Shown here: positions 1-64,000 of the stretch, piece by piece
Layout: each line of letters opens with the position of its first letter
How positions within the stretch are numbered: the stretch's first letter is position 1
Source of the DNA: Fibrobacter sp. UWB4
GTDB lineage: Bacteria; Fibrobacterota; Fibrobacteria; Fibrobacterales; Fibrobacteraceae
Assembly (NCBI RefSeq): GCF_002210345.1
Contig: NZ_MWQI01000002.1
Location: 124,001 to 188,000 of the forward strand
Length of the DNA stretch: 64,000 nt
Direction: 5' to 3'
The notes under the pieces: model-generated
Told to the model about the DNA's origin: nothing
The model's database searches: none
Seen by the model: the letters and a program-made list of their open reading frames with translations, nothing else
Program-made: the position numbers and the translations under genes

Positions 1-892
1 TGAGTGCAGCACCAACAGCGCCGACACAGCAAATCATGTCAACGGGGTTCACGCTTTCGTCACACGGGAGCTGCGACAAGTTTGTCATCAGCGACACCTT
101 GTAATCGCTCAACTTATCCATGAGAATATTCACGAACTGCTCGTTCGAAGCCATCTCGCCGCACAAGCGCACATCGGTCACACCGTTGACGGAATTCTCA
201 GACTGGACAAGCTTCATCTGTTCAACAATTTCGTTTGCAAGAATCGGGTACGCCATTTCTTCGGTCTTTCCGACCATCGAAAGCGTCGAAACGCAACGCA
301 AGGCAAGGAGTTCATCGCGACGCATCCAGGCAAGCGTCACGCCAGTAAAGTCAGCCTTCACAACGCAAACAGCATCCTTGATCTTTTCGCCAACATCCAT
401 TACATTCATGAGCGAGAGCACATCGACTTCCATAGACTTCGGCGAGAGCACACGGGAGCGGAAGCCCTTGCGCAAAGCATCGACCCATTCCTTGCGGACA
501 GCCATGATCAGTTCATTATACCCGAGAGTATCGTCACCGCTCAACGTGATGGAATCGACAACATAAGCGCTCACATCGGCGTTGGTGAAAAGTTCCATAT
601 ACCATTTCAAATACTGAGACTTACTTGCAACAGCCTCTTGCGGCACATAGACCTTGCGGATAATAGACATCGTCGCAGGCATCGTCACCGAAGTCGCTTC
701 GATATCCTTGATCTGGTTTTCGTCCACCCACTGCTGGAGCATGCTCTCAAAAAGGAAAATATCGTAAATGGGATTGGTTTCAGCAGGGAGGACCGCAGCC
801 TTGACCACCATCTTTGCAGTAGCGTCCACAAGGGCGACCTTCATGGAGGTGTCACCAACTTCAATACCTAGATATAACTTCGTATCGCTCAT
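1..892 (-). CDS. PilM-like actin-fold ATPase, 3' end beyond the window
   Basis: This open frame starts at the ATG at 890-892 and runs off the left edge, with about 297 residues visible. The N-terminus reads YLGIEVGDTSMKVALVD, which resembles the phosphate-binding loop of actin-like PilM/GspL-type proteins of type IV pilus and type II secretion assembly. In those systems PilM is a cytoplasmic scaffold linking the inner-membrane PilN/PilO to the motor. PilN and PilO would be expected past the window edge, so the pilus assignment leans on the fold and on pilB at 7829-9754. The comEA-like gene ends 33 bp upstream on the same strand, so cotranscription is likely. Alternatives are a GspL-like or another ASKHA-fold protein. 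Confidence 0.6.
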   Translation of the reverse strand, partial: MSDTKLYLGIEVGDTSMKVALVDATAKMVVKAAVLPAETNPIYDIFLFESMLQQWVDENQIKDIEATSVTMPATMSIIRKVYVPQEAVASKSQYLKWYMELFTNADVSAYVVDSITLSGDDTLGYNELIMAVRKEWVDALRKGFRSRVLSPKSMEVDVLSLMNVMDVGEKIKDAVCVVKADFTGVTLAWMRRDELLALRCVSTLSMVGKTEEMAYPILANEIVEQMKLVQSENSVNGVTDVRLCGEMASNEQFVNILMDKLSDYKVSLMTNLSQLPCDESVNPVDMICCVGAVGAAL

Positions 893-925
893 ATATATGC
901 TTATGTAAAGTTTTATATCCTAAAA

Positions 926-1444
926 CTAATCAAAAATTATCGATTGTAACATGTTTTCGAGCTTTTTCTTTCCAATTCCGTGCACTTTTTTGAGGTCAGA
1001 AGGCCCTTTGAACGGCCCTGCGGCATTTCTGCGCTCGATAATTTTGTCAGCAAGCTTTGGCCCCACCCCCTTTATGGCGCACAAATCGTCGGCACTCGCC
1101 GTATTGATATTCAGCGGGAACGAGACCTTTTTCTTTGCCTTACGGTGACGCTCCGTCGATTTCGGGCCGGGATCCGCAAGGGGTATTACTTTGTCGGTAT
1201 CGTAAGCCTGGACTGTACTAGCATCTGCAACCGGGACTGCATCAGAAAACGCACCCGGTGATGCGTCAGGAGTACCCCCCGGTGATGCATTTGCAACAAC
1301 TATAGCGTCTCCGACTTCGAATGTCTCGATAGACGGGAGTCCCCACGGGAGGTAGCGGACGGTTAAGCCAATGATAAAGAGGATGATTGCGAGTTTGAGA
1401 ATTCTTTTTTCAGATGCGTTCATAGCCTTTTCTGAGAGGTTCAT
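926..1444 (-). CDS. ComEA-like helix-hairpin-helix membrane protein
   Basis: This 172-residue protein has a hydrophobic N-terminal segment (about residues 15-33), a long Ala/Pro/Asp-rich linker and a C-terminal helix-hairpin-helix pair (about 110-172) containing LNINTASADDLCAIKGVGPK and VHGIGKKKLENML. This is the ComEA layout: an anchored periplasmic DNA-binding protein used in transformation. The start is uncertain. The ATG at 1444 has no clear ribosome site and overlaps kdsB by 35 bp. The in-frame ATG at 1423 follows AGAAAAGG closely and overlaps by 14 bp. It lies between kdsB and the PilM-like gene. No ComEC channel is in view, so a DNA-uptake role is inference. Confidence 0.75.
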   Translation of the reverse strand: MNLSEKAMNASEKRILKLAIILFIIGLTVRYLPWGLPSIETFEVGDAIVVANASPGGTPDASPGAFSDAVPVADASTVQAYDTDKVIPLADPGPKSTERHRKAKKKVSFPLNINTASADDLCAIKGVGPKLADKIIERRNAAGPFKGPSDLKKVHGIGKKKLENMLQSIIFD

Positions 1445-2162
1445 CTAGCAAAGGATTTAGCAAACGATCTAGCAAAATATTCTCGACGTGGGTCGCGTCC
1501 GACGGGACGTCCACGGAAATGCTCGGGTAAGCGCTCTGGACAATGCGGATCGGGCGGCGCCCCAAAATTCGCATCTGTTCTAGCGAGCGTTCCAGCTCAA
1601 TTTTACTCTGCGGGAGCGATGCAAACTCGTCGCGGGCTTCGCGGGAGTAAGCGTAAATGCCCTGGTGCTGGAACCATAGGCTCGCTTCTGCAGGCGGCAC
1701 GGACCTTGTAAAGTCAACCGCCACACCGTCGCGCACGAGCACTTTCACGACGGTCTTGAGTTCAGCTTCTGCGGGGTTCAACGGGCATGCGACCGTCACC
1801 CAGCAGTCGGGGTGTTCCGAGAGGTCTTTCGCGACATCGCGGAGCACGGAAGGTTCAACGAGAGGTTCGTCGCCCTGGAGATTCACGACCAGGTCAAGGC
1901 CAAGCTTTTGGGCGGCCTCCGCCACGCGGTCGGAACCGGTTGCACATTCGCCAGTCATCACGCAGTCAAAGCCAGCCGCCTCAACCACCGCTTCGATTTC
2001 AGGACAGTCCGTCGCACAGACGATGCGGTCAAAGCAATTGGCGAGGAGCGCTCGTTCCATGGTACGGACAATCATCTCCTTGCCGTTGAGCTTCAGGAGA
2101 GGCTTTCCCGGGAATCTGGACGATCCCATGCGGGCCGGAACAACGCAACTGACCTTGTTCAA
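1410..2162 (-). CDS. kdsB: 3-deoxy-manno-octulosonate cytidylyltransferase
   Basis: KdsB activates Kdo with CTP to CMP-Kdo for lipopolysaccharide core synthesis in the cytosol. The N-terminal nucleotide-binding motif VVPARMGSSRFPGKPL, the ATGSDRVAEA segment and VNLQGDEPL are all family signatures. The frame extends to a TTG at 2198. Alignment to typical KdsB N-termini favours the TTG at 2162 (MNKVSCVVPAR...), which gives 250 residues. Neither start has a convincing ribosome site. It follows gatC and overlaps the comEA-like gene, which suggests one transcript. With lptD at 24.6 kb it supports an LPS-bearing outer membrane. Confidence 0.93.
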   Translation of the reverse strand: MNKVSCVVPARMGSSRFPGKPLLKLNGKEMIVRTMERALLANCFDRIVCATDCPEIEAVVEAAGFDCVMTGECATGSDRVAEAAQKLGLDLVVNLQGDEPLVEPSVLRDVAKDLSEHPDCWVTVACPLNPAEAELKTVVKVLVRDGVAVDFTRSVPPAEASLWFQHQGIYAYSREARDEFASLPQSKIELERSLEQMRILGRRPIRIVQSAYPSISVDVPSDATHVENILLDRLLNPLLDEPLRKGYERI

Positions 2163-2220
2163 AGCGAAATGCGTAACGAGATGCGCGAGATTCGGCAAAT
2201 GCGTCGGGCAAGTGCGCCGA

Positions 2221-2502
2221 CTACATCACCTTCGGAATGGCGAAATGGTCGTTTTCGACAGCCGGAGCGTTAGCAAAAGCCTGTTCAAGCGTAAAGCCCT
2301 GCACCGGCACGTCTTCGCGGAGGATGGTTGCGCCATTTTCGACAGCAGTCATCGGTTCCACGTTAGAAAGGTCCAAAGCCTTCAATGCTTCGAGATGGTC
2401 GAGCATCTTGTCCAAGTGACCCTTGATAGCCGGGATATCTTCTTCTGCAATGCTCAGGCGAGACAACTTCGCGAGCTTCAAAACTTCTTCACGTTCAAGC
2501 AT
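2221..2502 (-). CDS. gatC: Asp/Glu-tRNA amidotransferase subunit C
   Basis: GatC stabilises the GatCAB complex that converts misacylated Glu-tRNA(Gln) or Asp-tRNA(Asn) to the correct aminoacyl-tRNA. This 93-residue protein has the usual size and pattern: an N-terminal helix (EEVLKLAKLSRLSI), a linker region with NVEPM, then LREDV and a C-terminal FAIPKVM typical of the family. gatA and gatB are not in this window, so the subunits are encoded apart. The ATG at 2502 follows an AAAGAGG-like ribosome site. Confidence 0.93.
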   Translation of the reverse strand: MLEREEVLKLAKLSRLSIAEEDIPAIKGHLDKMLDHLEALKALDLSNVEPMTAVENGATILREDVPVQGFTLEQAFANAPAVENDHFAIPKVM

Positions 2503-2540
2503 GATTACCTCTTTTTTTCGAGATGTAAGATAGAATTTTT

Positions 2541-2785
2541 TAGTAGGAAGTAGGAAGTAGACAGTAGGAAGTAGCTAGAAAATGCAATAGACGAAAGAGC
2601 ACTTCGCTGGTAGACGAAAGACGAGAGAGGCTAATGCAGCGGATACGCTCGCGTATACATTGCTGAGCCGACCAGTCTTGGCTTGAAGAGCAAAGACGAG
2701 AGATTTATAATCGCGGCTTTGCCGCCTTACTAAATTCACTTTCGTCTCTCGTCTGTAGGCTCATAGAGCCGTTCTCTCGTCTATA
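2541..2785. repeat. composite intergenic repeat tract
   Basis: Between gatC and the helicase gene lie tandem GTAGGAAGTAG-type units (2541-2576). They are followed by several copies of ACGAAAGACGAGAG in direct (about 2590-2630 and 2693-2703) and inverted (about 2750-2785) orientation. The inverted copies could pair and end the helicase transcript. No gene is visible here. Confidence 0.7.
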
Positions 2786-5353
2786 TCAACCAATCACTTC
2801 CAATGCGGCGTATTTGAGGATGATGGTGCGGTTCATGTTCTCGCGGTCGAAGCGCACATCGACGCGGGCGTTATCGCCACTGCCATAAGCCTTCATAATC
2901 ACGCCCGTTCCATACCTGGAATGGCGAACGCGAGCGCCCTCGTGGTACGGATTATCGTACTCGATTGTCGGGCCGGACGGAGCAGGCGATTTCACGACCT
3001 TCACCGGATTGCGGTAGACAATATGCTTGTCGTTCTTCTTGATGGATTGAGGCACAGGCGCCGGGCGAGAGCCATACGAGCCGTAAGAACCGCCACCGTA
3101 CGAATTGCCGGAACCGCTCCCATAGCTGCCGCGAGAACCTCCGCCATACGAATTTCCGCCAAACGAGCGATTGCCATACGAATTTCCATAAGAGTTGCCC
3201 GAACCCGAGTTGCCATAAGATGGACGGGAGCCATAGTTCGACGAGCCGTACGAACCGTAAGACGGTTTGGAACGCGTATTGCCAACAAAATCAGGAACAG
3301 ACGGACGCGTATTCAAGCACGGCGTAAAGTCTACAACGGACGGATCCAATTCCTTAAGGAAGCGTGACGGCGCAAACGGTCTAATGTTCCCCTGGAAGAA
3401 CCTGCGTTCCGCATGGTACAGATAAAGTTTCTTTTCAGCACGGGTGCAGCCCACGTAGAACAGGCGCCGTTCTTCTTCCATTTGCTCGTTGATTTCGGCC
3501 ATCGAGAGCATCGAAGTTCCACGCACGAGCGGGAAGATTTCATCATCGCAACCCGCCAGGTGAACCGTATTGAATTCCAAACCCTTCGCCATGTGAATCG
3601 TCATAAGCGTCACAAGGCCCTTCGACGTATCGACCTTCTTGTCGCCATCCGTCAAGAGCGAAATATCCTGCAAGAACGCATCGAGCGTTGCGCCCGGATG
3701 TTCTTCGTCAAATTCACGGATAGCGTTGATCATTTCGTCCAAGTTCGCAATTCGTTCGTCGGCAGTGACTTCGTCTTCCTTGCGCAAGAAGTCCTTATAG
3801 CCCGTATCATTGATGATATGTTCAGCAAGAATCGGGAGCGGATACTCGCCAGAAGTCATCATGTTCTTCCAGTTCGTCACAAGGTCGGTGAACACCTTGA
3901 GCTTCGGAGCGCCGCGCCCCGTGCCGTTTGCCTCGGTGAGTAGATTGTCCCAGAACGAACCCTCGCCCGCTTTCACCTTGGCGAGTACGCCTTCGACGGT
4001 CGTCTTGCCGATGGCACGTGGCGGAGTGTTAATCACGCGCAAATAGGCTGCATCGTCTTTTTCGTTGGCGAGCACGCGCAAGTAAGCAAGCACATCCTTG
4101 ATTTCCTTGCGGTCCCAGAATCTTGTACCGCCAAAAATCACCGACGGGATGCGCAAATCGTTGAGCGCCTTTTCAAGCACACGGGACTGCGCGTTCGTGC
4201 GGTAGAAAATGGCAGTCTTGGCATAAAAATCAGGACCCGCCTGCGCCACCGTCTTTGCAATGTTTGATGCTTCGGCACGGTCATCTTCAAAATAGCGCAC
4301 GTGAATAAGCTCGCCCGCTTCTTCCTTGGAAAACACGTTCTTCTGCATTTCGGCAGGACGGACGTTATGTGCAATCACGGAACCCGCACCCTTCACGATG
4401 TTTGCAGTCGAGCGGTAATTGCGTTCGAGCTTGACAATCGTCACCGGAGCAAAATCGCGGTGGAAGTTGCGGATAATTTTGATGTTCGCGCCGCGCCAAC
4501 CATAAATACTTTGGTCGTCATCGCCCACTACCGTCACGTTTTTGGTTTCCGGATTGATGAGCAATTTCAAAAGTTCATACTGAACGTCGTTTGTGTCCTG
4601 GTATTCATCCACGACAACGTACTGGAAACGTTGTCTAAGCTGTTCCGCCAAATTCGGGACCATCTGCAACATGCGAACCGTATTGAACAGCAAGTCGTCA
4701 AAGTCCATTGCATTCGATTCCGCAAGCTTTTTCTGGTAAGCCGCGTAATAGCGGGCCTTGCGTTCTTCATCGGCAAATTCGGCGTTCAAAGCAGCCACAT
4801 CCGGAGTCTGCAAGACAGCCTTGTCGTTCTTGTACAAGACCGTATTCTTGAAACGGGAAATGGCGCTGTGGACCTTTTTCAGTTCATTCACGTCGTAATC
4901 GTCGCCCAGGTCGTCCTTCAAGATTTCCTTGAGGATGCGCTTCTGGTCATCGTCATCGTAAATGGAAAAGTTTGCATCAAACCACTTGCCACCAAGCGCC
5001 TTGATTACGGATTCCTTCGCCAGGCAGAGCTTCAAAAGCTTAAGGCATACGGAGTGGAACGTGCCCATCCACGTGAACGGCTTTCGGCAATTCAAAAGTT
5101 TCTGGATACGATCCTTCATTTCGCGGGCGGCCTTGTTCGTAAAGGTCACCGCCAGTACGCGATTGGAGTCAATCTTGTGGTAAGATACCAGGTGGGCAAT
5201 CTTGTAAGTAATGCAACGCGTCTTTCCAGAACCAGCACCGGCCAAAATCAGCATCGGGCCGTTAATCTTTTTCGCGGCGGCGGCCTGTTCCGGGTTTAAC
5301 TCTTTATCTAAAACACTATCATCAACAACATTGCATTCTACGAAATCGTCCAT
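2786..5353 (-). CDS. UvrD/PcrA-type superfamily 1 DNA helicase
   Basis: This 855-residue 3'-5' DNA helicase is of the UvrD/PcrA/Rep class, acting in repair and removal of replication blocks. Visible motifs are Walker A LILAGAGSGKT (35-45), motif Ia TFTNKAAREM (70-79), motif II DEYQDTN (249-255), motif III GDDDQSIYGWRGA (277-289) and, in the C-terminal half, TIHMAKGLEF. Residues about 692-765 are an unusual low-complexity linker of Gly, Ser, Tyr, Asn and Arg (bases about 3059-3280). A C-terminal basic domain with RVRHSRYGTG follows, as in PcrA. A ribosome site AGAGGTGCAGG precedes the ATG. Confidence 0.93.
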   Translation of the reverse strand: MDDFVECNVVDDSVLDKELNPEQAAAAKKINGPMLILAGAGSGKTRCITYKIAHLVSYHKIDSNRVLAVTFTNKAAREMKDRIQKLLNCRKPFTWMGTFHSVCLKLLKLCLAKESVIKALGGKWFDANFSIYDDDDQKRILKEILKDDLGDDYDVNELKKVHSAISRFKNTVLYKNDKAVLQTPDVAALNAEFADEERKARYYAAYQKKLAESNAMDFDDLLFNTVRMLQMVPNLAEQLRQRFQYVVVDEYQDTNDVQYELLKLLINPETKNVTVVGDDDQSIYGWRGANIKIIRNFHRDFAPVTIVKLERNYRSTANIVKGAGSVIAHNVRPAEMQKNVFSKEEAGELIHVRYFEDDRAEASNIAKTVAQAGPDFYAKTAIFYRTNAQSRVLEKALNDLRIPSVIFGGTRFWDRKEIKDVLAYLRVLANEKDDAAYLRVINTPPRAIGKTTVEGVLAKVKAGEGSFWDNLLTEANGTGRGAPKLKVFTDLVTNWKNMMTSGEYPLPILAEHIINDTGYKDFLRKEDEVTADERIANLDEMINAIREFDEEHPGATLDAFLQDISLLTDGDKKVDTSKGLVTLMTIHMAKGLEFNTVHLAGCDDEIFPLVRGTSMLSMAEINEQMEEERRLFYVGCTRAEKKLYLYHAERRFFQGNIRPFAPSRFLKELDPSVVDFTPCLNTRPSVPDFVGNTRSKPSYGSYGSSNYGSRPSYGNSGSGNSYGNSYGNRSFGGNSYGGGSRGSYGSGSGNSYGGGSYGSYGSRPAPVPQSIKKNDKHIVYRNPVKVVKSPAPSGPTIEYDNPYHEGARVRHSRYGTGVIMKAYGSGDNARVDVRFDRENMNRTIILKYAALEVIG

Positions 5354-5394
5354 CCTGCACCTCTAGTCAATATACAGATGTGCAATATAGTAAT

Positions 5395-5427
5395 TAGTAG
5401 ACAGCAGGAAGTTAGAAGTAGGAAGTG
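5395..5427. repeat. GTAGGAAGTAG-type minisatellite
   Basis: A short run of TAGTAGACAGCAGGAAG and TTAGAAGTAGGAAGT variants lies just upstream of the helicase gene. It belongs to the family also seen at 2541, 34024, 45541 and 59715. Confidence 0.6.
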
Positions 5428-5530
5428 GTCATTGATTATTAGAGATGTAATTCAAGAATCTAGCGGGAATGGAGTGCCCCACGGCCACTAAGCGAGAATT
5501 GCACTCAATACAATAAGTCTCTGGAACGTC

Positions 5531-6226
5531 TTATTGAAGAATTCCATTAACAAAGCTCATTGAATATTCACCACCAGCACTTACATATGGTTCAAATTGA
5601 TATATTTGATTTTCAAATAAGATTTCCCGTCTAAAAAAGCGTTCTAAAACAGGAAGCATTCCAGGAATATAACGAATATTTTTTTTCGCTTTATTTTGAA
5701 TAAAAGTCGGAACTTTAGATTGATTAATATTTTGTTCAGCATTAGTATATTCTTCAATAAACCTTTTTATTCCATCTTCATTATACATTGTTGAAACGAC
5801 ACTCAAAAAAATGCGTTCTATATTTACAAAATAATAAGCACAAACACTCTTTACATATCTAATAGAACTCATCCATTGTTCAACAAGATGTTGTATAACT
5901 TCAACACCATTTCCCACAGTTTTTTTTAAGTCACATATATAACAAAAAGCCTTTTTATCCTTTGAGACAATATACATATAACAAAAATCTACAGCTTTTT
6001 GGCAATCATATCTATTACAACACTCGGATCCAAACAAACCACAATCTGTAGAATCCGTCTCAAACGTAAGCAACAACGTCTGTTGAGCCTCTTTTTCATA
6101 TAATTTAAATTTTAAACAATTCTCTTTATCCGTAATCTTAGTCAAAACATTCTTTTGATTTACAAGATAAAAATCATTTTCCAACTTTGATATAGTAGTC
6201 AAACAAGGAATGTTTCCAGCAATCAT
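5531..6226 (-). CDS. unknown protein, possible PD-(D/E)xK-like nuclease, partner of ATPase
   Basis: I do not recognise a named family for this 231-residue protein. Its middle part has an acidic residue in the strand AVDFCYMY (D80), then YICDLKK (D99, K101), followed by a helix with Q112 and Q117. This spacing resembles the D...(D/E)xK core of restriction-like nucleases, but that is inference and no biochemical role is shown. Cysteines cluster at 62, 69, 70, 75, 82, 95 and 98. The ATG shares one base with the stop of the ATPase gene upstream (TAATG), so translation is probably coupled. Base composition is clearly more AT-rich than the flanking housekeeping genes, which suggests acquisition. 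It could instead be a non-catalytic adaptor. Confidence 0.55.
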   Translation of the reverse strand: MIAGNIPCLTTISKLENDFYLVNQKNVLTKITDKENCLKFKLYEKEAQQTLLLTFETDSTDCGLFGSECCNRYDCQKAVDFCYMYIVSKDKKAFCYICDLKKTVGNGVEVIQHLVEQWMSSIRYVKSVCAYYFVNIERIFLSVVSTMYNEDGIKRFIEEYTNAEQNINQSKVPTFIQNKAKKNIRYIPGMLPVLERFFRREILFENQIYQFEPYVSAGGEYSMSFVNGILQ

Positions 6227-7563
6227 TATACATCCCCATAAATTATTTTTGCTGTTTCAAAAATACTATTTGATACTTCTGAAAACAAAGAGAAATCAAA
6301 CCCCATACCTAATTCATTAAATTTGGGAATTTCAGAAACAACCATTTGACCATTTTCGTCTTTTATAAACTGATATGCGTAAACTGAATCATTCTTTAAC
6401 AAATCATCAAATTCATACCCAAGTTTTTTGCATTTTTCTTCTTTATTCCTCGCAAAAGAAAGTGCAACTAAATTTGATATAGCAGCAGCCATGGTATCAC
6501 TATGAGTACTGACAATCAAATTTATGCCAGAATTGACAAGACGATTCATTAAACGAGCCAATTGAATTTGAGTCGTTGGATGTTGGCTAGTTTCTATTTC
6601 ATCATAAAAAACATAACCAACAGGTTCAACAGAAGACAAAAGATGAACAACTGGCGTCAGTTCATTCACCATTGACGATGCTAGAAAAAGAGGTAAATTT
6701 ACACCATTATCGGTTATATACCGAATTTCATCACCAATATAGATTATGTTTCCCTTAATTATTTTTTTGTTGATAAAATCAATGATATCCTTATTTTTTT
6801 TCAACCTATTTTCATCAGGTTTATAAGTTTGCATAAATAGTAAATAATCAAAAACAGGCTTAGAAAGTCCCAATTTTTTTGATTCCGGCACCAAATTTAA
6901 TGGAGTACCTAAATTATATTCTCTAGGTTTAACCATAGCAGCCATCAAATCTCTGTATACCAAATTAAGACCTGAACGAGCAACAGGTAAATATAAAGTC
7001 CTAGAACTACCAATCGTACACAAAATGGACTCAAACAAAAAATCTACAAAAAGCGTAATCCAAAAAGATTTTGTCTGTTCTTGTTCTTTCGCTAAAATAT
7101 GTATATATTCTTCCGTCTCTATTCCTAAAAAAACATCTCCGGTCTTATCAACTTTTGGAGAAAAATAAACTTTTTTTGTAGCCTTTTCTATTTCAGACGA
7201 TTCTATTCTTTGAAATAGAAAGGGATCTTTCGTTATGTCATTTTCATCAATTTCCACCGAAAGAGAATCAATAACCAATTTATTATTAAATGTATCCTCT
7301 ACTATTTTATTCTTATTATCATCCAACCATTTATTGATATCCGCTTGAAATTCAAGAATATTTTCTTTATTAACCTTAAATGGATACTCTTCAAACAAGG
7401 AGCTTTTAAAATTAGTGATATTGCAAAGAGCATTGATAACTCCATATATCAATTGCATTAGGTACGTTTTACCACTATTGTTATCTCCAACAAGTATAGT
7501 GAATCCATTCAACTCTACACATGCAGATTTAATTTTTCCAAAATTTTCAACATTTAGCTTCAT
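6226..7563 (-). CDS. AAA/ABC-type ATPase, RecF/OLD-like, of a two-gene cassette
   Basis: This 445-residue ATPase has Walker A LVGDNNSGKTYL (24-35), a conserved RTLYLPVARSGL stretch (188-199), a signature-like ASSMVNEL (295-302), Walker B VGYVFYDEIE (315-324) and an H-loop LIVSTHSD (349-356). That is the head of SMC/RecF/OLD-like ATPases (AAA_21 type) often paired with nucleases or toxins in phage-defence cassettes. The short insertion at about 90-180 is too small to be a long SMC coiled coil. There is no TOPRIM domain as in OLD. The coding sequence is AT-rich and sits alone between the helicase and pilB, with its partner overlapping by one base. Defence is inferred from architecture, not shown. 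Confidence 0.75.
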   Translation of the reverse strand: MKLNVENFGKIKSACVELNGFTILVGDNNSGKTYLMQLIYGVINALCNITNFKSSLFEEYPFKVNKENILEFQADINKWLDDNKNKIVEDTFNNKLVIDSLSVEIDENDITKDPFLFQRIESSEIEKATKKVYFSPKVDKTGDVFLGIETEEYIHILAKEQEQTKSFWITLFVDFLFESILCTIGSSRTLYLPVARSGLNLVYRDLMAAMVKPREYNLGTPLNLVPESKKLGLSKPVFDYLLFMQTYKPDENRLKKNKDIIDFINKKIIKGNIIYIGDEIRYITDNGVNLPLFLASSMVNELTPVVHLLSSVEPVGYVFYDEIETSQHPTTQIQLARLMNRLVNSGINLIVSTHSDTMAAAISNLVALSFARNKEEKCKKLGYEFDDLLKNDSVYAYQFIKDENGQMVVSEIPKFNELGMGFDFSLFSEVSNSIFETAKIIYGDV

Positions 7564-7773
7564 ATTTTAATCCTTCATCTTAAATATACAACTTTCTGCA
7601 TCTTTTTTTTAAAACATAATCCTAATCCATTCACAAAAGCTCTTTTGAAGATTTATTCTATATCTTTTAAAGATTTCCATAATCAAACCACCAAATGACG
7701 TTCGCTCCAAGAAGCGATATAAATCAATAGTCAAACAAAACTAATTAACAACCATTTCTTACAAAAATAGGAG

Positions 7774-7794
7774 ATGCCCGCTCAAGGCGGGCAT
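7774..7794 (-). terminator. ATGCCCGC hairpin downstream of pilB
   Basis: ATGCCCGC, five bases, then GCGGGCAT form a perfect 8-bp stem. Read on the minus strand it is followed by CTCCTATTTTTG, a plausible intrinsic terminator for pilB. It is flanked by GGAG and GACA, the hallmark of a dispersed repeat family in this window. The remaining sequence from 7564 to 7828 is AT-rich with no gene; it should hold the promoter of the ATPase cassette. Confidence 0.55.
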
Positions 7795-7828
7795 GACAAG
7801 ATTAAATGTTCGGAGCGACAAGCGTCTA

Positions 7829-9754
7829 TTATTCGTCGGCGGTGGAAGCGCCAACGGCCTGCTCAAGCGTGGTCAAGCCCTGGAGAGCCTTGTTGATGCC
7901 GTCCATACGGAGCGTAATCATTTCGCAAGACTTGATGGCCTCGCGCTTGATTTCGTCACCGGAAGCGCGCTTGATCACGAGATTACGCACAGCTTCGTTC
8001 GGCACGAGGAACTCGTAAATACCGCAACGGCCCTTGAAGCCCGAACCATCGCACTTTTCACAACCGCGGCCATGATAGAACTGCATGTCCGGCGAGAGGT
8101 GGAGTTCATCGCGAAGTTCCTGCGAGATTTCGACCGGTTCCTTGCAGTTCTTGCAAATGCGGCGCACAAGTCGCTGGGCCAACACACCCTTAATAGCGGT
8201 AGACACAAGGAACGGTTCCAGTCCCATTTCGAGCAAACGAGGGAATGCGCCGGCAGCGTCGTTCGTATGGAGCGTACTGAAGACCAAGTGACCCGTCAAA
8301 GCAGCTTCGATAGCCATCGTCGAGGTTTCCTGGTCACGCATTTCACCGATCATGATCACGTCCGGGTCCTGACGGAGCAAGGCACGAATGCCCGCCGCAA
8401 AGGTAAAGCCTGCGGCATTGTTGATCTGGCCCTGGTTCACACCGTCAATATTCAATTCCACCGGGTCTTCCATCGTCGAGATGTTGATCGTGGAATCCAA
8501 AATTTCTCGAATAGAAGCGTAAAGCGTCGTAGACTTACCGGAACCCGTCGGACCGGTAACGAGCACAATGCCGTTCGGGGCATTAATGGCATCAATAAAC
8601 TGCTTGAGCACACGGGGGTCAAAACCCATTTCACGTAGCGGGAACTGACCCGAATTCGGGTCCAAAATACGCATAACGATCTTTTCGCAAACGCCGCGCT
8701 TACGCAAAGAAATCGGGAACGAGCTTACACGAAGGTCAACTTCGGATCCCTTGTAGCGCACCGTGAAACGTCCGTCCAACGGCTTACGCTTTTCTGCAAT
8801 GTCCATCTTGGACAAGAGCTTGATACGCGAAAGGATCTGCGGCATGAGTCGTGCCGGAATCGGAGACATCACCTGCAAGTCACCGTCAATACGGTAGCGC
8901 AGCTTAAGGAACGTCTCCTGCGGTTCAAGGTGAATATCGGATGCATGACGCGCAATAGCTTCGTGGATCAAGGTCGTCACGATCTTCACGACCTGGCGGC
9001 CTTCTTCATCAGAAAGTTCCGGTTCATCGCTTGTACTGCTACCGCGTTCGACAGTTTCGAGTTCATCGTCGCCAGAAGATCCGATAAGCTCCGCAAGGGA
9101 CTCTTCGGCCGGGCCGTGGCCCGCAAAGAGGATGTCGATCGTCTTCTTGATGTCCTGTTCAGACGCCATGACCACATCGACATTGCGCTTGACCTTGAAC
9201 TTGATGGAATCCCTGAGGCGAACGTTCGTCGGGTCCGCCATGGCAACAACGAGCGCCTGGCGAGCATCCTTTGTCACGTAAAGCGGAACAATCTTGTTCG
9301 CCTTGCACTGGTCTTCGGAGATAAACTCGTAGACCTTTTCATCAAGCTTGATGGAATCGAGCTTGACGTAAGGAACTTCGAACTGGCTGCAAAGAATCTT
9401 CATCAGCTTATCTTGCTGGATGAATTTCAAATCGACAAGAATGCTGCCGAGACGCTTGCCGCCCGAAGTTTTCTGCTTTTCAAGGGCTTCGTTCAGCTGT
9501 TCCTGCGTAATAAAGCCCTGGTCCAGAAGCATTTCACCAATACGCTTTTTGGTGACACTCTGCATCTGGACACCCAAAATATCCGTAAGCTGCTCAGGTT
9601 TTACCATCTCCGCTTTGAGAAGGACCTGAGTCAGGGTCAACTTTTTACCCTTCTGTGTCCAGAACTTGACTTCTTCTTCAGCGTACTTCAGCTGATCCTC
9701 ATTAATCAGGTTAACGCGAACCAGCAACTGTCCTAAACTGCTTGAATCCTTCAT
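7829..9754 (-). CDS. pilB: type IV pilus assembly ATPase PilB (GspE family)
   Basis: This cytoplasmic hexameric motor drives pilus extension. From the ATG at 9754 (641 residues) there are two N-terminal MshEN-like segments (about 5-150) with LGQLLV, RIGEMLLDQG and RLGSILVDLKF. The ATPase core follows, with Walker A VTGPTGSGKSTT (about 399-410), the Asp box SDIHLEP, Walker B IMIGEMRD and the His box GHLVFSTLHTND. A zinc tetracysteine is formed by CKNC (534/537) and CEKC (565/568). The ATG overlaps the thiL stop by four bases (ATGA), which favours it over the in-frame GTG at 9766. Pilus retraction and platform genes are not adjacent. GspE of type II secretion is the main alternative. Confidence 0.85.
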   Translation of the reverse strand: MKDSSSLGQLLVRVNLINEDQLKYAEEEVKFWTQKGKKLTLTQVLLKAEMVKPEQLTDILGVQMQSVTKKRIGEMLLDQGFITQEQLNEALEKQKTSGGKRLGSILVDLKFIQQDKLMKILCSQFEVPYVKLDSIKLDEKVYEFISEDQCKANKIVPLYVTKDARQALVVAMADPTNVRLRDSIKFKVKRNVDVVMASEQDIKKTIDILFAGHGPAEESLAELIGSSGDDELETVERGSSTSDEPELSDEEGRQVVKIVTTLIHEAIARHASDIHLEPQETFLKLRYRIDGDLQVMSPIPARLMPQILSRIKLLSKMDIAEKRKPLDGRFTVRYKGSEVDLRVSSFPISLRKRGVCEKIVMRILDPNSGQFPLREMGFDPRVLKQFIDAINAPNGIVLVTGPTGSGKSTTLYASIREILDSTINISTMEDPVELNIDGVNQGQINNAAGFTFAAGIRALLRQDPDVIMIGEMRDQETSTMAIEAALTGHLVFSTLHTNDAAGAFPRLLEMGLEPFLVSTAIKGVLAQRLVRRICKNCKEPVEISQELRDELHLSPDMQFYHGRGCEKCDGSGFKGRCGIYEFLVPNEAVRNLVIKRASGDEIKREAIKSCEMITLRMDGINKALQGLTTLEQAVGASTADE

Positions 9755-10737
9755 AGATGCGACCACGCCTGAGCGTTTAAAGTAATCCTACCACCAAGTT
9801 TTCTTTTCAAAGAAACTCCACTCCCACAACTTACTAAACCGACGTCGTGGATTTTGCCCCACTTGGGCGTTCCCTTCAAATATATACTATTTGTAACTTC
9901 AGAAGTAAAAAGGAGTTCATATTCTTCACCACCATTTAACGCAAATTTGAGGGGAGACAGGCCAAAATACTCGCACATTTCCAAAACATCATCGTCAATA
10001 GGCAATTTTTCCTCGTCGATTTCGATGGAAACGCCAGACGAAAGCGCAAGGTGGTTCGCTTCGGAACTAAGACCATCGCTAATGTCCATACAGGCGCCAC
10101 GCACCCCCTGTTTTACCAGCTGCGCCCCAGCATCTTCGCAAATTTTCGGGGAAAGGTGGTACTCGACCAGGCGCGGGAAGCGTTTTGCCTCTTCGGGACG
10201 GTTCATCAAAATCCAAAGTCCGGCGTCGGATTTGCCGAGAGTGCCCGCCACAAAAACGTGATCGCCCGGCTTTGCCGCACTGCGTAAGAGCGCCGTTTCG
10301 CCATCGGTCGTGCCAAGAAGCGTTGTCGAAAACATCCCGACATCGCCAGCAACCGTATCACCGCCAATCAGCGTAATTCCTCTTCTCTCAAAGCCTTGCG
10401 CAAAAGCTTCAGCAATTCTGTTTCGAGTTTCTTCGCTCCAGTTTCTGTTCACGCAAATTCCGAGCACGGCAATTTTGGGGCGACCGCCCATCGAAGACAC
10501 ATCCGAGACATTGGACACAATGTGCTTCTCGACCGCCTGTTCTGGACTAGACCAGTCCAGGCGGAAGTGCGTGTTCTCGACCGATAGATCCTTTGTAACA
10601 AGCCATCCGTCAAAGATGGCGCAGTCATCTCCAGCAGACAGCCAGCCGCGGTGTGCCGGCGGCTCGTTTCTTAAGGGGCAAGCCCCTTCTAAAATTTTAG
10701 TGACGAACCTGAACTCGCCAAGATCTGGGAATTTCAT
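9751..10737 (-). CDS. thiL: thiamine-monophosphate kinase
   Basis: ThiL phosphorylates thiamine monophosphate to thiamine diphosphate, the last step of cofactor synthesis. Recognisable segments are GDDCAIFDGWLVTKD, VSNVSDVSSMGGRP, LIGGDTVAG, MDISDGLSSE and ALNGGEEYELLF, in the order of the PurM/SelD-like fold. The ATG at 10737 begins MKFPDLGEFRF, matching typical ThiL N-termini. A TTG at 10752 is also in frame but less likely. It is translationally coupled to pilB downstream. No TPP riboswitch is visible upstream. Confidence 0.93.
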   Translation of the reverse strand: MKFPDLGEFRFVTKILEGACPLRNEPPAHRGWLSAGDDCAIFDGWLVTKDLSVENTHFRLDWSSPEQAVEKHIVSNVSDVSSMGGRPKIAVLGICVNRNWSEETRNRIAEAFAQGFERRGITLIGGDTVAGDVGMFSTTLLGTTDGETALLRSAAKPGDHVFVAGTLGKSDAGLWILMNRPEEAKRFPRLVEYHLSPKICEDAGAQLVKQGVRGACMDISDGLSSEANHLALSSGVSIEIDEEKLPIDDDVLEMCEYFGLSPLKFALNGGEEYELLFTSEVTNSIYLKGTPKWGKIHDVGLVSCGSGVSLKRKLGGRITLNAQAWSHL

Positions 10738-10801
10738 AATTTTCAAGGACAATTCATTTTTTCATCCGATAATTTAACAATAAACTTTCTATACTTAAGG
10801 C

Positions 10802-11257
10802 GTGGGACACATATTTTTCATAACGCCATCATCGCCAGGCAGCTTGGACAAGCTCAACCAGTGGACATTCCGCTGGCTATTGGAGCATGGCAACATGGCA
10901 GAAGATTCCACCCTCTATACTTGCAATTCCATCGAAAGCGCCCAGAGCCTTCTGGAATCTGCACTCATCATCGGTCAGTCGCCATCGCTCATCATCTTTG
11001 ACCATGCCGACCACGCTACCGAGAAGAACTTGGCCTTTAGCAAGGAACTCCACAACGGCATCCCGGAATCCTGGATTATCGAGATCATTCCGGACGACAT
11101 GCCGCTCCCCGAAGATTCAAGAGACGATAGCACATTCTGGATCAGACGCCCTGTCAGCGAAGAAGAATGGTACGCCACGCTTGAAAATGTTCTGCACAAG
11201 AACGGTTGTCCGCAATGGGCAAAGTGGACCAAACACAAGAGCTATAGAGGTTTTTAA
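10802..11257 (+). CDS. hypothetical protein, receiver-like alternation but no phosphorylation motif
   Basis: This 151-residue protein matches no family I recognise. It starts with a GTG. Its beta-alpha pattern (IFFITPSSPGS, SLIIFDHAD, WIIEIIPDD, FWIRRP) faintly recalls a response-regulator receiver fold, but the aspartate triad is not evident, so this is only a structural guess. A TATACT hexamer at 10790-10795 places a possible transcription start at or beside the GTG, so the message may be leaderless. It is followed two bases later by the TIM-barrel gene and is divergent from thiL. Confidence 0.7.
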   Translation: MGHIFFITPSSPGSLDKLNQWTFRWLLEHGNMAEDSTLYTCNSIESAQSLLESALIIGQSPSLIIFDHADHATEKNLAFSKELHNGIPESWIIEIIPDDMPLPEDSRDDSTFWIRRPVSEEEWYATLENVLHKNGCPQWAKWTKHKSYRGF

Positions 11258-11259
11258 AC

Positions 11260-12246
11260 GTGATTAAAGGCGTTAGCTATTTTGGAGTGCGCTCACCGAA
11301 GCTTGCGCTCATGGACGTTGCACACATAAAAGAAGCGGGGTTCAACGCCGTTCTCCACACATGGAGCGAAGAGGACCTGCAATATTATTACGATACCATG
11401 AAGCAGATTGTAAATGAGTCTGCCGCCATGGGTCTTTCTGTTTATGTGAACCCGTGGGGCGTAGGCCGCGTGTTTGGCGGTGAAGCTTATTCGGAACTCA
11501 CCGCAAGGAACCACGACATGTGCCAGGTCGCCCTCGACGGGAAGCCGAAAGTGGCCGCATGTCCGAACCACCCGGAGTTCCGCGCGTACATGCACAAGTG
11601 GATTGCAGCCGTATGCGACACGAAAGTCTCAACGATCTTCTGGGACGAGCCTCACTTTTACTTTGAAAAAGGCGGGCTTGAAAACTGGAGCTGCCGCTGC
11701 GAAAAATGCCGCGAGAAGTTTCGTACAAAGTACGGATACGAAATGCCCGCCGAGCTTACGGAAGACGTGAAGCAGTTCCGTGAACAAAGCCTGATTGAAT
11801 TTCTGGACGAGATGACCCAAGATGTCAAATCGCGCGGCAAACGCAACTGCGTTTGCATGCTCCCGCCATGGTTCCCCGCCGGACTCGATGACTGGAGTAA
11901 AGTCGCAAGCCTCGATGCCGTCGATGAAATCGCGAGCGATCCGTACTGGGAGCGCGGTGCAAGCGAAGAATGGGTCCGCGAAAAATACCGCGAGACAGCA
12001 AACAAGCTCGTCGAAGTTGCATCCCGCTACGCAAAATCCGTACAAATGTGGATCAAGGCTTACCAGATTGAAGCGGGACGCGAAAACGACCTTGCCATCG
12101 CCGTAGAAGAAAGCCGCGCTGCAGGCATCAAGAACATCTTCGCCTGGAGCTACCGAGGCACAGAAACATTAAGCTGGCTCAAGAGCGACAACCCGGACGA
12201 GGTCGCGAATGTTTTCAGAAAAGCTCTTAAAAAACAACCCCAATAA
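11260..12246 (+). CDS. cytosolic TIM-barrel glycoside-hydrolase-like protein
   Basis: This 328-residue protein has a GTG start two bases after the previous stop. The opening GVSYFGVRSPK, the strand IKEAGFNAVLHTWS, MGLSVYVNPWG, VSTIFWDEPHFY and NIFAWSYRG recur in the pattern of (beta/alpha)8 glycosidase barrels. DEP at the end of a core strand and a second acidic site near DEIASDPYW could form the catalytic pair. No signal peptide is present, so it would act inside the cell. A cysteine cluster (WSCRCEKCREKF) suggests a bound metal. I cannot assign a CAZy family; the substrate is unknown. Confidence 0.7.
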   Translation: MIKGVSYFGVRSPKLALMDVAHIKEAGFNAVLHTWSEEDLQYYYDTMKQIVNESAAMGLSVYVNPWGVGRVFGGEAYSELTARNHDMCQVALDGKPKVAACPNHPEFRAYMHKWIAAVCDTKVSTIFWDEPHFYFEKGGLENWSCRCEKCREKFRTKYGYEMPAELTEDVKQFREQSLIEFLDEMTQDVKSRGKRNCVCMLPPWFPAGLDDWSKVASLDAVDEIASDPYWERGASEEWVREKYRETANKLVEVASRYAKSVQMWIKAYQIEAGRENDLAIAVEESRAAGIKNIFAWSYRGTETLSWLKSDNPDEVANVFRKALKKQPQ

Positions 12247-12252
12247 TTTTTT

Positions 12253-12960
12253 ATGAAAAAAAAGATCCTCGCAATACTACTCTTACTCGCGTCAAGCGCA
12301 TTCGCCCAGTATGCCAACGGCAAATTTCATAGAGGGCTTTTCTTTTCAACAAGTCTAACCTTCGGATATACGTACTTGCGCAACTACGAGCTGAGCATTC
12401 AGGATGAAGGCTACAACGAAAAGACGCACAAATTTAATGGCGCCATGCACCCCTATGCCGAATTGCGATTCGGCAGGACAACCGCCAACATATTCTCCTT
12501 ATACGGATCCCTCGGTCTTGGATTCGGGATTGGAAATTTTGATGCCGTGGACAAGTCCTACAATGTTTATCCAGACAACAACAGCCAAGTCGAGGCCACC
12601 GGTCTGGACGTCAAATTCCTTGTAGGCGGAGGCGCAGAGTTTTATCCCGTTCAAAATCAGGAAAACCCTCTTTACGGTCTATTCTTTGGATTATCCCTGG
12701 GTTTCGTGATTGACGGCGTAAAATACACCATCGACGAAAACGATGGCGACTTCGACGGATTTGCCAATATCTTCTACCGTTTTGAATTGGGTAAGGAATG
12801 GTGGATTGACACACGCTGGAGTCTCGGCGTAGCATTGAACTACATGTACGGATCTCTCGAACTCAAAGACGAGACATCCTCGTACAATAGCGCAGGAATC
12901 AACGAAAAAGCATCCTGTGTCACTCACACCATTGGCATTTCAGTAAGAGTCGCCCACTAA
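12253..12960 (+). CDS. secreted outer-membrane beta-barrel protein, paralog A
   Basis: This 235-residue protein has an N-terminal signal peptide (MKKKILAILLLLASSAFA, cleavage after AFA). The rest is built of alternating aromatic/glycine strands typical of small 8-stranded outer-membrane barrels. It is clearly related to the protein at 14795-15580: RGLFFSTSLTFGYTYL versus RGLYFSAEVAFGYTSL, and PYAELRFGRTTANIFSLYGS versus PYAEIRFGHYFANIVSVYGA. There is no ribosome site directly before the ATG, only an A/T run. It starts six bases after the TIM-barrel gene, perhaps in the same transcript. Function is unknown. Confidence 0.75.
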   Translation: MKKKILAILLLLASSAFAQYANGKFHRGLFFSTSLTFGYTYLRNYELSIQDEGYNEKTHKFNGAMHPYAELRFGRTTANIFSLYGSLGLGFGIGNFDAVDKSYNVYPDNNSQVEATGLDVKFLVGGGAEFYPVQNQENPLYGLFFGLSLGFVIDGVKYTIDENDGDFDGFANIFYRFELGKEWWIDTRWSLGVALNYMYGSLELKDETSSYNSAGINEKASCVTHTIGISVRVAH

Positions 12961-14529
12961 TTACTTTATCACGCGGATCGTCGCGGAGCCGTTACGGGAT
13001 TTCGCGAGGTACGTGCCGTTAGGCTTCACAAGTGCACGGACTTTCTGCGGAACATCTTGAACGGTCCGAGCCTCAATACGGCCTACATGTGCCCCGAGCA
13101 TATCGAACACATCGTAGGTGGCAAACACTTGGCTTGCCATAAACTTTGGGCGAACCGAAACATACTCATGGAAGAACTCAAGCCAATCGATATTCACGTA
13201 GTTGCCCGTAATCAGAATTTTCAGCACGTGCTTTCCGGCTTCCAAATCAAAATTTCCCAGATTTTCTGTTTTATACACGCTCCAGTCCTCGCCCGTCTTT
13301 GAAAGCGTCATCGGCGGGACAATTTCCTTATCGTCCAAGAGCAAACTCAAGCCAGAAGATTCGGAACCTGAGGCATAATTGACGCTGACGCCATACGCGC
13401 CTCCAGATACGACATCCACGGTGTATTCCAGCCACTCACCTTCCTGCGTGTAACCAATAGCGTAATTGTCACCACCCTCATAAATATCCACGCCGTCCTT
13501 GCGATACTCGCCGCCCCTGTTTTCGGAATCGTTATCCGAGTAAGAGGAATTGCCAGAACCGACGCCCGTGATGTCATAATTTTCAGCTTCAATCTTGCCC
13601 GGAATTTTTGCAGGATCTCCAGCGACAACGCTATCGCCTTGCACCTTGCCAAACGGCTTCTGCGGAACTGGTTCCACGGGCTTGCGGTTCACCGCCTTGA
13701 GCATCTGCGCCGCATAACGCTTGCCGAATTCCACGTAGGCATCGTGATTGAAGTGGTAGCGGTCCACGCCGTTACCGCCCAAGCCTTCAGACGAGGCGTA
13801 GTAGGTGTTGTCCATCGATTTCGGGAGTTTCGACACGCGATCGGAATAGCAGCAGCCTTCGCGCAAGAGTTCGCCCGCCACAAACGGCACCGTATCGGAA
13901 CTCATGTCGAGCGCCTTGAGAATGTCGTCTCGGGTTTTCTTCACGATTTTAGGCCAGTCGGAATAGCCGCCATCAGTTTCGCCCTGGTGGAAAATGAATC
14001 CCTTGATAACGCCCTTTTCCTGCGCCTTTTTCGCGATGTCGATAATCGTCTTCGTCACGTTGCCATCGCTTGCGTATTCCTTCGCGTAGTTCTGGAGCCA
14101 GGTTTCTGCCGTCAAGAGATAAGTTTTGTACTGGTCCTGGTCAAAGAGCTTGATGCTTGCGCCTCCCACAGCCACCGGGATAATCCCGATGGTCACGTCA
14201 GGCATGCTATCCGCCATCGTACGGCCAAACCAGTCCGCCACAGAAATCGTGTTGCCACAGTTAAAGAGCGAGGGCACCGCCGGGTAAATATCACCGAGCG
14301 TATTGCGCCCCTTGCCCGAGCATTTTTGCGTCGCGAAAATCTTGAAACGAGAATTTTCGACCTTGTCCGCGCTCTGCGCATCCGCGGTGCCGCCCATGTT
14401 GGACTGCCCGTACGCAATGTAAATGTGGAAATTCGGATCTGGAGCGGCCACAGAAGGAGCTGCCCCGAACGCAAGAAAGCCCGCGGCAAAACACGCCACG
14501 GACGCAAAACCAGAAAGCTTTTTATACAT
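12961..14529 (-). CDS. secreted CE6-type acetylesterase with CBM6 and C-terminal sorting-like domain
   Basis: From the ATG at 14529 (522 residues) a signal peptide ending PSVAA is followed by a SASA/CE6 esterase domain (about 35-300). It carries the serine motif YIAYGQSNMGG, FIFHQGETDGG and the histidine segment RYHFNHDAYVEFG. A CBM6-like module follows (about 320-455, IEAENYD...EGEWLEYTVDV...VNIDWLEF). The C-terminal tail ends NGTYLAKSRNGSATIRVIK. CE6-CBM6 is an architecture known for acetylxylan esterases of Fibrobacter, so removal of xylan acetyl groups outside the cell is likely. AAAGGGA lies upstream of two nearby ATGs (14535, 14529); the second gives the better signal peptide. It sits inverted between two related barrel genes. 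Confidence 0.85.
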   Translation of the reverse strand: MYKKLSGFASVACFAAGFLAFGAAPSVAAPDPNFHIYIAYGQSNMGGTADAQSADKVENSRFKIFATQKCSGKGRNTLGDIYPAVPSLFNCGNTISVADWFGRTMADSMPDVTIGIIPVAVGGASIKLFDQDQYKTYLLTAETWLQNYAKEYASDGNVTKTIIDIAKKAQEKGVIKGFIFHQGETDGGYSDWPKIVKKTRDDILKALDMSSDTVPFVAGELLREGCCYSDRVSKLPKSMDNTYYASSEGLGGNGVDRYHFNHDAYVEFGKRYAAQMLKAVNRKPVEPVPQKPFGKVQGDSVVAGDPAKIPGKIEAENYDITGVGSGNSSYSDNDSENRGGEYRKDGVDIYEGGDNYAIGYTQEGEWLEYTVDVVSGGAYGVSVNYASGSESSGLSLLLDDKEIVPPMTLSKTGEDWSVYKTENLGNFDLEAGKHVLKILITGNYVNIDWLEFFHEYVSVRPKFMASQVFATYDVFDMLGAHVGRIEARTVQDVPQKVRALVKPNGTYLAKSRNGSATIRVIK

Positions 14530-14611
14530 TCCCATATATCCCTTTGGGTTAAACAACAATTATAAATTATACAGAAATGCAATAAAGCGCTCCCCCACCC
14601 TAAAAAATTCT

Positions 14612-14634
14612 ATAGACACTTTGTCTATGCGCAT
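14612..14634. promoter_or_regulatory. adjacent palindromes in a divergent intergenic region
   Basis: ATAGACA, three bases, then TGTCTAT form a perfect inverted repeat. It overlaps a second palindrome, ATGCGCAT (14627-14634). They lie in the 265-bp region between the divergent esterase gene and the barrel gene at 14795, where promoters for both should be. An operator role is inference. The rest of the region is AT-rich and shows AACTTAG direct repeats at about 14651-14671. Confidence 0.35.
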
Positions 14635-14794
14635 AGGATATAGTTGGCAGAACTTAGATCTTAGAACTTAGTAAGATCAATGCGTAAAGTAAATCTACAG
14701 CGATTATGATTTGAAGGCGGTAAACGGTCGAAAGAAGTAAAAAAAATGTATTTTTTACAAAGTCAATAATCTCGAAAAATTTTTAACAAATCCT

Positions 14795-15580
14795 ATGACA
14801 AAAAGCTTTTTTGCGACCTCGCTTTTTATATTCCTCTTTGTATCGAACGCCAGTGCCTGGGATATGGGAGCATATGTTGAAAGCGCACAAGCCGGTGAAG
14901 GGAAAACTGATTCGACTCGTGTTCAAAAAACGAGCAAAAAACAACCTGAAGCCGCCGACAGCAGCATGGCGTTAACCAACAACCACGTCTATCGCGGACT
15001 CTATTTTTCAGCGGAAGTCGCATTCGGTTACACATCGCTAAACTATTCTGTAAACACCTGGAGCGGCAAATCTGTTCAAAAATTTAGCGGACTATCTTTT
15101 CCTTATGCCGAAATACGGTTTGGTCATTACTTCGCTAACATAGTCTCCGTTTATGGTGCACTCGGAATCGGAATTGGTACAGGCAAATACGAAGGCCCCT
15201 ACCCAAAGCGAGATAAAGAGGAAATTGACGCCGTGAGCTTTAGAGGTCTTTTAGGACTCGGTGCTGAAGTTTATCCATTTCAGGACAAAGAAAGCGCTCT
15301 TTACGGCCTGTATTTAGGGCTTTGCGTTGGCGGCGCCGTCGAAAGGGCACAAGACGACAACGAAAGATTTGGCTACACATACCGCTCAGCCGATCCTGAT
15401 TTAGAAATCTTCGACAATACCTTTATCCGTTTTGAAGTAGGTTACAGCTTCTGGATCGATAATCGTTGGAGAGTAGGCCCAGCTTTCAGCTATTCTTTCG
15501 GCAAATATGATTCTGACGACGATGACAATGTCGTCACAACAACCCACAATTTCAACTTAGCCATTAAGATCGCACTCTAA
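14795..15580 (+). CDS. secreted outer-membrane beta-barrel protein, paralog B
   Basis: This 261-residue protein has a signal peptide (cleavage near NASA-WD), a charged linker of about 40 residues rich in Lys, Ser and Thr, then a barrel homologous to the 12253-12960 protein over most of its length. Conserved blocks include FSGLSFPYAEIRFG, LGLGAEVYPFQDKESALYGL and FIRFEVGYSFWIDNRWRVG. It ends with an alternating strand (TTTHNFNLAIKIAL) suited to barrel closure. No ribosome site is evident. A strong terminator follows at 15621. Function is unknown. Confidence 0.75.
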   Translation: MTKSFFATSLFIFLFVSNASAWDMGAYVESAQAGEGKTDSTRVQKTSKKQPEAADSSMALTNNHVYRGLYFSAEVAFGYTSLNYSVNTWSGKSVQKFSGLSFPYAEIRFGHYFANIVSVYGALGIGIGTGKYEGPYPKRDKEEIDAVSFRGLLGLGAEVYPFQDKESALYGLYLGLCVGGAVERAQDDNERFGYTYRSADPDLEIFDNTFIRFEVGYSFWIDNRWRVGPAFSYSFGKYDSDDDDNVVTTTHNFNLAIKIAL

Positions 15581-15620
15581 AAGTGTCGTACACATCATCT
15601 GCAATTAGCAAAAAAAATTA

Positions 15621-15645
15621 GCCTCGTCGCTTGGACGAGGCTTTT
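15621..15645 (+). terminator. intrinsic terminator after barrel paralog B
   Basis: GCCTCGTC, five bases and GACGAGGC form an 8-bp stem followed by TTTT. An upstream A-run makes it possible that it also serves the opposite strand (efp). Confidence 0.75.
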
Positions 15646-15655
15646 GAAAAATCAC

Positions 15656-15761
15656 TGGATGGGGCAAAGCCCCAACTCTTTGGCTCGGTTATGCCCATGC
15701 AAGCATGGTCGCAACACTCGCCTTCTGAGTTGTCTTCCGCGCTACGCGCTCCAGGATGACA
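15656..15761. repeat. dispersed repeat with GGCAAAGCC hairpin and CAGGATGACA end
   Basis: The stretch contains GGGGCAAAGCCCC, a GCGCTACGCGC hairpin and terminal CCAGGATGACA. These are phrases shared with the elements at 41347 and 55580. It fills the gap downstream of efp. Confidence 0.5.
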
Positions 15762-15764
15762 AGA

Positions 15765-16349
15765 TTACTTAGCGCGTTCGAGGTAAGAACCGTCGCGGGT
15801 GTCCACGCGGATCTTGGTGTTGTTTTCGATGAAGAGCGGAATCATCACCTTAGCGCCAGTTTCGAGAGTAGCTTCACGCATCACGTTACCGCTGGTGTTG
15901 CCCTGAACTGCCGGAGGTGCGTCAACGATCATCAAGTCAACGAAGGTCGGCGGGATAACTTCGATCGGAAGTGTAGCCATCGTCTTCGGGTCCTTCCACC
16001 AAGTGACTTCGACAGTTGCGCCATCGAGGAGCCAGACTTCGCAGCCATTGAGAGCTTCCTTGGAGATTTCTTCAGTTTCCTGAGTTTCGCTGTTGAGGAA
16101 GTACCAAGTAGAACCGTCGTTGTAGAGGTAGGTCATTTCGGTGTAGGTCACATCAGCTTCTTCCACCGTATCACCGCTCTTCCAAGTGCGTTCGAGAGTA
16201 CGGCCTGTCACCAAGTTCTTGATACGAACGCGGTTGAAAGCCTGACCCTTACCCGGCTTCACAAACTGGTTTTCGATGATTTCATACGGCTGACCATCAA
16301 CCATGATTTTCAATTTTTTACGGAATTCGTTGGTGCTTACAGTACCCAT
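15765..16349 (-). CDS. efp: translation elongation factor P
   Basis: EF-P binds ribosomes stalled at polyproline stretches and speeds peptide-bond formation. This 194-residue protein has all three beta-barrel domains. The modified loop reads VKPGKGQAF with lysine 34 at the tip, as in EF-Ps modified by beta-lysylation. The ATG has an AGAGGA ribosome site. A TATATT at 16385-16390 on the minus strand may be its -10 box. The divergent neighbour is epmB, which supplies (R)-beta-lysine for this lysine. The N-terminus MGTVSTNEFRKKLKIMVDG matches bacterial EF-P. Confidence 0.96.
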   Translation of the reverse strand: MGTVSTNEFRKKLKIMVDGQPYEIIENQFVKPGKGQAFNRVRIKNLVTGRTLERTWKSGDTVEEADVTYTEMTYLYNDGSTWYFLNSETQETEEISKEALNGCEVWLLDGATVEVTWWKDPKTMATLPIEVIPPTFVDLMIVDAPPAVQGNTSGNVMREATLETGAKVMIPLFIENNTKIRVDTRDGSYLERAK

Positions 16350-16390
16350 ATTATCCTCTTTTGGTTTTTGATTCTAAATTTAGCAATATA

Positions 16391-17359
16391 ATGGACAATT
16401 CTGTTAAAACCTTCACGCATATTTCTGAATTTTTAGACTATTTGGGCAATGATTTTACCGGTTTGACAAGCGAAATGCGCACAAACCTCGACCAAGAGCC
16501 CACGTTCGCATTCAACTGTTCCAAGCACTACGCCGACCTCATCAAGAATTCGGCCGAGCCCGTCAAACTGCTACGCGAGGTTCTCCCAAGCAAGGACGAA
16601 CTCAAGGAAGCCCCCGGCTTTGTCGATGACCCTGTGGGCGACCTCCCCGCCGGCAAGTCCGAATGCATCTTGCAAAAGTACGACAACCGCGCCCTCATCG
16701 TTTCGACTTCTGCCTGCGGTGTGCGCTGCAGGTTCTGCTTTAGGCGCAATTACCCCTTCCAGGACACACAGAATATCGCGAGTGAAGTTTCGAACTGGCT
16801 CGACGTCCATACGAGCATTTGGGAAGTCATCCTCTCGGGCGGAGACCCGCTCACGCTTGGCCCGGGACCGTTCCGCGACCTCGTGGAAGCAATCGCATTC
16901 CACCCGTCTGTCACGACGCTCCGCATCCACACGCGACTCCCGATCATGCGACCGGACCTCGTGATGCAGCATTTTGAACTTTTGCGCGAACTCCCCGCGC
17001 GATTCAACTGCGTACTCGTGGTACACGTGAACCACCCTGATGAATTGGACGAAGAATCTGCCGCCGTTTTTGCACAACTTAAATTCAGCGGTTGGACGCT
17101 CTTGAACCAGAGCGTTCTTTTGAAAGGCGTGAACGACGAAGCCGAAACGCTTGAACGCTTGAGCCGCAGGCTATTTGAGCAAGGAGTGCTCCCCTACTAC
17201 CTGCACCAGCTCGACCACGCGAAAGGTGTCGCCCATTTTGAAGTCAGCGACGAACGAGCCCGAGAGTTCATCGCGCAAATCCGCACCAAGCTCCCCGGCT
17301 ATCAAGTGCCCAAGCTCGTGCGAGAAATCGCCGGAGAAAAGAGCAAGACACCGGTGTAA
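16391..17359 (+). CDS. epmB: EF-P lysine 2,3-aminomutase-like radical SAM enzyme
   Basis: EpmB converts L-alpha-lysine to (R)-beta-lysine, which EpmA attaches to EF-P. The 322-residue protein from the ATG at 16391 has the radical-SAM cluster C109GVRC113RFC116FRR, the SAM-binding SGGDPL, LRIHTRLPI, TLLNQSVLLKGVND, LPYYLHQLD and PKLVREIAGEKSKTP. All match EpmB closely rather than the longer catabolic KamA. The frame extends to a TTG at 16361, but the ATG is preferred. No ribosome site is visible. Only 41 bp separate it from the divergent efp. EpmA and EpmC are not in the window. Confidence 0.93.
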   Translation: MDNSVKTFTHISEFLDYLGNDFTGLTSEMRTNLDQEPTFAFNCSKHYADLIKNSAEPVKLLREVLPSKDELKEAPGFVDDPVGDLPAGKSECILQKYDNRALIVSTSACGVRCRFCFRRNYPFQDTQNIASEVSNWLDVHTSIWEVILSGGDPLTLGPGPFRDLVEAIAFHPSVTTLRIHTRLPIMRPDLVMQHFELLRELPARFNCVLVVHVNHPDELDEESAAVFAQLKFSGWTLLNQSVLLKGVNDEAETLERLSRRLFEQGVLPYYLHQLDHAKGVAHFEVSDERAREFIAQIRTKLPGYQVPKLVREIAGEKSKTPV

Positions 17360-17360
17360 T

Positions 17361-17395
17361 GAGGTCGCAACCTATGGTTGCTTTGAGGTATGGGC
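17361..17395. repeat. GGTCGCAACC...TTGCTTTGAGGTATGGGC repeat
   Basis: A short element after epmB pairs GCAACC with GGTTGC and continues into GAGGTATGGGC. It is a variant of the family at 24460, 30048 and 32152. Confidence 0.5.
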
Positions 17396-17419
17396 ATTAT
17401 TCGATAAAGCGAGAATCGT

Positions 17420-18178
17420 TTAAAACCAATAGCCGATGCCGAGCTGAATTTTGTTGAATAGGTAATACGAACCGACCATACCTTCGTCGATATATTCGAA
17501 TTCCTTTTCGACGGATTCGGTACCCGTCGCATTGTCCGTACGGCTATTCCATCCAGAAACGGTGTAGCTGCCACAAGTTTTATTGACCGTCACAACATCG
17601 GTCAGTTGATATGACAAGTGCACATCGACAAAGAGGCCAAAAGAAAATTCGTGTCCGAGACCTACAGATAAGCCTGCTCCGAAAAAGCGGTCGTCATGGC
17701 ATTTGTCCTGCCGATGTTCTTTCGGAATATAAAATTCACTTTTTCGCATAAGCAAAAAATCAAAAACCGGCCCCGCCTCGAAATAAATTATTTCTGGAAT
17801 CTGGAACTGCGCCATCACAGGAATTTCTAAATAAAGTAGATAATCCTTATTATCACCTTCCCACAAAGATTCTGAGCATCCATCGCAGCTAACACCCATT
17901 TGTTGATCGTCCGAAATAAAATAGCGGTAGTCTAGCCCGACCGAAGGATGCAGCGCAAAACGGTTCGAAAGCTGGTACAGCGCATCAAACGAAAGCGTTG
18001 CGCCGGACCCGACACCGTCCGCATAAACACCCCAGGGAGCATCGGTAATCTCGTTAACCTTACTCAAGTTCAAGTGAGTTCCCAATCGCAAAGGTCTGTC
18101 AGTCGCAGCAGCCGATTCAGCCCCACCGGCTAGCAAGAGAACGACTGCGGCGACCTTCATCATTTTTTCAAACAACAT
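17420..18178 (-). CDS. PorT-like outer-membrane beta-barrel protein
   Basis: This 252-residue protein starts at an ATG with the ribosome site AGGAAG. A signal peptide ends about GGAESAAA. Alternating strands follow (LRLGTHLNLS, HPSVGLDYRYF, YLLYLEIPVMAQFQIPE, YFEAGPVFDFLL, LSVGLGHEFSFGLF) and a final IQLGIGYWF. The strand IPVMAQFQIPEIIYFEAGP resembles the OMP_b-brl_2/PorT-like family and the protein at 37879. Four cysteines in the loops (CDGC and the pair near CHDD/KTCG) may form disulfides. It runs towards the end of epmB. Function is unknown. Confidence 0.7.
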   Translation of the reverse strand: MLFEKMMKVAAVVLLLAGGAESAAATDRPLRLGTHLNLSKVNEITDAPWGVYADGVGSGATLSFDALYQLSNRFALHPSVGLDYRYFISDDQQMGVSCDGCSESLWEGDNKDYLLYLEIPVMAQFQIPEIIYFEAGPVFDFLLMRKSEFYIPKEHRQDKCHDDRFFGAGLSVGLGHEFSFGLFVDVHLSYQLTDVVTVNKTCGSYTVSGWNSRTDNATGTESVEKEFEYIDEGMVGSYYLFNKIQLGIGYWF

Positions 18179-18208
18179 ATTTTCTTCCTAACACGGTTTA
18201 CAGTATTT

Positions 18209-19168
18209 TTATTCACGCCCGATAATGCTTTCAATGCATTTTTCAAATTCAGAAATATTGTCCTTTTTATATCGCAACGCATGCGCATCTGAATCCGAAT
18301 CTTTTGTGAGAAAATCCAGATAAGGTGCATTTTCTTCACGGCATAATTCAGGCGTGACATGATTCATCTTGCTATAATGGCCAACGCATGTCGTCCCGTT
18401 AGACGTAAGCCTTACAGCCACGCTATCGCTATAACGGACATAATCCAGTTTCAAGTCAAACGTACGACCTTCATGCGTAAACTTTATGCTCTTATTCGTT
18501 TTCTCCTGAACCGTAATTCCGTATTTCTCAGGACTATTGTTAGTACGTGAATAGAAAACATCTTCGAACATAATGGTGTTGTTACCGTTCAAGAACCGGA
18601 ATACATCACCCACAAAATCCGAGTTCATATAATCATAGTTTGCCATATCACCAGCACGGAATTCAACATCGTTTCCATCGAGTTTAATAAACTTATCGTA
18701 AGCGTCATTGTTACAGTAATAGACGCCATCGATATAAAAGCACGGCGTCAGGCGCCAAGTTCCATCCAACTCGCCAGAAGTTCCGCCAACATATTGAACC
18801 GTCTCAAGTTCTTTTGTTGTTTGATCTTCGTAAATGAAAGAAAGTTGCAATGTATCATTGCGGAAGTTATAGGCATAGTGATTTGTATCGGCAAAATAAT
18901 AGTCTGGATCATAGAAGAGCGATCCATCGCGCTTAAAGCAGCCTCCAAAAATTTCAGATACAAACGTTATAGAATCCTGAGACGCATTAACCAGCACCTT
19001 GCCCTTTTCCACCACGCGGCTCATCGCAAAAGCATCTTCCAGAGAATTATCTTCATCGACCATACCAGTCGTATTCGAATCATCGGTAAACCCAGCACAA
19101 CCGGCAATAAAAGCCATACAAGTACAGCCTACGGCAAAGAAATTTCGAATAAAATCTACAGTTTTCAT
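18209..19168 (-). CDS. unknown lipoprotein, coupled to TIGR02147 gene
   Basis: This 319-residue protein has an N-terminal hydrophobic segment ending in the lipobox IAGC (Cys24), so it should be lipid-anchored to the envelope. The rest is rich in Asp, Asn and aromatic residues with repeated short beta motifs and no domain I know. Its ATG overlaps the stop of the upstream TIGR02147-family gene by four bases (ATGA), a sign of translational coupling. It is followed 30 bp later by the PorT-like barrel gene, so all three may share a transcript. Confidence 0.7.
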   Translation of the reverse strand: MKTVDFIRNFFAVGCTCMAFIAGCAGFTDDSNTTGMVDEDNSLEDAFAMSRVVEKGKVLVNASQDSITFVSEIFGGCFKRDGSLFYDPDYYFADTNHYAYNFRNDTLQLSFIYEDQTTKELETVQYVGGTSGELDGTWRLTPCFYIDGVYYCNNDAYDKFIKLDGNDVEFRAGDMANYDYMNSDFVGDVFRFLNGNNTIMFEDVFYSRTNNSPEKYGITVQEKTNKSIKFTHEGRTFDLKLDYVRYSDSVAVRLTSNGTTCVGHYSKMNHVTPELCREENAPYLDFLTKDSDSDAHALRYKKDNISEFEKCIESIIGRE

Positions 19169-19989
19169 TTATCCCCCACTTTTTTACACAACGGAAACAG
19201 TTGCAAATTCATACGATAAACACAATCGTATTTCTTTACGTTAGAAACAATGCTCGCCACTTTTTTACGGAAAGCGTCCAGTTCTTCAGTAAGGCGTTCG
19301 TAAGCCTCCTTATCAAGCCCCATAGTCACCCCAGAAATATGCCGTTCCCTTCGTGAAAACCTGTTCAAAGCATCAGACGCAAGATTCGCATATTGCTTTT
19401 GCATATTGACAACCGTTGCAGAAACAACTTCGCGAGAACTCGAAATGCCCACACTCGTTTGCACATAATTTCCGCATTCATCCTTTTTCAGAACGCCAAG
19501 CGATTCCTGAAGCTCTAAAGATTTTCGAGCATCGGCGGCAGGAATCGGCGGAATAAGCGCATGCCCCATTTCAAGCGGAGTAGCGCCTTTCATAATCGGA
19601 GCAAGTTCCCTGAGAGCCGGATTCACCCACGACGAAAAATACGCAAAGGACTTGGATTCTAAAAACTCAATTTTATTCCCTTGCGCAATCTGCATCATCT
19701 TTTCAAAAGCCGCCTGGCGCAGATCTGGATTCGAAGAATCACAAAACGTAACCATTTCACGGAAATAATCCGCCTGCGTACCAGACAAATTCATTGCAGG
19801 CAAAACTTTTTCAACACCAATTTTTGAAAGCCGCGTTTTACCGTCACAAACAAGTTTCAAAAAACCCGATGACGAAAACCCGGCAAGCATTGCAAATCTG
19901 CGCCACGTAAACGCAGACTTCTTTTTACGGCATTCGTAAAAATCCTGCATGTACGCGCGATAATCTCTATATTCAAAAACGGATTTCAT
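19165..19989 (-). CDS. TIGR02147-family protein with HTH-like N-terminus
   Basis: This 274-residue protein opens with VFEYRDYRAYMQDFYE, then a helix-turn-helix-like block (RRFAMLAGFSSSGFLKLVCDGK, broken here as 29-40 and 41-50). A helical C-terminal region has SSREVVSATVVNMQKQYANLA and GVTMGLDKEAYERL. These features match the family I know as TIGR02147 (DUF4423), numerous in Fibrobacter and of unsettled function, possibly regulatory. A second member lies at 58793-59710. The downstream lipoprotein gene overlaps its stop. A long inverted repeat lies 129 bp upstream. Confidence 0.8.
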   Translation of the reverse strand: MKSVFEYRDYRAYMQDFYECRKKKSAFTWRRFAMLAGFSSSGFLKLVCDGKTRLSKIGVEKVLPAMNLSGTQADYFREMVTFCDSSNPDLRQAAFEKMMQIAQGNKIEFLESKSFAYFSSWVNPALRELAPIMKGATPLEMGHALIPPIPAADARKSLELQESLGVLKKDECGNYVQTSVGISSSREVVSATVVNMQKQYANLASDALNRFSRRERHISGVTMGLDKEAYERLTEELDAFRKKVASIVSNVKKYDCVYRMNLQLFPLCKKVGDK

Positions 19990-20117
19990 ATTTATTCGCT
20001 TTTCTAAAGCTAAAATAAATAATCTGTCCTAAAAAAGCAATGTACACAAAACAAAATTGCGTAAATTTTTACAAAATCAACGCTTAAAAACGCTATTTTA
20101 AAATTTTCACTTTACCA

Positions 20118-20138
20118 TATGAAACAGTGTGTTTCATA
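20118..20138. promoter_or_regulatory. perfect 9-bp inverted repeat upstream of TIGR02147 gene
   Basis: TATGAAACA, three bases (GTG), then TGTTTCATA form a perfect dyad. There is no T-run beyond it on either strand, which argues against a terminator. It sits between the unknown gene at 20164 and the TIGR02147 gene at 19165, so it may be an operator for the latter. Confidence 0.4.
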
Positions 20139-20163
20139 AGCAAAAATACGTTTTTACCGAACA

Positions 20164-21216
20164 CTAACACGCAAGCACAGATTCGATAAATTTCCTTTCC
20201 AGGAAATCATCAAAAACAGCCGGCGGCATCACATTCAATTCTTCGTTTTTGCTATAGACAAGGCAGTTCCCCTTTGGGCCGCCCAGCCAATCCATCCCCT
20301 TAAACATAAGGGTAATGCAATCGTCAACGGAAAAATCAGCAATATCAATTTTGGCGAATTCGGAATCTCCATTACATGCAAAGTTTGAATGAAACAGGGC
20401 CGCATTGTACTTGGGCTTGAACTTTTCAATAAAGACACGCTCAGTTTCCAGCGAAAGCAATTCGACAGATGGGAAATTTTTCCCCATCAGCGGAGATTGA
20501 AACTCATTTATCGAAACAGAATTACCGATTAGAAGGCTATTATCGCGTTCCAGGACATCAAAGAACAGCAAAACAACGTCATCGCGGACGTCCTCATAAT
20601 CCTCAATTTCAGATTCCAGCATATCCAGAATCGACTCATGATGCCCATGATGAGCCTTTACATTTTCGCCAGTCACCTTCCCTATGAACATCACCTCGTA
20701 ATCCCAAAAGAACTCTTTGGACTTATCAAAGTTCGGAATATGGAGTTGCTTGCTCAAATAGAGGTACAAAATTTTTTCAGGCGTAAGCCAAGTGACAAAA
20801 GAGTCCTCATCAAGGCACTTCTTCAGATCCTTAGCGCTCGCTTTTTCGTACAAGCCCGAATCAACCTCATAGATTTTCAATCGATGAGCAACGGGGACAA
20901 CCTCGTTATTTGCAAGAATGTGTATTTCTTTATCACCGGCATCTAAAACAAGAGTTTTTTTCGTGCTAGTCTTGAAAATAGGCTCTTTTGTAGGGATCGA
21001 TACACTTAAGCGCCCATGAACGCCGACAAGATCAAATTCTATCTTATGGCCATTAAATTTCAGATTGCCAAAATAAAGGCGCGACTTCTTAGCGACCATA
21101 TACACATGGGCTTCGCTGACTGCTTTCAACACATTTGCATCGTTCTTGACCCATGCAATATCATGAAAAGACAACGGACAACACGCTAATTTCAACGTCG
21201 TAGAAATTACCTTCAT
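20164..21216 (-). CDS. unknown protein with possible degenerate GIY-YIG-like region
   Basis: This 350-residue protein has no signal peptide and no family I can name. Around residues 170-275 there is YEVMFIGKVTG, a histidine-rich KAHHGHHESIL, and later ETERVFIEKFKPKYN. The order and the closing E...I..F.PKYN recall the last helix of GIY-YIG nuclease folds. The namesake tyrosines are not intact, so this is a guess. The ATG has a GAGGT ribosome site. The sequence is AT-rich compared with housekeeping neighbours. It stands alone between a terminator and the dyad at 20118. Confidence 0.6.
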   Translation of the reverse strand: MKVISTTLKLACCPLSFHDIAWVKNDANVLKAVSEAHVYMVAKKSRLYFGNLKFNGHKIEFDLVGVHGRLSVSIPTKEPIFKTSTKKTLVLDAGDKEIHILANNEVVPVAHRLKIYEVDSGLYEKASAKDLKKCLDEDSFVTWLTPEKILYLYLSKQLHIPNFDKSKEFFWDYEVMFIGKVTGENVKAHHGHHESILDMLESEIEDYEDVRDDVVLLFFDVLERDNSLLIGNSVSINEFQSPLMGKNFPSVELLSLETERVFIEKFKPKYNAALFHSNFACNGDSEFAKIDIADFSVDDCITLMFKGMDWLGGPKGNCLVYSKNEELNVMPPAVFDDFLERKFIESVLAC

Positions 21217-21337
21217 ATCGACCTCGCGATATCACCCATACAATGCGAAACATAAATTTTTTCTTGAAATATCAAAGGAAAATATTAACAAAAATTTACG
21301 TTAATTTTCTTACACAATTAGCCAATTTTTACAGAAA

Positions 21338-21361
21338 AAGGCGAAACCGAAGTTCCGCCTT
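21338..21361 (-). terminator. TTCG-loop intrinsic terminator
   Basis: On the minus strand AAGGCGGAAC, a TTCG loop and GTTTCGCCTT form a 10-bp stem with one mismatch, followed by TTT. It ends the transcript of the membrane-protein gene at 21403. Confidence 0.75.
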
Positions 21362-21402
21362 GGAAAGATTTACAAGATGTGTGTGGGGGGAAGCGGTTAA
21401 AA

Positions 21403-22083
21403 CTACACCTTTTCCACATTAATATTCGGCAATGCCCCTAGCCCATTACTAACATAATCAATTTTCAAATTGATTTCGCTCGATTCTATATTATCTCCAT
21501 AACATTTAATTTTCACAAAGCAATTCCCCGTAACATACGTCATCTGTGGATTTTGATTCAAATGAGGTAAAACAAATTTGGTAGAAAGACGATTTACCAT
21601 ATCCACTGAGGACTCTATAAAGTCCAAATAGACACATTGTCCAGAAGCAACATCACGATAAACACTATCTAAATGAGTCCATTTAAATGGAGCAGGAACA
21701 ATTTTACGGGGAGTTCCATAAGCCCCTTTAATTTCTACAGCTTTTACAAATATTTTTTTTACCGTTTTTCTAGAATCATTTTTGAATACAAGTCGATAAA
21801 TTTCATAAGCTCGACAATTTTGAGCATTTTGTGGAATCTTTTCCACACGCAAAAAAACTATGTTAGGTTTTTCTGAAAAAAAATCTTTTATTCTATCACC
21901 GAAACAACCAAAAACAACAGCGGCAATTGTTGCGACAGTAGTTGAGATTGCAGCAATCATATTAGAATCCATATGCAAAAAATCCTTACAATATTTATAA
22001 CACACTCCAAAGCAGCATACAACACAAACGATTATTACAGAAATAAGCAATAATTCCGCAAAAAAATCTCTAATTTTCTTCAT
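21403..22083 (-). CDS. unknown membrane protein
   Basis: This 226-residue protein has two hydrophobic segments near the N-terminus (about 9-30, rich in Ile, Val and Cys, and about 41-60). A soluble C-terminal domain of roughly 160 residues follows, with strands such as YEIYRLVFKNDSRKTV and VYLDFIES that look like an immunoglobulin-type or effector sandwich. The family is not recognised. It is AT-rich, single-gene and bounded by its own terminator. The topology (short cytoplasmic tail, hairpin of two helices, large soluble domain) is like small membrane effectors, but there is no direct evidence of a role. Confidence 0.6.
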   Translation of the reverse strand: MKKIRDFFAELLLISVIIVCVVCCFGVCYKYCKDFLHMDSNMIAAISTTVATIAAVVFGCFGDRIKDFFSEKPNIVFLRVEKIPQNAQNCRAYEIYRLVFKNDSRKTVKKIFVKAVEIKGAYGTPRKIVPAPFKWTHLDSVYRDVASGQCVYLDFIESSVDMVNRLSTKFVLPHLNQNPQMTYVTGNCFVKIKCYGDNIESSEINLKIDYVSNGLGALPNINVEKV

Positions 22084-22242
22084 ATTTCACTTTCTATCAC
22101 AAGCAACAAATCACATACAAATCATAGTATTTTTATTTGCAAATTCAACCAACACATTACAAATAAATACTTTTTATTTCTTACAACAGAACTATTACAA
22201 CACAAAATGCCGGAACAGTGTCCAGCATGACTATAAAGATAA

Positions 22243-22260
22243 AGCCCGCTTTCGCGGGCT
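22243..22260 (-). terminator. terminator downstream of hisB
   Basis: GCCCGC, TTTC and GCGGGC form a stem. Read on the minus strand it is followed by TTTATCTTTAT. It lies 53 bp past the hisB stop. The rest of 22084-22312 is AT-rich without a gene. Confidence 0.7.
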
Positions 22261-22312
22261 TGACAATTTCGGCGATTTTCGCGCTTCTCAATCGCAGCGA
22301 CTCTCGTGGGCC

Positions 22313-22897
22313 TTACAGAACACCCTTGCTGCTGGGAACGCCCTTCACGTTGCGGGAAGGTGCGACAGCCATGGCGACGGCGCGGGCAAAAGCCTTGAAG
22401 ATGGATTCCAGGCAGTGGTGGTTATCCTTGCCATAGAAGAGTTCCACATGCAGGTTCATGCGAGCGTTTTCGCAGAGGCTCTTGAAGAAGTGTTCGAACA
22501 TGCTGGCTTCAATTTCGCCTGCGGTTGCTGCGGGCAAATTCACATTCCATACAAAGCCGATGCGGTTGCTAAAGTCGATGCACACGCGGCTCAAGGCTTC
22601 GTCCATCGGGACAAAGTAAAAACCGTAACGTTCGATACCCTTCTTGTCGCCGAGGCATTCAACAAGCGCCTGGCCAAGCACGATGGCGATGTCTTCCATG
22701 CTGTGGTGCATATCGACTTCGGTATCGCCCTTGCAGGTCAAATCGAGGTGGAATCCACCGTGGACTTGGAACAAGTTAAGCATATGATCCAAGAAGCCCG
22801 AACCCGAGCTGATCTTGCCTCTGGAGCAATCGTCCAAATTCAAGAAAAGTTGAATGTCGGTTTCACTCGTCTTGCGAGAAATCTTAGAAGAACGCAT
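22313..22897 (-). CDS. hisB: imidazoleglycerol-phosphate dehydratase
   Basis: HisB dehydrates imidazole glycerol phosphate to imidazole acetol phosphate in histidine synthesis. This is the monofunctional 194-residue form without the phosphatase domain. Metal-binding motifs MHHSMEDIA and DNHHCLESIFKA are present, as are GSGFLDHMLNLF and VPSSKGVL at the C-terminus. It follows the RodZ-like gene after 11 bp, away from other histidine genes, so the pathway is scattered in this genome. AGAGGTG precedes the ATG. Confidence 0.95.
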   Translation of the reverse strand: MRSSKISRKTSETDIQLFLNLDDCSRGKISSGSGFLDHMLNLFQVHGGFHLDLTCKGDTEVDMHHSMEDIAIVLGQALVECLGDKKGIERYGFYFVPMDEALSRVCIDFSNRIGFVWNVNLPAATAGEIEASMFEHFFKSLCENARMNLHVELFYGKDNHHCLESIFKAFARAVAMAVAPSRNVKGVPSSKGVL

Positions 22898-22908
22898 CTT
22901 AGCACCTC

Positions 22909-23847
22909 TTATTTAAGGACACGACCGTCATAGACACTAAAGCGAGCCACACGGCCAAACTTCGGCACAGGCACAGGCGTTTCCACGCCGTTCAAATACA
23001 TTTTGCTGATAGCGCGCGGTTCACCAATCACAATGTAGAGCGTACCACTTGCAGTATAGACAAGCTTGTTATCAACAGTTGCAATGTTCGCTTCTTTCAC
23101 AAATTCGTCATCATCTTCATCGCGCTTGATGCCGACCCAAGAACGCATTTCGCCGGAACCGACGAGTTCGATTCGAGTGCGACCGTTATCCGAAACCGGA
23201 CCAGTCACAGTATCCTTCTTGGAGGTCGAAGAGATAAAGATTGTTGCAGATGCCGGGAGATTTTCAGCTTTTTTCACAGCCTTGTCGACTTCGGCCTGCG
23301 TCACCGTCTCGTTTTTCTCGTCCTTGATGGAATCGACCGGAACCTTGATTGCACCTTCAGGCATATCCTGGTTGACTTCCGAAGAATCGTCAGCAGCAAC
23401 TGCCGCCGGAGGATTGGCTTTAGCATCTGAGGTAGCATTGTCACGGGTTACAAAATGAAGCCCGACAATGAGAAGAACCAAAATGGCTACGATTGCTATA
23501 GGCACGGCCTTGCTGCGCGGCTTCTTTTCGTCTTCGGTCACCGGAGCGATATTCTTGATGGGTTCAGCTTCACGAATTTCGTAACTAGAACCCACTTCCT
23601 GGGTGTACATTTTAAGGATGGCCTTTGTATCCAAGCCAAGCTTTGAACTCACGGAATTCAAATAGCTACGAACATAAGCTTCAACCGGCAAGGATTTCCA
23701 GTCGCTCGCTTCGATAAAGTGAAGCATTTTCACCGAGATTTTCGTGCGCTCGGCAAGATCTTCTATAGAAAGCCCTTGAGATTCGCGAACGCGGGCCAAG
23801 AAGTCACCAAGGCGTTCGTTTGGATTTTTCTCTTCCAACTGAATCAT
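22909..23847 (-). CDS. RodZ-like HTH membrane protein
   Basis: This 312-residue protein has an N-terminal HTH_25 domain (about 10-80, with SIEDLAERTKISVKMLHFIE and LPVEAYVRSYLN), a single membrane segment (about 114-133) and a periplasmic C-terminal domain of DUF4115 type. That order matches RodZ, which links MreB to the envelope and shapes rods, or related cytoskeletal-type HTH proteins. The middle part of the periplasmic region is rich in Asp, Lys and Ala. It begins three bases after the maf stop and is followed by hisB, so maf, this gene and hisB probably form one operon. MreB is not in the window. Confidence 0.75.
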   Translation of the reverse strand: MIQLEEKNPNERLGDFLARVRESQGLSIEDLAERTKISVKMLHFIEASDWKSLPVEAYVRSYLNSVSSKLGLDTKAILKMYTQEVGSSYEIREAEPIKNIAPVTEDEKKPRSKAVPIAIVAILVLLIVGLHFVTRDNATSDAKANPPAAVAADDSSEVNQDMPEGAIKVPVDSIKDEKNETVTQAEVDKAVKKAENLPASATIFISSTSKKDTVTGPVSDNGRTRIELVGSGEMRSWVGIKRDEDDDEFVKEANIATVDNKLVYTASGTLYIVIGEPRAISKMYLNGVETPVPVPKFGRVARFSVYDGRVLK

Positions 23848-23850
23848 TTG

Positions 23851-24423
23851 CTATACCCTAACTTGTAAACCATCCAACATTTCCAGTGTACGTGCAACTG
23901 GTAACCCAACCACGTTGTAGTAGCAACCGTTGATAGACTTGATCAAGCGCGCGCCATTCGTCTGAATGCCATAAGCGCCGGCCTTATCCATCGGGTCCTT
24001 AGAATTTACATAATCTTTGAGTTCTTGTAAGGTGCAGTTTCTGAAAAACACCTCTGTTTTCTCCTCGGACGCGCTGAGGATTTCTCCGTTACGCGCAATC
24101 GCAACTCCGGTGATGACAAAATGCGAACGGTTGTTTAGTTTGCTCAGCATTTCAAGAGCGTTCGCCTCGGATTTTGGCTTGCCAAGCGGCTCGTTATCCA
24201 AAAAGACAAGCGTGTCAAAGCCGAGCACGTAAGCATCGCGTTCCTGGCGAGAAACGGACAGCGCCTTGATGCAGGCGTTTTCACGCGGAAAATCAAGCGG
24301 GTTTGTGCTTGTGGGCTTTTCATCTTCGCCCGAGACAACTACGCGGAACTTAACTCCCAGCTGCTTTAAAATTTCAGAACGGCGCGGAGATCCGCTTGCA
24401 AGGATTATTTGGTTATTGGTCAT
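23851..24423 (-). CDS. maf: Maf-family nucleoside triphosphate pyrophosphatase
   Basis: Maf proteins hydrolyse non-canonical or modified nucleoside triphosphates. The 190-residue protein has the N-terminal IILASGSPRRSEILKQLG, the central GFDTLVFLDNEPLGKP and the DKAGAYGIQ motif. Its first codons (MTNNQ) are encoded by the repeat unit ATGACCAATAACCA that also fills the intergenic region, so the start lies inside a repeat. An out-of-frame ATG lies upstream in the same tract. It heads the maf-RodZ-hisB set. Confidence 0.93.
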   Translation of the reverse strand: MTNNQIILASGSPRRSEILKQLGVKFRVVVSGEDEKPTSTNPLDFPRENACIKALSVSRQERDAYVLGFDTLVFLDNEPLGKPKSEANALEMLSKLNNRSHFVITGVAIARNGEILSASEEKTEVFFRNCTLQELKDYVNSKDPMDKAGAYGIQTNGARLIKSINGCYYNVVGLPVARTLEMLDGLQVRV

Positions 24424-24600
24424 TGGTTGTTGGTCATTAGATATTGGTCAATAGTTATAAGGTATGAGGTCGGCACGTTGTGCCTCTGAGCACACTTCGC
24501 TTTGGGGTCGCCTTGCTTTGCAAGGCTTTGGGCATTTCTAAGGACAATAATCTCATACCCCATACCTCAAAGGGGCGCAAGCCCCGTGCCCATACCCCAC
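24412..24600. repeat. composite intergenic repeat between lptD and maf
   Basis: Units of the type TTGGTCATTGG and ATTGGTCAATAG (24412-24455) are followed by a GGGGTCGCCTTGC...GCAAGGCTTTGGGC element. A CATACCCCATACCTC run and AGGGGCGCAAGCCCC come next. The inner parts are self-complementary. No gene is visible here. Confidence 0.6.
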
Positions 24601-24605
24601 AGCCA

Positions 24606-27086
24606 TTAATCATAACTCTTCGTATCGGTGCTGCCGGCGTTAAGCTTGATATCCGGCAAGTCGCGGACATACACGGAGAAGCTCCAGCCTGCGGCAGGCC
24701 CTGTCGGGGTCCACGTAAAATCTAGCTGCCAGCAGTGCAACGAACGCTTGAACGTAAACTCGTGCGAGACAAACTTGCCTTCATTATAATCATAGCGGGT
24801 GCTGTAAGACACATCCCAGTTCACAGTCGGCTGGAATGTGGCAGAGATCCCGGTCGAATGAGAAATATTGTCTTTGAACAAATTCTTTGCGACTCGCGTA
24901 CTGCTAAACGAATAACGATAATCCAAGCTCAGCGACCACTTGAGCATTTCATATTTTTCAAGCTGCGACGGAAGGCCGCCGTTAAAAGTTCCGCTCCAGT
25001 GGAAGCTCTTTGAAAGTTCGTAGCCCCAATACGTGAGTTCCGGGAACCTTACCTTGTTCGGATTCACATCGTACTTGTGATAGAAGCTATGACGCGTATT
25101 GATGGTAAACATGTAGTCTGGCAAAATCTGGAAGCCGAACGACGAAGAGATATCCGAGAAATTCAGGGAATCGGCAGCAAAGTTGTACGAAAAATTATGC
25201 CTTGTCGTGAGCAAGCGACGAGTGCCGTACTGATCTTCAACAGCCTTCGCGCGCTTGGCCGAATCACCACGACTCGTATCGGCATGCCCAGCCACCTTGA
25301 GATACTTGATATCAAAGTCGTTACTCAAGCTAAAGCCAACCGTCTGTTGCTTTTCCTGATACGGAGACTGCCCCAAAAGCGGATGCGGCGCAAAGGTCTT
25401 TACAGTATCAATTTCAGGAGCATACGTGTAGGAAACGCTCGGAGAAAGCACGTGGCGAATACCGGTGAATCGTCCGATTTCAGGAACCCAGATACCATAG
25501 AGCTTAGTATCGGCGGTCAAGCTGTAATTGTGATTATAAGCCACATTGCCATAAGTTCCGGCATCCGGATTAAAGCTCATGTAGCGTTTTCTTTTGTACA
25601 AAGAATCGTTCGGATTGCGCCAGGAGGTACCCGTCCAGTAACCAGAAAAAGAAGCTCGCGGAGTTATGTTGATCACATCAAAAAGACGTCCCGAGTAATC
25701 CAATGTATAATTTCCCGTGTACCCCAGGTAATGGGCCGCCGTATCTTTGTTCAAAGTCGTATCGCGAGCCTTGCGCATGTTGTAGTTAAAGCGGTTCGTA
25801 AAGCTGTAGTTGAACTTTTCAAGAAACGACTGGAACGATCCATCTTCTGCGGCAACCTCGCCTTCTTCCAGTTCAAAGTTGAAAAGGTTTCCGCTCATGC
25901 GGTACTGGATATCGGGCAAGTTGCGTTCGAGCATGCCGGTCGTGAGGTTGTGGCTCTGCGAGATTTTCACCGTCAAGCTCTTGTTGTTCCCGAACTTACC
26001 AGAATAAGCAAGAGAAGCGTTTGCCTGCTGGTTCAAAATGGTACTCGCCTCTAGCGAATTTTCCTTACGGATGCTTCGGTCGCTCACAAAAGAACCCTGG
26101 CCGCTCAACGTGTGCTTGGCATCCGGAGTCAAGTTCTGGTTATGGGAAAACGAAATGTCGTAACCGCTGTTGCTGAAATCAAATTCCTGGAGGTAACTCG
26201 TGTACTTCAAGTAGCCATCCAGCAAATAACGTTTCTTGTAACGAATTTCGCCCGACAAGGTCGATTTTTCAAACCGAGCCTCGTCGCCTTCGATAATGTC
26301 AGCGGAAAGAGTTGCATCCCAGTAATCGTTAGCGGCGTAATAGAAACCGATATTGCGCAAATAGAATCCCTGCTTCTGGTCACCACCGAACTTCGGCGTC
26401 AAAAGGCCGGATTTACGACCACTCTTGAGAGGAGCGACAATCATCGGAAGAACCGCCACCGGCACATCGGCAATGTTTAACACCACCGGCCTTGCAGTAA
26501 TCGTCTCCTTGGGCTTGACCACCATGCGTCGGCCATAGAAGTAAAAGTGCTGATGCGTCGTATCGTTACACGTACTGAAGTCGCCACGGGCAATCTGGAT
26601 TCGCGTATCAGGCAAGCGGCGGACTTCCATACCATTCAACTGCTGGTTATCCTGGAATGTAGTAGCGTAATAGACTTCACCAATTTTGGACTTAAGGTTG
26701 TACTTGAGGCGCATCCCAGACAAAGACGGGTTTTTCGCTTCGCGGAGAACTGGATTACCGGAAGCCGCAAGGATCTGGTTTTTCTGGTCCATCCAGATCG
26801 TGTCCGACTCAAGCGTTGCGGTACGGTACTTGAGCTGTGCCGACTTATTCAGATTAAAAGTCGAAGTTTCAACATCGTAGACCAGGTCTACAGCATGATA
26901 CTCAATCGTATCGACACCCGTCGTATCGTTCATCCAATCGACCTCAGTCGTATCTTCGACAGGCTGTTCACGCTCTTCGAGTTCAAAGCGGGTCATCTCC
27001 TCGCCATAGGAGCAAGGAGCGAAGACCACAGCGACAAGAATCGCGAAAACGGCCCACAAAAAGCGATGGGTTTTGGATAAAATCAC
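24606..27086 (-). CDS. lptD: LPS-assembly outer-membrane protein LptD (OstA/Imp)
   Basis: LptD is the outer-membrane barrel that inserts lipopolysaccharide into the outer leaflet. This 826-residue protein has a signal peptide (about 1-28) and an N-terminal OstA-like beta-jellyroll (about 45-190). A large C-terminal barrel follows with repeated aromatic strands and the family-like segment LPMIVAPLKSGRKSGLLTPKFG. The GTG at 27086 gives the signal peptide; the ribosome site is weak. It lies downstream of a terminator for the PDZ gene. The LptE partner is not recognisable nearby. With KdsB it supports LPS synthesis in this cell. Confidence 0.88.
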   Translation of the reverse strand: MILSKTHRFLWAVFAILVAVVFAPCSYGEEMTRFELEEREQPVEDTTEVDWMNDTTGVDTIEYHAVDLVYDVETSTFNLNKSAQLKYRTATLESDTIWMDQKNQILAASGNPVLREAKNPSLSGMRLKYNLKSKIGEVYYATTFQDNQQLNGMEVRRLPDTRIQIARGDFSTCNDTTHQHFYFYGRRMVVKPKETITARPVVLNIADVPVAVLPMIVAPLKSGRKSGLLTPKFGGDQKQGFYLRNIGFYYAANDYWDATLSADIIEGDEARFEKSTLSGEIRYKKRYLLDGYLKYTSYLQEFDFSNSGYDISFSHNQNLTPDAKHTLSGQGSFVSDRSIRKENSLEASTILNQQANASLAYSGKFGNNKSLTVKISQSHNLTTGMLERNLPDIQYRMSGNLFNFELEEGEVAAEDGSFQSFLEKFNYSFTNRFNYNMRKARDTTLNKDTAAHYLGYTGNYTLDYSGRLFDVINITPRASFSGYWTGTSWRNPNDSLYKRKRYMSFNPDAGTYGNVAYNHNYSLTADTKLYGIWVPEIGRFTGIRHVLSPSVSYTYAPEIDTVKTFAPHPLLGQSPYQEKQQTVGFSLSNDFDIKYLKVAGHADTSRGDSAKRAKAVEDQYGTRRLLTTRHNFSYNFAADSLNFSDISSSFGFQILPDYMFTINTRHSFYHKYDVNPNKVRFPELTYWGYELSKSFHWSGTFNGGLPSQLEKYEMLKWSLSLDYRYSFSSTRVAKNLFKDNISHSTGISATFQPTVNWDVSYSTRYDYNEGKFVSHEFTFKRSLHCWQLDFTWTPTGPAAGWSFSVYVRDLPDIKLNAGSTDTKSYD

Positions 27087-27105
27087 GGTTCCACAAGATA
27101 GAAAA

Positions 27106-27133
27106 AAGAACGCTCCAAAATAGCAGCGTTCTT
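27106..27133 (-). terminator. terminator between PDZ gene and lptD
   Basis: AAGAACGCT and AGCGTTCTT form a 9-bp stem. Read on the minus strand it is followed by TTTTTTC. It lies 25 bp past the PDZ gene stop. Confidence 0.8.
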
Positions 27134-27157
27134 CAAAATTTTTGTTTAAAGCGCGAA

Positions 27158-27967
27158 TTACTTCAGCACAGCATTTGCACCGCTCACGCTGCCATTGTGG
27201 TCAATGGAAATAACATAGCGGCCATTCGAAATCTTGGAACCGTCCCAGTTGAGCGTATTCACACCAGCGACAGCATTGTCAAGGCCAAGCTTTGCCACCT
27301 GTTCGCCATCGGCGTTCAAGATCGTCACGGTTGCACGGCCCGGAGACTTAAGCGTAAATGCAATTGCCTTGCGACTGAAAAGGCGGAGGCTTGCATCGCC
27401 CGAGCGGACCGGAGTCGTCTTTGCGAACCTCGGGGCAGACTTAGCCTTTTCCACATAAATTCCGTTGACATCAGCAGAGGCTACAGCCACATCGTTCTTG
27501 ATGAGATTTCCACGGCTAAGCACAGCGACGAGCTGCTTGTCGTTTTCGGTAGCGCTGGCAAACGTTTCAAGTTCATGAACATTCACACGTTCCTTGTCGC
27601 CATACCAGTTCTTGACGGCCTTGTTGTCCAAGTCCTTCACCGTAATCTGAGCGCGACGGATCACGGCAGAATAGGTTTCGCCATTGCTTGTGTAGGTGAT
27701 TTCGAGCGGCTTGTTAACCTGACCGCGAAGCTTAGACTTTGAAAACTCGATATCCTGTCCCTTGAGGCTTACACCATCAACAGACGTGATGATATCGCCA
27801 GCACGGAGATTGGTCTCTGCAGCAGGCGTACCCGGGATGACTTCTGCCACGTGGACACCTTCGCCCACCTGATAAATCGTAATGCCTACGCCACCAAAGG
27901 ATTCGTCAGCCATAAGCGGAGCCGTCATCATAGCGGCAATCAGAGAAGCCTTAACGAAAGAATTCAT
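27158..27967 (-). CDS. secreted PDZ-domain protein with FlgD/sorting-like C-terminus
   Basis: This 269-residue protein has a signal peptide (about 1-20, MTAPLMA) and a PDZ domain (about 25-105, with GVGITIYQVGEGVHV and NLRAGDIITSVDG). A middle region of unknown type follows. The C-terminal beta domain (about 190-269) has GRATVTILNADGEQVAKL and GVNTLNWDGSKISNGRYVI, like FlgD-Ig or type IX sorting domains. No protease or chaperone active site is visible, so this is not a DegP or CtpA. A conserved partner-binding role is inference. The ATG has an AAGGAG site. Confidence 0.75.
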   Translation of the reverse strand: MNSFVKASLIAAMMTAPLMADESFGGVGITIYQVGEGVHVAEVIPGTPAAETNLRAGDIITSVDGVSLKGQDIEFSKSKLRGQVNKPLEITYTSNGETYSAVIRRAQITVKDLDNKAVKNWYGDKERVNVHELETFASATENDKQLVAVLSRGNLIKNDVAVASADVNGIYVEKAKSAPRFAKTTPVRSGDASLRLFSRKAIAFTLKSPGRATVTILNADGEQVAKLGLDNAVAGVNTLNWDGSKISNGRYVISIDHNGSVSGANAVLK

Positions 27968-28067
27968 AAAAATCTCCTTAATATTTACTTTCTTAATATA
28001 ATATAAATTACTGCATTTTTAAAGAAATGCCCCTAAAAATCAAGTCTAAATGGGCTGTAAAAAGGCA

Positions 28068-28089
28068 ATGCCGGCTCGATGGCCGGCAT
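28068..28089 (-). terminator. ATGCCGGC hairpin terminator
   Basis: ATGCCGGC, six bases and GCCGGCAT form a perfect stem. Read on the minus strand it is followed by TGCCTTTTTAC, so it ends the transcript of the exported-protein gene at 28121. It is a variant of the GCCCG hairpin family. Confidence 0.7.
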
Positions 28090-28120
28090 AATGCATTAAC
28101 AGGATGTCGTAAAGACTCTT

Positions 28121-29230
28121 TTATTCCGTCATTTCCTTTGATTCGTCGTAAGACGGGCGGTCGTCTTCATAGTCCTTGATCGTCTTGTCGCCAGGAACAA
28201 CAATCAAGCCAAGCGTCACCGGTTCGCCCTTCAAGTTGATGTAGGCTTCAAGATAAAGCGTCGTCGAGAGGCGAATGAGGCGCAAATCCATCATCGTGCC
28301 GCCCTTGTGGATGCTCATCGGGTCCAAATTGAAGAAGAGAAACTTCTTGTTGATGTATTCAAAGCGATCCTTTTCGTAGTTGATAGACCATTCCGTATCG
28401 CCGTCGTTTTCCTGGCGGTAAGTGCAGCGGTCATTGTCGATATCGCATTCAAAGCTCGCGCTTTCCTGGTAGCGCTTGTTCCATTCGCGGCTAAAGGCGC
28501 AAGACTGTACGCGAGAACCGCTACGATTCTTGTTCAGCTGGTCGTTAATGACCACGTAATCCATCTTCATGTTCTTGACCTGATTGTAGACATTCATGAG
28601 GATGATGTAAGCTTCGATATCCTTCGGGCACTTGCCTGTGAGATTCACATCTTCGTGCGCCTTCAAAAGCGTCTGCTGCAATTCAATGTCGATAGCATCC
28701 GGAATTTCACTCTTCTTGATTTTGTCAAGCGTTTCCTTAGGCGGCACATGGATAATCTTGTCACCCTTCTTGATGGCGTAACCGAGCTGGTCGCGCACAT
28801 AGTCCAAGCACTGCTGCACGTGAATATGCACCGTATTGGAACCTGCGGAAACGAAGTCCGCACCAATGCGCACGTTCCATTCATCGGCTGTATTTTTTGC
28901 GGCCTTGTCAAGCTCGCAGAACGGCTCTTCGCGGGTACCATCCACAAAAATCAAGTTCACGTGGAGCTTTGTCACAAGCGATTCTTCCTTGTTGATGGCA
29001 CTGCCCAAGCTCCAGAAATTTGGATTCAGGCGAAGCACTTCAGCAAAAGCCTTGTCGCCATCGAACGCCGGCAAAAGAGAATCGTTACGGGCGTTTTTCT
29101 CCTGCAACAGTTCAGAATAAGAAGTCTTGACATCCATGTTGTCAAACGAGTTACGAGCAACCGCCGAAAAAGCCGAAGTGGCCAAGAACGAACACGCAAC
29201 AGCAATGGACATACCCAATCTTGAAAACAT
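28121..29230 (-). CDS. exported protein of unknown function
   Basis: This 369-residue protein has a signal peptide with a cleavage site near TSAFSA. The mature part has alternating helices and strands, with cysteines in CELDK, CLDYVRD, KCPKD and CDIDNDRCTYRQ, but no family I recognise. It ends in an acidic tail (KDYEDDRPSYDESKEMTE). It starts ten bases after the metal-permease gene, so they may share a transcript, and it is closed by the hairpin at 28068. A periplasmic or outer-membrane lipoprotein-like role is possible but unsupported. Confidence 0.7.
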   Translation of the reverse strand: MFSRLGMSIAVACSFLATSAFSAVARNSFDNMDVKTSYSELLQEKNARNDSLLPAFDGDKAFAEVLRLNPNFWSLGSAINKEESLVTKLHVNLIFVDGTREEPFCELDKAAKNTADEWNVRIGADFVSAGSNTVHIHVQQCLDYVRDQLGYAIKKGDKIIHVPPKETLDKIKKSEIPDAIDIELQQTLLKAHEDVNLTGKCPKDIEAYIILMNVYNQVKNMKMDYVVINDQLNKNRSGSRVQSCAFSREWNKRYQESASFECDIDNDRCTYRQENDGDTEWSINYEKDRFEYINKKFLFFNLDPMSIHKGGTMMDLRLIRLSTTLYLEAYINLKGEPVTLGLIVVPGDKTIKDYEDDRPSYDESKEMTE

Positions 29231-29240
29231 TTTCCCTCTC

Positions 29241-30047
29241 CTATTTTTTCACAAATTTTTTTACAGCAAAATTCAGCAAGTACAGGATGACGCCGCCAGC
29301 AATAATCGTAGGACCGACGACAAAGTTCAACTGGCATGCAACTAAAAGTCCAAGCACCACGAGTACAAGCGAAACGATGACGGAAACAACCATCATCTGT
29401 AGTAAGTTCTTGGCGTAGCATTCCGCAATGTAAGCCGGAATCGTGAGAAGCGCAATCACGAGAATCATGCCCACCGCCTGCACTGCAATCACGACCGTAA
29501 GCGCAATCAGCGCAATCAAGAGCATGTAGTAGTTCAGCACAGGAATGCCCCGGACACGTGCAAATTCCGGATCGTACGAAATCGAAAGGAAATTGCGGTA
29601 GCAAACAGAAACAGCCCCCAAAATGAACACGAGCAAGCCGCCCATCCACCAGAGAAGTTCTGTCGGCACCGTCAATAGGCTACCGAACAAGAAGCTCATC
29701 ATCTCGCCGCTGTATCCGGGAGTCAAGTCGGTCAAAATCACGCCAAGCGCCATGCCAGCCGCCCAGATAATCCCGATGAACGTATCGGAGTGCTTGCGGT
29801 CGCGCCACGTGAGAGCGCCCATGAGCATGGCACAGGCAAGTGCAAAGCCAAGCGAGCCAAGCATCGGCGAAAAGCCGATAAAGCAGGCAAGCCCCACCCC
29901 GCCAAACGAAGCATGTGCCACACCGCCCGAAAGCGATGTCAAGCGGTTTACCACGACATACGTCCCCATGACGCCACAGGCAATGGCTACAAGTACCGCC
30001 GCGATGAGGGCGTTCTGCATAAAATCCATGGAAAGCAAGTCGAGCAT
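29241..30047 (-). CDS. metal ABC transporter permease (ABC-3/ZnuB family)
   Basis: Family members form the inner-membrane channel for Zn2+, Mn2+ or Fe2+ import. From the ATG at 30047 (268 residues) there are about eight hydrophobic segments. The family segment VVNRLTSLSGGVAHASFGGVG is present (two parts, about 37-57), with EMMSFLFGSLL and YDPEFARVRGIPV. In-frame codons upstream of 30047 fall within the intergenic repeat and are unlikely to be translated. The ATP-binding (ZnuC) and substrate-binding (ZnuA) partners are not in this window, so the importer is split or this is a remnant. The metal cannot be told from sequence. Confidence 0.85.
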   Translation of the reverse strand: MLDLLSMDFMQNALIAAVLVAIACGVMGTYVVVNRLTSLSGGVAHASFGGVGLACFIGFSPMLGSLGFALACAMLMGALTWRDRKHSDTFIGIIWAAGMALGVILTDLTPGYSGEMMSFLFGSLLTVPTELLWWMGGLLVFILGAVSVCYRNFLSISYDPEFARVRGIPVLNYYMLLIALIALTVVIAVQAVGMILVIALLTIPAYIAECYAKNLLQMMVVSVIVSLVLVVLGLLVACQLNFVVGPTIIAGGVILYLLNFAVKKFVKK

Positions 30048-30096
30048 AGGGCTATGGGGTTTGGGGTTATGGGGTCGCACCTACGGTGCTTTGGGC
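30048..30096. repeat. GGGTCGCACC...GGTGCTTTGGGC repeat overlapping a gene end
   Basis: GGGGTTATGGGGTCGCACC, two bases and GGTGCTTTGGGC form a semi-palindromic element. It covers the end of the HAD-family gene (stop at 30067), so its last codons (QSTVGATP) are repeat-derived. Copies recur at 17361, 24460 and 32152. Confidence 0.65.
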
Positions 30097-30801
30097 AGAC
30101 TGATCACTAGATTCAATCAACTTCTCCCGTAAATTTAGTAAATGCGGGATATGAAAATCCACCCAGCTGGGCGCTTGAATGTTCGGATTTACAAGAACGG
30201 TCGTCCAGCCGCGTTCATGGGCGGGTTCCAAATTGCGGAGCGAATCTTCGAGCAGCACGATTTGCGACTTTTCCGACGAATCCTGAGCCAAGACGCCCCG
30301 CGCCACAAGCCATTTTTCGATTTTATCATATGCGCTCACGTGAGGCTTGCCTTCCCAATCCATAAGCTTGAGGTCAAAAACATCCTCAATCGCAGAATCG
30401 AGCTGCATGTGCGCCATGCCCGCGCGGCTCCAGTCCCCTCGCCCATTCGTAAACACAAAGCGATGCCCCTCAAGCGATTTCAGGAGTTCGAGCTTTTCAG
30501 GCGCCACCTTTGGATAAACTAGGTACTCCGGTTCATGGATAAAGTCAAAAAAATCGTCAGGAGCGGTGCCATTCATCGCCATGAGTCCCGAAAGCGTCGT
30601 GCCAAAGCGGTGCAGATAATCCTTGCGAATTTCCGTTGCACTTTCAAAAGTCCCGCCCACGGTCTTTTGGACAAATTCAGCAATGCGATGGTCGAGTGAA
30701 TTTAAGACAACGCGTTCCTCTTCGCCATAAAGCGTGAGGTCGTAATCGAACAGCCAAATTTTCGAGGCATCATTTTTGATGCCGATATCCAGCGCACTCA
30801 C
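30067..30801 (-). CDS. HAD-family phosphatase, pyrimidine 5'-nucleotidase-like
   Basis: This 244-residue HAD hydrolase has the catalytic motif WLFDYDLTLYG (nucleophile in DYDLT), motif II FTNGRG, a conserved lysine in WEGKPHVSAY and motif IV VLLEDS. It resembles the SDT1/YjjG group of pyrimidine 5'-nucleotidases. The GTG at 30801 has a strong AAGAGG site nine bases upstream; the longer in-frame extension has no support. It starts 13 bp after the dgt stop, which suggests cotranscription in nucleotide metabolism. The C-terminal residues come from the repeat at 30048. Confidence 0.85.
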   Translation of the reverse strand: MSALDIGIKNDASKIWLFDYDLTLYGEEERVVLNSLDHRIAEFVQKTVGGTFESATEIRKDYLHRFGTTLSGLMAMNGTAPDDFFDFIHEPEYLVYPKVAPEKLELLKSLEGHRFVFTNGRGDWSRAGMAHMQLDSAIEDVFDLKLMDWEGKPHVSAYDKIEKWLVARGVLAQDSSEKSQIVLLEDSLRNLEPAHERGWTTVLVNPNIQAPSWVDFHIPHLLNLREKLIESSDQSAQSTVGATP

Positions 30802-30814
30802 AGAGCAAGACCTC

Positions 30815-32122
30815 TTAATATCCCATCGCAAGCCCGCCGATTTGACGAGCGAGGTAAGTGGCATAGTTGTCCGTCATGCCGCTCACAAAGTCAAGCACCT
30901 GGTGGTAAGCTTCGGCGGTCGTCACGCTCTGGCCAATCTTGGCCTGTCCAATCAAGCGGACAATGCGGTTTGCACGGTACGAATTGCGGTCATTCTGGCG
31001 GTAATCGTAAACACCGTTGATAAACGCATCGAGCACGGTGCTGAGCGTCGTATAGCTACCGACTTCAAGTTCCGTCTTGCGGCGGTCGGGGTAAATGCGT
31101 TCCACGCCCAAGCGCTTTGCAATGCGGATGCCTTCCATCGTATCCGAACGGGAAAGGTCAATCAGATGCTTGTCGAGCGTCCCTTCCATGATGCGGTCGT
31201 AATGCTTTACAAAGAGCACTGCCACGTCATCGATCAAGTTCTGGATGGCGCGCCCGCGAATGCTGCTGAGGAAGTCCCTGAAATTCTGGCCATTTTCTTC
31301 GAACTCGCGGTCGATATCGACTTCCGGGCCGCACAAGAAACTGAACATGTTGCGCACATCGCCAAACGTCAAAATGCCAAGTTCAATTGCATCTTCTACG
31401 TCGAGAATGGAATAGCAAATATCATCCGCGGCTTCCATCAAGTACACGAGCGGATGGCGAACCCAGACGCCGTTTTCAATTTCTGGAATACCCAGAATCT
31501 CTGCGGTTTCGCGATAGAGTTCTGCTTCAGTGCGGAACAAGCTCGTCGGGCAACCGTAATACGCAAGTCGCGGGTACTTGATCATCGAGCCAATCGTCGC
31601 ATACGTAAGCCGCATTCCGCCATCGAGGAAGTGGTATTCCAGCTTACTCAAGATGCGGTGGCCTTGAGCGTTACCGTCAAAGTTTTCGAAATCCGCAATT
31701 TCCTTGTCATTGAGTTCAGACATCGGAGCCGAACGGCGATTCTTGCGGAACCATTCGCGAATAGCGGCTTCGCCCGCATGGCCAAACGGCGGGTTTCCAA
31801 TATCGTGAGCAAGGCATGCCGACTGCACGATCGTACCGAACTGGTATTCGTTCACGTACTTCGGCAAATGCTTTTTAATCAGGTGATACACCGTAATCGC
31901 AAGGCTACGGCCCACACTCGAAACTTCGAGGCTGTGCGTGAGGCGGCTGTGCACATGGTCATTCACCGAGAACGGGTGAACTTGAGTCTTGCGGCCTAAG
32001 CGGCGAAATGCAGTAGAAAAAACGATGCGGTCGTAATCGCGATGGAAGTCAGAACGGTTCGGGTCCGGATCGGCCGGGTGACCGTAACGCGTTGCAGAAA
32101 GAAGCGTATCCCATTGTAGCAT
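30815..32122 (-). CDS. dgt: deoxyguanosine triphosphate triphosphohydrolase (dGTPase, HD family)
   Basis: Dgt hydrolyses dGTP to deoxyguanosine and triphosphate. This 435-residue protein (ATG at 32122) has the N-terminal FSTAFRRLGRKTQVHPF, the HD-domain histidines in HSRLTHSLEVSSVGR and the metal-binding ACLAHDIGNPPFGHAGE, followed by the helical C-terminal domain. An in-frame TTG lies eight codons upstream; neither start has a ribosome site. AT-rich TATATTTATTATATG runs into the start codon, so the promoter may be very close. It is followed by the HAD gene. Homologs of this class are sometimes linked to phage resistance by dNTP depletion, but that cannot be read from the sequence alone. Confidence 0.9.
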   Translation of the reverse strand: MLQWDTLLSATRYGHPADPDPNRSDFHRDYDRIVFSTAFRRLGRKTQVHPFSVNDHVHSRLTHSLEVSSVGRSLAITVYHLIKKHLPKYVNEYQFGTIVQSACLAHDIGNPPFGHAGEAAIREWFRKNRRSAPMSELNDKEIADFENFDGNAQGHRILSKLEYHFLDGGMRLTYATIGSMIKYPRLAYYGCPTSLFRTEAELYRETAEILGIPEIENGVWVRHPLVYLMEAADDICYSILDVEDAIELGILTFGDVRNMFSFLCGPEVDIDREFEENGQNFRDFLSSIRGRAIQNLIDDVAVLFVKHYDRIMEGTLDKHLIDLSRSDTMEGIRIAKRLGVERIYPDRRKTELEVGSYTTLSTVLDAFINGVYDYRQNDRNSYRANRIVRLIGQAKIGQSVTTAEAYHQVLDFVSGMTDNYATYLARQIGGLAMGY

Positions 32123-32151
32123 ATAATAAATATAGCAATAAGGCAATCAGC

Positions 32152-32193
32152 CATGGGGTCGCACCTTCGGTGCTTTGGGCTATGGGGTATGGG
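32152..32193. repeat. GGGTCGCACC...GGTGCTTTGGGC repeat
   Basis: An element GGGGTCGCACC, two bases and GGTGCTTTGGGC, continuing TATGGGGTATGGGC, lies between dgt and the metallophosphoesterase gene. It is the same family as 30048-30096. Confidence 0.65.
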
Positions 32194-32197
32194 CTTT

Positions 32198-33196
32198 TTA
32201 TAATGCTGTTCCGGCTTCGACTGAGACGAACTTACGGTTATCGAGTTTCTGTTCGCCATCAAAACGGTAAGCGACTAGGCGCCCGTCACCACGGTAGCCA
32301 GCAACGCTGTAATCCAAGCAGCAAATGTTATCACGAATAAGTTCAGGCAAACCCGTCAGCCAATAATGCCCAAAGAAAACAGGGCGTTCACTTTCGCCAT
32401 AGAAATCGCGAGTCTGGATTTCAAGCGGAACTTCGAGCGGAGGCAATTCCACGCCCGGCTGGAAACTGAGTTCCTGCAAATTTTTGTTTTTCGGGCAAAT
32501 CCACCAGCGAATACGAGTGCGCTTGCGAAGTACACCTTCGGCATCGCGGAAAGTCAAGCCTTCAGGCAAATCCAATTCAGGGCCTTTCAAGAACAAACTT
32601 ATCGGCCAGTACAACGAGTCATCATACTCGTCATTCTTGTCGTTTGCGCGAGCAATCAGCTCATCGAAATCGCCATCCATAAAAGAACGGATGTTTTCGG
32701 CCTTAAGCACCTCAGCGCATTTCAAGTCAAAGCAGGCATGCTGCGCACGGAACAAGTCCGTTTCCAAGTAAAGCGGGAGCGTCTTGAGGAAATCCAGCAT
32801 TTCCAGGAATTCCGCCTTGCGCCCGCGATAGCTCTCGACCGTCTTCACGTGAATCGCTACTTTGTTAAAAGTATGCTCACGCAGATAGCCGCCATGGATT
32901 GCTTTTATAGGTCGCCCACCGGCTCCATTCTCGTGCCAAAAGCTAAGCGCATTGAACTCGTGATTGCCCATCAGCGCCACCGCAGAACCCGCATCGCGCA
33001 TGGCGCGCACGAAATTCACCGTCTCACGCACTTGACTCCCGCGGTCGATGTAATCGCCTAAAAACACAACCGTACGTTCATCGCCCGGATAGCGGAAAGC
33101 GCCGCCACGTTCTTCGTAGCCTAGCTTTTTAAGGAGCACCACGAGTTCATCGTAGTGCCCATGAATATCGCCAATGAAGTCGATAGAAGCGTTCAT
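32198..33196 (-). CDS. calcineurin-like metallophosphoesterase
   Basis: This 332-residue protein has the metallophosphoesterase set DFIGDIHGHYDEL, VVFLGDYIDRGSQV and ALMGNHEFNAL, and a later GHYW. It resembles PrpE/serine-threonine phosphatases and symmetrical diadenosine-tetraphosphatases (ApaH-like), so the substrate could be a phosphoprotein, a dinucleotide or a small phosphoester. Its ATG at 33196 shares one base with the thyA stop (TAATG), so the two are translationally coupled. The frame extends further upstream into thyA without support. Confidence 0.8.
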   Translation of the reverse strand: MNASIDFIGDIHGHYDELVVLLKKLGYEERGGAFRYPGDERTVVFLGDYIDRGSQVRETVNFVRAMRDAGSAVALMGNHEFNALSFWHENGAGGRPIKAIHGGYLREHTFNKVAIHVKTVESYRGRKAEFLEMLDFLKTLPLYLETDLFRAQHACFDLKCAEVLKAENIRSFMDGDFDELIARANDKNDEYDDSLYWPISLFLKGPELDLPEGLTFRDAEGVLRKRTRIRWWICPKNKNLQELSFQPGVELPPLEVPLEIQTRDFYGESERPVFFGHYWLTGLPELIRDNICCLDYSVAGYRGDGRLVAYRFDGEQKLDNRKFVSVEAGTAL

Positions 33197-34008
33197 TAAA
33201 CCGCAATCGGAGCCTTGATGGTCGGCCACGGGTCGTAATTTACAAGTTCAAAATCTTCGAACTTGAAATCGAACAAGTCATTGACATCAGGATTCATCTT
33301 CATCGTCGGAAGCGCACGCGGCGTACGCGAAAGCTGTTCACGAGCCTGGTCAAAGTGATTGCTGTACAAATGAAGGTCGCCAAAAGTATGGACAAACTCG
33401 CCCGCTTCGTAACCGCAGACCTGGGCAAGCATCATCGTCAAGAGCGAATAAGACGCAATGTTGAACGGCACACCGAGGAACATGTCGGCACTGCGCTGGT
33501 AAAGCTGGCAGCTGAGCTTGCGCTTGCCACTAGCGCCAACACCGCCCACGTAGAACTGGAACAGGCAATGGCACGGCGGCAAAGCCATTTTGTCTACTTC
33601 GGCAACGTTCCAGGCGCAAACCAAGTGACGGCGGGAATCCGGATTGTTCTTGAGGCTATTGATCAAGTTTGCAATCTGGTCGATATGTCCGCCATCGGGT
33701 GTCGGCCAGGAGCGCCACTGGTGACCGTAAACCGGACCCAGGTCGCCATTTTCATCGGCCCATTCGTCCCAAATCGTAACCTTGTTATCGTGCAAGTACT
33801 TGATGTTCGTATCACCCTTCAAGAACCAAAGCAGTTCGTGAATAATGCTGCGCAAGTGGAGCTTCTTGGTCGTTAAGCACGGGAAGCCCTTGGAAAGGTC
33901 AAAGCGAGTCTGGCGGCCAAACACAGAGCGAGTGCCGGTGCCAGTGCGGTCGGAACGGTCCACACCGTTATCGATAATATCTTTGAGAAGATCTAAGTAT
34001 TGCTGCAT
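33196..34008 (-). CDS. thyA: thymidylate synthase
   Basis: ThyA methylates dUMP to dTMP with methylene-tetrahydrofolate. This 270-residue protein is full length, with [29 protein letters not shown], the catalytic cysteine in [11 protein letters not shown] (C146), and C-terminal LSRTPRALP and [13 protein letters not shown]. The downstream metallophosphoesterase gene overlaps its stop. Dihydrofolate reductase is not in the window. A GTAGGCAGTAG-type repeat lies immediately upstream. Confidence 0.96.
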
Positions 34009-34023
34009 ATTGTAATTATATAA

Positions 34024-34112
34024 AAGTAGGCAGTAGGCAGTAGACAGTAGACAGAGGTTAGTGGTTAGTAAACAGGGGTTTGTATGAGGTATGGGCTATG
34101 AGGTATGGGCTA
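34024..34112. repeat. GTAGGCAGTAGACAG and TATGAGGTATGGGC repeat tract
   Basis: Tandem GTAGGCAGTAG/ACAGTAG units (34024-34054) run into TTAGTGGTTAGTA and two copies of ATGAGGTATGGGCTAT. This is the same family as 2541, 45541 and 59715. Confidence 0.6.
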
Positions 34113-34122
34113 TTGCTCACTG

Positions 34123-34377
34123 CTAAGCGACTTCATCGCTTCCGAACACTTCCACGCGCTTGTACTGCTTAGCGACCTTACCTTCCACTTCAGCGGCCGT
34201 CTGCAACAAGAGTTTGTTCAAAGCCTGCAAAATGAGGTCTTGCGTGTGCTTGGGCACGGGCTTCTTGCCGAGGCGCGCTTTCTGCACCATCTTATGGTTC
34301 AAGTTCACAGGGAGCATTTCAACGAGATCGTGATTGCTAAAGTTATTGGCTGTTAAAATTTCATCGAGTTTTGTCAT
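34123..34377 (-). CDS. small protein of unknown function
   Basis: This 84-residue, basic, mostly helical protein contains TKLDEILTANNFSNHDLVEM, then LNHKMVQKARLGKKPVP and a long helix. It looks like a small HTH-type DNA-binding protein, with a possible turn at NNFSNHDLV, but I do not know the family. It stands alone between the thyA gene and the terminator of the OmpA gene, with repeats on both sides. Confidence 0.6.
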   Translation of the reverse strand: MTKLDEILTANNFSNHDLVEMLPVNLNHKMVQKARLGKKPVPKHTQDLILQALNKLLLQTAAEVEGKVAKQYKRVEVFGSDEVA

Positions 34378-34405
34378 ACGTGATAATTTAGCAATTCATA
34401 AAGGC

Positions 34406-34456
34406 GATCCCGGCATACTTCGACTCCGCTCAGCACAGGCTCCGGCCGGGATGACA
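34406..34456. repeat. GATCCCGGC...GCCGGGATGACA dispersed element
   Basis: A repeat starts GATCCCGGC and ends GCCGGGATGACA, with an inner CTTCGACTCCGCTCAGCACAGG. It is related to the hairpin family ending in GACA and lies between the small gene at 34123 and the OmpA terminator. Confidence 0.55.
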
Positions 34457-34486
34457 TAATGGCAACGTAGTTGCGACTATAAGAAA

Positions 34487-34512
34487 AGCCCCGGGCGGAT
34501 GCCCGGGGCTTT
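34487..34512 (-). terminator. strong terminator of the OmpA-family gene
   Basis: AGCCCCGGGC, GGAT and GCCCGGGGCT form a 10-bp GC-rich stem. On the minus strand it is followed by TTTTCTT. It is 21 bp past the stop of the gene at 34533. Confidence 0.85.
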
Positions 34513-34532
34513 GGTTGAGACTCTAAAAGTTA

Positions 34533-36881
34533 TTAGTCACCAACGTAGTTGCTTTCGCACTTCATACCGTCATTTTCCGGTGTGACGAAGTGCATTTCAA
34601 TACGACGGTTCATTTCGCGACCTTCTGCCGTGGAGTTATCGTCAACCGGGCAGGTAGAGCCGAGACCAACAGCCTTGATACGGTTCTTGGCAACGCCGAA
34701 CTTCGTGAGCTGCTTCATAACTGCCTTAGCGCGGCGGTCAGAGAGCTTGAGGTTCTTCTTAGCCTTACCGCGGTTATCGGTATGACCCTGGATCACAATC
34801 TTGAGGTCCTTATAGGCTTCGTCTTCCTTGAGCTTCTGAGCGATACCCTTAAGGATTCTCTTAGCGTTAGCGTTGACAGTAGCAGAACCGCTCTTGAAGG
34901 AGATACCTTCGAGCTTTTCTACCTTCTTCTTCGGGCAGCCGAAGCCATCGTCACCAGCTTCATTCGGGCAGCGATCAAGACCAGCGCAGACACCTTCGAA
35001 GAGGTTGAACATGTTCCTTTCGGTGACCCAAGCATCGCAGACGCCATCCTTGTCAAGGTCCGGATCCGGGAGCGGGCAACCATCGTTAGCGGCAACACCG
35101 TGTTCGAGCGGGCACTTGTCAAGACCCTTACAGGTCTTGGAGATGAACCATTCCTTAGCAACAGATTCGTCTTCGGCAGCCTTTTCGAAGTAGTAGCCGA
35201 GCTTCTTCTGTACAACCCATTCATCGCAGATACCGTCGCCGTCGCTGTCCGGATCATCCCACGGGCAGCCCTTATTGCCGGCAGCACCAGCTTCACCCGG
35301 ACACATGTCGTAGCCCTTGCAGACGCCGGCATACTGATCGAGCTTGTTCTTGTCGGTGACCCACGGAGAGCAGAGACCGTCGCCATCCGGATCCGGATTG
35401 TCTTCCGGGCAACCGTTGTTGACGAGCGTACCAGCTTCAGCCGGGCACTGGTCGATGCCTTCGCAAATTTCCTTGAACTGGTCAAGCTGACCCTTCTGGC
35501 TTACCCAAGAATCGCAGACGCCGTCCTTATCCGGGTCCGGATCATCCGTCGGGCAACCATTCGTGCTATTACCCTTTTCGTTCGGGCACTGATCGATACC
35601 TTCGCAAACATTGCGGAATTCGTCAAGCATACCCTTTTCAGAAACCCAAGCGTCGCAGACACCGTCTTCGTCGCTATCCGGGTTGCCCATCGGGCAGCCA
35701 GCGTTCAAACGATGACCATAGTCATCCGGGCAACGGTCATCAGCATCCGACACGCCATCGCCATCGCGGTCCTGCGGAAGGAGGAAGCCAGACCAAGTCA
35801 AGCCACCGAACAAGGCATACTGCGGATTCACGCGAATCTTGGTTGCAACAGTCTTAGCCTTGTCCTGGTTTTCGAGAACTTCCACAAAGTGGATGTAGTT
35901 ATCGTTACCCACGTACATAGAACCACCGAGCTGGATATCGAGGCCAACCGGCAAGTGGAATACGAGACCACCCGTGACCTGCTTCATATCAAGCTTTTCT
36001 TCAAGAGTCTGACCCGCCGGAGTCTTCATTTCGAAGTTCTTGTCCTGGTAATCCATGTAGAATTCAGCAAACAAGGAGAGGAAGTCGAGCGGATAGATTT
36101 CGATTGCTGCACTACCGAACGGGAAGGACAGATAGTCCTTGTTCATCGACAAGCGGTAGCCACCGTTGATGTGGAGGAGGAGCGGCATGACATCAACCTT
36201 GGAAAGGTCCAAAGTCAAAGCAGCACCGGCAGTAAAGTCGGACTTGTTGGCACCGAACGGGTAAGCCTTACCAGCAACTTCACCCTTGTTACCAATGAAT
36301 TCCGGTTCACGAATCCAGAGACCCTGTTCGGTCTTCTTGGAAGTAGCAAAAGAATATCTGAAGAATGCAGCGAAGTCCACCGGAATATCGGACGGAATCG
36401 GAGCACGCATCTTCAAGTTGGCCGTCAAGTTACCAACGTAACCCTTCTTGGTGCCGTAAAGATTTTCCGGGTTGCAGTTAGCTTCTTTGCCACACATCGT
36501 CGGACCCTTGAACTGGTCATAGTAGACCGGCAACGTCACACCGAGGTCGAAATAGTCCAAGAGACCAATTGCGAACCCAACATAAGCGCTAACACCGTTA
36601 TAGTTACCAACATCTGCTCTCTGCTTCCATGCACCCGGAGTCTGAGTTTCATCAAATGTTCTTTCCAGAGTATAACCGTAATAAGCCTCCGGCTGGAACA
36701 TCTTGTTACCAAATGCAAAGTCTCCCAAAGCATTAAACACAAGCTTGGAATGACCGAGAGACTGAGCTGACTGTGTCTTATTGACACCGACGAAGCCCGT
36801 CTTATTGATCGTCTTGGCATGCTGGTCAGCGTAAGCGGATACCGCCAGCGCCAGAGCCAATCCCATTGCTACTCGTTTCAT
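34533..36881 (-). CDS. OmpA-family outer-membrane protein with thrombospondin type 3 repeats
   Basis: This 782-residue protein has a signal peptide (about 1-19, cleavage near AYA-DQ) and an N-terminal barrel of about 350 residues. One canonical TSP3 repeat (DRDGDGVSDADDRCP) is followed by five extended Ca2+-binding modules of about 48 residues or more. Each has PDxDxDGxCDxWV, a variable segment and CxGxDxCPxExG...GCP. A C-terminal OmpA domain (about 665-775, with IVIQGHTDNRGKAKKN and LSDRRAKAV) binds peptidoglycan. The ATG has an AAGGAG site. It ends at a strong terminator, so it is probably monocistronic and well expressed. OmpA/TSP3 proteins are abundant in Fibrobacter envelopes. Confidence 0.9.
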   Translation of the reverse strand: MKRVAMGLALALAVSAYADQHAKTINKTGFVGVNKTQSAQSLGHSKLVFNALGDFAFGNKMFQPEAYYGYTLERTFDETQTPGAWKQRADVGNYNGVSAYVGFAIGLLDYFDLGVTLPVYYDQFKGPTMCGKEANCNPENLYGTKKGYVGNLTANLKMRAPIPSDIPVDFAAFFRYSFATSKKTEQGLWIREPEFIGNKGEVAGKAYPFGANKSDFTAGAALTLDLSKVDVMPLLLHINGGYRLSMNKDYLSFPFGSAAIEIYPLDFLSLFAEFYMDYQDKNFEMKTPAGQTLEEKLDMKQVTGGLVFHLPVGLDIQLGGSMYVGNDNYIHFVEVLENQDKAKTVATKIRVNPQYALFGGLTWSGFLLPQDRDGDGVSDADDRCPDDYGHRLNAGCPMGNPDSDEDGVCDAWVSEKGMLDEFRNVCEGIDQCPNEKGNSTNGCPTDDPDPDKDGVCDSWVSQKGQLDQFKEICEGIDQCPAEAGTLVNNGCPEDNPDPDGDGLCSPWVTDKNKLDQYAGVCKGYDMCPGEAGAAGNKGCPWDDPDSDGDGICDEWVVQKKLGYYFEKAAEDESVAKEWFISKTCKGLDKCPLEHGVAANDGCPLPDPDLDKDGVCDAWVTERNMFNLFEGVCAGLDRCPNEAGDDGFGCPKKKVEKLEGISFKSGSATVNANAKRILKGIAQKLKEDEAYKDLKIVIQGHTDNRGKAKKNLKLSDRRAKAVMKQLTKFGVAKNRIKAVGLGSTCPVDDNSTAEGREMNRRIEMHFVTPENDGMKCESNYVGD

Positions 36882-36942
36882 AGAGTCTCCTTGTTTTGAC
36901 CAACCCTTGAATAGAGCGGTCCTTATAGTAATGTTTATGTGA

Positions 36943-36948
36943 AATATA
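36943..36948 (-). promoter_or_regulatory. possible -10 box of the OmpA gene
   Basis: A TATATT hexamer on the minus strand lies about 60 bp upstream of the OmpA ATG, after a T-rich stretch, with no strong -35 in place. The gene-free stretch 36882-37050 is AT-rich. Confidence 0.25.
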
Positions 36949-37050
36949 ACTCTTTAAAAAAAAGTCCGCACTTTTTGTATAATGAAAAAATTGACAAATC
37001 GTACATACTTTTTATATTTCGCCATTTTATTTCTTTTTTTTTACACAAAT

Positions 37051-37752
37051 TCACTTAAAAAATGTGCTTTCAAAGATTTCTGGGAAACAGCGGCATAAAC
37101 TTGTAAACCCACTTTTACCTATGATAATATGGTCCAGAACGGGTATTTGCAAAATTTTACCAGAAGCGCAGAGAAGCCGCGTAATCGACATGTCCTCGGA
37201 ACTCGGCTCCAGCGATCCGGAAGGATGATTGTGGGCAAAAATCACCGATACCGCGCGATCCTCAATGGCTAATGCAAAAGCCTCGCGCGGATGCACGGGT
37301 GTCTGGTTCACAAGCCCCGTCGTAAGCTCATGGACGCGAATGATGTAATTAGCAGAATTTAGCGAAACAACCACCAGGTGTTCCTGCGATTCGTATTTCA
37401 TGTACGACAAGCGCGAAAGGACATCTTCCGGGACCGAAACGGGTATCGCCTTGTCGCTTAAAATGAAGCGCCCCGAAAGTTCCAGACAGGCCAAAATCTG
37501 TGCCGCCTTGACTTTTCCAAGTCCACGAATTTTCTTAAGGCGGTCAAGCGTAGGAACAGACGTTTCCGTCGATAAAAAATTAGAAAGCCGCCTAGACAGC
37601 TCAAACACATTGCATTCGCGAGTTCCGCTCCCAAGAATAATGGACAACAGCTCTTCGTTACTTAAGGCACTGACTCCGATATGTTCCATTTTTTCTCGTG
37701 GCATCAAGTTATATCCTGTTTTTGAAAAAAGCGCAACCTGATTGTGGTTCAT
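37051..37752 (-). CDS. radC: RadC-family JAB/MPN protein
   Basis: This 233-residue protein has an N-terminal UPF0758 helical region with helix-hairpin-helix character (LKKIRGLGKVKAAQI) and a C-terminal JAB/MPN metalloprotease-like domain. The latter has the zinc motif HNHPSG (174-179) and the downstream S/D pair in EPSSEDMS, plus a conserved glutamate in SQEHLVV. RadC is often linked with DNA repair, but the true role of the family is unsettled. The ATG at 37752 follows TATAGGAGAAAATCC. A longer frame upstream to 37860 lacks support. Confidence 0.92.
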   Translation of the reverse strand: MNHNQVALFSKTGYNLMPREKMEHIGVSALSNEELLSIILGSGTRECNVFELSRRLSNFLSTETSVPTLDRLKKIRGLGKVKAAQILACLELSGRFILSDKAIPVSVPEDVLSRLSYMKYESQEHLVVVSLNSANYIIRVHELTTGLVNQTPVHPREAFALAIEDRAVSVIFAHNHPSGSLEPSSEDMSITRLLCASGKILQIPVLDHIIIGKSGFTSLCRCFPEIFESTFFK

Positions 37753-37878
37753 GGATTTTCTCCTATAAAGGTTTCTATTATATAAACACGCTTTTTTCAG
37801 ATTTTTTGAGCCACCTTTTTCAAAAAAAAAGGAATCCACACTTTGCAGCATGGATTCCACTCTCCTTTCTTGAATTTA

Positions 37879-38691
37879 TTAGTACAAGTAGTAGTTCAGC
37901 ACGAACTGGATATTCCAAATCTTGGAATTATCTTCCATTCCGTAGAACTTATTGTCCTTCTGAATACCGCTAACGTCAAGGTTCAAACGAAGGCCCAAAT
38001 CCATTTCGTGGTTTTTAACCTTGATCGTACCGCCAAGACCTGCGACAACGGACGGAACAAAAGTCTTGACTTCCCAGGTATCCAAGTCTTCGCTATCAAA
38101 AGTCTGTCCAGTTGACTGATCGCTTGCATCCAAGCTATGGCCTGTAGCAAAGTTAAAGTTCATGCGAAGGCCTGCTTCAAGATATGCATAAGGGACCGGA
38201 GTAAAGCGTGCTGTGACTGGGATGTTCAAATTGACGAGAAGACGAGTTTCGTTAATATTGTAACCACCATACCAATAACCTTCAGCCACCTTTCTAGAAG
38301 AATGGATAAAGCCGATGTTCAATTCAGGCACGACGGCAAGCATGTCATTGACGCGATACTTGAGCACACCACCAAGATCAAAGGCCAGGCCAAACCACTC
38401 GTTACTGCCCAATTGCGTGGGATAATCCCAGTAAGTACCGAGGCCAAAGCCAAAGTGGCCACCAATGTTGAGCTGTCGAGACTGGCTGTTGCCATTAGAC
38501 GACGAGCGGGCATCAGTGAAGCTCTTGAATTCGGATTCACCAGACGACGGAAGCTTGTTTCCATAGCCATCATCAACGGTACCTTCTTCCCTTGCAGTCG
38601 GGATATCGTTACCGTAGCCATCATCTTCAGCAAAAGCGTTTGCGCTAAAGCACATCAAGGCAATAGCGGATGCAATCATGAGTTTTTTCAT
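37879..38691 (-). CDS. PorT-like outer-membrane beta-barrel protein
   Basis: This 270-residue protein has its ATG at 38691 after AAGGAGTCCAT and a signal peptide ending AFA. The mature N-terminus has the tandem short repeat DDGYGNDIP / DDGYGNKLP (about 22-45). A barrel follows with LLVNLNIPVTARFTPVPYAY and WNIQFVLNYYLY at the C-terminus. It resembles the OMP_b-brl_2/PorT-like family and the protein at 17420. It lies upstream of radC by 126 bp. Function is unknown. Confidence 0.7.
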   Translation of the reverse strand: MKKLMIASAIALMCFSANAFAEDDGYGNDIPTAREEGTVDDGYGNKLPSSGESEFKSFTDARSSSNGNSQSRQLNIGGHFGFGLGTYWDYPTQLGSNEWFGLAFDLGGVLKYRVNDMLAVVPELNIGFIHSSRKVAEGYWYGGYNINETRLLVNLNIPVTARFTPVPYAYLEAGLRMNFNFATGHSLDASDQSTGQTFDSEDLDTWEVKTFVPSVVAGLGGTIKVKNHEMDLGLRLNLDVSGIQKDNKFYGMEDNSKIWNIQFVLNYYLY

Positions 38692-38857
38692 ATGGACTCC
38701 TTGAAACAACATGAAATGTTATTAAAATAATGTGTTTTTGTTAAAGATGGGGGAAAAATACAAAATTGTAGGAATAAAATCCCACAATTTTTAACAAAAA
38801 AATTAAAAAAATTTACAACATCCCTAAATTTGCTCAAAATCGGCAAATTTGGATGTA

Positions 38858-39679
38858 TTATGTTCTTGAAAATCTTTCCAGGAATGCACTCAAGCGCTTG
38901 TTCTGAGACTGGTTGAACACAAAATCAGGAGTTCCCTGTTCCACGACAACGCCCTGGTCCATGAACATGATCTTGTTCGCCACATCACGTGCAAAAGCCA
39001 TTTCGTGCGTCACGATGACCATCGTCATGCGGTCTTCAGCAAGTTTCTTGATAATCTTGAGGACTTCGCCCGTGAGTTCTGGGTCCAATGCGCTCGTCGG
39101 CTCATCAAAGAAGAGAATCTTAGGCTTTAACGCAAGCGCCCGCGCAATGGACACGCGCTGTTGCTGGCCGCCCGAAAGTTCACACGGATAAGACTTTTCC
39201 TTGCCTTCGAGCCCCATCTGCTTAAGCAGGAATCGGGCAAGCTCACGGGCCTTTTCACGATTTTCTCCGAGTACGCGGATCGGCGCAAGCGTCAAGTTCT
39301 GGAGTACGGTCAAGTGCGGGAACAAGTTAAAGTTCTGGAACACAAGGCCCGTAGAAAGTCGAATGTCACGGAGAGTCTTTGCAGGAGCGTACTTGATTTT
39401 ACCACCAATGCAAGAACCGGGTACGACCATGTCCTTGCCATCGACACGCACCTCTCCCGCTTCAAACGTCTCGAGCTGCGTGAGGCAACGGAGGAGAGTG
39501 CTCTTGCCGGAACCGGAAGGACCGATAATCGAAAGGACCTCGCCCGCATTGAGATCAAACGAAATGTCCTTGAGCACATGCAAGTCGCCAAAGGACTTCT
39601 TCAAATGTTTGACTTCGAGAATCGGAGAAGAATCTAGAGGTGCGTCATTGATAATAACAGACTGAACTTGAGAATCCAT
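38858..39679 (-). CDS. polar amino-acid ABC transporter ATP-binding protein (GlnQ-like)
   Basis: This ABC ATPase powers amino-acid import. Walker A IIGPSGSGKSTLL, Q-loop TGLVFQNFNLFPHL, signature LSGGQQQRVSIARAL, Walker B KILFFDEPTSALDP and the H-loop TMVIVTHEM are all present. It starts at the ATG at 39679 with GAGG six bases upstream. A GTG at 39691 overlaps the permease stop by four bases and is the alternative. With the permease at 39688 and the binding lipoprotein at 40366 it forms one operon in the order binding protein, permease, ATPase. The substrate class is not settled (glutamine, cystine or arginine type). Confidence 0.93.
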   Translation of the reverse strand: MDSQVQSVIINDAPLDSSPILEVKHLKKSFGDLHVLKDISFDLNAGEVLSIIGPSGSGKSTLLRCLTQLETFEAGEVRVDGKDMVVPGSCIGGKIKYAPAKTLRDIRLSTGLVFQNFNLFPHLTVLQNLTLAPIRVLGENREKARELARFLLKQMGLEGKEKSYPCELSGGQQQRVSIARALALKPKILFFDEPTSALDPELTGEVLKIIKKLAEDRMTMVIVTHEMAFARDVANKIMFMDQGVVVEQGTPDFVFNQSQNKRLSAFLERFSRT

Positions 39680-39687
39680 GACACGCC

Positions 39688-40347
39688 TCACTTGTAGTAA
39701 TTCAACTTACGTTCAACGTAAGCAAAGACAACGCTCAAAATCAAATTTGCGATGTAGTAGAACACGCCCGCCACAAACAACGGATAAATGCTCGCGTAAG
39801 CAGCCTGCTGCTTTTTCGCAAGCGCAAAAAGTTCCGTCACGGCAATCACCTGCGCCAAGGAAGTATCCTTCACAAGCGTGATGACTTCGTTTGCACTTGC
39901 AGGTACAACGCGCTTGACCACCTGCGGAAGAATGATGCGGTAAAACGTCTGACCGCGCGTAAGGCCAAGCATTGCAGCCGCCTCGTACTGCCCCTTCGGA
40001 ATCGACTGGATGCCACCGCGGAAGATTTCGGCAAAGTAAGCCGCGTAGTTTATCGAGAACGCGACAATCACCGCCGGGAAGCGGTCAAACGAGAACTCCA
40101 CTCCCGTGTATTCGCTCAAGTAGTACGAGCCAAAGTAGATCGCTACAATCTGGAGAAGTAGCGGAGTGCCACGCATCACCGAGATGTAGAACGATACCGG
40201 GTAACGCACAATGCGGTAGCGGCTCATCTTGAGAACCGCTACAAGCAAGCCGAGCGGAATCGAGAACAACAACGTGAGCGCGAAAATCGCGAGCGTCGTG
40301 CAGAAACCGCCCCAGAGAATCGGGAGTAAAGAGCTTAAGTCAGACAT
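39688..40347 (-). CDS. polar amino-acid ABC transporter permease
   Basis: This 219-residue inner-membrane permease of the HisM/GlnP type has about five hydrophobic segments and the EAA loop YEAAAMLGLTRGQTFYRIILP (about 142-162, two parts). It lies 18 bp downstream of the binding-protein gene and ends inside the start region of the ATPase gene. It would form a homodimer since only one permease is encoded here. Confidence 0.93.
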   Translation of the reverse strand: MSDLSSLLPILWGGFCTTLAIFALTLLFSIPLGLLVAVLKMSRYRIVRYPVSFYISVMRGTPLLLQIVAIYFGSYYLSEYTGVEFSFDRFPAVIVAFSINYAAYFAEIFRGGIQSIPKGQYEAAAMLGLTRGQTFYRIILPQVVKRVVPASANEVITLVKDTSLAQVIAVTELFALAKKQQAAYASIYPLFVAGVFYYIANLILSVVFAYVERKLNYYK

Positions 40348-40365
40348 GGGAATGAGCGCCGAGCG

Positions 40366-41157
40366 TTATTTGCCGAACCACTTGGCGGAGATTTCGGCGA
40401 ACTTGCCGTCGGCCTTCATCGCAGCGAGGACGTTGTTCACGGAATCGCGGAGAGCCTGGTCCTTCTTGCGGAAGCCCACAGCGTAGACTTCGTCGGAAAG
40501 GCCTTCTTCCAAGACGATGTACGGCTTAGCGTTCGTGACAATCCAGTACTTGGCAACGATTTCATCGAGGAATACGGCATCGACACCGCCCTTGTCCAAA
40601 TCCATGAGAGCTGTCTGGTTGTCGTCAAACGGGACGATTTCCTTGGCTGCCTTACCAGCATCGGAAGCATCCAAAAGCTTCTGAGCGGTAGAGCCGTTCT
40701 GCACGGCAATCTTCTTGCCAGCGAGAGCTGCGAGGTTTGCAAGAGACTTGTCCTTCACCGTGAAAATCATGCGGTTCTTGAGATAAGCATCGCTCAAGTT
40801 CATGGCCTTAGCACGTGCAGAGTCAACGCTCATGCCGTTCCAGATGCAGTCAATCTTGCCGGTGTTCAGTTCCTGTTCCTTAGCATCCCAGGAAATCGGC
40901 TGCGTTTTGAGCTTGATGCCCAGACGAGCGCAAACTTCAGTCGCGAGGTCGATATCGAAACCCACGATGTTGTTGTCCTTATCGCGAAAACCCATCGGCG
41001 GGAAGGAATCGTCGAGGCCGAGCACGAACACGCCAGCAGCCTTGACCTTGTTGAAGGATTCGTCGGCAGCGGCCTTAGTTTCGGACTTCTGGTCGTTGCA
41101 AGCAGAAAGGAAAGCAGCGCAAGCTACCGTCGCAAGAATTGCAAAAATCTTTTTCAT
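40366..41157 (-). CDS. amino-acid ABC transporter substrate-binding lipoprotein
   Basis: This 263-residue family 3 solute-binding protein has a lipoprotein signal (lipobox FLSAC, Cys20). The mature part has VFVLGLDDSFPPMGFRDKDNN, NIVGFDIDLATEVCARLG, TGKIDCIWNGM and DKGGVDAVFLDE. In a Gram-negative cell it would be anchored in the periplasm or outer membrane facing inward. It heads the three-gene import operon. The ATG has an AAGGAAT ribosome site. Confidence 0.92.
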   Translation of the reverse strand: MKKIFAILATVACAAFLSACNDQKSETKAAADESFNKVKAAGVFVLGLDDSFPPMGFRDKDNNIVGFDIDLATEVCARLGIKLKTQPISWDAKEQELNTGKIDCIWNGMSVDSARAKAMNLSDAYLKNRMIFTVKDKSLANLAALAGKKIAVQNGSTAQKLLDASDAGKAAKEIVPFDDNQTALMDLDKGGVDAVFLDEIVAKYWIVTNAKPYIVLEEGLSDEVYAVGFRKKDQALRDSVNNVLAAMKADGKFAEISAKWFGK

Positions 41158-41307
41158 CTTAGATTCCTTGTTTATTTTCTGATGAAAATATAGGAAAGCG
41201 AATTGTTATAAGGCGAAGCAAGCGTGACCGAGCTACAACTTCTTTTGGGAATTTCCCGAAAAATTGACCTTTTCCCGAGAATTTTGGACGATTGCAGTTT
41301 ACATACA

Positions 41308-41337
41308 AAAAAGGGCCGCATCGCTGCGGTCCTTTTT
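41308..41337 (-). terminator. terminator downstream of frdB
   Basis: AAAAAGGGCCGCA, TCGC and TGCGGTCCTTTTT form a stem with A and T runs on both sides, so it can act on either strand. It should end the frd transcript, 119 bp past the frdB stop. Confidence 0.8.
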
Positions 41338-41346
41338 AAATGCACT

Positions 41347-41450
41347 AGATCCTTCGACTTCGGCGCTACGCGCCTCCACTCAGGATAACACAGGAAAGGT
41401 CGGTGAGCCTGCCGAACCGACTATTCAGTTCACTTCGGCAAGCTCAGTGA
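41347..41450. repeat. GATCCTTCG...CAGGATAACAC repeat with nested hairpins
   Basis: The element starts GATCCTTCGACTTCGG, includes the hairpin GGCGCTACGCGCC and ends CAGGATAACAC. A GGTGAGCCTGCCGAACC tract and TTCACTTCGGCAAGCTCAG follow. It fills the gap between the frdB stop and the terminator at 41308, with no gene. Confidence 0.6.
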
Positions 41451-41455
41451 ACTTA

Positions 41456-42232
41456 TTAATCCTTGCCGTACACCTTTTCGGCGTAGGTCACGGTGGCGCC
41501 GAGGTATTCGCGGTTCATCTTGGCGATGTAATCGACGGTGATACCCTTCGGGCAGGCAGCCTGGCATTCGTAAAGGTTCGTGCAATTGCCGAAGCCTTCC
41601 TTGTCCATCTGAGCGACCATGGCCAAAACGCGCTTCTTTGCTTCGACCTTGCCCTGCGGCAAGAAGCTGAGGTGAGAAACCTTAGCGGAGACGAAGAGCA
41701 TAGCAGATGCGTTCTTACATGCAGCGACGCAAGCACCGCAACCAATGCAAGCGGCAGCGTCGAATGCACGGTCGGCATCAGCCTTCGGAACCGGGATCGT
41801 GGATGCTTCAGGAGCGGCACCAGTGTTCACAGAAACAAAGCCACCGGCAGCGATGATGCGGTCGAAAGCGGTACGGTCAACAGCGCAGTCACGGATAACC
41901 GGGAATGCGGCAGCGCGCCACGGTTCGATCACGATGGTATCGCCATCCTTGAACTTGCGCATGTGAAGCTGGCAGGTAGTCGTTGCATGGTCAGGACCGT
42001 GCGGCATACCGTTGATGACGAGAGAGCACATACCACAGATACCTTCACGGCAGTCGTGGTCGAAAGCGAAGCCTTCCTTGCCCTGCTTCATCTGTTCTTC
42101 GTTCACAATGTCGAGCATTTCCAGGAAGGACATGTCCGGAGAAACATCGTTGATCTTGACAGTTTCGAACTGTCCCTTGGTCTTGGCATCCTTCTGACGC
42201 CAAATCTTCAAAGTCAAATTCAGTCCGCTCAT
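41456..42232 (-). CDS. frdB: succinate dehydrogenase/fumarate reductase iron-sulfur subunit
   Basis: This 258-residue electron-transfer subunit has the [2Fe-2S] ligands in CREGICGMC, with a later cysteine in TTTC. The [4Fe-4S] and [3Fe-4S] ligands are in [11 protein letters not shown] and [14 protein letters not shown]. It passes electrons between the flavoprotein and the membrane quinone site. Its ATG shares one base with the frdA stop (TAATG). In a succinate-forming anaerobe the enzyme most likely works as a fumarate reductase, but direction cannot be read from sequence. Confidence 0.95.
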
Positions 42233-44145
42233 TATTTGTAGCTCCTAGTAGCAAGGTGGACGTTATCAAAGGTAAGAGGTTCCTTGGAGAGTTCCGGTGC
42301 GATACCGTCGCCCTTGTATTCCCAAGCACCGACGTAGCAGAAGTTTTCGTCATCGCGCTTTGCTTCGCCTTCCGGAGTCTGGCTTTCTTCACGGAAGTGG
42401 CCACCGCAAGATTCTTTACGATGGAGAGCGTCGAGAGTGAGGACTTCGGCGAATTCGAGGAAGTCAGCAACGCGGCCAGCACGTTCGAGGTTCTGGTTGA
42501 AGGAACCTTCGGAGCCGAGCACGTTGACGTTTTCCCAGAATTCCTGACGGAGTGCCGGAATCTTTTCGAGAGCCGTCTTGAGGCCGGCTTCGTTACGAGC
42601 CATGCCAACGTATTCCCACATGATGTTACCGAGTTCACGATGGATATCGTTAACAGTGCGGTGACCCTTGATGGAGAGGAGCTTGTGGATGCGTTCTTCG
42701 GTCTGCTTCTTGCAGTCTTCGAAAGCGGCATCGGATTCAGAGACCTTTTCGAGCTTGGTACCTGCGAAGTAACCACCGATGGTGAACGGAATCACGAAGT
42801 AACCGTCGGAGAGGCCCTGCATAAGAGCAGATGCACCGAGGCGGTTTGCACCGTGGTCGGAGAAGTTTGCTTCACCGAGAACGAAGCAGCCCGGGATGGT
42901 GGACATCAAATCATAGTCAACCCAGAGGCCACCCATGGTGTAGTGGATAGCCGGGAAGATACGCATCGGGACCTTGTACGGGTCTTCGTCTGTGATCTTT
43001 TCGTACATCTGGAAGAGGTTGCCGTACTTGGCAGAGACGCCTGCAACGCCCATACGCTGGATAGCGTCGGCGAAGTCGAGGTACACAGCCTGCTTGGTGT
43101 TACCCACGCCGAGACCTGCATCGCAGACCTGCTTGGCGTTACGGGAAGCCACGTCACGCGGAACGAGGTTACCGAAGCTCGGGTACTTTTCTTCGAGGTA
43201 GTAGTAACGATCTTCTTCCGGGATCTGGTCCGGAGAACGGGTGTCGCCAGCCTTGCGCGGAACCCAGATACGACCGTCGTTACGGAGAGATTCACTCATC
43301 AAGGTGAGCTTGGACTGAAGGTCGCCATGGCGCGGAATGCAGGTCGGGTGGATCTGCGTGTAGCACGGGTTTGCAAAGAGAGCGCCGCGCTTGTATGCAC
43401 GGAATGCAGCCGTGACGTTGGAACCCTGAGCGTTCGTGGAGAGGTAGTAGACGTTACCATAACCACCAGTGCAAAGGCAGACAGCGTCTGCAACGTGGCT
43501 TTCGAGTTCGCCAGTGATGAGGTTACGGACGATGATACCGCGTGCCTTGCCGTCGATCACGACGAGGTCCATCATTTCGCGACGCGGGAACATCTTGACC
43601 TTACCGGCGGCAACCTGGCGCATGAGAGCCTGGTATGCACCGAGGAGGAGCTGCTGACCCGTCTGGCCACGAGCGTAGAACGTACGGGAAACCTGCGTAC
43701 CACCGAAAGAGCGGTTGTCCAAAAGTCCACCGTATTCACGACCGAACGGAACGCCCTGAGCGACGCACTGGTCGATGATGAGGTTCGAGTTTTCGGCCAA
43801 GCGGTGCACGTTAGCTTCGCGAGCACGGAAGTCACCACCCTTAACGGTATCGTAGAACAAACGATAAACGGAGTCGCCATCGTTTTTGTAGTTCTTAGCA
43901 GCGTTGATACCGCCCTGTGCAGCAATGGAGTGTGCACGGCGCGGGCTATCCTGGATGCAGAAAGACTTGACATTGTAACCAAGTTCACCGAGGGATGCGG
44001 CAGCAGATGCACCTGCAAGGCCAGTACCCACGACGATCACTGTGAACTTACGCTTGTTAGCCGGGTTCACGAGCTTGAGTTCGAACTTGTGCTTGGTCCA
44101 CTTTTCTTCGATGGAACCACCGGGGATTTTAGAATCAAGAATCAT
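42232..44145 (-). CDS. frdA: succinate dehydrogenase/fumarate reductase flavoprotein subunit
   Basis: This 637-residue catalytic subunit has the dinucleotide motif [21 protein letters not shown] (36-56, split here), a likely flavin-linked histidine in [11 protein letters not shown] (His72) and the FAD loop [13 protein letters not shown]. The substrate-site segments IHPTCIP and [12 protein letters not shown] and the FAD-binding [20 protein letters not shown] are also present. It reduces fumarate or oxidises succinate. Size and motifs match the type B enzymes of Bacteroidota and Campylobacterota. It follows frdC after 11 bp and overlaps frdB by one base. Confidence 0.96.
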
Positions 44146-44156
44146 TAGTGGGCTCC

Positions 44157-45005
44157 TTACTTTTCAATATTGAAAGAAACTTGTACTTCGCCAACAGACG
44201 GAATGACGAAAGCAGCCTTGTCGGCCTTGGCCTTCTTCTGCTGTTCGTACTGCGGCTGGAGACTACGGGACTTTTCGATAAGAGCCTGGGTTTCAGGCTG
44301 GTTAGCGAGGTAGTAAGAGGCAACAGCGGTGATGCCGAAGCCAAGTGCCACGACGACGCTATAAACGATACCGGCGATATCGATAATCGGGGTCCACTTC
44401 TGGTGAGCGATACCCATCGTCTGGAATGCAGAGGAGATGGCGTGGAAGAGGTGGAGGCCGATTACGAACATGCTAACAACATAGAATGCAGCCCAGCCCG
44501 GGTTTGCAAACATCTGGATCGTGGTGAGCCACATGTCGCGGATGATTTCGCCCTTGTCGTTCACATAGAGATAGTGCTCACCGAACTTGAGCATCATGAG
44601 GTGCTGGATGAGGAAGCCGAGAATGAAGAGACCAGACCAGATCATGGTGAAGGTTGCGAAAGTCTTCTTGCCCTTGCGTGCGTTGACTTCGTATTCGATT
44701 CCACCACGAGCCTTCTTGTTTTCAATCTTCAACTTGATAGCAAGGAAGATGTGAATGGCGAAAGCAGCCACGAGTACCAGTTCGACGAGGTAAATCATCT
44801 TCACCGGGAAGTGGAGCGGGTTGAATCCGGTCAGGAATTCGGTATAAGCGTTGTAAGACGCCTGTGCCGCAGCCTGGTCGAAGTTCAAGAGCTGGAAGTT
44901 GCCACACATGTGGCCAAAGATGAACAGAGCCAGAAAGGCGCCTGTGCATCCCATGATCTGCTTCTTACCAATGGACGAGGTAAGATACTTGATGATCCAT
45001 TGCAT
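44157..45005 (-). CDS. frdC: succinate dehydrogenase/fumarate reductase cytochrome b subunit
   Basis: This 282-residue membrane anchor has five hydrophobic segments and heme-ligand histidines in [27 protein letters not shown] and [10 protein letters not shown], typical of the di-heme b558 type. A C-terminal extension of about 45 residues (from [12 protein letters not shown] to the end) goes beyond the last membrane segment and is less usual. The ATG has an AAGGAG site. Gene order is frdC-frdA-frdB, preceded by ndk after 40 bp. It exchanges electrons with menaquinone. Confidence 0.93.
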
Positions 45006-45045
45006 TTGAGTCTACTCCTTAGAAGGATTGTTTTATTGTTAAAAA

Positions 45046-45498
45046 TTAGAGGACGCAGCAGGCCTTGAGAGAAGGCATTTCGTAAGCGTAGCGTTCTTCC
45101 TTCTTGAACCAGAAGTCGAGTTCGCGTTCTGCAGAAGCCGAACTATCGGAGCTGTGAACGACGTTTTCGGTCATGGAAGGAGCAAAATCGTAGCGGAGGG
45201 TACCCGGTTCCGCCTTGGCCGGATTGGTAGCACCGTTAATGGCGCGGACCTTTGCAATTGCGTTTTCGCCACCGAGAGCAAGCATCACGGACGGGCCCTT
45301 GGTCATGTAGGCTTCGAGTTCCGGGAAGAACGGCTTTTCGACGTGTTCAGCGTAGAAACCGCGTGCATCTTCGGAGGTCATCTGGTGCATCTTGACGGCG
45401 CAGACAGAGAGACCGGCACTGATGTAGCGATCGATAATACGACCAACCAAGCCAGACTTGACTGCGTTCGGCTTGATCATTGCAAATGTCATTTCCAT
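45046..45498 (-). CDS. ndk: nucleoside diphosphate kinase
   Basis: Ndk balances nucleoside triphosphates by transferring a phosphate through a histidine. This 150-residue protein has the start TFAMIKPNAVKSGLVG, the active-site histidine in ENVVHSSDS (His115) and a slightly extended C-terminus with two adjacent cysteines. The ATG follows AAAGGTACTACT. It lies directly upstream of the frd genes and may share their transcript. Confidence 0.96.
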   Translation of the reverse strand: MEMTFAMIKPNAVKSGLVGRIIDRYISAGLSVCAVKMHQMTSEDARGFYAEHVEKPFFPELEAYMTKGPSVMLALGGENAIAKVRAINGATNPAKAEPGTLRYDFAPSMTENVVHSSDSSASAERELDFWFKKEERYAYEMPSLKACCVL

Positions 45499-45540
45499 AG
45501 TAGTACCTTTTAGTTAAAGATGTGAGAAATATAGATTTTA

Positions 45541-45614
45541 GTAGGAAGTAGGAAGTAGGAAGTAGGAAGTAAAAAGACAAAAAACTGTCTACTTCCTACC
45601 GTCTACTGTCTACT
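45541..45614. repeat. inverted GTAGGAAGTAG minisatellite with hairpin
   Basis: Four GTAGGAAGTAGGAAGT-type units, then AAAAAGACAAAAAACTGTC, then ACTTCCTACCGTCTACTGTC in the opposite sense. The two halves can pair into a long hairpin between ndk and the PpiC-like gene, possibly serving as a terminator. It is the only copy of the family seen here with both arms. Confidence 0.65.
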
Positions 45615-45617
45615 CAA

Positions 45618-47699
45618 TTACTCTTCGGCTGCGATTTTTTTCATCAAATCATCGGCGAGTTTGCCGTTGCTCTTGATGTTCTGAACGAGCCAGTCCACTG
45701 ATTCATTGAGTTCGCTCTTCGGGTAGAGCTTCTTGAATTCTTCAAAGACCTTAAGCGCTTCATCATCCTTGTGCAGGTTTTCGTTCAAGATGAATCCACG
45801 GCTGAACATCGCCTTTTCGGCATCCGGAGAATCCGGCCAAGTCTTGTAGAAGGCCCTGTATTCGCGCTGAGCTTCGTTGAAATTTTCCCTGTCGCTAAAG
45901 ATATGAGCAAGTTCAAAAGTCGCCCTGCGGGCTACAGAATCAATGTCCACATAGCGGTCGCGGATTCCAGACCAGGCGAGATAAGCCTTTTCAATACTTT
46001 TGGCCTGCGCATAGAGGGAATCCGCAGATCTCACAGCAAGATCAACGGACCATTCCTGCGGTAAAAGTGTTATGTTATCTGCAAACAAATCCACTTTGGC
46101 CGTACCCCAGGACGTCACAACTTCCTTGTCCCAACGACCAGAACGGTATGTCAGATAAGCCGATTCGAACACCTGCTTCTTTGCCTCTTCGTAGGTTTTC
46201 GGCAAATAATCTTCTTCTGCATAGTAATAGGTTCTCTTCATGAGATTTTCAGGAATTACGAACCAGTCACTCAATTCCGCACGAGATTCTTCGTAGCCCA
46301 TATTCGGGTGAGCCGGGTTCCCCATCCGTGCATACAGAGCCTTGAGGGAATCTTCGGGAACCGAGACTCGAGTAAGGACTTTATGTTTGTAAAGCTTAAT
46401 AACGTAATCCACATCGCTCTGGCGTTTCATCGCACGGTATTCCCAAGAATGGTCAAGCCCCACTTCACGAGCTTCCGAAGCAAATGCAAGCTGAAGCGCA
46501 AGAGCATTAACAATCTGGTCATGAGATCTACGGGAACGGAGCATCGCCGAATTGTCATCATATACAGCAATAACATCCTTTTCACGAATGGCGGGTTCAC
46601 CGTTTTTCGTTACAAGCACATAGTTCGAGTCGAGTTCGTAATTTGCAGTCGTAGCAAGATCCCGTTCAATAACCTTGCGAACGCGATCAAACGGTTTACG
46701 AACTGGCGGAACAAAGGATTCGCGATAAAAGACATGGTAACGCCCCGTCGATTCAGAACGAATGATCGGAGAAATAGAACCGTCTTCCAGAGAATTAAAT
46801 TCCATAAACATTCTCGAAACAAAGCCAATCCCATACGGGAGCAAATGGCCGAGCAAGACCTTGCCGACATAACCTTTTGCCTTCTTAGTTTCTTTGTTTT
46901 CGCTATACTTGGATGCGATTTTCTTGAACATGTTGAGATCGACTTTCTTGCCCTTGAAACGCTTTGCAAGAGATGCGGAATCCGCCGATTCAACGTGATA
47001 GACGACATAGCCCATCGGGGTATTGTAAAGTTCAGGATGACGGTTATAGTACTCTTCCGCCGATGGCATCTCAATCTTTGTTTCCTGGATATTGAACTTT
47101 TTCAAAAGAGCGGGACCTGTTTCGCGAACAATCCTTTGGCGATGGTCCGAGACAAAACTTTCCTTAATATCATCCGTAATTTCAACTTCAGCTGTAGAAT
47201 CGGCCAGATTCCTGTGCAACATCGCAAAGGATTTCAGGGAATCCTTATGAGACTCGATATACATTGCATCAGCGATCTTATCACGGAGATTCATGTAGGC
47301 AAGGGAATCCGGGAACTGGTCGCGATGCTTATCGTAATAGAAAGCCAGTTCATTATCGCTGTACATCAAGCGGTCCATCGAGAACAGGCGCTGATAAACA
47401 AACGTCAAAAGGTAGTTTTCCAGAGCCACATTGTGGCTAGCAAGCTTCTCCTTAAGTTCAGGACTCTTTTGAAGAGCGACCGTATAAAGAGCTTTGCGGC
47501 TAAAGAGAGAACCCGAAGCCTTTCTCATCTGTTCTGTATTCGGGACAATATTGCCCACACGCATCATGAAGGCATAGTCTTCCTTGTAGATGGGTTCTCC
47601 GTTCACCCTGGCCACAAGGGTATCCTTCTCGCCAATGGAGTTACATCCTGTAAATACAAGGGTACAGAAAGAGAAAATCGCAAGCAAAGCTTTTTTCAT
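45618..47699 (-). CDS. PpiC/SurA-like peptidyl-prolyl isomerase lipoprotein with TPR
   Basis: From the ATG at 47699 (693 residues) there is a lipoprotein signal with lipobox FTGC (about Cys18). A SurA-like N-terminal segment follows (VARVNGEPIYKEDYAF, then a long helical part). A PpiC-type rotamase region (about 220-360) contains YYNRHPELYNTPMGYVVYHV and GYVGKVLLGHL, and the C-terminal region (about 610-680) is TPR-like. It would fold outer-membrane proteins in the periplasm. The upstream reach of the frame to 47735 has no ribosome site. ATGAGGACTTT precedes the ATG. Rotamase activity is inferred. Confidence 0.8.
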   Translation of the reverse strand: MKKALLAIFSFCTLVFTGCNSIGEKDTLVARVNGEPIYKEDYAFMMRVGNIVPNTEQMRKASGSLFSRKALYTVALQKSPELKEKLASHNVALENYLLTFVYQRLFSMDRLMYSDNELAFYYDKHRDQFPDSLAYMNLRDKIADAMYIESHKDSLKSFAMLHRNLADSTAEVEITDDIKESFVSDHRQRIVRETGPALLKKFNIQETKIEMPSAEEYYNRHPELYNTPMGYVVYHVESADSASLAKRFKGKKVDLNMFKKIASKYSENKETKKAKGYVGKVLLGHLLPYGIGFVSRMFMEFNSLEDGSISPIIRSESTGRYHVFYRESFVPPVRKPFDRVRKVIERDLATTANYELDSNYVLVTKNGEPAIREKDVIAVYDDNSAMLRSRRSHDQIVNALALQLAFASEAREVGLDHSWEYRAMKRQSDVDYVIKLYKHKVLTRVSVPEDSLKALYARMGNPAHPNMGYEESRAELSDWFVIPENLMKRTYYYAEEDYLPKTYEEAKKQVFESAYLTYRSGRWDKEVVTSWGTAKVDLFADNITLLPQEWSVDLAVRSADSLYAQAKSIEKAYLAWSGIRDRYVDIDSVARRATFELAHIFSDRENFNEAQREYRAFYKTWPDSPDAEKAMFSRGFILNENLHKDDEALKVFEEFKKLYPKSELNESVDWLVQNIKSNGKLADDLMKKIAAEE

Positions 47700-47740
47700 A
47701 AAGTCCTCATAAATGTGTGTGCTTGAATATAACAATTTTT

Positions 47741-47880
47741 TAGTTAGTAGTTAGTAGTTAGTAGTTACTAGTTATTAGCTAATAGTTAATAGTCAATAGT
47801 TAATAGTATTTATGGCAAGAAATCCTAACTCAGGATTTAGAAATTCATGAACCAACGGCTAATGACCAATGACTAACGGC
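47741..47880. repeat. TTAGTAGTTAGTAG and ATAGTTAATAG simple repeat tract
   Basis: Tandem TTAGTAG units are followed by ATAGTTAATAGTCAATAG and a CCAACGGCTAATGACCAATG tract between the divergent PpiC-like and tamB genes. The last part resembles the ATGACCAATAACC unit that begins maf. No gene is present in 47700-47999. Confidence 0.6.
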
Positions 47881-47950
47881 CAATCGGCAAAATACTTTAT
47901 TCTAAACAAACCGTAATTTGCAAATTTGGCGTACTTTCAAGCGTAAGTTC

Positions 47951-47976
47951 CATATCTGCAACCATTTACAGATATG
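47951..47976. promoter_or_regulatory. inverted repeat upstream of tamB
   Basis: CATATCTG, ten bases and CAGATATG form a perfect 8-bp dyad. It lies just before a TATATT hexamer (47986-47991), in the position of a -35 region. It may be an operator; no terminator features follow. Confidence 0.4.
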
Positions 47977-47999
47977 AACATTATCTATATTAAGGGTAC

Positions 48000-50900
48000 T
48001 TGAAGAGTTTACTTTCGATTTTCCTAGTTAAAGCCGCGGTCATGACGGCGATTGTAGGCGCTATCGCTCTTGGCGTCTGGTATGTGCATTTTGCCATCGA
48101 AGAAGTACTTTCATCCCCCCATACTTTTGGCGATGTCACAATCACCCCTTACGGCCACCGTCAAAACAACCTCCTGGACCATTTTTACGATTCCATCCTC
48201 GTGGAAAAAGGACCTTCGAAATACATGGTACGCGGTCCTCACCTGGACATCACGCCATTCGGTGACGACAGGGGCATCATTCTCGATGTAAAGGAAGTGT
48301 CCGCAAACCAGGTTCTGGATTCAGCCGCAAGCGAAACAGAAAAGGATTCTTCAAAAATCGAACCCATTGAATTTCCTGACAATGTGAGGATACCGTTCCC
48401 CGTGAAGGTCAATATCGGAAAAATTGACTTTAAAATGGGAGATATGGACTGGAAAGCGGAAAATATCCAAGTCCAGAATATCGGTCAAAGAAACATCACT
48501 CTCAGCGCAAACAATATCGAAGGCAGCTACATCAAGGAACCGGCGTCTCTACAGCTTGATGCAGACTTTGCCGACAAGAACATCCTTGTCAACGGAAATA
48601 TCAAAACGCCAAACGACCACATTTCGTTGAGCGCCTCTGCACCCAAAAAAGACCTCACGCAGCTAAAGGCTTCTACAAATATAAGTGTCAAGGATCCGCT
48701 GAACTGGGTCCCGATGAAGCTATCGAAATCCATCCCTTCGATAAGCAACATGAGCTTAAACGGCAGCGTTTCGACCTCGCTCAGCAAAAAGACGCTACAG
48801 TACAACCTGACTCTCAAGACCCACATCGGCGAGTTCTGGCCGTTCCTTCCGCTCTATGCGACAATCAAAATCAACGGTTCGCCAAAACAAACGAATATCG
48901 AATCATTCTTCCACAACAACGAAGGCGGTTCAATCAGCCTGGACGGAACGATTGACGAAAAACTGGACTTTGACTTTTCTGGCGAAATTGCCAACATGAG
49001 CGCCATGTACGGCCCGCAAATGATGCCAATGGACATGGACATCCAGTCCCTTACCAAGACAGGAAACGATATTGACGCCTCGATTGAAACCCGCGAAGGA
49101 TCCATTGTCAAGGCTCATGTGAAGACCAAGGATAGCCTCAAAGTTTTCTTTGCAGCAAACCTTTCCGCTATGGAACCATGGGCACTGGACTGGGTCAGGG
49201 GCAACGTCGAAATCGGCAAGAACCCCAAGATAATCGGATCATATCAAAACAACAGATTACGCGCCTACGTCAAGATCGATTCCATCATCAACGCCTACCA
49301 TTTCAAGGCAGACTCGCTCCGCCTACAGCTTATTCTGGATCTCAATCGCGACTACATCGAATTCCCCAAGGCAACGATCTACACACCTAACGAAGAATAT
49401 GCCATTTCTGGCGATGTCGATTACCACGACCCCACGCTCCACACCTCCTGGCGTCTGAAACAAAAGAACGGCGGCTCGGCAGAAACTGTTGTACACGTTG
49501 GCGATTCGCTCCTCGTATGGGCGCAGGCGGACCATGCCGAAATATCGACCATACCGTTCTCGGACATCGAACTCAGCGACAAGCTTAAGGGAACCGTTAC
49601 AGGATCCATCGACTACAATCTTGATTCTAGAATCGGCGAGGCCGAACTTGATATCGACGGAAACGTGGAACCGTTTATCTTACACGGGCACACAAAAATC
49701 AGGGAAGTGGGCGACACGGTCTTTATCGACAAAGCGAACTTTACTCACAACAGTAACAAAGTCGCCATGCAAGGATCGTTCATCTTGCCGAACGATTCGA
49801 ATCCAAACTTCAAGCCGACCGCCATGCTCCCCATACAGGTATTGCATGCCTGGGCTTCGGCAGAAGACTTCAACTTGCCAATTCTCCTGGAACCGCTTGG
49901 AGACACGACGCTTGCATCTGGCAGCTTTAACGGCGAAATTTCCTTTGAAGAAGATTCCGGCCTGCTTGGAAATATCGAGTTCAAGGACCTGAGTTTCACG
50001 AACATTCCGTCCGAGCTCTTGAATCTCAAACAGCTGAACGTGTCCGCACAAAAGAACAAGATCGAGATTCTCACCAACTTCGACATCTTAAACGGTGTCT
50101 GGACTGGAGACGCCAATGTCGTCGTAAACGACATTTTTGATCCCAACAGACAGGTCGATCTTACATACATAAGTCCCAATAGCGGATACATCAAAGGTAA
50201 CGGCACAATCAACAACGATCTCGATTTTCTCGGGACGGTCAACATTGGCGGTACATGGCTATTGCCAGAAACGCGAGCCGAAATCGAAAAGACCGACATG
50301 AAAATCGACGTTCAGGCAAAGCTACGCGAAGGTCTGAAAGGAATCACCGCCCAGATCTGGTCAGACTCCACCATCGTAAAATATTCAACGCTTCCCACAG
50401 ACTTCCCGATCCACGTGAGAGGCGACCTGAAAGACGGAATTCTTGCGATCAACGAAGTTTCAACGCAAAACGAAATCGGCGACCTGGTTTTCGGAACGCT
50501 GCTCTACGATTTGCAAAACATGCATCTCGACGCCATTGACATCAGCACAGACAAATACACGCTCGAGACAGACAACCACACTGTAACCATCCTGAATGTA
50601 AAAAGCCATCTCGTCGATTCTGCGGATCAGATGTCCCTCGTGGCAAACATACCCATGATCCAGTATTCGTTCCAGGATGAGACATACGGCACCGCAAAAC
50701 TCACAGGCAAAAGCGACATTACGCTTAATATTCCGCACACGCAAGAACGACAGATCAAGAACAAGAGCATTAGCGGCAATTTCGTCATAGACAAGCTCGT
50801 CTATAGAAAAGATCTAGAAATTGAAATCACGCCAAGTTCTCTGGATAAAATTCTTTCGCTCTTAAACAACGCAATTGCAAGCCTCCGCAGCAAGGAAAAG

Positions 50901-51953
50901 ACAGAGGCAAAGATATCCGTATCAAGCCCTATCGACCTGTCGTTCCACATAAGCGACTCTCAAAGCGACTCTGTCGAAATCATCACGCCGTTTGCGGCCT
51001 TCCCGCTCACGTTCGACATCTGGGTGCTCGGAACAACGACAAGACCTATTTTACGTGGGGATGTCACCAATGCAGATAACGGATTCATCGGGGTTAAGGA
51101 TCTCTATGAATTCAACCTCAATTCCTTCAGCATCTCCTGGAACGACGTGCCCTGGCAGCACGGCATCATCGATGTTTCCAGTTCACAGGAACTCCCCTAT
51201 TGCTCCGAACCCGAGGATAAAGACAAAGAAACCTGTCCCATCAACTTTGACATTCAAGGCACCATAACTAACCCTCAGCCTAACCCAAGTTCCAACTGCG
51301 GAACAGAATCTACCGCTGCAGCGACTTATTACAACATATTCCTCGGATGCATCGCAAACGAATCAGGCGAATCAACAGACTGGAACAAGCTCGCCGGCAA
51401 AGCAATTGGAAAGGTTATTTCTTCAACAGCCAACAAGACTCTAGGCGGTGACTACATTGGTGATATCGACATGAAGGTGATGTTGTTTGACAACTCTGGC
51501 AACGAAAAGGATTCTTCATACGTCAAGGTTCCAATTTCGCTGGACCGCTGGGTTAAAAACTTGAGCCTCATTTTCGGCTATACGCAAGACCAAAGCCAGA
51601 ACCCGACTTACGACCAGGCTTTACAATTTGGCGCAACATACACGCTTCCTGTGTTCCAGGATAAGGAATACTCTCACAAGAATCATCTTTCACCATCGCT
51701 ATCCTTGAACGGGCTTCTCATTTCAAAGCAGTACATGTCCAACACGGGTACAGAAAGCAACGAAAACCGTGTCGAAAAAAACATCGGTATCAATTATACG
51801 TACAAATTCTGGAATCCTTGCATTTTGGGCATAGGCAGCTGCGAAACGGTACGCCCGCCAAGAGCAATGCGCCAACCGAACGATACTCCTGAAATGGAAC
51901 CCGGTAAAGAAAAGAACGCCGTCGAAAAAAGACCTATGGAGAATGCAAAATGA
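48000..51953 (+). CDS. tamB: TamB/translocation-module large envelope protein (DUF490)
   Basis: This 1317-residue protein has an N-terminal membrane anchor (about 5-25) and a long repetitive beta-rich part with many LxGxI/IxGx strands. The C-terminal DUF490-type part (about 990-1250) contains IDVSSSQELPYC and SYVKVPISLDRWVKNLSL. It forms a periplasm-spanning lipid or protein transfer module with TamA. A TTG at 48000 follows TAAGGGTAC; an internal ATG at codon 15 is the other option. A TATATT nine bases upstream would put the transcript start almost at the TTG. It overlaps tamA by four bases (ATGA). Confidence 0.85.
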   Translation: MKSLLSIFLVKAAVMTAIVGAIALGVWYVHFAIEEVLSSPHTFGDVTITPYGHRQNNLLDHFYDSILVEKGPSKYMVRGPHLDITPFGDDRGIILDVKEVSANQVLDSAASETEKDSSKIEPIEFPDNVRIPFPVKVNIGKIDFKMGDMDWKAENIQVQNIGQRNITLSANNIEGSYIKEPASLQLDADFADKNILVNGNIKTPNDHISLSASAPKKDLTQLKASTNISVKDPLNWVPMKLSKSIPSISNMSLNGSVSTSLSKKTLQYNLTLKTHIGEFWPFLPLYATIKINGSPKQTNIESFFHNNEGGSISLDGTIDEKLDFDFSGEIANMSAMYGPQMMPMDMDIQSLTKTGNDIDASIETREGSIVKAHVKTKDSLKVFFAANLSAMEPWALDWVRGNVEIGKNPKIIGSYQNNRLRAYVKIDSIINAYHFKADSLRLQLILDLNRDYIEFPKATIYTPNEEYAISGDVDYHDPTLHTSWRLKQKNGGSAETVVHVGDSLLVWAQADHAEISTIPFSDIELSDKLKGTVTGSIDYNLDSRIGEAELDIDGNVEPFILHGHTKIREVGDTVFIDKANFTHNSNKVAMQGSFILPNDSNPNFKPTAMLPIQVLHAWASAEDFNLPILLEPLGDTTLASGSFNGEISFEEDSGLLGNIEFKDLSFTNIPSELLNLKQLNVSAQKNKIEILTNFDILNGVWTGDANVVVNDIFDPNRQVDLTYISPNSGYIKGNGTINNDLDFLGTVNIGGTWLLPETRAEIEKTDMKIDVQAKLREGLKGITAQIWSDSTIVKYSTLPTDFPIHVRGDLKDGILAINEVSTQNEIGDLVFGTLLYDLQNMHLDAIDISTDKYTLETDNHTVTILNVKSHLVDSADQMSLVANIPMIQYSFQDETYGTAKLTGKSDITLNIPHTQERQIKNKSISGNFVIDKLVYRKDLEIEITPSSLDKILSLLNNAIASLRSKEKTEAKISVSSPIDLSFHISDSQSDSVEIITPFAAFPLTFDIWVLGTTTRPILRGDVTNADNGFIGVKDLYEFNLNSFSISWNDVPWQHGIIDVSSSQELPYCSEPEDKDKETCPINFDIQGTITNPQPNPSSNCGTESTAAATYYNIFLGCIANESGESTDWNKLAGKAIGKVISSTANKTLGGDYIGDIDMKVMLFDNSGNEKDSSYVKVPISLDRWVKNLSLIFGYTQDQSQNPTYDQALQFGATYTLPVFQDKEYSHKNHLSPSLSLNGLLISKQYMSNTGTESNENRVEKNIGINYTYKFWNPCILGIGSCETVRPPRAMRQPNDTPEMEPGKEKNAVEKRPMENAK

Positions 51954-53827
51954 TTTTATTGATTTGCGCATTATTGTTATTTTCGGCGCTCTCGTATGCA
52001 GAAAACGAAGAAAAACATCCATGGTCTGTATCCATTGAGGGAAACAAGGTCTTCTCGAACTTTCAGTTAAACGAGCAGCTCGATATTCCCGAAGAATTTG
52101 GACAACTGGATACGATCAAGCAAGATTTTTTGATGCGCCTGTCATCAGAAAATGTTCGAGCACTTTATTACTCTCGTGGCTATTACAGCCTTGACTTAAA
52201 ACTTGAAATCAATCGCGAACCACGCTCTGACGGAAGCCTGCAACGCAATTACCTGATTACGGTAAAAGAGGGCGACTGCTACCGATTTAATGAAGCCCAG
52301 ATTGTCTCCGAAGATGACGAGCCCATCCCTGTAGACGTGAAATCCCTAAAAATTTCACAGCACAAGTATTACAATCAAGAAGACATTTCAGAAGATCTCC
52401 AGGAAATTCAGAAAGCCTACCGCAAACAAGGTAATTTACATGTTTATCTTTCATCGGAAGAACATGTCGATACCACCGCAAAAAAAATCAACGTCATCAT
52501 CAATGTAAGGCCAGGCCCTAAAGTTTTGATGGGTAACATCATCACAACGACACAGCGCGCCGTTAACAAGAACGACAAGAAAGCGGCACCAGAACAGGGG
52601 CTTTCGGATACCGCATGGCTTTCATCGCTTTGGAGAATCCCTAAAGGAGAAGTCATTGACGGTAACCAATACTTTAACTTCAAAAGCAAGCTTTATTCTA
52701 CACAGCTATTCACCCAAGTCAAGCTGAACGATTCTCTTCGTGCAGACGGGCTTTCGGACGTCCATCTCGATGTGATTGAACGTGTGCCAGGTGAAGCACG
52801 TTATGGATTTTTCTTTGAAGAAATTTACGGTTTTGGAGCACTCGCTTACGCAGACCACAAGAACTTTTTTGGAAAGTTCAATGAATTTTCGACAAGTATC
52901 CAGATTGCGCAACACAAACAGGAAATCACTCTTGGATACGCAAACCCGCTTTTATTCGGTACGGCATTTACATTCATCCCGACTGCCATCCGCTTTGTAG
53001 ACCGCCTTTCATTCAACCATGAAAAGATCAATCCACCTGCATATCCAGACAGTGTCGAAGAGCGTTACGAAATAATCAACCGCGGGGACTTAACCTTCGG
53101 CATTACGAATAACATCAGATTCCGTGGAACGATCGATACCCGATACGTGAGCAAAAACGAAGACAAGCTTTTCAAGCTCAAGGGCGAAATAGCCTTGACA
53201 TTTGACTATACTGACGATTACTTCAACCCGACAAAGGGCATCCGAGTGTCACCTACAGCAGGTCTTGGAACAAACTTTAGCGACAAAACAGATTACGAAG
53301 ACGGACGCTTTTACACATATGGCGAAGCGACCATGAACCTATACTCGCCGCTTTTCTGGACTCTATACGGTGCACTCAGCGGAAGTATTGGAAGATTTTT
53401 CAACAAAGGCATTGAAGACGATGCCCGTGTATTTTATCAAGGTGGTTCCCGTTCTGTACGCGGATTCCGTTTCCGCAGCATTTACGCAAGCTACACAAGC
53501 TCCGATGAAAATGGCAAAGAAGTCATTAACACGGCACTTACGCCGATGTATTACCGCATCAACGAGGAACTCCGCTGGACGCTCCCGTGGAAATCCTTAA
53601 ACAAATGGCAAATCGTGCAATTCTGCGACTGGGCCATGGTCAAGGACATGAAGGACGACGACTACAAGGATAGGCAAGACGGAAGCCTTGGACTTGGAAT
53701 CCGTTACCACTGGCAGTTCCTTACATTCCGCCTAGATTATGCATTCAAGAAAGGGCTGACCAACTGGCACAAATCCGAAGGCTTTACCTGGAGCCGATTT
53801 GCATTTGACCTGTCGCAAGCGTTCTAA
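51950..53827 (+). CDS. tamA: TamA/Omp85-family outer-membrane assembly protein
   Basis: This 625-residue protein has a signal peptide (about 1-17, cleavage near SYA-EN). POTRA-like repeats (about 18-270) include EGNKVFSNFQLNEQLDI, YYSRGYYSLDLKLE and YKVEV-like strands. A C-terminal Omp85 barrel contains DDYFNPTKGIRVSPTAGLG and VFYQGGSRSVRGFR, with terminal FAFDLSQAF (C-terminal Phe). With TamB it would move phospholipids or proteins to the outer membrane. It is translationally coupled to tamB (ATGA). The BamA alternative is less likely because of the TamB pairing. Confidence 0.88.
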   Translation: MILLICALLLFSALSYAENEEKHPWSVSIEGNKVFSNFQLNEQLDIPEEFGQLDTIKQDFLMRLSSENVRALYYSRGYYSLDLKLEINREPRSDGSLQRNYLITVKEGDCYRFNEAQIVSEDDEPIPVDVKSLKISQHKYYNQEDISEDLQEIQKAYRKQGNLHVYLSSEEHVDTTAKKINVIINVRPGPKVLMGNIITTTQRAVNKNDKKAAPEQGLSDTAWLSSLWRIPKGEVIDGNQYFNFKSKLYSTQLFTQVKLNDSLRADGLSDVHLDVIERVPGEARYGFFFEEIYGFGALAYADHKNFFGKFNEFSTSIQIAQHKQEITLGYANPLLFGTAFTFIPTAIRFVDRLSFNHEKINPPAYPDSVEERYEIINRGDLTFGITNNIRFRGTIDTRYVSKNEDKLFKLKGEIALTFDYTDDYFNPTKGIRVSPTAGLGTNFSDKTDYEDGRFYTYGEATMNLYSPLFWTLYGALSGSIGRFFNKGIEDDARVFYQGGSRSVRGFRFRSIYASYTSSDENGKEVINTALTPMYYRINEELRWTLPWKSLNKWQIVQFCDWAMVKDMKDDDYKDRQDGSLGLGIRYHWQFLTFRLDYAFKKGLTNWHKSEGFTWSRFAFDLSQAF

Positions 53828-53943
53828 TGCAGCGGCATTATACCACGGTCATCCAGGAGCAGTCATTCTCAGTCAGTCATTCTCGACCAAAAGGAGAGAA
53901 TCCATTATTTCTCGTACAAACATTTGCGACGGGATCCAGTATT

Positions 53944-54771
53944 TTACTGAATGATTGAACGATAAAGCTTTGAAAGGCTTGTACGTTCGATATTAACGTC
54001 AGCGGAGATTCCGGCGGCGGCAAGGGCAGCGCGGATTTGTTCTAGAGTTGCGCCAGCTGCATTTATCTTAAACGAAGGGGTATCGGCTCCGACATCGGCA
54101 ACTCGCCCACTTTTCAGAACGCGACCGCAGTCGATAATGGCGTAATCCGTTGCCCACTGGTCCATTTCGGCAAGCACATGGGAGCAGACAATCGCCGTTC
54201 CGTTTTCTTCTTTGCGCCATTCGTCAAGCAGTTGCCAGACCGTATCTCTTGAAATCGGATCGAGATTTGCGACCGGCTCGTCGAGAATCAAAAGCTTTGG
54301 ACTATGCAAAAGCGCACGGACAATTTGCACTTTTTGGCGGTTTCCGAGCGAGAGCGTTTCCAAACGTTTTTCGAGAGGCGGCAACTTGAGGCGTTCAGCA
54401 AAAGACTTGCACCGCTCCAGCATCGCGCCATTTTCGCGCCATTCCTCTGCGCCAAAGCCATAAAAGCCCGTAAAATACTGGAGGTATTCCTTGATGGAAA
54501 GCTTCGGATAAACGCCTGGATTTTCAAGAAGCACACCGTACTTTTCGGCATTCAGGAATCCCGCAGAATTGCGCAAGGCTTCGTCGATTTTGACAGAGCC
54601 TTTGAATGATCCCAGGCGACCGCAAAGCAAGCGCAACAAAGTTGTCTTGCCAGCGCCATTAGGACCAACCAGCGCAAAGAAACTCCCTTGCGGGATATTA
54701 AGAGAAATATTTGACAGAGCATCTGCCGTGGATTTCGGATAACGGAATGTCACCGAATCAAGTTCAATCAC
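53944..54771 (-). CDS. ABC transporter ATP-binding protein (orphan, ABC-2 type)
   Basis: This 275-residue ATPase has its GTG at 54771 overlapping the upstream stop by four bases (GTGA). Walker A LVGPNGAGKTTLLRLL, signature LSLGNRQKVQIVRALL, Walker B LLILDEPVANLDP and the H-loop AIVCSHVLAEMD are present. It is of the class that powers multidrug or ABC-2 export permeases, but no permease gene lies beside it. The C-terminus (about 225-275) is long and has ILxKSGRVADVGADTP. Its partner gene upstream encodes a DUF4116-type repeat protein. Confidence 0.85.
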   Translation of the reverse strand: MIELDSVTFRYPKSTADALSNISLNIPQGSFFALVGPNGAGKTTLLRLLCGRLGSFKGSVKIDEALRNSAGFLNAEKYGVLLENPGVYPKLSIKEYLQYFTGFYGFGAEEWRENGAMLERCKSFAERLKLPPLEKRLETLSLGNRQKVQIVRALLHSPKLLILDEPVANLDPISRDTVWQLLDEWRKEENGTAIVCSHVLAEMDQWATDYAIIDCGRVLKSGRVADVGADTPSFKINAAGATLEQIRAALAAAGISADVNIERTSLSKLYRSIIQ

Positions 54772-55466
54772 GCACAGAATTCCTTGACGGCTGGAGTCGG
54801 ATTCTTGATAAGCTTGAGTGCATCCTTGGACTGACGCACCGCTTCCATCTGCACATTCTCGCTTGCACGCTGCAAGTACTGGATGCAGCGCCAATCCGCG
54901 CGCACTGCGGCAAGCTGCACCGGTTCCGTACGGCGACGGATGCTCACGTATTCAAAAGCATGGAAGTCCTGCTTGACCGCAGCCACAACAACCGCAGCCG
55001 TCGGATTTTCAATTTCTTGAATGTACTTCCAGTCGCGTTCCACAGCAGCGACAAGCACCTTTTCGCCGGCATTGTGAATAAATTTCAAAGCGTCCGCACT
55101 CTGACGAACGGCCTCGGCCCAAAGTTCATCAGAAGCACCTTCAATCTTACGGACAATGCGCCAGTCCTGCGACACCGCCGCCTTGAGAAGAGCCGGATTC
55201 GTAATAAACTTGAGCAAGTTCGGTTCAGCCTTGAATGCGGCGAGGAACTTAGCCTCGTCCATGGCATTAAGCGACTGCTTCAAAGCTTCGCACGGGCCAC
55301 ATTTCACATAAAGAATGGCCTGCTCATTTTTTTCAAATGCAGCCTTTTGAACCTTTTCTGTCGGATTCTGAATTAAGCTGATTGCGTACCAGTTAAGCCC
55401 GATAGCTTCCAATTGTTGTTCTTCGGTGGGGTTCTCAATGTTCTTTATTTCGGTCCAGGACTGCAT
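54768..55466 (-). CDS. DUF4116-type alpha-repeat protein
   Basis: This 232-residue soluble protein consists of about nine tandem repeats of 20-24 residues. Typical cores are EIENPTAAVVVAAVKQD and SENVQMEAVRQSKDALKLI, with IxxxxNPTxxVxxAAVxxDWxxIxxI as the pattern. This is like DUF4116 repeat proteins of unknown role, likely an alpha-solenoid that binds a partner. It starts with MQSWTEIKNIENPTEEQQ. Its stop overlaps the start of the ABC ATPase gene (GTGA), so the two are coupled. A regulatory or adaptor role for the ATPase is possible. Confidence 0.8.
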   Translation of the reverse strand: MQSWTEIKNIENPTEEQQLEAIGLNWYAISLIQNPTEKVQKAAFEKNEQAILYVKCGPCEALKQSLNAMDEAKFLAAFKAEPNLLKFITNPALLKAAVSQDWRIVRKIEGASDELWAEAVRQSADALKFIHNAGEKVLVAAVERDWKYIQEIENPTAAVVVAAVKQDFHAFEYVSIRRRTEPVQLAAVRADWRCIQYLQRASENVQMEAVRQSKDALKLIKNPTPAVKEFCA

Positions 55467-55547
55467 AAAACCTCGTGTTTATGCAGGTAAAGATAGTTTT
55501 TAGACGATAGACTTGATACGAAAGACGAGAGATATGCAATAGAAAAA

Positions 55548-55569
55548 GCCCTCGGTTTTAACCGAGGGC
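55548..55569 (-). terminator. glyA terminator
   Basis: GCCCTCGGTT, two bases and AACCGAGGGC form a 10-bp stem. On the minus strand it is followed by TTTTTC. It lies 54 bp past the glyA stop. Confidence 0.85.
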
Positions 55570-55579
55570 GAATTTCACT

Positions 55580-55614
55580 GGATCCTTCGACCACTTCGTG
55601 GTCTCAGGATGACA
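55580..55614. repeat. GGATCCTTCG...CAGGATGACA dispersed repeat
   Basis: GGATCCTTCGACCACTTCG, TGGTCT and CAGGATGACA, with a nested CCACTTCGTGG hairpin. It lies directly after glyA. Related elements are at 41347 and 15656. Confidence 0.6.
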
Positions 55615-55622
55615 ATTTTGAA

Positions 55623-56906
55623 TTACTTATAAAGCGGGTGCTTCTTGCAGAGAGCGACGATGTCTTCGCGGATCTTTGCGAGAGCAGCTTCGTCGTCCTT
55701 AGCCTGGATTGCACGGTCGATGATACGAGCCACTTCACGGGTGTCTTCTTCGTCGAAGCCACGGGTCGTAATAGCGGCAGTACCGAGACGAACACCGGAC
55801 GGGTCCATCGGCTTGCGCGGATCGAACGGAATCGTAGAACGGCTGCAGGAGATGCCGACCTTTTCCATGGCAACTTCGGCTTCCTTACCGGAAACGCCCT
55901 TAGAAGTCATATCGACAACGATGAGGTGGTTGTCGGTGCCATCGCTGATGACCTTGTAGCCGAGCTTCTGCATTTCAGCGCACATAGCCTGAGCGTTCTT
56001 GATGACGTTCTTGGCATAAACCTGGAATTCCGGCTGCAAAGCTTCGAGGAAAGCAACGGCCTTACCGGCGTTGATGTGGTCATGCGGACCACCCTGCATG
56101 CCCGGGAACACGCCCTTGTCGATTTCCTTGGCCAAAGAAACTTCCTTGAGTTCGCCCTTCACCATCTTCTGGATCGTGCGGTCCTTGCACATGATGATAG
56201 CGGAACGCGGGCCACGGAGAGTCTTGTGGGTCGTGGTGGTCACGATGTCGAAGTACGGCACCGGAGATTCGATTGCCTTACCGGCGATGAGACCAGCAAT
56301 GTGAGAGATGTCAGCCATCGTGAGAGCGCCAACTTCGTCTGCGATTTCCTTGAAGCGCTTCCAGTCGAGGTTACGGCTGTAAGCAGAGAAACCAGCGAGG
56401 ATCATCTTCGGCTTTTCGCGGAGAGCAATTTCACGAACCTTGTCCATGTCGATGCGGCCAGTTTCCTTATCGACTTCGTACTGCACGAAGTTGTAGAGCA
56501 TACCGGAGAAGTTCACCGGATGGCCGTGAGAAAGGTGTCCACCGTGGTCAAGCTTGAGGCCGAGGACCTTGTCACCCGGTTTAAGAACGGCAAAGTAAAC
56601 AGCAGCGTTAGCCGGAGAACCGGAAAGCGGCTGGATGTTCACGTGATCGCAACCAAAGAGCTTCTTGCAACGATCGATAGCGAGAGCTTCCATTTCGTCG
56701 ATAACTTCGTTACCGCCGTAGTAGCGCTTGCCAACGTAACCTTCACTGTACTTGTTGGTGAGGACGGAACCCATGGCTTCCATCACAGCCTTGGAAGTGT
56801 AGTTTTCAGAAGCGATAAGTTCGATACCATATTCCTGGCGTTCGGCTTCCTTCTGGATGATGTTATAGATTTCCGGATCGGTCTGTTGCAATGTAGATTT
56901 AAGCAT
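55623..56906 (-). CDS. glyA: serine hydroxymethyltransferase
   Basis: GlyA converts serine and tetrahydrofolate to glycine and methylene-tetrahydrofolate, which ThyA uses. This 427-residue protein is full length, with LIASENYTSKAV, NKYSEGYVGKRYYGG, the PLP lysine in TTTTHKTLRGPRS (Lys228) and GNPANAAVYFA-type segments. The ATG has an AAAGGAG site. It has its own terminator. Confidence 0.97.
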   Translation of the reverse strand: MLKSTLQQTDPEIYNIIQKEAERQEYGIELIASENYTSKAVMEAMGSVLTNKYSEGYVGKRYYGGNEVIDEMEALAIDRCKKLFGCDHVNIQPLSGSPANAAVYFAVLKPGDKVLGLKLDHGGHLSHGHPVNFSGMLYNFVQYEVDKETGRIDMDKVREIALREKPKMILAGFSAYSRNLDWKRFKEIADEVGALTMADISHIAGLIAGKAIESPVPYFDIVTTTTHKTLRGPRSAIIMCKDRTIQKMVKGELKEVSLAKEIDKGVFPGMQGGPHDHINAGKAVAFLEALQPEFQVYAKNVIKNAQAMCAEMQKLGYKVISDGTDNHLIVVDMTSKGVSGKEAEVAMEKVGISCSRSTIPFDPRKPMDPSGVRLGTAAITTRGFDEEDTREVARIIDRAIQAKDDEAALAKIREDIVALCKKHPLYK

Positions 56907-56948
56907 TATAGCTCCTTTAAAGTTCGCGTCCCAAATATAGCTTTTTTA

Positions 56949-56979
56949 GACGAGAGACGAGGGACGAGAGACGAGAGAT
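56949..56979. repeat. GACGAGAGACGAGGGACGAGAG repeat, upstream of glyA
   Basis: Four tandem copies of GACGAGAG/GGACGAG. It is the same unit as the ACGAAAGACGAGAG tract at 2589-2785. Copies of the same unit are at about 55521. Confidence 0.55.
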
Positions 56980-57018
56980 TTTTCTTAAAACTAGCGCAAA
57001 GTGCAGTCTTTTTATGGA

Positions 57019-57036
57019 AGGGGGATGTATCCCCCT
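57019..57036. repeat. AGGGGGAT palindrome
   Basis: AGGGGGAT, two bases and ATCCCCCT form a perfect dyad in the gene-free stretch between glyA and the pectate lyase. No T-run follows on either strand. A second inverted pair, CGGGCT...AGCCCG, lies at about 57068-57089. Confidence 0.45.
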
Positions 57037-57111
57037 GGTTCGCACGTTGTTACTCTCCACCCCCTCTACGGGCTTCAAACGCCAGCCCGTAACGCCCGGC
57101 TTAGCAAGATT

Positions 57112-58803
57112 CTACCGGGGACCGGCTTCGTTTTTCACGCGAACGGCAAGTTCAGCACCAGATTCATCAACAGAAACCTTGTAATCGGGCTTATAGCCTT
57201 TGGCATCGCCAGCAAGTTCCTCGCCACTACGGCCAAACCAGTTGTCTATCATGTAAACATAGCCTTCCGTAGCCTTATCCGGCGAGCCATCTTCAATTTT
57301 CAGGCGATAGTCCCGAACAGGCACATTGTTATTGTAAACATTACCTTCAATGTAACAAGACGCCGAATCCGAGCATTCCATTCCAGCATCCCCCACATCG
57401 TAGATGAAATTGTTATAGGCATGAATTTTACCACGACGCGCAAGCACGCCTCGAAGTTCCAAGTTCGAGAAGTAATTGTGATGCAAAGTCAACGTCTGTG
57501 CTGAATCAACGAAAAGGTCCGGTTCCAGCCCAAATAAAATGCCTGACTGTGCATTTTCAAAACGATTCCACGAGAGCGTAACCGCATTTGAACCGCGCTT
57601 GACATCCACCAGAATTAACGGATATTCTTCGAACCTACAATGGTCCACCCAGACATGGTGCGTGCGGTTATGGATCGAGAGCGCACGACGGCTTGTTGTA
57701 TCATGAGCTGTTATCGCAGGCGCCGTAAAAGTCAAGTTTTCAAAAATAAGATTGGACGATTCATTCGTCAAAATGCCCATTCCCGTAATGCGGACATCGC
57801 GGCCACGGCCATCAATCGTCTTGTTAGACCTTATACGCAGTGGCGACCGCAAATTGTACGAGCCGCTCTTTTCAAAAAGAATCCAGACCGCCCCTTCTTT
57901 TTCAGCGCACTCGCGGAAAGAGCCTGTAGCAACAATCGTTTTTGTAGCAACATCCGCAGAATCCACTTTCGAAGAATCAATGACATCCATCAAATCATCC
58001 GTTGTCGTGACAACGCAAATTTCACCTTTGGCCTTGTTGATTTTTCCTGCACTGTCCGCAAGGCCTGCTGCGCCAAGCGTTCCGGCGGCATATCCCTGAA
58101 TCTGTTTGAGCAAAGCTTCATGGGCGCTCCAGTCGCTCTCGGGATATTCCGTTGCGGCCGACGTTTTAGACTTCACCACCTTAACGGTCGATGAAGTGTC
58201 GGAGCCATCCACAAATAAAGTGTCCCCTGCATTGGATTGCACCGTCGTCGAATGGACTTTTTCCGGGTCGCCAATTTGCACATCGAAACTCCCCTGCGGA
58301 AGCGAGTCAATCACAAAATGCCCCGTACTATCAGGAACAACATAGCGGTCAAGGCCAGCCACGCGAACGACAGGCGACGTTCCAAGCAGCACATAGCCCT
58401 CGATAGACGAAAGCTCACCTAGCTTGATGGTATCGACCTTGGAATCCGACTTGGCATCGAGAGCCACAGAATGCACAGCCCCCGAAGCCTTAGATTCACT
58501 CACGTTACGCGCTTCAATGGTATAGCGGCCGTTACGGACTTCAAACGAGACTTGCCCATCCTCATCTGTTTCGTTCCAAGCATTTTCCGCAGGGCCGCTA
58601 GAAAGGTACTTATCCGGCAAAATACGAACACGCGCCGTAGAAGCAGGCGTTCCATCCGCCATCTGAACATACAAAGCAATAGTCGATTCCGCCTCGGTGC
58701 CACCGGCGACATTTTTTTCACTGCACGATGTCAAAACAAAAGCAATAGCACCAAGCCACACGAGCAAACGCATTTGAGCAACCGTCATCCAGCTAGTTTT
58801 CAT
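57112..58803 (-). CDS. secreted PL1-type pectate lyase lipoprotein
   Basis: From the ATG at 58803 (563 residues) there is a lipoprotein signal with lipobox VLTSC. Two carboxypeptidase-regulatory-like beta domains follow (about 40-180). The C-terminal parallel beta-helix (about 265-560) has NKTIDGRGRDVRITGMG, HHVWVDHCRFEEYP, SWNRFENAQSGILFG, LTLHHNYFSNL and LARRGKIHAYNNFIYD, as in pectate lyases of family PL1. The conserved catalytic arginine is likely in the ARRGK stretch. It would cut pectate at the cell surface. Its start lies inside the end of the TIGR02147 gene (11 bp overlap), so the two are translationally coupled. Confidence 0.85.
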   Translation of the reverse strand: MKTSWMTVAQMRLLVWLGAIAFVLTSCSEKNVAGGTEAESTIALYVQMADGTPASTARVRILPDKYLSSGPAENAWNETDEDGQVSFEVRNGRYTIEARNVSESKASGAVHSVALDAKSDSKVDTIKLGELSSIEGYVLLGTSPVVRVAGLDRYVVPDSTGHFVIDSLPQGSFDVQIGDPEKVHSTTVQSNAGDTLFVDGSDTSSTVKVVKSKTSAATEYPESDWSAHEALLKQIQGYAAGTLGAAGLADSAGKINKAKGEICVVTTTDDLMDVIDSSKVDSADVATKTIVATGSFRECAEKEGAVWILFEKSGSYNLRSPLRIRSNKTIDGRGRDVRITGMGILTNESSNLIFENLTFTAPAITAHDTTSRRALSIHNRTHHVWVDHCRFEEYPLILVDVKRGSNAVTLSWNRFENAQSGILFGLEPDLFVDSAQTLTLHHNYFSNLELRGVLARRGKIHAYNNFIYDVGDAGMECSDSASCYIEGNVYNNNVPVRDYRLKIEDGSPDKATEGYVYMIDNWFGRSGEELAGDAKGYKPDYKVSVDESGAELAVRVKNEAGPR

Positions 58804-59710
58804 GATCGCCCCCTTGAACTTCGGCAGGTTCGCGAGATTGTTGCAATTCAGCACCGCGAATGCGACGCTTGCGCCCTCGCCTCTGCGGTGGCGGATACGG
58901 GTCTGAAAGCGGGAAAAGTTGCATGCCAAGCTGGAATACGCGATTCGGCTTTTCACACGACTGGACTTTAGAAAGCACTTCGCGACGGAACCTGCGCACC
59001 ATTTCGACAAGCTCTTTATAGGTCGCTTCATCGCAGCCAAACGCGAGCGTCGAAAGATTGCGTTCATCACGCTCAAAACGGTCCATCGCCGTTTGCGCCA
59101 CGTCCAAGTTCTGCTGGATGTACGCATTCACAGCGGTACTATAAGATTCAAAGCCACTTGAAACAAGCCCTTGCGTTTGTTCATAAAAACCAGTTTGCTC
59201 ATTTTTCTTGATCATCGAAAGGCGTTCCAAGAGCGCAATCGAAGACTTCACCTGGCTTGCAGAAATCGGCGGGCGCACCATAAGGCCCAACGCCGCATCG
59301 TCGCCCACATACGGGTAAAAGGTCACAAGTTCACGAACAACAGCGTGGTACCAATGGTCAAAATATTCAAACTGGTCCTTCGCCAAGTTTTCGACCTTGC
59401 ATTCCTTGGACGCCACAAGCTTCTCCAAAAACTGGCGGCTTTCCGTATGCGTTTTTGCCTGGTTGAACGAGACCATGTTCGCAAAGTAAGACTTTTCACG
59501 ATCGTCACTGCAAAAAATATTCGCAAAGACTTCAACCATCCGGTCGGTCAAGTTGCGCTTGCCCTGCAAAATCTTATTGAACATCGATGAATCAAAACCC
59601 GCTTTTTCGGCAATAAAACGATGGCTAAAACGCCAGTCGCTTGCATGGCGCTCTTCATAAGCGTCCTTCAAAAATTCGCGGTAATTCAGATATTCAAAAA
59701 TATTGATCAT
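58793..59710 (-). CDS. TIGR02147-family protein with HTH-like N-terminus
   Basis: This 305-residue protein opens with MINIFEYLNYREFLKDAYEE, then a helix-turn-helix-like block (RFIAEKAGFDSSMFNKILQG, about 31-50). A helical C-terminal part ends in a basic tail (PPPQRRGRKRRIRGAELQQ). It is a paralog of the protein at 19165. The stop overlaps the start of the pectate lyase gene by 11 bp. A promoter candidate lies at 59760-59788. It may regulate the coupled lyase, but no DNA target is known; this is inference. Confidence 0.82.
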   Translation of the reverse strand: MINIFEYLNYREFLKDAYEERHASDWRFSHRFIAEKAGFDSSMFNKILQGKRNLTDRMVEVFANIFCSDDREKSYFANMVSFNQAKTHTESRQFLEKLVASKECKVENLAKDQFEYFDHWYHAVVRELVTFYPYVGDDAALGLMVRPPISASQVKSSIALLERLSMIKKNEQTGFYEQTQGLVSSGFESYSTAVNAYIQQNLDVAQTAMDRFERDERNLSTLAFGCDEATYKELVEMVRRFRREVLSKVQSCEKPNRVFQLGMQLFPLSDPYPPPQRRGRKRRIRGAELQQSREPAEVQGGDHEN

Positions 59711-59714
59711 GATT

Positions 59715-59744
59715 TAGTAGGAAGTTAGAAGTAGACAGTAGGCA
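59715..59744. repeat. GTAGGAAGTTAGAAGTAG repeat
   Basis: One run of TAGTAGGAAGTTAGAAG and TAGACAGTAGGCAGG lies in the leader of the TIGR02147 gene, directly before its start. It is of the GTAGGAAGTAG family. Confidence 0.55.
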
Positions 59745-59759
59745 GGAACTGCATAACTT

Positions 59760-59788
59760 AATATACATTATTGTCCACAGTTTTTCAA
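59760..59788 (-). promoter_or_regulatory. candidate promoter of the TIGR02147-pectate lyase unit
   Basis: On the minus strand TTGAAA, a 17-bp spacer and TATATT sit about 50 bp upstream of the start at 59710. The leader carries the GTAGGAAG repeat. Spacing matches a housekeeping-type promoter. Confidence 0.35.
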
Positions 59789-59820
59789 ATTTAAAGTCCA
59801 CATTATGTTGTAAAAAGGAG

Positions 59821-59842
59821 ATGCCCGCGCGGTGGCGGGCAT
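59821..59842 (-). terminator. ATGCCCGC hairpin downstream of the SGNH esterase gene
   Basis: ATGCCCGC, six bases and GCGGGCAT form a perfect stem flanked by GGAG and GACA. On the minus strand it is followed by CTCCTTTTTAC. It lies 15 bp past the stop of the gene at 59857. Confidence 0.7.
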
Positions 59843-59856
59843 GACAATGCAGTTTT

Positions 59857-61602
59857 TTAATAGCGGAAGTAGTTGCCCTTGGGGAGGTTTCGCAAGTCCG
59901 ACTGGTCGCGTACATTTCGCACTTTCTGGCCAAGCGCATTAACCGTGATGCCATTGGAACGCGGCTTTGTCGTAATCTTTTTCGATGCAATCGAAACAGG
60001 TCCATGCTGTTTTTCCCTTGCCGCCTTGCAACCCGTGCGGTAAACATTCGCCATATCAAACGCAAACATGTCGATATTCGGGCCACCATCAGCCGTAGCG
60101 GACTGGAACGTCACCTTGAAATCCAGGGCATCCACCCACACATCATCAATATAGACCGTATCCCAGACATCCCAAGAAGCTGTCGGCTTAAACACGACAT
60201 CATATGTGCCATTATCAATCGTGATATTCATGTTGCGATTCGCCGTTCCAGCAAAAGAATAGCGGATCATCACGCGGGCCTTTTCAGCCGACTGGTCCGA
60301 CGTCACCAAATATGTCGCCTTGCTGTAGGAGGAATTGTCAAAGTTAAAGAAACCCTTGCCGGTAAAGTTTTCATGATTGTCTTCCGAAAAACCATCCGCA
60401 ATCTCCGGCTGATACGTTTCAATCACAGAAGGCCAGGCATCCGTGCCAGCATCAAGCGAACAAAGCGATTCGTCGAGTTCGACTGCTTCAATCGGCCCGC
60501 TTGAACTGCTAGACTCACCAGCCCCCGAACTGTAAGTATCTTCGGAGCCATGAGATGTCGGCGTACAAGCGGAACCACCCTTGAACATCGCCGTGTAAGT
60601 AATATCGCGAGCCTTCGTCTTGAAGCCGTAATAAATCATATTCTTCGAGATTTCGTTGCAATCGTCATCGACCCACTTTTCAAACGTCTGGCCGTTCGGC
60701 GTCACGCGAAGCGTCATCGGGGAACCCGCCGGGAAATACTGCGTCTGCGTAATGAGGCCATTGTAATTCGAGAGGTTCGTCTTGACCTTGATGGTGTAAC
60801 GTTTCTTGATGCTCGCCACAAGCGTCGTGAGCGCAGCCTTTGCATCGGCAGAGAGATTCGTGTTGGACTTGAGATTTTCTTCGAGTTCTTCGCAGATCAT
60901 TTGTGCATGGCCCATCGAACCCATTTCCTGGAAATGCGTTGTACCATCGCTCACGCCATCGGGGTAATTCGGATACTCGCCCTTCTGCAAAGACTTGTAC
61001 AAGTATCGCGTCACATAATCCGGCATCGATTTATACGTCGTATTGTACGTGTTGTACGACTTCATGTTCAAATCGACAAACGGAATCTTGTTGTTCTTGG
61101 CGACCGTCTGCATCATGCCTCGGGCATCGTAATTATTGCTACCCGTCGAGAACACGTTGCGGCTTCCGTTCAAGTTCATCGGCGAAATCAGGACAACATT
61201 CATGCCCTTCTTTTGACCGGCATCTACATACTTCTGAATGTATCCCGGGAACTGCGAAGGTTCCACATAGCGAGCCGCCTTGCTGTAGTCGCGGTCATTG
61301 TGTCCAAACTGCACAAAGAGATAATCGCCCTTTTGCGCAGCGGCAATCACGCCGTCCAAGCGACCTTCTTCAATAAACGTTCTAGAACTGCGCCCTCCGA
61401 TAGCAGCGTTATTCACCTTGACGCGAGCACCATCGAAGAAATAACCAATAACTTGGCCCCAGCCCGTTTGCGGGTAAGCGTTATCCTTGTAAGTACAGAC
61501 CGTGGAATCGCCAACGACATGAATCGTGAAGCTCGTAGAATCGCTCACGGCGACACCCGCAAAAACAGCGGCAGCAAGAAAGAATTTAATAAACTTATTC
61601 AT
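59857..61602 (-). CDS. secreted CE12-like SGNH esterase with C-terminal CBM-like domain
   Basis: This 581-residue protein has a signal peptide. The SGNH domain (about 25-260) has the serine in VVGDSTVCTY (Ser33), a glycine block in AAIGGRSSRTF, an asparagine in QFGHND (Asn102) and SDGTTHF (Asp219, His223). These are features of rhamnogalacturonan acetylesterases (CE12). An InlB-like repeat (about 272-345), a Ser-rich linker and a CBM6/35-like module (about 385-540) follow, with a C-terminal sorting-like tail (LRNLPKGNYFRY). It would deacetylate pectin or other glycans outside the cell. It is a paralog of the gene at 61698. Confidence 0.85.
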   Translation of the reverse strand: MNKFIKFFLAAAVFAGVAVSDSTSFTIHVVGDSTVCTYKDNAYPQTGWGQVIGYFFDGARVKVNNAAIGGRSSRTFIEEGRLDGVIAAAQKGDYLFVQFGHNDRDYSKAARYVEPSQFPGYIQKYVDAGQKKGMNVVLISPMNLNGSRNVFSTGSNNYDARGMMQTVAKNNKIPFVDLNMKSYNTYNTTYKSMPDYVTRYLYKSLQKGEYPNYPDGVSDGTTHFQEMGSMGHAQMICEELEENLKSNTNLSADAKAALTTLVASIKKRYTIKVKTNLSNYNGLITQTQYFPAGSPMTLRVTPNGQTFEKWVDDDCNEISKNMIYYGFKTKARDITYTAMFKGGSACTPTSHGSEDTYSSGAGESSSSSGPIEAVELDESLCSLDAGTDAWPSVIETYQPEIADGFSEDNHENFTGKGFFNFDNSSYSKATYLVTSDQSAEKARVMIRYSFAGTANRNMNITIDNGTYDVVFKPTASWDVWDTVYIDDVWVDALDFKVTFQSATADGGPNIDMFAFDMANVYRTGCKAAREKQHGPVSIASKKITTKPRSNGITVNALGQKVRNVRDQSDLRNLPKGNYFRY

Positions 61603-61620
61603 AGGAATCCCTTTGTTGTC

Positions 61621-61641
61621 ATGCCCGATTCAATCGGGCAT
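61621..61641. repeat. ATGCCCGATT hairpin
   Basis: ATGCCCGATT, one base and AATCGGGCAT form a perfect 10-bp dyad preceded by TGTC and followed by CTCC. It is a variant of the GACA/GGAG hairpin family. Confidence 0.6.
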
Positions 61642-61665
61642 CTCCATCTCGTATTAAAAAAGGTG

Positions 61666-61685
61666 ATCCCCGCCTACGCGGGGAT
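61666..61685 (-). terminator. ATCCCCGC hairpin terminator
   Basis: ATCCCCGC, CTAC and GCGGGGAT form a stem with long A/T runs on both sides. On the minus strand it is followed by CACCTTTTTT. It ends the gene at 61698. Confidence 0.8.
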
Positions 61686-61697
61686 GACAAAAAAACA

Positions 61698-63539
61698 CTA
61701 CCTTACCTTCGCGAATGTTGCGACTAGTTTTTTTCTTCCCTGCTGGACCATCACGCGGTAAAGTCCATTTGCACGTACAAGCGTTGACAAATCAACTTCG
61801 CCAGCATCAATAGATTTACGCATAACAAGGCTACCATTCATATCGAACACGCTTACGTTTGCACGCTCTGCAAGCGAGAGCAAATTTCCACGAAGCCTAG
61901 TTTCCACACGCTCGGCACCAGCATGCAATGAAATCGTTGCACAGTCAGCGCCCACACGGCAAACACCGTCCAAGTTAAAGCCAAACGCATCAAGGTTCGG
62001 CGCACCATCGGATGTAAGCGACATGAACTTGAGAAGAGCTTCACCTTGCGGAGCATCCATCACTACATAAGCGGTATCCCACTTATCCCAGCCGCCAGTC
62101 GGAGGCGCACTCACATAATAATCGTGATCGAGGTACGCATTAAACATGCGGTCGCTCGTGCCACCATTAGCATAACGAACACCAAGCGTCACATAGCCAG
62201 CTCCGGGGAACTTCATCTTGTAACCGGCATAAGATTCCTTGGTGTTATCCAGATTGTAGTAACCCTCGCCAGTAAATCCGGTCCACTCGTTCTGAGACCA
62301 TCCAATTCCCGCTACATCAGGAGTATAGGCATCAAAGAACTTCTTGATATTTTTATCAACCTTCACACTGTCTTCCGTGCTGCCACCAATCGGCGTAAAC
62401 GGTTCAAACGTCACATCGTCAAGGCTCTTCGGGGTCGTTGTCGGGAATGCGGTCAAAGCCTTGCCATCGCCCGTGTACTTCTGAGCGGTACCGCCTTCAT
62501 ACACTGCAGTGAACTGCGTCGATGCAGAACCCATGACAAACGTGTGGATGTACGGAGACTTTACATTGGAGCGGCTCGGGGCGCCGACCTTGTTGCCGTT
62601 ACCGTCATACCAGCCCAAGAACTTTTTGCCGGACTTCGGAATGGTCTTGAGCATAACCGTCATGCCCTTCGGGTAGTAAGCGCTAAGAGAAGTCGCTTCG
62701 GCAGCGCCTTCCGGGCTCACCTTGACATCTACCTGGTACATAGGCGCCATGTAGTCGCCAAGTTTTTTCACAATCGGATCCTTGTGGGCGCGCATCTGTT
62801 CTGTAATGATACGTCCAAAGGCATTCGCACCGTTCATCTGTAAATGCACCTGGTCCGTCTGGTCACTGCCCAAGTTGCTATATTCAGATTTTGTAGCATA
62901 GTTGAAGATAAACTGTGCCGAATAGCGTTCGCCCACAGAAATCATGTAGTTCGCGACCATTTCGCTCATATCGATAAACGGAACGTTCAATTCCGTTGCA
63001 AGGCTCTGGTTAAGAGCCGGGTAGCCACGATAGCTGTTATGGATCTGCGTCGGAGAATCATAGTACAAGCGACGAATCGGGCTCATGATAATCGGATAAG
63101 CGCCTTTCGCCCTGACATCGCTCACAAGCTTTTTCATGTTGGAGGCAAAGAAGTCTTCCGTGCTGTAGTTCACGTCGTTAATACCGAACTGGACAACGAC
63201 ATAGTCGCCAGCCTGCAACTTGTCCGCAATGCAACCACCATTGGAGCAGCCCTTCTTAAAGAACATGTCGTAATAGCCGACCGCGGTGTTACCCTTTTTG
63301 TCCTTACCGCCGCCACCAAGCGACATGCCGCCCTGTCCACGGTTCACCACTGCCGCCTTGTTTACATCGAACCAGTAATGAAAATCCTGGCCCTGGCCCT
63401 GTTTGGGATAATAACCATCAGCCCAGTCCTGCATCGTCGAGTCACCGCACAAATAAATGGTGACCTTAGCCATCGCAAGCGGGGCCGCAATCATCGATGC
63501 CGCAACAGCACATTGCCAAACCTTAGAAAACATATTCAT
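61698..63539 (-). CDS. secreted CE12-like SGNH esterase with C-terminal CBM-like domain, paralog
   Basis: From the ATG at 63539 (613 residues) a signal peptide ends PLAMA. The SGNH domain (about 25-260) carries IYLCGDSTMQDW, GQGGMSLGGGG, VVQFGINDVN and DQTDQVHLQ. An InlB-like repeat with YYPKGMTVMLKTIP and FLGWYDGNGNK follows. A CBM6/35-like domain with DGAPNLDAFGFNLDG and a C-terminal tail (VRANGLYRVMVQQGRKKL) complete it. The frame extends to 63596 into a hairpin repeat and is not the real start. Together with 59857 and the partial gene at 63605 it forms a run of related secreted enzymes, perhaps from tandem duplication. Confidence 0.82.
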   Translation of the reverse strand: MNMFSKVWQCAVAASMIAAPLAMAKVTIYLCGDSTMQDWADGYYPKQGQGQDFHYWFDVNKAAVVNRGQGGMSLGGGGKDKKGNTAVGYYDMFFKKGCSNGGCIADKLQAGDYVVVQFGINDVNYSTEDFFASNMKKLVSDVRAKGAYPIIMSPIRRLYYDSPTQIHNSYRGYPALNQSLATELNVPFIDMSEMVANYMISVGERYSAQFIFNYATKSEYSNLGSDQTDQVHLQMNGANAFGRIITEQMRAHKDPIVKKLGDYMAPMYQVDVKVSPEGAAEATSLSAYYPKGMTVMLKTIPKSGKKFLGWYDGNGNKVGAPSRSNVKSPYIHTFVMGSASTQFTAVYEGGTAQKYTGDGKALTAFPTTTPKSLDDVTFEPFTPIGGSTEDSVKVDKNIKKFFDAYTPDVAGIGWSQNEWTGFTGEGYYNLDNTKESYAGYKMKFPGAGYVTLGVRYANGGTSDRMFNAYLDHDYYVSAPPTGGWDKWDTAYVVMDAPQGEALLKFMSLTSDGAPNLDAFGFNLDGVCRVGADCATISLHAGAERVETRLRGNLLSLAERANVSVFDMNGSLVMRKSIDAGEVDLSTLVRANGLYRVMVQQGRKKLVATFAKVR

Positions 63540-63570
63540 TATCAAAAACCAAACCTTTTCCGAATTTGTT

Positions 63571-63591
63571 ATGCCCGATTTAATCGGGCAT
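63571..63591. repeat. ATGCCCGATT hairpin, GACA type
   Basis: ATGCCCGATT, one base and AATCGGGCAT followed by GACA. It lies between two secreted-enzyme genes and is nearly identical to the element at 61621 in reverse orientation. Confidence 0.6.
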
Positions 63592-63604
63592 GACAAGCCT
63601 ACTT

Positions 63605-64000
63605 TTAATTATTAAACACACCTTTCTGAACAAACTTACCATCCAGTTTTACCTTCACAGTGTAGGCACCCTTCGGGAGCGCATCACGGTCGATGGCAAA
63701 TTCATTCACGCCAGCAGTCACATTCTTCGAAATGCCCATACGCACTGCACCCGACATATCATAGAAATAGACTTCTGCAAAACCGGCACACGGAGTGAAC
63801 AAAGTTCCAGTCGTCACATTGAAGATTACACCACTCCTGAACGTCTGCGGCACAATCGAAATCGGCGGAACAACTTGCGTACCATCGTAAAGTTCCACGC
63901 CATCAATGCCGAACGTGAACATATCGACATTCGGGCCGCCGTCACTCGTCATCGAAGAGAGCCTGAGCGTGTTGACACCCATCTTCAAATACACATCAAT
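63605..64000 (-). CDS. C-terminal end of a secreted protein with CBM-like and sorting-like domain, 5' end beyond window
   Basis: About 131 residues are visible. The segment TSDGGPNVDMFTFGIDGVELY matches the end of the CBM6/35-like module of the two SGNH esterases (GGPNIDMFAFD and GAPNLDAFGFN). It is followed by a sorting-like tail with AEVYFYDMSGAVRMG and LPKGAYTVKVKLDG. The catalytic domain lies beyond the right edge, so the enzyme type cannot be told. It is probably a third member of the pectin or glycan locus. Confidence 0.75.
   Translation of the reverse strand: MDVYLKMGVNTLRLSSMTSDGGPNVDMFTFGIDGVELYDGTQVVPPISIVPQTFRSGVIFNVTTGTLFTPCAGFAEVYFYDMSGAVRMGISKNVTAGVNEFAIDRDALPKGAYTVKVKLDGKFVQKGVFNN

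Follow-up and report, generated by a model that had tools for sequence, protein, structure and literature searches.

Almost every assessed gene of the TIGR02147/DUF4423 family stands directly ahead of one whose product is secreted and nearly always has a lipobox, and this regulator-lipoprotein pairing is a rule of the family. TIGR02147 proteins are probably Xre-type autoregulators of an operon composed of the regulator itself, a tagged lipoprotein and, at the locus described here, an outer-membrane barrel; this reading is the most likely one because of the pairing, the tag carried by the lipoproteins, the operator and its covariation with the recognition helix. NCBIfam files TIGR02147 as a 'paralog' without function, and Pfam files DUF4423 as a domain of unknown function. 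The locus lies in a 64,000-nucleotide stretch of the genome of Fibrobacter sp. UWB4, hereafter called the window.

Organization of the locus

The regulator gene (19165-19989, minus strand) encodes a protein of 274 aa, recognized from the ORF listing, profile matches and an AlphaFold2 model; it belongs to TIGR02147 (293.5 bits over residues 1-269, curated cut-off 50) and to DUF4423 (PF14394; 92.5 bits over residues 105-267, gathering cut-off 30). The gene behind it (18209-19168, minus strand) encodes a protein of 319 aa whose N-terminus, MKTVDFIRNFFAVGCTCMAFIAG followed by Cys, has by pattern the features of a bacterial lipoprotein: a basic start, a hydrophobic stretch and the lipobox IAGC at residues 21-24, with the lipobox Cys inside the residue 16-35 range. 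No Pfam or NCBIfam family, FISUMP (TIGR02145) included, scores above its cut-off in this lipoprotein (0 families in the domain scans); its mature part is predicted to be mostly beta, as seen in the model of the body, and neither Foldseek nor VIA (best Z 4.3) returned a convincing relative in the PDB. Loci L112-L115 and L119 encode relatives of 613-624 aa, in which the window-type body is apparently doubled in tandem, because matches to it fall in one half or the other.

The two genes overlap by four bases, ATGA (19165-19168, minus strand, from the ORF coordinates), where TGA is the stop of the regulator gene and ATG the start of the lipoprotein gene, just as the earlier note on this DNA had described. 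The note had called this unit the second one with a four-base overlap; in the window's other TIGR02147 unit (57112-59710, minus strand; regulator 59710-58793), the genes have no four-base overlap but overlap by 11 bases or are separated by 4, according to the lipoprotein start codon chosen. The lipoprotein of that other unit reads VAGGTEAEST in its tag region.

A gene for an outer-membrane beta-barrel (17420-18178, minus strand; domain match to PF13568) starts 30 bp after the lipoprotein gene and is likely the third gene of the operon. Among the best 80 related loci, barrel homologues adjoin the unit in 20, after the lipoprotein gene in 16 and before the regulator gene in 4. The barrel gene, the operator and the exchange of passengers described below all go beyond the content of the earlier note.

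Pairing of regulator and lipoprotein genes

The source genome (3.58 Mb, 18 contigs; G000 in the coordinates below) contains 35 TIGR02147 matches, three of which were excluded because one is truncated at the end of a contig and the other two are fragments of a single pseudogene. A gene with signal peptide and lipobox directly follows 31 of the 32 assessable members, at offsets from -20 to +51, whereas among background genes called over 284 kb with a crude gene caller 18/189 are lipoprotein-like (Fisher p 5e-24). The exception (C3:250616; L047:3596-4441) is the only intact member without a lipoprotein, no ORF of at least 100 codons starting within 250 bp; downstream of it, a terminator-like stretch and housekeeping-type genes are seen by eye. 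The pseudogene (L034, G000:C1:810698-811219) consists of two pieces with an in-frame TAG, and the ORF that follows encodes no lipoprotein. In another region (L041, G000:C9:53000-72999) three TIGR02147 units with FISUMP-type lipoproteins are clustered, together with unpaired lipoproteins of the same kind.

The relatives that we compared are the best 80 loci of a profile search, all from Fibrobacter or Fibrobacterales and taken from named MAGs, nearly all of them Fibrobacter. In these best 80 loci the pairing is present in 79/79 with downstream sequence, 76 by automatic call and L152, L165 and L171 by eye, from the Cys; at L142 the automatic call chose the wrong Cys, and this locus was excluded from the tag models and the Mantel test described below. 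A wider sample of the phylum drew on 16 genomes that belong to other genera, families and classes; it comprised 30 members, 28 of them with downstream sequence, and in 27 of these 28 a signal-peptide gene comes next, L090 being the exception. The lipobox pattern is passed by 22 of the 27 paired genes; in the other 5, the Cys is at the expected position, next to a residue that is unusual there. The view of the earlier note that the pairing is what is conserved is therefore borne out across the phylum, in which TIGR02147/DUF4423 was found in 113 of 120 sampled genomes, often in tens of copies. The highest number seen was in genome G104, with 88 first-look TIGR02147 candidates, of which 19 were scored.

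The length of the overlap was compared in the same sets. In the source genome it exceeds the chance rate, the point on which the earlier note had staked its claim: the offset is exactly -4 in 10/31 units against 2/136 codirectional background pairs (p 6e-7), and any overlap is present in 16/31 units against 16/136 such pairs (p 4e-6). As a signature of the family, the four-base overlap fails within Fibrobacter, where offsets span -26 to +51; in 76 relatives among the best 80 loci they peak at -8 (25), -14 (18) and +1 (12), with -4 in 3, and this distribution rules the four-base overlap out as a conserved feature inside Fibrobacter. In distant genomes -4 returns in 17/27 units, or in 19/27 with alternative starts. 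Because the share of -4 varies between these three sets, tight adjacency is to be regarded as the rule and -4 as one form of it.

A conserved tag behind the lipidated cysteine

In the window lipoprotein the lipidated Cys and a conserved tag form the sequence CAGFTDD at residues 24-30 (19079-19099, minus strand, from the alignment). Among 16 relatives, the window lipoprotein included, the mean conservation of CxGFT[ED]D is 0.93; the corresponding values are 0.47 in the signal peptide, 0.59 in the body and 0.32 over the 18 residues that follow the tag. The tag takes the form [AS]-G-x-[TS]-[ED]-[ED]-x-N in Fibrobacter and G-T-x-[ST]-E-T-x-N in the wider phylum.

The tag was scored by two eight-column models trained on other genomes, with a threshold above 95% of shuffles. 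In the source genome 15/31 and 14/31 of the paired lipoproteins pass, 24/31 over both models, and 7/31 stay below both thresholds; the unpaired lipoprotein-like ORFs, from which four mis-anchored copies of paired proteins had been removed, pass in 0/40 and 1/40 (rank tests 5e-9 and 1e-9). A first tag profile, spoiled by Ser-rich linkers, had given weak separation (at least 6 bits in 16/31 paired and 10/40 unpaired) and was replaced. A strict pattern is found in only 5/31 lipoproteins of the source genome, against 41/76 in the relatives among the best 80 loci, and the tag of the source genome is therefore a loose motif.

Behind the tag, the 31 bodies of the source genome fall into 12 passenger groups, with FISUMP (Fib_succ_major; TIGR02145, PF09603) in 8, CarboxypepD_reg in 9, and a single pectate lyase, CBM_4_9 and lectin. 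Since 8/31 passengers carry FISUMP, there is a physical link between two large paralogous families of Fibrobacter; the window lipoprotein itself is one of those without it. The earlier note had called the lipoproteins of its units unrelated, which agrees with their bodies and disagrees with the short tag after the Cys, common to most of them. Over 4824 pairs without detectable passenger similarity, tags are more alike where the regulators are more nearly identical (rho 0.33; maximum of 500 Mantel permutations 0.155), and at L125 and L126 the regulators are 84% identical, the passengers unrelated and the tag GFT.D identical. As judged from these alignments, the tag tracks the regulator and not the passenger, and the passenger body is exchanged behind regulator and tag.

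A putative operator upstream of the regulator

The most striking block upstream of the regulator gene has the form TATGAAACA-N-TGTTTCATA and is recognisable in 13/13 aligned upstream regions. In the window it reads TATGAAACA-CAC-TGTTTCATA (20118-20138, unstranded), a palindrome centred 139 bp before the regulator start and a putative distal operator. A proximal half-site, GTTTTGT (20046-20052, minus strand), lies 73 bp after the right half of the palindrome, which it matches in 5/7 positions here and in 6-7/7 in orthologues. Anchored alignment with the orthologues suggests a putative -35 box, TTGCTT (20035-20040, minus strand), and, 17 bp after it, a putative -10 box, TATTTT (20012-20017, minus strand).

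The sequence ATGAAACN3-6GTTTCAT occurs a single time in the 3.58-Mb genome, at the window unit; of the palindromes of other units in the source genome, two occur once and one (C9:61320) three times. The operator triplet differs among clades, within the frame ATnnnAC-N3-6-GTnnnAT, which is present in 53/107 upstream regions against a shuffled mean of 0.75 and maximum of 2. The right half is repeated (at least 6/7) 70-75 bp downstream, on the promoter side, in 49 of the 53 palindrome regions, and this repeat matches its own arm in 6.43/7 positions, against 4.98/7 for arms with other triplets (maximum of 200 permutations 5.19). The operator is mostly private to each unit. Generic inverted repeats before regulators were also considered and rejected, since terminator-like hairpins were among them; a clean signal came only from the fixed AT..AC / GT..AT frame.

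Against the generality of the operator counts the fact that 54/107 upstream regions have no such palindrome; among them, a barrel gene at the head of the operon accounts for L125-L128, with the palindrome located before that gene for three of these, and most of the rest have no such explanation. In distant members of the phylum the signal is weak, triple sites scoring at least 12 in 10/29 against 2.3 after shuffling. In most clades the proximal half-site lies a few bases before a TTGac-N17-TAtatt promoter, a layout as for an activator, and in three clades (L145, L124, L130) it shares bases with the -35/spacer region, a layout as for a repressor.

Covariation of the operator with the recognition helix

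Among the 274 columns of the regulator, residue 42 has the best normalised association with the whole triplet, and the first base of the triplet in the right half-site associates best with residue 41, being A with Pro and T or G with Ser in 51/53. Both residues are at the start of the recognition helix in the AlphaFold2 model (helix 43-48). The two loci that deviate from the residue-41 rule are L154, which has A in its other half-sites, and one locus of the L130 cluster, with Cys41. In cluster C6_181392 both states of residue 41 are present side by side with matching triplets, and many other columns also separate its sequences. With a single row kept for each combination of cluster, base and residue, the association has p = 0.005, part of it being due to shared ancestry.

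As an independent test, 41 Fibrobacter genomes were searched for the window palindrome alone, and one locus was read per genome. The window (GAAAC) palindrome is present in 22/41. A TIGR02147 start lies 91-139 bp downstream in 14 of the 22 loci, the window locus included, and in 5 further loci a gene that starts 125-172 bp downstream encodes a barrel or a lipoprotein; L203, L209 and L213 have the palindrome and no fitting gene, which counts against the rule. In L200-L202 the palindrome stands before the barrel gene that precedes the regulator in that clade. At L194 (714-1361, minus strand) an outer-membrane barrel gene has the palindrome 148 bp upstream, with no regulator in the locus. At L193 (134-1384, minus strand), also with no regulator in the locus, a window-type palindrome lies 125 bp upstream of a lone lipoprotein gene, whose product has a VWA domain and a tag-like AGMSEES and is a possible distant target of the regulator.

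The 14 regulators from loci found through the palindrome (L200 included, window excluded) all have Ser41; 13 of them start 91-134 bp behind the palindrome and one about 965 bp behind it. Ser41 is present in four regulators of a clade whose closest relatives in the set (51-52%, L143 and C1_278521) have Pro41, and in L205, although its 82% relative L139 has Pro41. L205 combines a GAAAC-type distal palindrome with the proximal half-site GTTGCAT, so that its triplets differ, and the first base fits Ser41. The evidence that the recognition helix reads the operator is this sequence covariation: the operator triplet covaries with residues 41-42.

Fold of the regulator and likeness to known systems

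The AlphaFold2 model of the regulator has a mean pLDDT of 75, about 90 for residues 1-80 and poor beyond about residue 180. In VIA, residues 7-90 match the Xre-type HTH of HigA, DdrO and P22 c2 with Z 7-9 (HigA about 7.5-9) and residues 105-183 match ArsR-type winged-HTH repressors with Z about 7, values that at 7-8 may by the tool's own note reflect mere common arrangement. With its matches to HigA, DdrO, P22 c2 and C proteins, the model places an Xre-type HTH fold at the N-terminus; a search for sequence relatives in the PDB gave none that is convincing (best E 0.057).

C proteins, the controllers of restriction-modification systems, are small single-domain HTH proteins encoded beside restriction and modification genes, and act by controlling their own gene and that of an effector. 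C.BclI and C.AhdI share with the regulator the Xre-type HTH (Foldseek probability 0.98-1.00) and the position of the regulator gene ahead of a putatively co-controlled effector gene, but they have about 80 aa and no second domain. The TIGR02147 protein, with 274 aa, a second domain and lipoprotein and barrel genes as neighbours, is not a C protein; in its units the effector is a lipoprotein and the second site a single half-site at a distance of 70-75 bp, and there are dozens of coexisting paralogues. HigA-type antitoxins regulate themselves through a palindrome before a two-gene operon. Those of HigBA and GraTA have the HTH fold in common with the regulator; their partner, however, is a toxin, and here it is a lipoprotein with a signal peptide.

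The regulator belongs to TIGR02147 (NCBIfam Fsuc_second) and DUF4423 (PF14394), whose family descriptions contain no operator, pairing rule or tag. In the literature searched, TIGR02147 is not named, DUF4423 is named only as a table row in the accessible part of PMC12546842, and 'Fibrobacter' together with 'FISUMP' was not found. The portions available of PMC4619616, PMC3079729 and PMC6851124 do not mention the pairing, and nothing was found in the literature searched on the operator code, the tag or their combination with the pairing.

Proposed mechanism and alternatives

The sequences themselves show the pairing, the operator, the covariation of triplet and helix, the tag and the exchange of passengers; from these data we infer DNA binding, dimerisation, looping, autoregulation and membrane location. 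The TIGR02147 protein would be a cytosolic sequence-specific DNA-binding protein and the regulator of its own operon, with an Xre-type HTH in front of a winged-HTH-like domain. It would bind the distal palindrome and the promoter-proximal repeat of the right half, about seven helical turns away, probably by cooperating subunits with the intervening DNA looped, and would set the level of itself and of the lipoprotein encoded by the overlapping or adjacent gene, plus that of the outer-membrane beta-barrel in the clade of the window. Paralogue clades would read different triplets via residues 41-42, and dozens of units could therefore operate in parallel with little cross-talk. What evolves as a unit would be a cassette made up of operator, regulator, signal peptide and tag, with an exchangeable passenger body behind it.

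Mere adjacency by chance within a compact genome has a practically negligible probability: short overlaps are common in bacteria, and 16/136 background pairs do overlap, but pairing in 31/32 against 18/189 and its maintenance across the classes of the phylum are far from such a background. It is also unlikely that the tag has no link to the regulator and serves Fibrobacter lipoproteins in general as a signal for sorting or surface export. Lipoprotein export signals in Bacteroidota sit directly behind the Cys, and the tag has the same position; yet, in the source genome, the two models find it in 0 and 1 of 40 unpaired lipoproteins against 24/31 paired ones, and the unpaired count is this low although some unpaired lipoproteins share a FISUMP-type passenger start.

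The one-to-one pairing in cis, and a tag that follows regulator identity where passengers are unrelated (rho 0.33; Mantel maximum 0.155), would also suit a dedicated escort or translational partner that binds the nascent tag and is no transcription factor. Such a role is highly improbable given the two DNA-binding-type folds, the covariation of the operator triplet with recognition-helix residues and the palindrome found before the barrel gene where that gene heads the operon. A sensor of the PrgX/RRNPP type, whose ligand would be a fragment (signal peptide or tag) of the cognate lipoprotein, would detect when its own lipoprotein is made or secreted; it is compatible with the autoregulator, to which it would add the missing signal. 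PrgX, an inducer of which derives from the signal peptide of a lipoprotein, heads the Foldseek rows by E-value (0.16, probability 0.21), the VIA rows for the HTH include PlcR, and the tag tracks the regulator. However, the PrgX match is weak and superposes poorly (rmsd 18), the middle of the model looks more like a winged HTH than like a peptide receptor built of helical repeats, and no processed peptide is known; the C-terminal part of the model, where a helical peptide-binding domain would lie, is poor. We consider this sensor improbable. The same low probability is given to a self-sensing cassette, in which the cognate regulator would recognise the clade-specific tag, before export or as a returned peptide, each unit gauging the export of its own lipoprotein and switching its private operator; if this were true, one specificity code would be split between tag and operator triplet and would allow passengers to be exchanged freely.

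Significance

What is new is a likely function and an operator code for a large family without described function, built from parts of known kinds such as those of C proteins and HigA. The operator and the two-residue code of the proposed autoregulator make the function of TIGR02147/DUF4423 directly testable and would predict regulons from sequence, and the tag offers a handle on a putative lipoprotein sorting or feedback step. Moreover, the arrangement suggests how Fibrobacter-type bacteria may run many separately controlled lipoproteins, with FISUMP, lectin, carbohydrate-binding and pectate-lyase passengers.
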